This document shows positions 1 through 20,285 of a stretch of DNA of 20,285 bases, piece by piece. The stretch covers positions 1 to 20,285 of IMG/VR virus record IMGVR_UViG_3300017770_000241, one strand, 5' to 3'. The notes beneath the pieces were generated by a model, which saw only the letters and a list, made by a program, of their open reading frames with translations, was not told where the DNA came from and did no database searches. The stretch is from a virus. Positions within the stretch are counted from its first letter, which is position 1; every line of letters begins with the position of its first letter. Position numbers and translations under genes: made by a program.

Positions 1-89
1 CTAACTGTGAAGGGTTGATACTTAATCTTTTTCCCTGAACTTGGAATGGTTGTATTATACTCTGGTCTAATCTGTTTAGGCAGTGCCAT
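1..89 (-). CDS. 26: Baseplate hub subunit gp26-like (partial, 3' end outside window)
   Basis: Only the first 29 residues lie in the window. The ATG is at 89, and the protein begins MALPKQIRPEYN and continues with the motif SSGKKIKYQPF. From memory, cyanophage proteins annotated as T4-like baseplate hub gp26 begin in the same way (MALP, then PSxGKKIKYRPF). The frame is open to the left edge. A perfect late promoter (117-124) lies about 28 bases upstream, which fits a late structural gene. The gene follows gp4 with a 30-base gap. The assignment rests on this short stretch alone. Confidence 0.7.
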   Translation of the reverse strand, partial: MALPKQIRPEYNTTIPSSGKKIKYQPFTV

Positions 90-116
90 TACGAAATATA
101 ATGTAGTAGATGCTAT

Positions 117-124
117 TATTTATA
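117..124 (-). promoter_or_regulatory. T4-type late promoter TATAAATA for the gp26-like gene
   Basis: The minus strand reads TATAAATA, the exact T4 late consensus. The stop codon TAA of gp4 is part of the motif. A start about 7-10 bases downstream would give a leader of roughly 20 bases before the ATG at 89. Confidence 0.65.
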
Positions 125-569
125 GGGTGAGTCCTAACTCTTTCTCAGTCACGATTCTGAAATTCCAACCTCTGTCTTCACAATATTCTTCTGCCGCTTT
201 CCACTTCGCGTTGTTGGTGACAAAAGTTTGAACTGCTGTCATCCATGCCTTTGTCTTTCTCTTTGGGTTCTTTGGTGGTCCCTTAACTTGTGATGCAGGT
301 TTTATCTCAATCATTTCTGTGACCATTATATCATCTTTTCTCTTATAGTATATGATAAAGTCTGGAAAGTATCTTCTCTTCTTCTTAGCGATCGGGTCAT
401 GGTACCAGATAGCCTTCTCTTCACTCTGCCAAGATTGTATTGATTCGTTTAGGTCACAATATTTCATGAACTTCATCTCCCAAGATGACCTAAAGAGTAT
501 GTTACCTGCGTTCCCTTTATACTTCTCTGGGTTTCTGGGTCTGAATTTTCCTTGTAGAGTCTTCGACAT
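120..569 (-). CDS. 4: Head completion protein gp4
   Basis: A 149-residue protein starting MSKTLQGKFRPRNPEKYKGN, the typical N-terminus of T4 gp4 (gp50/gp65), which completes DNA-filled heads before tail joining. The later segments SSWEMKFMKYCD, YFPDFIIYY and MIEIKP are spaced like a small PD-(D/E)XK-type nuclease fold, consistent with the family. A longer reading exists from a TTG at 590, but it would cover the divergent promoter region; the ATG at 569 matches the family start. Its stop codon lies within the late promoter of the next gene. Confidence 0.88.
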   Translation of the reverse strand: MSKTLQGKFRPRNPEKYKGNAGNILFRSSWEMKFMKYCDLNESIQSWQSEEKAIWYHDPIAKKKRRYFPDFIIYYKRKDDIMVTEMIEIKPASQVKGPPKNPKRKTKAWMTAVQTFVTNNAKWKAAEEYCEDRGWNFRIVTEKELGLTL

Positions 570-573
570 ACCT

Positions 574-581
574 GATAAATA
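574..581 (+). promoter_or_regulatory. Late promoter GATAAATA for the plus-strand baseplate genes
   Basis: The plus strand reads GATAAATA, one base from the T4 late consensus, 25 bases before the gp54 ATG at 606. It is the only promoter-like motif in the short region between the divergent gp4 and gp54 genes. Confidence 0.55.
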
Positions 582-593
582 CTTCCACAAGCA

Positions 594-601
594 TATTTAT
601 T
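594..601 (-). promoter_or_regulatory. Late promoter AATAAATA for gp4
   Basis: The minus strand reads AATAAATA, ending 25 bases before the gp4 ATG at 569. It faces the plus-strand late promoter 12 bases away, so the two late units diverge from a 36-base intergenic region. Confidence 0.55.
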
Positions 602-605
602 TGGG

Positions 606-1232
606 ATGTCATATCCAAGAGCACAGGCACTCCTAAGTAGGGGGTTGTCAAGACCCACATTATATTCTGTTAATCTTCCAGTTTTTGGTGATAGGGGTGT
701 CACCCCATTTACGAATGAGTATGTTGGCTTATATTGTGTTTCTGTTTCTCTGCCTGAGACTTCTGTCAATACCATCACCGCTAATGGTCATGAGTATATG
801 GGTATCGTGAGAGACCAACCCACACAGATGTTATATGGTAAGCCACTTACCCTCACACTGATTGCAGACAAGACTTATAATGCCTACAAATCTTTAAGGA
901 ATTGGCTTGATACTACTACTCCTCTCGGTGCCAACCAGACTGGTGTGAATAGGACACAAAGGATGTCTTTTTATAGAAAAATTGTTGCTCCTATCACTCT
1001 GTCTAAACTGGAACTTCCGTCATCTCAGAGAGGTATATCATTTCCGAATGGCCCCAGTTATGAAAATCAATATAATAAAGTTCTTGAGTTTGAATTTATT
1101 AATGCCTTTCCTATGTCACTAGGATCTATCTCTTTGGGATCCGATAGGACAGACTCGTATGCTACATTCGATGTCTCGTTTATGTTTGAGAGTTACAGCA
1201 TGAATGCTAATCCTAGAACTGAAACGGCATGA
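606..1232 (+). CDS. 54: Baseplate tail tube initiator gp54-like
   Basis: A 208-residue protein. The central block (LYCVSVSLPETS, then YGKPLTLTLIADKTYNAYKS, RNWLD) and the C-terminal ATFDVSFMFESYSMN correspond to the tube-like half of T4 gp54 (IYSVKMPE, LVISFRMDSEACNYRAMQDW, TTFDVTFAYRVM). T4 gp54 starts polymerisation of the tail tube on the baseplate. At 208 residues it is much shorter than the 320 of T4 gp54: the long N- and C-terminal extensions are missing. It is the first gene of a four-gene baseplate cluster, and its stop overlaps the next start as ATGA. Confidence 0.75.
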   Translation: MSYPRAQALLSRGLSRPTLYSVNLPVFGDRGVTPFTNEYVGLYCVSVSLPETSVNTITANGHEYMGIVRDQPTQMLYGKPLTLTLIADKTYNAYKSLRNWLDTTTPLGANQTGVNRTQRMSFYRKIVAPITLSKLELPSSQRGISFPNGPSYENQYNKVLEFEFINAFPMSLGSISLGSDRTDSYATFDVSFMFESYSMNANPRTETA

Positions 1233-1567
1233 ACAGGGTAAAGCCTCTGATGAAGAGGACATCCAGTAACCCAACATATAATATGAAGTTGTTGATGGAT
1301 AATCTTTCTCCGAGTGAGATTGTTCCATTACCTGATAAATATTATGTGTTTGTATATAAAGCAAAGACGAAAGGAATTCAATACGATCAGTATCCTTTCA
1401 TTGTCTGCACCAGTGTATTCCCATGGGGCTTCACTGGTTACAACTTCCATTGGGAGGAGTCCAGACGATACACTTGGAGGGAAGTATTAACTAACATTCA
1501 TCAAATACATGATGAAGAATTGAATGATATGATGAAATTTCCTATTAAATCTATCAAGAGTAACTGA
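1229..1567 (+). CDS. Conserved small protein of the baseplate cluster
   Basis: A 112-residue protein with no T4 gene name that I recognise. The central region (PDKYYVFVYKAKTK, then YDQYPFIVCTSVFPWGFTGYNFHW) resembles a motif in small proteins of many marine T4-like phages, in which a 'YDxFPLV' segment is followed by 'GFxGxNLHY'. It lies between gp54 and gp48, overlaps gp54 by four bases and ends one base before gp48, so it is probably co-translated with baseplate proteins. A structural or assembly role is inferred only from position. The first 25 residues are basic and low in hydrophobics. Confidence 0.75.
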   Translation: MNRVKPLMKRTSSNPTYNMKLLMDNLSPSEIVPLPDKYYVFVYKAKTKGIQYDQYPFIVCTSVFPWGFTGYNFHWEESRRYTWREVLTNIHQIHDEELNDMMKFPIKSIKSN

Positions 1568-1568
1568 C

Positions 1569-2375
1569 ATGCTTAGATATCCATCGGAAGTTCGGAGTGG
1601 TGATTTTATTACTCTGACCCCACACGAATATAGGTCTAATGCAGGCGGCGGTAATGGTCCGGCTGTGGGACCACCCATTGTTTTGTATATGCCAAACTCT
1701 ACACCGGCAATGCAGAATGGACAACAATGGGAGAAGCAAGCCTTTCAGGGCCCTCTTGGTGAAATCAAGAGGGATATTGCCGAAGGAGTTGTTGGTGGTG
1801 CCAGCGATGGCATTGGTGGGGGTCTCGGTGGTGGTTATGGAATAATGAATGGACTTCAAGCAGCAGGTAATAATGTAGGGAAGCTTCCCGATGCTTTGAG
1901 ACAGGGTATTATATCACAAGCTAGTAAGATTGTTGGAACATCTGCCAACCAAATGATGGCATACTCCAGAGGAGAAGTCTTCAACCCTAATATTGAACTT
2001 CTTTATGAAGGACCAGGTCTGAGAAGTTTTGGTTTAAACTTTTCTTTCATTCCTAAGGATGAAATGGAGGCAGCTACCGTCAGTCAGATTCTTTTAAACT
2101 TTAAGGTATGGAGTACTCCTGAGGATCAAGGAACCAAGTATAAGATTCCTGCAGTCTGGTCTGTTAAGTATGGTGGTGCTGGTTCTACCTGGATGAATAA
2201 GTTTAAGAGGTCTGCTATGACAAATATCGGTGTTCAGTATAATGCCGGTCTGGATATGCACGCCACCTTCGACAATGGATACCCAATTAGAACAGACATC
2301 CAACTAAACTTTCATGAAGTTGAAGTTATTACTAGAAAAGATCATCAGACAAATCCACTAGGAGGTGGTTTCTAA
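1569..2375 (+). CDS. 48: Baseplate tail tube cap gp48
   Basis: A 268-residue protein. The segment YSRGEVFNPNIELLYEGPGL followed by RSFGLNFSFIPKDEMEA is characteristic of gp48, the cap of the baseplate tail tube that works with gp54. The N-terminal region begins MLRYPSEV. A Gly-rich, Ala-rich middle (residues about 74-100) looks flexible. T4 gp48 is 364 residues, so this is a compact cyanophage version. The stop TAA overlaps the ATG of gp53 by one base. Confidence 0.85.
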   Translation: MLRYPSEVRSGDFITLTPHEYRSNAGGGNGPAVGPPIVLYMPNSTPAMQNGQQWEKQAFQGPLGEIKRDIAEGVVGGASDGIGGGLGGGYGIMNGLQAAGNNVGKLPDALRQGIISQASKIVGTSANQMMAYSRGEVFNPNIELLYEGPGLRSFGLNFSFIPKDEMEAATVSQILLNFKVWSTPEDQGTKYKIPAVWSVKYGGAGSTWMNKFKRSAMTNIGVQYNAGLDMHATFDNGYPIRTDIQLNFHEVEVITRKDHQTNPLGGGF

Positions 2376-3043
2376 TGTCTACGCCGACTTATTTCTCTAA
2401 TCTTCCTGACCTTACTTACTCTGTTTCTATTAACAAAGCAGGTCGGACTAATGATATTGTAATCAAAGATTACTTTAGATTGCTTCGTATCAGAAAGGAT
2501 GTTAAAAGAACTGATACTTTATATGTGGATTATGTTGTTCAGGATGGAGAGAGACCAGACCAGATTGCTTATAAGGAGTATGGTGAAGAGCAATTCTATT
2601 GGATGATTCTTCAGGTCAATGATATTACAGACTATAGTAGTCAGTGGCCTCTGTCATATATGGCTTTAGATGAGTATATTTTAGAGAAGTATGGTGGTCA
2701 AGAAATTGCAGGACTGCCTCATCACTATGAGACCCAAGAAGAATATAACGAACAGGGTTTACTTATGATTCCTGGTGGAATGTATGTTGATGAAACCTGG
2801 TCTGCCGAGTATCAATATGATGATGTAACCAGACTAGTTGCCTATCCAGTTGCTGTTACTAATTATCTTTATGAGACTAGATTAAACAATGAAAAATCCC
2901 AGATTCAGATCGTAGATAAACGATATATCTGGGACATTCAGAGAGATACTCGTAACTATTATAGGAAACTAGAAAATCAGAAGAGTGATACTGATATCTC
3001 TAACGCTCTGAGAAGTTCGGTTCAACAGAGGAAACAAGACTAA
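2375..3043 (+). CDS. 53: Baseplate wedge subunit gp53
   Basis: A 222-residue protein. The block around residues 45-85 (TLYVDYVVQDGERPDQIAYK, then YGEEQFYWMILQVND) is the LysM-like segment of T4 gp53, the wedge component that lets wedges associate into the baseplate. T4 gp53 is 196 residues. A strong Shine-Dalgarno (AGGAGGTGG, about 2360-2367) precedes the ATG, which overlaps the gp48 stop as TAATG. It is the last gene of the plus-strand unit and faces gp32 across a hairpin. Confidence 0.88.
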   Translation: MSTPTYFSNLPDLTYSVSINKAGRTNDIVIKDYFRLLRIRKDVKRTDTLYVDYVVQDGERPDQIAYKEYGEEQFYWMILQVNDITDYSSQWPLSYMALDEYILEKYGGQEIAGLPHHYETQEEYNEQGLLMIPGGMYVDETWSAEYQYDDVTRLVAYPVAVTNYLYETRLNNEKSQIQIVDKRYIWDIQRDTRNYYRKLENQKSDTDISNALRSSVQQRKQD

Positions 3044-3048
3044 TAAAA

Positions 3049-3068
3049 AAGGGGTCGTGAGACCCCTT
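3049..3068 (-). terminator. Intrinsic terminator after gp32 (convergent junction)
   Basis: A perfect 8-bp stem AAGGGGTC/GACCCCTT with a GTGA loop lies between the ends of gp53 (plus) and gp32 (minus). On the minus strand it is followed by TTTTTTATTA, the classical U-tract. On the plus side the downstream bases are not T-rich, so it should act mainly on gp32 transcripts. Confidence 0.85.
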
Positions 3069-3072
3069 AGTA

Positions 3073-3987
3073 TTATCCTTCTTCAGCCAATTTCTTGAAG
3101 TAGTCCATAACATCGTCACCTTCATCTGTAGTTTCACCAGCTTTACTCACTGATTCTTCTACTGGGGTGGGTTCAAACACGGGCTTTGCTGACACATTAG
3201 GGGCAGCTACTGGAGCTGGTTGTGTGGGAGCAGAGGGTGCTGGAGCCGATGAGGTACGACCCAAAACAAGGTCGAGCCTGTTCTTTAGTTGGTCGTAGGA
3301 CTTGAATTGGTCAGCTGCAACAAGGGCTGACAGACCATGTGATCGATTCCAGATAGACTCTAACTGGGCATCATCGAGGTCTTCCAGTGTTGCTGGAGGA
3401 GCAAACTCAGAAGAGTCGTAGTTAGGATAACCTGCTACTTTCTTCACACGGAGTTTGAAATCGGCACCAGTCCAGAAGTCGAATGGGTTGATACCATCAC
3501 GACCTTCCAGTTGGTCACCATTCACGGCATCCATAACTTTGTCATGGATCTTCTTACCATACCTGAACAGGAATACTTTACCCTCATTGTCGGGGTTGCC
3601 AGGATCTTTTACGATATAAACATTGGAGTAGTATTGCAACTTACGCTTCTGCTTACGGACCTGTTCCTTCAGGCTTTCGTCACCGGAGTTCCACAACTCA
3701 CGGTTGTATTCACCCAGTGGGTCATTCTGACCGAGGGTAGTAAGGGAGTTCTCGATGTACCAACCACCAGTGCCTTGAAAGGCGTGGGAGTACATTTTCA
3801 CAAAGGGCATATCTTCACCTTCGACGGCAGGAAGGAAACGAATGATGGCGAAACCATTACCTGCTTTGTCAGTAGTTGGACGCCAGAAGCGTTCATCAAC
3901 GGTACCGACTTTGGTGGATTGCTCCAGTTGCTTTTGGAGCTGAGAGAACACGGAGGCTTTGTTCTTCTTTAGACTTGAAAACGACAT
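3073..3987 (-). CDS. 32: Single-stranded DNA-binding protein gp32
   Basis: A 304-residue protein starting MSFSSLKKNKASVF; this ATG is preferred over one 27 bases upstream because homologues start with this basic segment. The core aligns with T4 gp32: NGFAIIRFLP, FVKMYSHAFQGTGGWYIE, then VYIVKDPGNPDNEGKVFLFR (T4: [20 protein letters not shown]). A Pro/Ala-rich linker (residues about 250-285) leads to an acidic tail ending DDVMDYFKKLAEEG, the region that contacts partner proteins in T4. The zinc ligands of T4 gp32 are not conserved: only the histidine of the His-Cys3 set is present. It coats ssDNA during replication and recombination and lies beside its loader gp59. Confidence 0.92.
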   Translation of the reverse strand: MSFSSLKKNKASVFSQLQKQLEQSTKVGTVDERFWRPTTDKAGNGFAIIRFLPAVEGEDMPFVKMYSHAFQGTGGWYIENSLTTLGQNDPLGEYNRELWNSGDESLKEQVRKQKRKLQYYSNVYIVKDPGNPDNEGKVFLFRYGKKIHDKVMDAVNGDQLEGRDGINPFDFWTGADFKLRVKKVAGYPNYDSSEFAPPATLEDLDDAQLESIWNRSHGLSALVAADQFKSYDQLKNRLDLVLGRTSSAPAPSAPTQPAPVAAPNVSAKPVFEPTPVEESVSKAGETTDEGDDVMDYFKKLAEEG

Positions 3988-4060
3988 AAGATTCGTAGGA
4001 TTGATAGGGTACAATTGGCAAGAGTTTTGAGTCTTCGGCTATGGACTAGGTAATACTATT

Positions 4061-4438
4061 CTAATCTAGATCTACCGGTTCGTCAAGGTCTTCCCCTTCC
4101 ATCTCGGCTATCTTGTCAAGAATATCTCTTCGTCTATGAAGGAGGTATGTATAGAGGTCAGTGCCGACAGGCATACCTTCATTTCTGGCATCTTCATTCA
4201 GAGTTTCTAACATAAACTTATCTACATCATCTTCGGATAATTTTAATCGAGTGACAATGATGAGTTGTTTTTCAATCAACGCATACAATGTGTGCATGAA
4301 GTCTGATGAGAAGTTTTCATCTAAGTCATCTTCATCTGTCATGGTGTTGACGATGTCCTGAAGAAACCTCAGTCTCTCCTGAAGTTCTATGATTTCTTCA
4401 GATTCTTTCATTGCAAATGGTGAATCGTGAAGACTCAT
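4061..4438 (-). CDS. Conserved cyanophage protein, DUF1825-like
   Basis: A 125-residue, highly acidic, mostly helical protein. The order of elements (an N-terminal D-S-P helix with EE, a middle LIEKQLIIVTRLKLSEDD, then a C-terminal helix YLLHRRRDILDKIAEME) recalls DUF1825, found in cyanobacteria and core to many cyanomyoviruses (there: IEQMEALMERY, MKRFELSEDF). I make this match from memory and the similarity is modest. It sits between gp59 and gp32, overlapping gp59 by four bases (ATGA), so it is expressed with the ssDNA-handling proteins. Function unknown. Confidence 0.7.
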   Translation of the reverse strand: MSLHDSPFAMKESEEIIELQERLRFLQDIVNTMTDEDDLDENFSSDFMHTLYALIEKQLIIVTRLKLSEDDVDKFMLETLNEDARNEGMPVGTDLYTYLLHRRRDILDKIAEMEGEDLDEPVDLD

Positions 4439-5061
4439 AAGAACATCTCCTTCATCAGTTTCTTGTATTTATGTGTAGGAATACTAAGAAATGGTTTGTA
4501 CTTTCTGATCTTTAGACTGAGTAACTCCCAGAGTGGGTCTTTCATATCCTTGTCCCAGTTACCTTTAAATTTTAACACCATATCCAGGATTATTAAAGTC
4601 TCTAGACTAATGCTTCCTCGGATATAGAGCCGTAAGGCGGGAGGATGTCCTCCCATCGTTTCAAATAGATCGTTAAAGGAATACCCTTTGGCTGCCATAT
4701 AGTCAACCATTGTACTAAGATCTTGCTTAACAAGATATTGCATACTCTGGTTTTGTTTCGTCCATGCCAACCAGCAATCTTTACCACGGAGCTTGATATC
4801 TCCGATCCAGACTTTGGATGGATTATCTGCCTTGACGAATGAGGCAAGTAGATACTCTTTAACCTCCTGGTCTGAGAGTTTGCGAGACAACGTCTCGAAG
4901 AAATAGAAGTCGGGTCTCTGAAGGTACGTGTCTTCCTTCGCCCTAACCTTTCCGTCATACTGAAAGAAGTCAAAATTCTCCTTGGTGAAATGTTGTTTCA
5001 TCGCCAGATATGTGCGATATACGTCAAAGCCTGGCACGTTAGTCTTCGTCAATACCTTCAA
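4435..5061 (-). CDS. 59: Helicase loader gp59
   Basis: A 208-residue protein. GFDVYRTYLAMKQHF, RPDFYFFETLSRKL and the ISLETLIILDMVLKF segment match T4 gp59 (VYKLYLMIKQHM, RRDKYFFQKLSEK, ISFETFILLDSFL), the loader that puts gp41 helicase on gp32-coated forks. The start is not ATG: an in-frame stop lies just before TTG 5061, and the other candidates upstream of the conserved GFDVYR are TTG 5052 and GTG 5037. The first in-frame ATG falls inside the conserved region. It overlaps a 58-residue gene upstream, so translation may be coupled. Confidence 0.85.
   Translation of the reverse strand: MKVLTKTNVPGFDVYRTYLAMKQHFTKENFDFFQYDGKVRAKEDTYLQRPDFYFFETLSRKLSDQEVKEYLLASFVKADNPSKVWIGDIKLRGKDCWLAWTKQNQSMQYLVKQDLSTMVDYMAAKGYSFNDLFETMGGHPPALRLYIRGSISLETLIILDMVLKFKGNWDKDMKDPLWELLSLKIRKYKPFLSIPTHKYKKLMKEMFL
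4466..4473 (-). promoter_or_regulatory. Possible late promoter CATAAATA at the end of gp59
   Basis: CATAAATA lies in the 3' coding end of gp59, 28 bases before the ATG of the DUF1825-like gene at 4438. It has the NATAAATA form seen elsewhere in the window. Because it codes for His-Lys-Tyr in gp59, chance is possible. Confidence 0.3.
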
Positions 5062-5215
5062 TCATACTCACTGGCACCTTATGTTTTCCAGCAATAAGGT
5101 ACCAATGTTCTTCATCCTTAACCCCGATGTACTTTAACTCACTATCGGGTATGTCATTTTCTTTTAGTATCGCTTGCATCTTCAGGTGTAGCAATTCGTT
5201 AGTACTAATTTTCAT
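5039..5215 (-). CDS. Small conserved-position protein between gp33 and gp59 (58 aa)
   Basis: A 58-residue reading frame that starts MKISTNELLHLKMQAILKEN and ends MIEGIDED. It fills the only gap in an otherwise continuous operon: its ATG overlaps the gp33 stop by four bases (ATGA), and its last 23 bases overlap the gp59 frame from its TTG. It contains a short HWYLIAGKHKVPVS segment and is acidic overall. I do not recognise a family. The exact overlap geometry on both sides is the main evidence that it is real. Confidence 0.72.
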   Translation of the reverse strand: MKISTNELLHLKMQAILKENDIPDSELKYIGVKDEEHWYLIAGKHKVPVSMIEGIDED

Positions 5216-5472
5216 AGTGGCAATCTCCCGCGGGAGGTTCTTTTGAGGTAGTTAAGTTCTGTTGCTTCCCATCTAATCTTTTCTTTGAGGGGTTTGCTTA
5301 CAAGTTTGTTGACAGTTTCCACCTCGATGTTATTGTCCTCACAATACTGGACAATGGCATCAATGTAACTCATTTTTGTTTCAAGGACAAGAGACTCAAT
5401 GTCTTCAGCAAACTTATCTTTGCTGAGGAACTTCTGATTGAGTACCTCCTCGATCTTTTTGGGATCAGGCAT
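5212..5472 (-). CDS. 33: Late-promoter transcription coactivator gp33
   Basis: An 86-residue protein whose middle (ESLVLETKMSYIDAIVQYCE, then DNNIEVETVNKLVSKPLKEK) aligns with T4 gp33 (EKMVEEFGMSYLEATTAFLE, ENSIPETQFAKFIPSGIIEK). T4 gp33 bridges host RNA polymerase and the sliding clamp to activate late promoters, using a hydrophobic C-terminal clamp-binding tail; here the tail ends GRLPL. The start chosen (MPDPKKIEEV) overlaps the nuclease gene by eight bases; a second ATG at 5499 would add nine residues. Its presence explains the NATAAATA motifs around structural genes. Confidence 0.8.
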   Translation of the reverse strand: MPDPKKIEEVLNQKFLSKDKFAEDIESLVLETKMSYIDAIVQYCEDNNIEVETVNKLVSKPLKEKIRWEATELNYLKRTSRGRLPL

Positions 5473-6148
5473 CTCGGTACTGAATAAATTTACTAACATA
5501 ATCTTGTAGAGTAGTCAAATAATACATAATGTTTCGACGTTCGATGATTTGAACATCTCCGTTCTCACCGACAAGCCATACAACCAATTTCTTGGGAACA
5601 ACTCCAGTAGCCTCCGAGAACATTGCCCAGTAAGCGGAAAGTTGGACGAAGTAATCTTCCAACCATTCTTCTGGTTTCTCTTTTTCTGATGTCTTAAAGT
5701 CAACGATGGAGAGTTCTCCATCAACATCACAGATAAGATCAACAGTACCAGCAAGACATAGTTTGTCGGAGTACATCCGAGTCTCTTGCTGGTAGATGTT
5801 ACCAATACGATTATCAAGGTCAGCTTTATTTGCCTTAAACATCAATTGGATAAGGGGGTTTTGGTAATCTTTAAGCGATTCGTAATCATCATTGTTGAGG
5901 TAATACTCGTTCACCAGGTGAAACGCTGTTCCCCTGGTGGTTCCTTTCTTACACTTACGATTAGCTTCTTCATTACCAACACGGGCGCGCCAGTCTGCAA
6001 ACTTCTTTCTGTTGATGAAAGAAAGCACAGACGTAATAGAAGGATAACAGTTGTCACCTTCTACTTTATAATAACGAACATTGTCTTCATTGATTTGTTC
6101 AATACTCTTGAAGGAATCTTTGAAGTCATCACAGTGGGTAAAGGTCAT
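5465..6148 (-). CDS. PD-(D/E)XK exonuclease (RecB/Cas4-like)
   Basis: A 227-residue protein with the motifs of RecB-family nucleases: GTAFH (His77), AGTVDLICD (Asp137), IVDFKTS (Asp150 and Lys152) and QLSAYW (169-174). These supply the metal-binding and catalytic residues of a single-metal-site exonuclease. Such genes are common in cyanomyoviruses and probably act in recombination or host DNA breakdown; the exact polarity cannot be read from sequence. It overlaps phoH by four bases (ATGA) and gp33 by eight. Confidence 0.82.
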   Translation of the reverse strand: MTFTHCDDFKDSFKSIEQINEDNVRYYKVEGDNCYPSITSVLSFINRKKFADWRARVGNEEANRKCKKGTTRGTAFHLVNEYYLNNDDYESLKDYQNPLIQLMFKANKADLDNRIGNIYQQETRMYSDKLCLAGTVDLICDVDGELSIVDFKTSEKEKPEEWLEDYFVQLSAYWAMFSEATGVVPKKLVVWLVGENGDVQIIERRNIMYYLTTLQDYVSKFIQYRDA

Positions 6149-6876
6149 AGGGATGTAAATCCTGATGCGTTTTTGGCTACGATATAGTTTCGCACCAGAC
6201 CAGAACGACAGATGTCGTCGATGCCCATTTCAATCATTGCGAAGTCATCGGGCATCATCTCAAGGATTCTCATGAAATGATGAATTCCATTCCTCTCCTT
6301 GTCTCTGGTAAGGTCAGACTGCATTGCGTCTCCACAGAAGACGATGCGAGTGTTCTCACCCACTCTGGTGATAATCGAATCGAGTTCGTGAAAGCTTAGG
6401 TTTTGTACCTCATCAACAATTATAACAGAATTATCGAGTGTTACACCACGTAGGAACGAGGTGGACCAAAACTTAACACTTTCTTGTGATTTGAGTGCTC
6501 CATATAGAGCATCGAAGTCACTATCATTACCCATCTCAAACATGTATTTCACCATGTTCTTGTATGCAGTCTGATAGACAGCTGTCTTATCCTCTTGATC
6601 TCCAGGTAGGAAACCGATCTCACGTGTTGACACAAGAGACCTTACCAGGTAAACGGAGTCGTAGCTGGGTGTTGCCTTTAGGGTGTCGTACAGGGCCTTG
6701 TAGAGGGCACAGAAGGTCTTACCGGTGCCCGCACATCCGTAGATAAACAGGTGCTTGCCTTTGTCCCATGCTTTAAAGATTTCCTCTTGGTTCTTTGTCA
6801 ATGGTTCGACCTTGACCATCAGATCTGCATTGATCGGTTGCCTTTTCTTGGTCTTTGCTCTTGTCTTTACAGCCAT
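6145..6876 (-). CDS. phoH: PhoH-like P-loop ATPase
   Basis: A 243-residue protein. Walker A is GCAGTGKT (residues 47-54), Walker B is VIIVDE (151-156), followed by QNLS and the CGDAMQSDL motif (181-189) typical of PhoH and the PhoH-like half of superfamily 1 helicases. Residues 1-20 are very basic (MAVKTRAKTKKRQ). The start at 6876 overlaps the preceding stop as TAATG; a longer frame upstream is not needed. PhoH is nearly universal in marine myoviruses; its role, perhaps in RNA or phosphate-stress metabolism, is unsettled. Confidence 0.88.
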   Translation of the reverse strand: MAVKTRAKTKKRQPINADLMVKVEPLTKNQEEIFKAWDKGKHLFIYGCAGTGKTFCALYKALYDTLKATPSYDSVYLVRSLVSTREIGFLPGDQEDKTAVYQTAYKNMVKYMFEMGNDSDFDALYGALKSQESVKFWSTSFLRGVTLDNSVIIVDEVQNLSFHELDSIITRVGENTRIVFCGDAMQSDLTRDKERNGIHHFMRILEMMPDDFAMIEMGIDDICRSGLVRNYIVAKNASGFTSL

Positions 6877-7133
6877 TAGTATTGTGAAGTGATACTGGAG
6901 TTTGTTGGTGCTGCTTTCTTGACGCCGTTCATAATTTCTCCCCAACCTGGATGGGACTTAAGGAGTTTTGCTCTGGGGTCACCAATGTTTCCAGAGCCTG
7001 GGCAAGTACTAGGGTCACTAAAGTCACGGATCCATTCTGGATTGTCAGTTTTCCACTGATCCCAGTCATGAACACTCATCGTGACTTCTTTCTGTTCACC
7101 TGTCTCTGTATGTTTTACTGGATATGAAGCCAT
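6876..7133 (-). CDS. Conserved small protein, possibly degenerate FmdB-type
   Basis: An 85-residue protein. The plan (MASYPVKHTETGEQKEVTMS, an acidic DNPEW segment, then GDPRAKLLKSHPGWGEIMNG and a flexible polar tail) resembles marine phage proteins related to the FmdB family ('TYxFxNKETGE', then 'GFxEVLxKI'), but the zinc-ribbon cysteines are gone (a single Cys remains). The assignment is tentative. A perfect late promoter lies about 25 bases upstream, so unlike most of this operon it may also be expressed late. Confidence 0.75.
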   Translation of the reverse strand: MASYPVKHTETGEQKEVTMSVHDWDQWKTDNPEWIRDFSDPSTCPGSGNIGDPRAKLLKSHPGWGEIMNGVKKAAPTNSSITSQY

Positions 7134-7151
7134 AAGTAAAGTTTATTGGGT

Positions 7152-7346
7152 TTAATATTTATAGGATAGTGGTAACTGGATTTCCATATTATAATCCATC
7201 GGGTGGTATTTTAAAAACTCTCTGAAGGTTAACTTCATTTGTTTCTGTGTCATCCCACAATGTGCTGCAGCCGTGGGGATATTCCACTTCGCTCTGAAGA
7301 GACTTTGGTTTGCCTCCTCTACACTAATAGGATTTGTTTCACCCAT
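7152..7346 (-). CDS. Small conserved cyanophage protein with HTH-like segment
   Basis: A 64-residue protein. The core AKWNIPTAAAHCGMTQKQMK followed by LTFREFLKYHPMDY reads like a helix-turn-helix: alternating Ala-Ala, a Gly-Met turn and a basic second helix. I recall close relatives in other cyanomyoviruses, without function. It overlaps thyX by eight bases. DNA binding is only an inference from the pattern. Confidence 0.75.
   Translation of the reverse strand: MGETNPISVEEANQSLFRAKWNIPTAAAHCGMTQKQMKLTFREFLKYHPMDYNMEIQLPLSYKY
7156..7163 (-). promoter_or_regulatory. Late promoter TATAAATA within the end of the 64-aa gene
   Basis: An exact T4 late consensus, coding for the last residues of the gene at 7152-7346 (TAT AAA TAT TAA). 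It lies 22 bases upstream of the ATG at 7133. Confidence 0.6.
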
Positions 7347-8031
7347 CTACTTGGTCTCCCGCTTCGTCTGACCAGTCAAGTGCTTTCGCCACATCTGGGA
7401 ATACTGTTCGGAACACTTCTCGGCAATTTTCTGCCAGTTCCATATGTTCTTGTTGTGTGCCATTAGAGGTCCTTAGATTTATGTAATGTACCCAACTGCG
7501 ACATGTACCCGTCATGTAAATTCTTGTGGGCGTGTTGAGTGGTAGCACAAAACGAGCACATTCCTTAGCCACGCCATTGTCGAGAAGGTTATTATAGAGA
7601 TTCATTCCTGCTTCGAAATGTTTCTCAATCTTCTTCTGATACTCATTGATCATACCGGGTGGTAAATCATTGGTTGAGTTCTGTCGATTCTTTTTGTCCT
7701 GTTTCCTAAGATTAGGAATTGGTATCACCTGATTGAGTAACTTAGTGTCGGCATATCGTTGAGAGAACTCTTGGAAACAGAATGAACGATGACGCAATAC
7801 TTGAGCAGCAATCCCACGACTGGTGTTGATCTCAAGTGTCATTGATGCCGTCTCGAAGATACTCCAGTGGGCATGGGTAATGCAGTACTTAAGAAGTCCG
7901 GCAGCTGTTCTGAAATTCTCTTGATTGTGTGGGTTTGATACCCTAGCAACATAACTAATGACATCTTGAGGTGATTTACCTTCAAGTTCACCCGCACCAC
8001 CGGTACAGGCAATCAATTTCACATTACTCAT
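7339..8031 (-). CDS. thyX: Flavin-dependent thymidylate synthase ThyX
   Basis: A 230-residue protein carrying the ThyX signature at residues 80-92: RHRSFCFQEFSQR, with the RHR and the S-x-R end of the RHRxxSxxxxSxR pattern. Cys85 stands where most ThyX have Ser. It makes dTMP from dUMP with FAD, NADPH and methylene-tetrahydrofolate, supplying phage DNA synthesis. The length matches cyanobacterial ThyX. The ATG is overlapped for eight bases by the 59-residue gene upstream, so the two are probably translated together. Confidence 0.92.
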   Translation of the reverse strand: MSNVKLIACTGGAGELEGKSPQDVISYVARVSNPHNQENFRTAAGLLKYCITHAHWSIFETASMTLEINTSRGIAAQVLRHRSFCFQEFSQRYADTKLLNQVIPIPNLRKQDKKNRQNSTNDLPPGMINEYQKKIEKHFEAGMNLYNNLLDNGVAKECARFVLPLNTPTRIYMTGTCRSWVHYINLRTSNGTQQEHMELAENCREVFRTVFPDVAKALDWSDEAGDQVDG

Positions 8032-8203
8032 AACCGAATCCTTTCTCCTTTTTCCTTTGAAGTTTGCGAGCTTTTCTTTCTTTCTCCATGTAGACTACCT
8101 GTCTCGCCATGTATATCAATTCTTCATCGGTATACATCTTGCGTTTAGCAGGATCATGGAGTAGTTTATTGACTAGTTTGATGGTCTTCTTTTTCATTCC
8201 CAT
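8024..8203 (-). CDS. Small basic protein (59 aa)
   Basis: A 59-residue frame from ATG 8203, beginning MGMKKKTIKLVNKLLHDPAK and continuing RKMYTDEELIYMARQ, with a Lys/Arg-rich helical tail. A Shine-Dalgarno-like GGAAGG lies about six bases upstream. The ATG overlaps the preceding stop by one base (TAATG), and its end overlaps thyX by eight. The MYTDEEL segment recalls short conserved cyanophage proteins. The positive charge suggests nucleic-acid or acidic-protein contact; function unknown. Confidence 0.75.
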   Translation of the reverse strand: MGMKKKTIKLVNKLLHDPAKRKMYTDEELIYMARQVVYMEKERKARKLQRKKEKGFGYE

Positions 8204-8370
8204 TAGAGACCTTCCTCATCGTCATCGTTATCGTTATGGTAATAACTTACGACATCACCGTAGTCAATGTCCAGTACATACTTACTGGTGTCAGCAAGAA
8301 CAGCAGACTCCAGTTCGTCCACAAGGGATCTCATCTCATAAAGAATTCTTTTTAGTTCCTTTTGATTCAT
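8203..8370 (-). CDS. Small acidic protein (55 aa)
   Basis: A 55-residue frame from ATG 8370: an N-terminal helix with coiled-coil character (MNQKELKRILYEMRSLVDEL) and an acidic tail (HNDNDDDEEGL). It is joined at both ends by one-base TAATG overlaps, to the DUF6433-like gene upstream and the basic 59-residue gene downstream. An acidic and a basic small protein encoded side by side may bind each other, but this is speculation. No family recognised. Confidence 0.72.
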   Translation of the reverse strand: MNQKELKRILYEMRSLVDELESAVLADTSKYVLDIDYGDVVSYYHNDNDDDEEGL

Positions 8371-8873
8371 TAGTCCTGTGATAGTTGAAGTTCGGGGAAT
8401 GCTTCAATTACATTCTGCCTGGTGATTTTATATCTCTCTGTGATTTTCTTGTCCTTAACAAGGTCAAGAAGCGAAGCTTCTTCGGGGTGAAGACCCTCCA
8501 GAAGTTGTACCCACATCTGTTCTTTCTTCAGTTGTTGAATACGTGGTCGTGTTTGACCAGAACATCCGAAGTAAGTAACTCCATTTACCTGTTTGGCAAT
8601 GAACTTCTCCAGAAGTCTTTGTTCTGTGAATAAGAACTGATGGTCTACACCTTTGGGTCTCTCCTGAGGGCTGTAAGGTGTCCTTCCTGATGGGAAACAG
8701 AACCTAATGTTAGTTGCAAAGTTACAAAGAAGAATCTTAGTTAGAGCCGGTGACTTATATTCTTGAAGAATCTCTACTTTCTTTGTTTTGGTCTTTGCAT
8801 TAGACACTCTCTGAAGAACTTCAGAGATAAGGGTCTGATTTACCGGTAGTTTTGGTGTTGCGGGACGTGCCAT
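8370..8873 (-). CDS. Conserved T4-like phage protein, DUF6433-like
   Basis: A 167-residue protein. PSGRTPYSPQERP in the middle and the C-terminal QLLEGLHPEEASLLDLVKDK (then KITERYKITRQNVIEAFPEL) match the plan of a family widespread in T4-type phages, which I remember as DUF6433: a 'LxxLxxxDAxLLxxVKDKxL' helix followed by a 'VxEAFP' motif. Function unknown; in T4-like phages it is usually among replication genes, as here, two bases after RNase H. Confidence 0.78.
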   Translation of the reverse strand: MARPATPKLPVNQTLISEVLQRVSNAKTKTKKVEILQEYKSPALTKILLCNFATNIRFCFPSGRTPYSPQERPKGVDHQFLFTEQRLLEKFIAKQVNGVTYFGCSGQTRPRIQQLKKEQMWVQLLEGLHPEEASLLDLVKDKKITERYKITRQNVIEAFPELQLSQD

Positions 8874-8875
8874 AA

Positions 8876-9718
8876 TTATGAAAATTCCTCTATGAGGTCT
8901 TGAATGTTGTTTTGAATAAAGTATTCTAGGTTAATTGTATTCTTCATTTCATAGTTTGAGTAGTATGAAATGATACGATCAAAGATAGAATCTGGTATGT
9001 GAGTGAAGTCAATCAATTCGGCATTCCTTTTCCAGTTACGAAGACGAATGAAATTTGTGAATTCGGATGGGTTCATGTTCGCCAGAGCGGCGATTTTCTC
9101 TTTACTCATCTTCTTTTGGGGCTTACCTGTAACAATAGCATCGTCACAGGTAAGAATGTTAGGAATACCATCCGATCTATCACCACGAATGATGTGTTCT
9201 TGGAGGTATTGAATAGGATCATCATTGATAATCCAGTTGTTTCTGATGGGATCGTATTGTCTCACAAGGTTATACTTGTGAAGTTGAATGAAATCTTTGT
9301 CGGCTGAAAGAATCAGAATAGGTTCTGAAATATCTTTCTTTCCGTTTTCCATTACGACAGAAGCAATGACATCATCGGCTTCGGCTCCCTGAACTTGGAT
9401 GACACGATAAGGAAAGTTACTCTTTATCTCATCCCTGATTATATTTAGTACGGAAAACACTTCGTCCCAATTATACTTGGAAGCTTCCCGTTCCTGCTTA
9501 CGATTCTTCTTATAGAAAGGGAAGACTTGACGCCTCCAATACTCCTTATCATCATAGCAAAGAACCATTTCACCGTATTCAGTACGGAACTTCCGTGCTA
9601 TACGGGCAAGGACTCTTACGATAGAACGACGAACAGAATCAATGTTGATTCCGTTCTCAATCTTATGTCTCACCATCAAGTGACTGATGGCAATCTGGTT
9701 CGCATCAACTAATATCAC
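8876..9718 (-). CDS. rnh: RNase H / 5'-3' flap exonuclease (T4 Rnh type)
   Basis: A 280-residue FEN-1-family nuclease: ILVDANQIAISHL at the N-terminus, a central CYDDKEYWRRQVFPFYKKNR motif, QGAEADDVIASVV and LSADKDFIQL. The aspartates in these motifs form the two-metal site. In T4, RNase H removes RNA primers and nearby DNA from lagging-strand fragments. The start is taken as GTG 9718 because AGGG lies eight bases upstream; GTG 9727 overlaps that Shine-Dalgarno. It is the first gene of the replication operon and has its own sigma70-type promoter. Confidence 0.88.
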   Translation of the reverse strand: MILVDANQIAISHLMVRHKIENGINIDSVRRSIVRVLARIARKFRTEYGEMVLCYDDKEYWRRQVFPFYKKNRKQEREASKYNWDEVFSVLNIIRDEIKSNFPYRVIQVQGAEADDVIASVVMENGKKDISEPILILSADKDFIQLHKYNLVRQYDPIRNNWIINDDPIQYLQEHIIRGDRSDGIPNILTCDDAIVTGKPQKKMSKEKIAALANMNPSEFTNFIRLRNWKRNAELIDFTHIPDSIFDRIISYYSNYEMKNTINLEYFIQNNIQDLIEEFS

Positions 9719-9744
9719 GGGGGTCACCCTGTATTACTGAATAT

Positions 9745-9773
9745 ATTATAACACAAAAAAAGACCCCTGTCAA
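9745..9773 (-). promoter_or_regulatory. Consensus sigma70 promoter for the replication operon
   Basis: TTGACA (9773-9768), a 17-base spacer and TATAAT (9750-9745): a perfect bacterial housekeeping promoter, with a TG one base before the -10. The -35 lies in the loop of the terminator of the preceding gene, and the terminator's 3' arm and T-tract form the spacer. Confidence 0.85.
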
Positions 9774-9785
9774 GTCAAGGGTCTT
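9760..9785 (-). terminator. Terminator interlaced with the rnh promoter
   Basis: A 7-bp stem AAGACCC/GGGTCTT with a 12-base loop, followed on the minus strand by TTTTTTT. It ends the gene at 9775-10029, whose stop codon TGA lies in the loop. Confidence 0.75.
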
Positions 9786-10029
9786 CGGTGATGTCTTCTG
9801 GGCTGAACCCCTCTGGGTCGTAGCCGGGTTCGAAGTCAATGATCATGTATTCTCCCCGATCAATCTCGCCGTCTTTGTCGTAGATTTCGGGATGTGGGTT
9901 CTCTTCGAATAGGTCTTCAAACTCATGTCTGGTGTGTTGCATATAAACTATGAATCTCTCAGCGGAGATCCAACCAACAACTACTCCTAGTATAAGAAAT
10001 ACTTCGGAGAAGAGAAAAGCATTTGACAT
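9775..10029 (-). CDS. Single-pass membrane protein, conserved cyanophage type
   Basis: An 84-residue protein with one N-terminal membrane helix (residues about 5-24, FLFSEVFLILGVVVGWISA) and an acidic soluble part (EENPHPEIYDKDGEI, then GEYMIIDFEPGYDPEGF). The 'HPEIYDxxG' and 'EYxxxxFE' pattern recalls small cyanophage membrane proteins of unknown function. The start at 10029 is supported by AAGGAG eight bases upstream. It is the last gene of the hli/glutaredoxin region, closed by a terminator. Confidence 0.78.
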   Translation of the reverse strand: MSNAFLFSEVFLILGVVVGWISAERFIVYMQHTRHEFEDLFEENPHPEIYDKDGEIDRGEYMIIDFEPGYDPEGFSPEDITEDP

Positions 10030-10034
10030 CTTAA

Positions 10035-10178
10035 TTACTCCTTCTTTGAATTTACTTTGAAAGTAAATGAGAACTCTTTTTTAAACAGGGTAAATCCTAA
10101 TTTAAAATCATAGAATGTCTTTTCCTCCTCATGTTGTGTGGAGAGCATAGCAGTCACTCCCCGATTTGGATTCATCAT
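10035..10178 (-). CDS. Small protein downstream of glutaredoxin (47 aa)
   Basis: A 47-residue frame filling the gap between glutaredoxin and the membrane protein. Its ATG overlaps the glutaredoxin stop by four bases, and its stop is five bases before the next ATG. The second half, TFYDFKLGFTLFKKEFSFTF, alternates aromatic and charged residues and looks like a beta-hairpin; similar 'YDFKxGFxLF' stretches exist in small cyanophage proteins as I recall. A second ATG at 10148 would give a 37-residue product. Confidence 0.6.
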   Translation of the reverse strand: MMNPNRGVTAMLSTQHEEEKTFYDFKLGFTLFKKEFSFTFKVNSKKE

Positions 10179-10417
10179 GTGTATTTATGGTCAACTAGAT
10201 AACGAACGGTGTCCTTCATTCCTCCAATGTTTTGATTCAAGTAGTGGACTTGTGGGAAAGTTGAATTGTAGCCAAACTTTTCAATGAAGTCTTCTTTCGA
10301 GTAGTCAGATCCTAGATTAAACTTTTCAAATGGAATCTTCTTTGATTCCATAAAGTTGATTAGTTTATCACAGAATCCACACCCATCCTTGGAGTAAACG
10401 TAGAACTTGTTGGACAT
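10175..10417 (-). CDS. Glutaredoxin
   Basis: An 80-residue glutaredoxin with active site Cys13-Gly-Phe-Cys16, the cis-proline segment TFPQV (residues 53-57) and the GG motif IGGMKD (64-69) that contacts glutathione. It is likely to reduce ribonucleotide reductase or other phage-relevant thiols. The ATG follows the T-tract of a hairpin directly and no Shine-Dalgarno is visible. A sigma70-type promoter lies just upstream, overlapping the hairpin. Confidence 0.9.
   Translation of the reverse strand: MSNKFYVYSKDGCGFCDKLINFMESKKIPFEKFNLGSDYSKEDFIEKFGYNSTFPQVHYLNQNIGGMKDTVRYLVDHKYT
10182..10189 (-). promoter_or_regulatory. Possible late promoter CATAAATA at the end of glutaredoxin
   Basis: CATAAATA in the last codons of glutaredoxin (His-Lys-Tyr). 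It could drive the 47-residue gene from its internal ATG or the membrane protein at 10029 late in infection. Confidence 0.35.
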
Positions 10418-10422
10418 AAAAA

Positions 10423-10444
10423 TAGGGGTAATGTCTCACCCCTA
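10423..10444 (-). terminator. Stem-loop between promoter and glutaredoxin start
   Basis: A 7-bp stem TAGGGGT/ACCCCTA with an 8-base loop, followed by TTTTT, then ATG after one more base. It starts immediately after the -10 at 10445. Transcripts from upstream genes would form it and end; those started here (about 10438) would lack the 5' arm. Confidence 0.75.
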
Positions 10445-10473
10445 ATTATATCATATTCAGTTGTGGTTTTCAA
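10445..10473 (-). promoter_or_regulatory. Sigma70-type promoter for glutaredoxin
   Basis: TTGAAA (10473-10468), 17-base spacer, TATAAT (10450-10445), with TG one base before the -10 (extended -10). It lies directly after the stop codon of the 48-residue gene. Confidence 0.75.
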
Positions 10474-10474
10474 T

Positions 10475-10621
10475 CTACGATTGTTCTTGGGTTTTATTGT
10501 AGATAACTACTCTTCCGTTTTCGTGTATGAAAACAAGTTCGTCATCAGGGTCCCAACAAAGTTCTTCGTAGAGAGCATCTAGTTTTTGGATGTCTTCGAT
10601 GAGAGCATTTGGATTAGACAT
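10475..10621 (-). CDS. Small acidic protein (48 aa)
   Basis: A 48-residue frame beginning MSNPNALIEDIQKLDALYEE, followed by CWDPDDELVFIHENGRVVIY. An amphipathic helix is followed by a probable beta-hairpin. Its ATG overlaps the stop of the 28-residue gene by one base (TGATG). It is the last member of a chain of very small genes. Family not recognised. Confidence 0.7.
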   Translation of the reverse strand: MSNPNALIEDIQKLDALYEELCWDPDDELVFIHENGRVVIYNKTQEQS

Positions 10622-10707
10622 CAGTAGGTTTCAAATAGTTTCTCTACAGAGATACTTAGTAAGATTAACCATGTAACTGTTGTTACTAAAAAGATTGATC
10701 CTGTCAT
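10621..10707 (-). CDS. Membrane microprotein (28 aa)
   Basis: A 28-residue frame, MTGSIFLVTTVTWLILLSIS plus eight residues, that is almost entirely one membrane helix with an acidic, aromatic end (VEKLFETY). It overlaps the upstream gene by four bases and the downstream gene by one. The size and topology resemble low-molecular-mass photosystem or cytochrome subunits, but I see no specific match. Confidence 0.62.
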   Translation of the reverse strand: MTGSIFLVTTVTWLILLSISVEKLFETY

Positions 10708-10847
10708 TGTGTTGGGTTATAAGCTGGTTGATACATTCCACCATCACTGCCGTCATCGTCTTCATCATTACTGAGTAATGCCAATATAATAAAATATGGA
10801 GTGATGATGAATATTAGTGTCTGGATTAGAGTCCAATCGTATGTCAT
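10704..10847 (-). CDS. Membrane protein with acidic tail (47 aa)
   Basis: A 47-residue frame: a hydrophobic helix (residues about 7-25, LIQTLIFIITPYFIILALL), then an acidic linker NDEDDDGSDGG and a polar end MYQPAYNPTQ. It starts in a four-base overlap with a 21-residue frame and ends in a four-base overlap with the 28-residue gene. I recall similar 'one helix plus acidic tail' proteins next to hli genes in other cyanophages. Confidence 0.7.
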   Translation of the reverse strand: MTYDWTLIQTLIFIITPYFIILALLSNDEDDDGSDGGMYQPAYNPTQ

Positions 10848-10909
10848 GATTTTCTAACAATGGCTACGATTGGAATCATCAGTATTATAGCGGCGATGAT
10901 GAATCCCAT
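10844..10909 (-). CDS. Membrane microprotein (21 aa)
   Basis: A 21-residue frame, MGFIIAAIILMIPIVAIVRKS: a complete membrane helix with a positively charged end (Arg-Lys), suggesting an outside-in orientation. Its ATG begins on the base after the stop of the upstream hli gene, and its TGA overlaps the next ATG by four bases. At this length chance is a real possibility; the joints on both sides and the pure membrane-helix content argue for a gene. Confidence 0.55.
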   Translation of the reverse strand: MGFIIAAIILMIPIVAIVRKS

Positions 10910-11017
10910 CTACCAAATTCCTGGAATGATTTGACCGGTGGTTGCATAGGCTCCCATGGCAGCCATGATGCCAAGCATTGCTGCCCAACCATTGATGCGT
11001 TCTGTTCTTTCGTTCAT
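10910..11017 (-). CDS. hli: High-light-inducible protein, short (35 aa)
   Basis: A 35-residue Hli: ERINGWAAMLGIMAAMGAYA contains the E..NG..AM chlorophyll-binding helix, and the end TGQIIPGIW is the signature of the multicopy Hli type shared by marine picocyanobacteria and their phages. Hli proteins bind chlorophyll and carotenoid and protect photosystem II assembly under stress. It has almost no N-terminal extension. It lies 29 bases after a second hli. Confidence 0.85.
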   Translation of the reverse strand: MNERTERINGWAAMLGIMAAMGAYATTGQIIPGIW

Positions 11018-11046
11018 GATTCTATTAGTATAAAGTGAGTAAAGGA

Positions 11047-11253
11047 TCAGGCAAGCCCGAAGTAGAAGTTGCCAGTGATGGCATATGAGAGGAGACCAAA
11101 CACGATACCAACCATGGCAAGTCTTCCGTTTAGTTTCTCAGCCTTTTCGTTATGTGTTACATAACCATAAATCTCGGCTTGAGGATCGACATACATACGG
11201 GGTTCGGTAGCCCACATGTTTTGTTGTCCACGATCATTAGTTGTGACTGACAT
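11047..11253 (-). CDS. hli: High-light-inducible protein (68 aa)
   Basis: A 68-residue Hli: a polar N-terminal half, then NEKAEKLNGRLAMVGIVFGL with the E..NGR.AM motif and a single membrane helix, ending ITGNFYFGLA. It lies in the thylakoid membrane and is photoprotective. It has a perfect sigma70 promoter and an overlapping late-type motif upstream, so it could be expressed throughout infection. Confidence 0.9.
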   Translation of the reverse strand: MSVTTNDRGQQNMWATEPRMYVDPQAEIYGYVTHNEKAEKLNGRLAMVGIVFGLLSYAITGNFYFGLA

Positions 11254-11281
11254 GAAAACAATAAGTTGTGTTAAGTAACTT

Positions 11282-11289
11282 TATTTATT
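11282..11289 (-). promoter_or_regulatory. Late-type motif AATAAATA overlapping the hli promoter
   Basis: AATAAATA begins within the TATAAT of the sigma70 promoter, about 28 bases before the hli ATG at 11253. It may give the gene a late promoter as well. Confidence 0.4.
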
Positions 11290-11315
11290 ATAATAAAACT
11301 TTACAGAAATGTCAA
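11287..11315 (-). promoter_or_regulatory. Consensus sigma70 promoter for the hli operon
   Basis: TTGACA (11315-11310), 17-base spacer, TATAAT (11292-11287): a perfect match to the housekeeping consensus, in an intergenic region, with a leader of about 27 bases to the hli ATG. Confidence 0.85.
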
Positions 11316-11370
11316 GTGGAAGAATCAAGAAGAATACATACTGACCCTTACTGATTTTATGCAATAAAAA

Positions 11371-11390
11371 AGGGCCGGTTACCCGACCCT
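11371..11390 (-). terminator. Intrinsic terminator after the outer-membrane-type gene
   Basis: An 8-bp stem AGGGTCGG/CCGGCCCT (one G-U pair) with a GTAA tetraloop, followed on the minus strand by TTTTTTATTG. It separates the nusG operon from the hli operon. Confidence 0.85.
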
Positions 11391-11410
11391 GTTAGTCTTT
11401 ATGAAAGATA

Positions 11411-11785
11411 TCAGAAGCTATACTTAACGCCAGCCTTGACTCCAAGACCCAGGTCATCGGAGAAACTCTGATCATCGGTCAGGAATGAAACCTCACCATA
11501 AACATTGAGTTGCTCAGTCAGGTCAACACCAGCACCAGCTTTGCCGGAGATTTCGGTGTCGTTTTCTTGACCATCAACAGCCACGATGGCAGGACCACCC
11601 TGGATGTAGTAACCAGCGTTCTCGCCGATGGCACCTTCATAACCGATGTGAAGATCGGTAACGGCTGAATTGTAATCGTTGCCGGTGTAACCAGCGTTGG
11701 TCTCTACGTTCACGTAAGGACCTGCAAGGGCAGCGCCAGCGGACATGGAGAGAGCAGCAGCAGCTGCGAATACAGATTTAATCAT
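11411..11785 (-). CDS. Small secreted outer-membrane-type beta-barrel protein
   Basis: A 124-residue protein with a clear Sec signal peptide (MIKSVFAAAAALSMSAGAAL, AxA cleavage near residue 21) and a mature part of alternating short beta strands (GPYVNVETNAGYTG, DLHIGYEG, GYYIQGGPAIVA, LNVYGEVSF) ending in KAGVKYSF, a terminal-Phe outer-membrane signature. Relatives occur in marine cyanobacteria and their phages as I recall. About 100 mature residues would give a minimal 8-strand barrel. A 131-base gap with a structured leader lies upstream. The effect on the host envelope is unknown. Confidence 0.8.
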   Translation of the reverse strand: MIKSVFAAAAALSMSAGAALAGPYVNVETNAGYTGNDYNSAVTDLHIGYEGAIGENAGYYIQGGPAIVAVDGQENDTEISGKAGAGVDLTEQLNVYGEVSFLTDDQSFSDDLGLGVKAGVKYSF

Positions 11786-11916
11786 TTTGGATAATAGAAT
11801 GTCTCGTAGAGTTTAACCTACGGATGATAGAAGACTCGACTAGCCTTCGTGTTTATTGCTTGTGCCCCAAACCAAAGTTGTGCGTGGGTAGGGCACTGAT
11901 GTATATATATCAACTT
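11786..11916 (-). other. Untranslated leader of the outer-membrane-type gene
   Basis: The stretch has no convincing reading frame. It contains a possible long hairpin, GTGCCCTA (11896-11889) with TGGGGCAC (11869-11862), 8 bp with one G-U pair. With the late promoter at 11931-11938 the mRNA would carry a leader of about 140 bases. Confidence 0.4.
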
Positions 11917-12054
11917 TCACAAGCTATTACTATTTATACTTGGTCCTCTTTCGGTTACTACGGAAGACAGAGGTATTACAATTGTCATTACTGCAAGTGT
12001 TAAGCCCATTAACCAACGGCCAATGGGCATAAGACTATGACCTTCTTCTGTCAT
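11917..12054 (-). CDS. Small membrane protein (45 aa)
   Basis: A 45-residue frame whose ATG overlaps the preceding stop by four bases (ATGA). It has one membrane helix at about residues 14-31 (WLMGLTLAVMTIVIPL) between polar ends. The distal codons contain a perfect late promoter. I recognise no family; the joint with the upstream gene and the membrane helix support it. Confidence 0.65.
   Translation of the reverse strand: MTEEGHSLMPIGRWLMGLTLAVMTIVIPLSSVVTERGPSINSNSL
11931..11938 (-). promoter_or_regulatory. Late promoter TATAAATA inside the 45-aa gene
   Basis: An exact T4 late consensus, coding for part of Ser-Ile-Asn-Ser near the end of the small membrane protein. It would drive the outer-membrane-type gene at 11785 with a long leader. 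Confidence 0.5.
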
Positions 12055-12239
12055 CTTGGGTTAAAGAAATCTACGGTGTTGATAATATCACGAAGGTCAC
12101 GTCGAATAGGATAGTCTTCAAGACACTTACGTGCTTGATCCCGGATAGGTTTAGCTATTCTAGGTGTCTTGACTGGGTCAATCAGATTACATAGGAATTT
12201 ATAAGTTTCCTTTAAGGAGTAATATTCTTTATCGTCCAT
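12051..12239 (-). CDS. Small conserved protein (62 aa), BPSL0761-like motif
   Basis: A 62-residue protein. The central LIDPVKTPRIAKPIRDQARK followed by CLEDYPIRRDLRDI resembles a motif of small bacterial proteins (BPSL0761 type: 'VPxxVRxxAxxLLRHYPxxxE'), also seen in cyanobacteria. Function unknown. Its ATG overlaps the end of the glycine-zipper gene by one base. Confidence 0.7.
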   Translation of the reverse strand: MDDKEYYSLKETYKFLCNLIDPVKTPRIAKPIRDQARKCLEDYPIRRDLRDIINTVDFFNPR

Positions 12240-12649
12240 TAGCCTCCGTCAATTTGACAACCAACTAGTGCTCCACCAATAATACCAGCTGGAATACTCC
12301 AGATCCAGTTTTCTTGAGTGGATAATGTGCCACCAGCAGCACCTCCAGCAATACCACCAATGATACTACCTTCTACACAGGAGTTTTCGTCTACGGGGCT
12401 TGGACGGGGTCTTGGCTCCGCTACCGGGGCATAGTTAGGGTTAGTCTCCTCACAGGACACTTCTTGTCTCTCAGTCCACGACCGGACCCTACCAGGCTGA
12501 TTCCGAGTACCTGGAACATACTCTTCTCTGTACACATTTGTGTAACAAGTCTCCTGCCTAGTGCCACCTGATTGTGAATAGTTGTTGGCTACTGCGGGTA
12601 GTGAGGATACCAACAACATAAGTGCCACAAATGATGTAATTGTTTTCAT
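12239..12649 (-). CDS. Secreted glycine-zipper protein
   Basis: A 136-residue protein from ATG 12649, with a signal peptide (MKTITSFVALMLLVSSLPAV, cleavage after AVA/N). The middle is polar and proline-rich (PVAEPRPRPSP). The C-terminal third is a glycine zipper, SIIGGIAGGAAGG and IPAGIIGGALVG, which in bacterial surface antigens and phage lysis-type proteins inserts into or crosses membranes. Four cysteines in the mature part could form disulfides in the periplasm. A longer frame upstream would bury the signal peptide, so it is rejected. Confidence 0.78.
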   Translation of the reverse strand: MKTITSFVALMLLVSSLPAVANNYSQSGGTRQETCYTNVYREEYVPGTRNQPGRVRSWTERQEVSCEETNPNYAPVAEPRPRPSPVDENSCVEGSIIGGIAGGAAGGTLSTQENWIWSIPAGIIGGALVGCQIDGG

Positions 12650-12653
12650 AAAT

Positions 12654-12857
12654 TCAGTCGTCGAATACTTTACATTGAGGAGAACCTGGATGGTCATCAC
12701 AGAACTTGTCTAGAATTTTGTCCCGGTGTCTGTTGTGCCAATCGGAGAGCTTACCTTCTGTCTTGGGATCCCACTCATCATCTGTGTGGGTCTCGTTACA
12801 ATGAAGGTCGACTTTGTACTTGGCGTACTTGTCGTTGGGGTCTTTTTGTACTGTCAT
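12654..12857 (-). CDS. cp12: CP12-like Calvin cycle inhibitor
   Basis: A 67-residue polar, disordered-looking protein. Its C-terminus, LDKFCDDHPGSPQCKVFDD, matches the GAPDH-binding end of CP12 (typically FCDLNPDAPECRVYDD): two cysteines eight residues apart (Cys53, Cys62), Pro between them, and a closing acidic pair. CP12 ties GAPDH and phosphoribulokinase into an inactive complex; in cyanophage it is thought to shift carbon flow from the Calvin cycle to the pentose phosphate pathway. The N-terminal cysteine pair and the AWD_VEEL core are missing (one Cys at 20). It overlaps nusG by four bases. Confidence 0.75.
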   Translation of the reverse strand: MTVQKDPNDKYAKYKVDLHCNETHTDDEWDPKTEGKLSDWHNRHRDKILDKFCDDHPGSPQCKVFDD

Positions 12858-13435
12858 TTTTTGTAAACCTGTTCTTTGGTGAACTCTGCTGGTACTTCTC
12901 TACCAAACATATCTATTTGACCGAGGATTTTCGTCCCCTGTATATTTACCACTTCACATTTGTAGCCACTGAATGGACCAGAAACAACATCAAGAATGTC
13001 ACCGACTTCATAGTCATCTCTATCATTCTGTTTGACTTCAAGATGGGTATCATCAACTCGGTCAAAGACAGATTTGATTTCGTGTGGCTTCATGGGTCTA
13101 GGCTTCTTCTTATTAAGTCCAGCAAACCCGAGGACATTAAAGGTTTTGTTGATAGTTTCTTGCGTGAATGCTGGAAACTCGTAATGAATATTACCTAACT
13201 CATCCTCAAACCTTTCTTGAAGGACTTGAACAAGGATGTATCCGGGAAGAACTTTTGTTTTGACAATTCGTCTCTTACCGGACTTGTCGACTTTCATCTC
13301 TGTTGATTCTGGAACTTCGACACCTTGGATAAACCTATCATCAAGGATAGCTTTACGAGCTAGGAGGTCAGCTTTGGCTTTCTTTTCACACCCAGAAGCA
13401 ACTTGAACACAATACCAATTTTTATAGTCCATCAA
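12854..13435 (-). CDS. nusG: NusG-type transcription elongation factor
   Basis: A 193-residue protein with both NusG domains. NGN: WYCVQVASGCEKKAKADLLA, then VKTKVLPGYILVQV and NVLGFAG, with a PRPM segment before the linker. KOW: YEVGDILDVVSGPFSGYKCE, then MFGREVPAEFTKEQV. The wording 'VQVAS-CEK--KA-L' and 'FGRE-PVE' is that of cyanobacterial NusG, suggesting acquisition from the host. NusG binds the RNA polymerase clamp, suppresses pausing and couples to Rho or ribosomes. The gene is second in an operon with its own sigma70 promoter and overlaps both neighbours by four bases. Confidence 0.88.
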   Translation of the reverse strand: MMDYKNWYCVQVASGCEKKAKADLLARKAILDDRFIQGVEVPESTEMKVDKSGKRRIVKTKVLPGYILVQVLQERFEDELGNIHYEFPAFTQETINKTFNVLGFAGLNKKKPRPMKPHEIKSVFDRVDDTHLEVKQNDRDDYEVGDILDVVSGPFSGYKCEVVNIQGTKILGQIDMFGREVPAEFTKEQVYKK

Positions 13436-13635
13436 TAAACATCCTCATAGAGACAATCAAGAACAGCATCATAGTCGGAATTAGAGTCTCCCGTAAAGTT
13501 GACCCCCAACTCTTTATAATATTTGTAGACTTTCTTATAGAGTTTTTGATTAGCTCTTAGGTCGACGTGTCCATCAATAGCCTCTCTCAGGATCGAGAGG
13601 TGATTACTCATCTTCTTTGAAATGTGTGTTGCCAT
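13432..13635 (-). CDS. Small conserved-type protein, first gene of the nusG operon
   Basis: A 67-residue protein: a basic N-terminal helix (MATHISKKMSNHLSILREAI), then LYKKVYKYYKELGVNFTGDS and an acidic end YDAVLDCLYEDVY. No family recognised. It overlaps nusG by four bases. The leader holds a weak 5-bp stem-loop and no Shine-Dalgarno. Confidence 0.75.
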   Translation of the reverse strand: MATHISKKMSNHLSILREAIDGHVDLRANQKLYKKVYKYYKELGVNFTGDSNSDYDAVLDCLYEDVY

Positions 13636-13646
13636 TATTATTTGAA

Positions 13647-13661
13647 AACCCAGATGGGGTT
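13647..13661 (-). other. Weak stem-loop in the leader of the nusG operon
   Basis: AACCC/GGGTT stem of 5 bp with a 5-base loop, followed by TT. It lies between the -10 and the start codon, as in the stronger hairpins elsewhere, but is too weak to call a terminator. Confidence 0.35.
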
Positions 13662-13667
13662 ATGGAT

Positions 13668-13696
13668 ATTATAAAGGATATTACTATTTAAGTCAA
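13668..13696 (-). promoter_or_regulatory. Sigma70-type promoter of the nusG operon
   Basis: TTGACT (13696-13691), 17-base spacer, TATAAT (13673-13668). The TGA stop of the glycosylase-like gene (13695-13693) is inside the -35 box. Confidence 0.8.
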
Positions 13697-14232
13697 GTCG
13701 GAAGTGTAAGCCACGACGGACGACGCTCTGGAACTCTGAGGTAGTTGTCAAACACCCAAGGCTTAGAACTTACATATCTTTGGTAAGCAGTGATGTCATC
13801 GATAGTATCATCAAATTTAAACTCATCAGGCATTGCTCTGGAGAAACCGATAATGTTATGAGACATCTCAGAAGAGTCACCCGCTATACTTTGAAAGAGT
13901 TCTTGTGACTCAAACACAGACTTAGTAAGTCCGTGGAGTTTATTATAACGAAACTTGAATTCTTCACACAGACCACGAGCATGTTCGATTAGCCAAGCAC
14001 AATTTTCTACTGAGTCGGCAGCCCATATAGTACATGGATGTTTCTTGAAAGCACCCTTAGCAGTTTTGAAGGGAGTCCCATCTACTTTTAAAACCACACC
14101 AACGTCCCAGTAATGGGGTGAGAAGACCAGTGATAACATCTGACAGGACTCCAGTATCATCTTCGTCACATGACGGTCTGGGAGTTCTTTGGCGGCAGTG
14201 ATGGGGTCTGGATTAACAGCGAATATATTCAC
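13693..14232 (-). CDS. Pyrimidine-dimer DNA glycosylase-like protein (PF03013 type)
   Basis: A 179-residue protein read from GTG 14232: MNIFAVNPDPITAAKELPDR followed by HVTKMILESCQMLSLV, then KKHPCTIWAADSVENCAWLI and RAMPDEFKFDD, and near the end YQRYVSSKPWVFDNYLR and RKPSWL-like RRPSWL. This plan belongs to marine phage proteins related to pyrimidine dimer DNA glycosylase (Pyr_excise), which would repair UV damage in a sunlit host. Activity cannot be judged from sequence. A longer frame from 14289 runs through the terminator hairpin and is not believed. Confidence 0.75.
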   Translation of the reverse strand: MNIFAVNPDPITAAKELPDRHVTKMILESCQMLSLVFSPHYWDVGVVLKVDGTPFKTAKGAFKKHPCTIWAADSVENCAWLIEHARGLCEEFKFRYNKLHGLTKSVFESQELFQSIAGDSSEMSHNIIGFSRAMPDEFKFDDTIDDITAYQRYVSSKPWVFDNYLRVPERRPSWLTLPT

Positions 14233-14236
14233 AAAA

Positions 14237-14260
14237 AAGGGGGGAGCTGGACTCCCCCTT
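14237..14260 (-). terminator. Stem-loop fused to the start of the glycosylase-like gene
   Basis: A 7-bp all but pure GC stem GGGGGAG/CTCCCCC with a 5-base loop, extended by an AA/TT pair around a bulge, then TTTTTT, then the GTG start codon with no base between. The -10 of the promoter touches its 5' side. Confidence 0.8.
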
Positions 14261-14289
14261 ACTATAACACACGAGGTGCTTCTTGACAA
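14261..14289 (-). promoter_or_regulatory. Sigma70-type promoter for the glycosylase-like gene
   Basis: TTGTCA (14289-14284), 17-base spacer, TATAGT (14266-14261). The whole promoter lies in the end of the 62-residue gene, whose TAG stop is part of the -10. Confidence 0.65.
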
Positions 14290-14450
14290 GCATAACCCAT
14301 GTATAAGATATCGTTATGGTTATTCATCCCCATTCGATATGGAAACATCTCTTCTGCTCTTGCCTTTATCTCTTCTCTGGTCAGGTCAGGTGCCTCAAAG
14401 CAAATCCTTCCCAGATAATAAGACATAGACATAGCCAGTAGACTAATCAT
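14262..14450 (-). CDS. Small protein (62 aa)
   Basis: A 62-residue protein: a short hydrophobic N-terminus (MISLLAMSMSYYLGRICF), then a charged helix DLTREEIKARAEEMFPYR and an end YMGYACQEAPRVL. It overlaps the upstream 54-residue gene by eight bases, and its last codons form the promoter for the next gene. Not recognised. Confidence 0.7.
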   Translation of the reverse strand: MISLLAMSMSYYLGRICFEAPDLTREEIKARAEEMFPYRMGMNNHNDILYMGYACQEAPRVL

Positions 14451-14607
14451 CCTTAGGGAAGATGTTGTTCTTGACTAGTTCAACTGCTGCGTCATCGATA
14501 GTATTATCTGTTGTTTCAGCATACGCTTCGAGCAATTCAACTACAAGTTGACGGACAGCTTTACCTTTCAGGAAGGCAAATAGAATGGGCTTTACAATAG
14601 CAATCAT
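14443..14607 (-). CDS. Small helical protein (54 aa) common in marine phages
   Basis: A 54-residue frame: MIAIVKPILFAFLKGKAVRQ then LVVELLEAYAETTDNTIDDA and VELVKNNIF. The 'KPI..FLK...V..LVVELLEA....TDNT.DD.AVE.V' pattern is one I have seen in small proteins of many marine phages, sometimes suspected to be holin-like, without proof. A GATAAATA late promoter lies about 23 bases upstream. It overlaps the 62-residue gene by eight bases. Confidence 0.75.
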   Translation of the reverse strand: MIAIVKPILFAFLKGKAVRQLVVELLEAYAETTDNTIDDAAVELVKNNIFPKDD

Positions 14608-14629
14608 GGTAGCAAATAGTGACTACCAG

Positions 14630-14637
14630 TATTTATC
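14630..14637 (-). promoter_or_regulatory. Late promoter GATAAATA overlapping the metalloprotease-like stop
   Basis: GATAAATA shares bases with the TGA stop (14638-14636) of the upstream gene and lies 22 bases before the ATG at 14607. Confidence 0.5.
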
Positions 14638-15310
14638 AAATAAACCCGTTTCTTTCGAGCCATAGTCGTGTCAAGGGAGTTGGTGTAATCTCTTCCCAGG
14701 GTTTGTTATTTGTTTCGTTGATGACTTGCAACACTTCTAGTGTCATGTTAGGTGTCGAACCTGCCCACTTGGCTTCACGTTCCCAAGGTAACACTTGAGG
14801 TTGACCACCATAGGCAATATCAGCCATCAAGACAAATTCTTGAGGTACATCTTCTTCGGGGTAGATAATGGCAATGTTATTATTACTAATGGTACCTGCC
14901 ATGGCATCTTGTGCTGCGTGCCAGGCTTCGTGTCTGAGTGTCTTAATCATCCTCATCTGGTTGCTGGCATACCTTGAACTCAGGAAGAAGTCATTACCTA
15001 CAGTGTAATACACACCGGCGTTTGATGCTGGGAAGTATTTTGAGTCACCTAGGTATACACCTACACCCATTTTGGCTAGTTCAACGATCAGACCATTAGC
15101 TTCTTCTTCCACATAGGAGTAGTCAGAATTAGGAAAGGCTGCCTGTAGGTCAGCAATTGAGTTGAGTTTAATGACATCGTCTTGACACTCCCTCATCATC
15201 ATACAACCCATAGAGTCATTAGTCTGCCAACCTCTTACTTCTGGGTCAGCCAGAGCAGGGATAGTAAGTGAGACAGTGGCAATTGCCGCTGTAATAAAGT
15301 GTTTAATCAT
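14636..15310 (-). CDS. Exported protein with HEAWH metalloprotease motif
   Basis: A 224-residue protein with a signal peptide (MIKHFITAAIATVSLTIPAL, cleavage after ALA/D, residue 21). The zinc-protease motif HEAWH is at residues 127-131, in the helix LRHEAWHAAQDAMAG; a cysteine pair (residues 36 and 42) may form a disulfide. Similar exported proteins with the N-terminal 'GWxTxxxMGCMMxREC' and C-terminal 'PTPLTRxxLxxNGFI' occur in other cyanomyoviruses as I recall. A periplasmic protease is likely from the motif; substrate unknown. Confidence 0.82.
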   Translation of the reverse strand: MIKHFITAAIATVSLTIPALADPEVRGWQTNDSMGCMMMRECQDDVIKLNSIADLQAAFPNSDYSYVEEEANGLIVELAKMGVGVYLGDSKYFPASNAGVYYTVGNDFFLSSRYASNQMRMIKTLRHEAWHAAQDAMAGTISNNNIAIIYPEEDVPQEFVLMADIAYGGQPQVLPWEREAKWAGSTPNMTLEVLQVINETNNKPWEEITPTPLTRLWLERNGFI

Positions 15311-15360
15311 AATTTGGTGTGTTCTGTAAAATTTCTTGTTGGTTTTGGTAGGGTGTTATT

Positions 15361-15726
15361 TCACCGGTTAACATCCCCCACCCCATTAGTAGTTCCGGTA
15401 TCATCCACTCTTGTGGGTTCTTGCAGTTCTCCCAGTTCACGGGTTTTATACAATTGACCATCGTCACCATAATGAAACTTCTTAAGTAGTTCATCTTGCT
15501 GTATAGGCTGGGATTTGGTATTATCACGTCGTGATAAATTTTCAATGACAATCTGTGCGTCCCTATTGTAACGAACATCATTAAAAGGAGGAGACCACTT
15601 AGGATTCGCATCGTCCGCTTGGTGGATACCTGATGTTCTCGCCCCTGCAATTTTGATCTCGATGTCATCTCCTTCTTCCCAACCGAGCTCATCAAAGAGA
15701 GCTCTCACTAACTCATCAGTAGTCAT
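15361..15726 (-). CDS. Acidic protein of unknown function (121 aa)
   Basis: A 121-residue protein beginning MTTDELVRALFDELGWEEGD, then DIEIKIAG and a polar, probably disordered second half (KSQPIQQDELLKKFHYGDDG, QEPTRVDDTGTTNG). It overlaps the end of the 88-residue gene by 11 bases. Another open frame over the same bases (to 15303) has unlikely composition and is treated as a shadow. No family recognised. Confidence 0.65.
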   Translation of the reverse strand: MTTDELVRALFDELGWEEGDDIEIKIAGARTSGIHQADDANPKWSPPFNDVRYNRDAQIVIENLSRRDNTKSQPIQQDELLKKFHYGDDGQLYKTRELGELQEPTRVDDTGTTNGVGDVNR

Positions 15727-15982
15727 GTCGTTGATCCCACCATCGTTGGTCGTGGTTTCCTGATGCTAGAGTATCTCTACCATTCATATGGTAGACTATA
15801 TCTCTTAATGATTTCATCATTTCATAATGTTTGTGTGCCACTTCGGCTCCGTTTAGTCTACCATTTTCGAGACAATCTTCGTAATAATTAAACCACTGAG
15901 CTCTCTCTGCATTTAGATGATCTTGTAGGTAGGTTAGTTCTTCGGGTGTCAGATTCACCGAAGGCAATTCGTAATCACTCAT
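15716..15982 (-). CDS. Helical protein of unknown function (88 aa)
   Basis: An 88-residue, largely helical protein: LTPEELTYLQDHLNAERAQW, then an NGAEVAHKHYEMMKSLRDIV helix and a His/Trp-rich end (NHDQRWWDQRHDY). The start lies two bases after the T-tract of a hairpin and has no clear Shine-Dalgarno at normal spacing. Own promoter upstream. Function unknown. Confidence 0.7.
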   Translation of the reverse strand: MSDYELPSVNLTPEELTYLQDHLNAERAQWFNYYEDCLENGRLNGAEVAHKHYEMMKSLRDIVYHMNGRDTLASGNHDQRWWDQRHDY

Positions 15983-15988
15983 TTAAAA

Positions 15989-16007
15989 AGGGAGGTTTTA
16001 CCTCCCT
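15989..16007 (-). terminator. Stem-loop between DoxX and the 88-aa gene
   Basis: A perfect 8-bp stem AGGGAGGT/ACCTCCCT with an AAA loop, followed by TTTTT; the ATG at 15982 follows two bases later. It terminates the psbD-DoxX transcript and overlaps the start region of the promoter at 16010. Confidence 0.8.
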
Positions 16008-16009
16008 AT

Positions 16010-16038
16010 ATTATACATCTTTAATTGTTGGGTGTTAA
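16010..16038 (-). promoter_or_regulatory. Sigma70-type promoter for the 88-aa gene
   Basis: TTAACA (16038-16033), 17-base spacer, TATAAT (16015-16010). The stop codon of doxX lies in the spacer. Confidence 0.7.
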
Positions 16039-16443
16039 GACCGGTTGTGGTGGTCTAAAGGATAACCCTATAAGGTAATCGATTGAGAACTTACCACCGC
16101 CATTGAGGACGACGCAAGCAGCACCACCCCAATACAATACAAGGAGCTCAAGCAAATAGATATTGAACCCTGATGTCATGATGGCGTGGTAGATACCAAA
16201 CGATACTGTACCCATGATAGCCAAGGCACCAAATCGGGTACCTAAGCCGGTGATGAGTAACCAACTCCCCATAATCTCAGAGAACGCAGCCAAGTATGAC
16301 ATTGTCACTGGGAAAGGAATGTGAAGTGGTCTTACGAAAGCATCAGCAAAGTTTTCGATGCTGTCAAGTTTCTCGTATCCATGATGGATAAGCATAATGC
16401 CTATCGATAAACGAAGCAGGAGAAACCCAAGTGATTTAATCAT
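16021..16443 (-). CDS. doxX: DoxX-family membrane protein
   Basis: A 140-residue membrane protein with about four hydrophobic helices. The first carries the DoxX hallmark LLLRLSIGIMLIHHGYEKL; later LITGLGTRFGALAIMG and a helix ELLVLYWGGAACVVL follow. DoxX proteins are linked to thiol or quinone redox stress in bacteria; the phage role is unclear. It is the last gene of the psbD transcript, overlapping the preceding gene by eight bases, which ties it to thylakoid redox functions by context only. Confidence 0.82.
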   Translation of the reverse strand: MIKSLGFLLLRLSIGIMLIHHGYEKLDSIENFADAFVRPLHIPFPVTMSYLAAFSEIMGSWLLITGLGTRFGALAIMGTVSFGIYHAIMTSGFNIYLLELLVLYWGGAACVVLNGGGKFSIDYLIGLSFRPPQPVLTPNN

Positions 16444-16645
16444 TGTATATTTCCTCTAGTTTTTCTCTTGTTAAGTCCACATACATAACCTCCTCACCTG
16501 CTGCAGGTGCCTCAGGATGAGAGGGTTTGCGTGGAGCAGGTGGTGTGTTCCAGATAGATTGTATGTTTGCATACATCATAGCGAAAGCACCACCTGCAAT
16601 GAGACAGAAACAGACGAAGTATATTACTAAGAATAGTACATTCAT
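16436..16645 (-). CDS. Small membrane protein downstream of psbD
   Basis: A 69-residue protein from ATG 16645 ([20 protein letters not shown]): one strong membrane helix, then SIWNTPPAPRKPSHPEAPAA and an acidic end DLTREKLEEIYND. The ATG overlaps the psbD stop as TGATG; a GTG one codon earlier is also possible. Very similar proteins accompany photosynthesis genes in other cyanophages, as I recall. Function unknown. Confidence 0.75.
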   Translation of the reverse strand: MNVLFLVIYFVCFCLIAGGAFAMMYANIQSIWNTPPAPRKPSHPEAPAAGEEVMYVDLTREKLEEIYND

Positions 16646-17700
16646 CACAAAGCATTACCCCTTGGGAGTACTTCTTCTGGGAATACAAACGACTCATGTG
16701 GTTGATCCACTGGAGCCATCCATGCTCTCAATCCTTCATTCAGGAGGATATTTTTAGTATAGAAAGTCTCAAACTCTGGGTCTTCTGCTGCACGAATTTC
16801 TTGAGATACAAAGTCGTAAGCACGAAGATTAAGAGCGAGTCCAATAATACCGATAGAACTGACCCAGAGACCCATGACGGGAACGAAGAGCATAAAGAAA
16901 TGCAACCAACGCTTATTACTAAAAGCAACACCGAAGATCTGTGACCAGAAACGGTTCGCAGTAACCATCGAGTAAGTCTCCTCCTCTTGCGTAGGTTCGA
17001 AACCTTTGAAAGTATTCGACTGTTCACCATCTTCATATAGTGTATTCTCCACGGTAGCACCATGAATGGCACAGAGTAGTGCTCCACCTAGTATACCAGC
17101 AACTCCCATCATATGGAAGGGGTTGAGTGTCCAGTTGTGAAATCCTTGTAGGAACAACAGGAATCTAAAGATTGCTGCCACCCCAAAGGACGGAGCGAAA
17201 AACCAACTGGACTGACCCAGTGGGTAGATAAGGAATACACTGACAAAGACAGCGATAGGGCCAGAGAACGCAATAGCATTGTAAGGTCTAATCCCAACGA
17301 GACGAGCAATTTCGAATTGTCTCAACATAAAACCAATGAGGGCAAAGGCTCCATGGAGAGCAACGAAGGCCCAGAGACCTCCGAGTTGACACCAACGAAT
17401 AAAGTCACCTTGTGCTTCTGGACCCCAAAGGAGTAGAAGACTATGACCCATTGCATCACCAGGTGTTGATACAGCAGATGTGAGGAAGTTGGCTCCCTCT
17501 AGATAGGAACTGGCAAGCCCGTGGGTATACCAACTCGTAACAAAAGTTGTTCCGGTAAGCCAACCGCCAATGGCGAGATAAGCAGTGGGGAGAAGTAGTA
17601 ACCCAGACCAACCGATGAAGACGAAACGATCACGTTTCAGCCAGTCATCAAGTATGTCAAACCATCCTCCATTTTGTTGTTGTAGTGTTGAAGTTGTCAT
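16645..17700 (-). CDS. psbD: Photosystem II D2 protein
   Basis: A complete 351-residue D2. Key residues are in place: Tyr159 (redox-active YD), His196 (P680 chlorophyll ligand), His213 and His267 (non-haem iron ligands), the last in the segment NKRWLHFF. The C-terminus [11 protein letters not shown] is typical. Numbering runs one lower than the usual 352-residue D2. It sits in the thylakoid, paired with D1. It follows ferredoxin after 19 bases without a promoter, so it probably depends on the promoter at 18061 and read-through from psbA. Confidence 0.97.
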
Positions 17701-17719
17701 TGTTATGAGTGTTATTTAC

Positions 17720-18010
17720 TTAGTAAAGTGATTCTTCCTGCTCCGTTAAGATAACAACATCAGAAGTGGGATACGCAACACATGTGAGTACAAATCCTGT
17801 GTCTAACTGGTCATCATCTAAAAAGGACTGGTCGGACTGGTCAACAGTTCCAGACTCAATCTTACCAGCACACGTAGAACAAGCACCAGCACGGCAAGAG
17901 TATGGAAGATCCACGCCTTGCTCTTCAGCAGCGTCCAGGATATATTGATCACCTTCACAGGTAATAGTTTGAACACCTTCAGATGTTTTTAGGGTAACGT
18001 TGTAGGTCAT
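17720..18010 (-). CDS. petF: Plant-type [2Fe-2S] ferredoxin
   Basis: A 96-residue ferredoxin with the cluster ligands Cys39, Cys44, Cys47 and Cys77 in the pattern CRAGACSTC...C, and the usual C-terminal acidic ALTEQEE-like [11 protein letters not shown]. It accepts electrons from photosystem I and could feed phage ribonucleotide reductase or bilin enzymes. It lies between psbA and psbD; a hairpin with an overlapping extended -10 promoter separates it from psbA. Confidence 0.95.
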
Positions 18011-18038
18011 AAAACTTAATAATAGTTGGGAAAAGAAA

Positions 18039-18056
18039 AGGGGTCCTCGGACCCCT
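18039..18056 (-). terminator. Stem-loop after psbA
   Basis: A 7-bp stem AGGGGTC/GACCCCT closed by a CGAG tetraloop, followed on the minus strand by TTTTCTTTT. It should end most psbA transcripts, making psbA the most abundant message of the cluster. Confidence 0.8.
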
Positions 18057-18060
18057 ACTA

Positions 18061-18069
18061 ATTATACCA
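18061..18069 (-). promoter_or_regulatory. Extended -10 promoter before ferredoxin
   Basis: TGG-TATAAT: TG, one base, then a perfect -10 (18066-18061). No -35 is visible at 16-18 bases. The psbA terminator hairpin begins five bases after it, so new transcripts would start within the hairpin's 5' arm and could read petF and psbD. Confidence 0.5.
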
Positions 18070-18078
18070 CAAATTGTA

Positions 18079-19158
18079 TCAACCGATAGAGGGAGCAATC
18101 AAGGCCACAGGTGTGGACTTAGCTGCCGCAAGATCGAGAGGGAAGTTGTGCGCATTGCGCTCGTGCATGACTTCCATGCCAAGTCCTGCTCGGTTAAGAA
18201 CGTCTGCCCAGGTGTTGAGGACACGTCCTTGTCCGTCGATGACGGATTGGTTGAAGTTGAATCCATTGAGGTTAAATGCCATGGTTGAAACGCCAAGGGC
18301 GGTGAACCAGATGCCGACCACAGGCCAGGCAGCAAGGAAGAAGTGAAGTGAACGACTGTTGTTAAACGAGGCGTATTGGAAAATCAAACGACCGAAGTAG
18401 CCATGGGCTGCGACGATGTTATATGTTTCCTCTTCTTGACCAAACTTGTAACCATAGTTCTGTGACTCAGTTTCAGTCGTCTCACGGACGAGTGAAGATG
18501 TAACCAATGAACCGTGCATCGCAGAGAATAATGAACCACCGAAGACACCAGCGACTCCCAACATGTGGAAGGGGTGCATCAGGATGTTATGTTCTGCTTG
18601 GAAGACCAACATGTAGTTGAATGTACCAGAGATGCCAAGTGGCATGGCGTCAGAGAATGAACCTTGACCGAAAGGATAGACCAGGAAGACGGCTGAAGCA
18701 GCTGCAACAGGTGCAGAGTAGGCAACCATAATCCAAGGACGCATACCTAAACGATAGGAAAGTTCCCATTCACGTCCCATGTAGCAGTAGATGCCGATGA
18801 GGAAGTGAAACACTACGAGTTGAAAAGGACCACCATTGTAAAGCCACTCATCGAGTGAGGCTGCTTCCCAAATCGGGTAAAAATGTAGACCAATTGCGTT
18901 TGAAGATGGGACGACAGCACCAGAGATGATGTTGTTACCATACATGAGTGAACCGGCAACTGGTTCACGGATACCATCGATGTCCACAGGAGGAGCAGCG
19001 ATGAAGGCGACAATGAAACATACAGTTGCTGCAAGCAATGTAGGAATCATCAGAACGCCAAACCAACCAACGTACAAACGATTGTTGGTGGAGGTAACCC
19101 AATCGCAGAAATTATTCCACGGGGTTGTTTGTTGTCTTGAAAGAGTTGTTGTAGCCAT
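18079..19158 (-). CDS. psbA: Photosystem II D1 protein
   Basis: A complete 359-residue, intron-free D1. Tyr161 (YZ), Asp170, Glu189, His190, His198, His215, Ser264, His272, His332, Glu333, His337, Asp342 and Ala344 are all present, so electron donor, Mn cluster, iron and QB site are intact. The precursor tail after Ala344 has 15 residues ([15 protein letters not shown]). Position 130 is Glu, the high-light D1:2-type state. It replaces the fast-turning host D1 during infection. A dual early/late promoter and a 5' leader of about 150 bases precede it. Confidence 0.98.
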
Positions 19159-19310
19159 TGTTTTGAACTAAAAGTAAGACCATCAGGGAATGGTGGAGTT
19201 ACTATTTCTCTGTCACCCTAAGACAGAGATATGAAAGACGTGTTTAGGCTCCCTATAGGTCTTGGTTGAGGGGGAGTGAATAAAAGGCACCGATTGAAGC
19301 CCGTGCCATC
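19159..19310 (-). other. Structured psbA 5' leader
   Basis: No reading frame. Two hairpins: GGCAC/GTGCC (19307-19303 with 19290-19286) followed by TTTTA, directly after the -10 and terminator-like but weak; and a perfect 8-bp stem TCTCTGTC/GACAGAGA (19229-19207) with a 7-base loop. No Shine-Dalgarno is evident near the ATG at 19158. Long structured leaders often control stability or translation of psbA. Confidence 0.5.
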
Positions 19311-19339
19311 ATTATACCTTATTTATAAACTTATGTTAA
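19311..19339 (-). promoter_or_regulatory. Sigma70-type promoter of psbA
   Basis: TTAACA (19339-19334), 17-base spacer, TATAAT (19316-19311). The spacer itself contains a perfect T4 late box. Confidence 0.75.
19320..19327 (-). promoter_or_regulatory. Late promoter TATAAATA inside the psbA promoter spacer
   Basis: An exact T4 late consensus lying between the -35 and -10 of the sigma70-type promoter, so early and late polymerase would start within a few bases of each other. Confidence 0.6.
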
Positions 19340-19354
19340 GGTATCCACAAAAAA

Positions 19355-19370
19355 GGGGACCGAAGTCCCC
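19355..19370 (-). terminator. Intrinsic terminator of the repeat-rich gene
   Basis: A 6-bp stem GGGGAC/GTCCCC closed by a TTCG tetraloop, followed by TTTTTT on the minus strand. It insulates psbA from the gene at 19396. Confidence 0.88.
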
Positions 19371-19395
19371 AAGATGAGTCTTTTTACCTACGTTA

Positions 19396-20285
19396 TCAAC
19401 CCATCAGGTCGATTACCCAGTCGTCACTCATATGCTCAACGATTGCCTTGGCTGCCTCTTCATTGGGAGCATAACCCTCACCGACCATATAACGAACCAT
19501 TGCATCATAATTCTCAGATTTAAACTTCGAGACACTATTAAGTGCTGCAGCAAGTCTTGGGGATTTAATAGGTGATGCCGATGGCTTGGGGGCAGTTGGT
19601 GCGCTCATCGCCCGAACCTGTGAAGTATCAGGCTTAGGTGCTGCTGGTTTGGGTGATGGTGAAACAGCAGAACCAATGGACCTAGCACCAGATGAAGCAG
19701 CGGCAGCTTTCTGACCGGGTGCATTACCTTTCTGATAACCAAAGGTTTTTTGCATCAGTGGGTTGGATGTTTGCTTAGGTCCCTTGTCATAAACACTGGG
19801 GCCCTTTGCGGGTGCTGGTGATGATGACTGTCTGGGTGCTGGTGACGATGACTGTCTAGGTGCTGGTGATGAATCCACCCTAGGTGCTGGTGATGAATCC
19901 ACCCTAGGTGCTGGATCTTCCTTCTTAGGTGCTGGATCTTCCTTCTTAGGTGCTGGATCTTCCTTCTTAGGTGCTGGATCTTCCTTCTTAGGTGCTGGAG
20001 TTGGTGCTGATGTTTGAGGTTGTGCCTTGAACTCGGGGTTACTTTTCAGGTTCTTATCACCTTGTTGTCTTACATTATAACCAGCTTGTCTTCTCAATGA
20101 GTCATCAGACGCGCGTCTCCACCTCTGTTGACCTGTTCCGGTGGGTTTGACGTTGCCTTTCTGCAGTCTTTCATACTCTGCCTTTTCAGCAGCGGCACCA
20201 CCACCAGCTGCTTGTCTTTTCCGGTCAGCCTCAATTGCTGCCGTCCTTTGTGCGGCCGCCGATGTGTTACGGCCGCTGTTTTTAC
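19396..20285 (-). CDS. Repeat-rich protein, probably virion-associated (partial, 5' end outside window)
   Basis: The frame is open to the right edge: at least 295 residues are in the window and no start is visible. The N-terminal part is Ala/Gln/Arg-rich with coiled-coil stretches (AAAEKAEYERLQKGN). Next comes a tract of PAPKKED x4, PAPRVDSS x2 and PAPRQSSS x2, then a Pro/Ala/Ser linker. The C-terminal domain, KSENYDAMVRYMVGEGYAPN followed by EEAAKAIVEHMSDDWVIDLM, resembles a motif at the ends of several marine myovirus proteins ('YLLxEGYADxxEAAExIxxxMSEEW'), which I remember as structural. A terminator follows. Confidence 0.75.
   Translation of the reverse strand, partial: KNSGRNTSAAAQRTAAIEADRKRQAAGGGAAAEKAEYERLQKGNVKPTGTGQQRWRRASDDSLRRQAGYNVRQQGDKNLKSNPEFKAQPQTSAPTPAPKKEDPAPKKEDPAPKKEDPAPKKEDPAPRVDSSPAPRVDSSPAPRQSSSPAPRQSSSPAPAKGPSVYDKGPKQTSNPLMQKTFGYQKGNAPGQKAAAASSGARSIGSAVSPSPKPAAPKPDTSQVRAMSAPTAPKPSASPIKSPRLAAALNSVSKFKSENYDAMVRYMVGEGYAPNEEAAKAIVEHMSDDWVIDLMG
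19811..19990. repeat. In-frame tandem repeats, 4 x 24 and 4 x 21 bases
   Basis: Eight units that all begin GGTGCTGG on the plus strand. 19811-19906 holds four 24-base units in two subtypes; 19907-19990 holds four identical 21-base units. They encode the PAPxxxx(S) tract of the minus-strand protein. The four 21-base units look identical in sequence, suggesting recent expansion. Confidence 0.95.

Follow-up and report, generated by a model that had tools for sequence, protein, structure and literature searches.

The DNA analyzed here, referred to below as the window, is a 20,285-base IMG/VR record from a T4-like cyanophage that carries psbA, psbD, ferredoxin, and hli genes; judged by its RNase H protein, it comes closest, among isolates, to S-B68 and S-CREM2, at about 75% identity. 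The window holds 36 terminator-like sites, versus 15.2 ± 3.9 in shuffled sequences. Upstream of the gene for an NrdC-like glutaredoxin, a promoter, a hairpin, a T-tract, and the start codon follow one another without a gap (site A; Table 1). The initial annotation had described this junction as TTGAAA-17-TATAAT, a 7-bp GC hairpin, TTTTT, one base, and ATG, lacking a Shine-Dalgarno sequence, with a transcription start at about 10438, at the end of the hairpin's 5' arm. We recovered both promoter boxes at the claimed spacing (10473-10445, minus strand), found no Shine-Dalgarno sequence between the stem and the ATG, and located the predicted start (10438-10436) where the 5' arm ends, as had been stated. 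A hairpin is indeed present, as are TTTTT and ATG, but the stem has 9 bp, of which only 4 are G-C pairs, and no base separates the T-tract from the ATG (10417-10415), which directly abuts it. The stem-loop reads TAGGGGTGA(GACA)TTACCCCTA (10444-10423, minus strand), and the stem pairs no ribosome-binding site close to the ATG. Every element is on the minus strand, which had not been specified before. Folding predicted that read-through RNA forms the site A hairpin and that RNA starting at 10438 loses it.

Table 1. Coordinates of the fused junctions and associated features in the window
Feature	Position	Strand	Basis or remark
Site A -35 box, TTGAAA	10468..10473	-	Conserved in homologs
Site A -10 box, TATAAT	10445..10450	-	Spacer of 17 to -35; kept in homologs
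Site A predicted transcription start	10436..10438	-	~7 nt past -10, within hairpin 5' arm; from sigma-70 spacing
Site A hairpin, 9-bp stem, GACA loop	10423..10444	-	Sequence, folding, covariation
Site A T-tract, TTTTT	10418..10422	-	Invariant in aligned homologs
Glutaredoxin (NrdC-like) gene, 80 aa	10175..10417	-	Pfam PF00462, 1.1e-9
Site B promoter, TTGTCA-17-TATAGT	14261..14289	-	Sequence
Site B hairpin, then C+T6 and GTG 14232	14240..14258	-	Sequence, folding
denV-like (Pyr_excise) gene, start GTG 14232	13693..14232	-	
Site C promoter, TTAACA-17-TATAAT	16010..16038	-	Sequence
Site C hairpin, then T4-5 and ATG 15982	15989..16007	-	Before a gene of unknown function
Site D TATAAT, TGG before, no good -35	18061..18066	-	Just after psbA stop
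Site D hairpin, starts 4 nt past -10	18039..18056	-	Ferredoxin ATG 18010 ~29 nt on
Class B junction	9745..9786	-	Upstream of RNase H

The same plan had been claimed to recur at 14261, 16010, and 18061. The first two positions (sites B and C) are true repeats, each with a -35 box, a -10 box, a hairpin, a T-tract, and a start codon (GTG 14232 and ATG 15982, respectively). The third (site D), situated between psbA and ferredoxin, has a perfect TATAAT and a hairpin, but it lacks a -35 box, its hairpin is shifted by 4 nt, and the start codon is ~29 nt off. The -35 boxes of sites A and C are imperfect. The junctions display features of intrinsic terminators, i.e., a GC-containing stem, a short loop, and a U-tract directly after it. 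In relatives of the denV-like gene, an ATG start occupies the place equivalent to GTG 14232, directly after the T-tract, and no relatives of the site C protein were found in IMG/VR. When the truncated RNAs were folded, site C lost its hairpin, site B kept a 4-bp remnant, and site D kept a 5-bp remnant; at site D, a 5-bp stem would survive a start 7 nt past the -10 because the hairpin begins 4 nt later. Ordinary terminator-then-promoter pairs also occur in the window, at 19370/19339 and 11390/11315.

Conservation upstream of glutaredoxin genes

Relatives of the glutaredoxin were collected from 27 IMG/VR loci, and in the majority of loci whose upstream DNA is readable the -35 box, TATAAT, stem, T5, and ATG stand in the same order. 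The T5 and the ATG are invariant in the glutaredoxin alignments while the stem varies, with two-sided compensatory changes at 6 of the 9 pairs. More specifically, 96.3% of alignment cells in the stem are paired, a level equaled by 0 of 500 shuffles, and slid pairing registers reach 48% at most. At loci L022 and L023, pairing is kept despite fewer G residues. The glutaredoxin gene also keeps the element while its upstream neighbor varies (DUF7191, several small membrane proteins, or an HLI-like protein); the element appears to travel with the downstream gene and not with the upstream one.

Two pairs of loci depart from this arrangement. Upstream of glutaredoxin at L010 and L012, we found no hairpin, and the fused element is replaced by the late-promoter motif NATAAATA, suggesting that glutaredoxin switched temporal class in some lineages. 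At L008 and L009, glutaredoxin is preceded by a separate, ordinary upstream terminator, together with a promoter that has a weak AU hairpin only. Both patterns, which come from few and related cases, are as expected if the hairpin stops incoming transcripts.

Fused junctions among cyanophage terminators

The broader survey covered eight cyanophage isolates, RB49, and T4, all as complete genomes, together with more than 100 IMG/VR loci, and detected 616 non-redundant terminators, 535 of them from cyanophages. In 36 of the 535 (class A), the stem follows an exact TATAAT at a distance of 0-4 nt; permuted hexamers in the same register gave a mean of 3.9, and some of these permutations overlap the motif. 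Relative to the stem, the positions of exact TATAAT form two sharp peaks, class A and a second register that we call class B. The -35 match of class A sites averages 3.55/6 at spacing 17 versus about 1.5 elsewhere; this signal, which appears only near spacing 17, provides an independent check. Chance or AT-richness near terminators was ruled out as the source of the pattern by the permuted hexamers, a reversed-hexamer control, and the independent -35 signal. In the isolates alone, we counted 7 class A sites in 8 genomes versus 1.15 expected (p = 2e-4); at ~1 site per isolate genome, the density in the full set derives largely from uncultured contigs fetched through a few genes. In Syn9 (L516, 166500-170000), the element occupies 168317-168351, immediately downstream of psbD, and the gp219 ATG is at 168349; its TATAAT starts with the first base past the psbD stop codon (TGATATAAT), and its -35 box consequently falls inside psbD itself.

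In the class B register, the start of the stem precedes TATAAT by 31-46 nt (63 cases in cyanophage loci); often, the -35 box sits within or close to the hairpin loop, with the T-tract in the promoter spacer. The junction upstream of RNase H in the window is built in this way: hairpin 9786-9759 contains the -35 box TTGACA (9773-9768), the -10 box TATAAT is at 9750-9745, and the T-tract fills the spacer.

IMG/VR-wide scans extended these counts. A pattern of TATAAT, GGG, and TTTTTTATG, with no stem required, returned at least 121 matches; among the matches listed, 104 of 121 have a stem versus 3.6 expected from shuffled gaps, and 73 of the 104 listed stem-bearing matches have a -35 box of at least 4/6. 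With GGG omitted, a stem is present in 34 of the 97 matches listed versus 1.9 expected, and 30 of these 34 listed stems begin 0-1 nt after the -10. The control hexamer TAATAT gave a stem in 3 of 32. By eye, the stemless matches among those listed often carry a Shine-Dalgarno-like sequence. Stem frequency was far above expectation in both forms of the scan. The observation itself is real and far beyond chance. Among the matches listed for class A plus ATG, 127 of 142 loci resemble cyanomyoviruses; the downstream proteins belong to at least about 35 families, and the hairpins are of many different kinds. Across 151 Synechococcus-family host genomes, we found 2 pattern matches versus 3 for the reversed control, which rules out a host-type arrangement. 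The element is phage-specific and essentially absent from host genomes.

The position of the stem relative to the promoter is tightly constrained. Among strong promoters of the IMG/VR loci, the distance from the -10 to the stem is 0-4 nt in 54 promoter-hairpin pairs and 5-60 nt in 4, and in 22 of 145 strong promoters of the IMG/VR cyanophage loci it is 0-2 nt. It is mainly this near absence of hairpins 5-60 nt downstream that leads us to regard the transcription start as meant to fall in the 5' arm. A class A transcript starting 7 nt past the -10 would retain 0-6 bp of the stem (median, 3), with 5-6 bp retained at 9 of the 36 sites, site D included. A hairpin and U-tract just upstream of a gene would also suit a leader attenuator, or a protective 5' hairpin carried by the new transcript itself; in the preferred register, however, RNA with a normal start would be without the 5' arm, and the truncated RNAs of sites A and C lose the hairpin on folding, so that we regard this explanation as very improbable.

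The start codon lies no more than 12 nt from the stem in 28 of 36 class A sites, versus 96 of 436 other terminators (p = 2e-11), and a Shine-Dalgarno sequence follows the stem in 0 of the 36. The proposal that the start codon is part of the unit therefore agrees with these 28 sites but not with site D. Proximity of stem and start codon is also what a translational switch would call for, in which the read-through hairpin hides the gene start, only the short RNA is translated, and termination is secondary or absent. The same geometry, in which transcription begins within the hairpin, has been documented in T4: in T4 e, soc, I-TevI, and segB, read-through RNA folds a hairpin that locally initiated RNA cannot form (PMC2988022). 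The read-through fold of site A, moreover, pairs bases around the AUG with upstream bases. Yet the cyanophage stem holds no Shine-Dalgarno sequence to hide, the invariant T-tract is a feature of terminators, the start codon of site D is about 29 nt away, and the T4 cases (of the e, soc, and I-TevI type) use late promoters. A switch of this type consequently seems unlikely to us, although it is the least improbable of the alternatives considered.

The 5' arm of class A sites is unusually rich in G (0.90, versus 0.64 in other terminators; p = 7e-8). G after the -10 stabilizes open complexes, and the excess is specific to class A, as would be expected if the arm served mainly as a sigma region 1.2 discriminator that tunes how the promoter opens and termination were a side effect. 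Such a discriminator needs no matching 3' arm, compensatory changes, or T-tract, and the stems at L022 and L023 still pair although they have fewer G residues; we give this reading very little credence. The G excess could also hint at an extra constraint at the DNA level, and a place right after the -10 would suit a repressor, i.e., the inverted repeat would be a protein-binding operator rather than an RNA hairpin. However, the stems vary freely from gene to gene and covary within a single gene, and their short loops and one-sided T-tract are features of RNA terminators, making an operator highly unlikely. Aid to promoter opening as an additional role of the G-rich arm, beside a role in termination, may be entertained as speculation.

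A putative insulating junction and its relation to known elements

We consider it likely, from the anatomy of the sites, that the fused terminator-promoter-start junction acts as an insulator at which incoming transcripts stop and local transcripts pass. Polymerase arriving from the upstream gene would transcribe the full hairpin and U-tract and terminate. Local polymerase would start about 7 nt past the -10, inside the 5' arm of the hairpin; because the start falls within this arm, the local RNA could not form the hairpin, and the polymerase would escape, leaving an mRNA whose leader, some 20 nt made up of loop, C-rich 3' arm, and U-tract, would stand directly before the start codon. The C- and U-rich character of this predicted leader follows from the unusual G-richness of the 5' arm. 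In this way, a few dozen bases could close one transcription unit, open the following one, and provide its leader. The predicted termination and passing steps, as read from anatomy and evolution, appear well supported. The interpretation in the initial annotation is partly borne out, and its logic, that incoming RNA folds and new RNA without the 5' arm does not, is strongly backed by the anatomy (54 versus 4 pairs, with a median of 3 bp left). With somewhat less assurance, we lean toward a broader reading in which the junction is a portable cyanomyovirus unit serving dozens of gene families, with transcription starting inside the 5' arm of its own terminator, the hairpin stopping only foreign transcripts, and the U-tract acting as a Shine-Dalgarno-free leader for ribosome landing.

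PeSL (promoter-early stem-loop) cassettes, reportedly described in the T4-type phages RB49 and phi1 by Arbiol et al. in 2010 and Comeau et al. in 2014, are said to combine a strong sigma-70 promoter with a stem-loop in the promoter region at many early genes of T4-like phages. Sites A to C likewise pair a sigma-70 promoter with a stem-loop in the promoter region. The earlier suggestion that they are the cyanophage form of PeSL holds insofar as both are promoter/stem-loop composites that would work alike, but register, U-tract, leader, and copy similarity all differ from RB49. RB49 stems are of two kinds, 10 occupying the 17-nt spacer and 6 spanning the -10; counted from the end of the -10, they start at -24 and -16, versus 0-2 in cyanophages. 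They lack a U-tract and stand ahead of a leader with a Shine-Dalgarno sequence, whereas the cyanophage stem has a U-tract, lacks a Shine-Dalgarno sequence, and usually abuts the start codon. Copies on one cyanophage contig are 16-52% alike outside the -10, which is about chance, whereas RB49 copies are up to 87% alike upstream; within contigs, this low similarity rules out a shared mobile or recombining sequence. In ten RB49 promoters (L050-L052), the 17-nt spacer is an inverted repeat (e.g., GGGGATCGGTGATCCCC) exactly between the -35 and the -10.

In the hairpin-regulated late genes of T4, local transcripts lack one hairpin arm, as we would predict for the cyanophage junctions from the position of the -10. 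In T4, however, the hairpin hides the ribosome-binding site and the promoter is a late one, whereas the cyanophage junction has a U-tract, no Shine-Dalgarno sequence, and a sigma-70 promoter. An ordinary terminator followed by a promoter also insulates the new unit, but it does so by two separate, successive signals; the hairpin of the fused element is located within the initiation region. Set apart from PeSL by inspection of the RB49 sequences, the cyanophage element would merge the PeSL and the T4 one-arm ideas in a new build.

The separate control of host-derived and accessory genes in tightly packed cyanophage genomes is poorly understood. A 2010 review described the mechanism of early and middle cyanophage transcription as open (PMC2984593), and a 2015 paper found PeSLs to be sparse in S-PM2 (PMC4503421). 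The junction proposed here would be a compact form of gene punctuation, recurrent in marine cyanophages, that places promoter, stop hairpin, and start codon within about 60 bases. It yields a precise, testable rule, namely, that the hairpin arm carried by a transcript distinguishes read-through from local RNA; it would allow transcription units to be called by sequence alone in uncultured cyanophages, and it could furnish a compact insulator-promoter part, ready for cyanobacterial synthetic biology.

Other features of the window deserve mention. A NusG-like antiterminator gene (phrog_6386; 12857-13435) sits between two fused junctions, and S-N03 and S-CREM2 have an annotated NusG/antitermination gene near glutaredoxin; the NusG-like protein of the window might act at the terminators of the fused junctions. 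A tRNA-Leu (caa) called by ARAGORN at 14740-14834 falls within a same-strand open reading frame of 224 aa and is probably a false call. The open reading frame at 19396-20285 contains tandem repeats with a proline/lysine-rich motif (APKKEDP-like).
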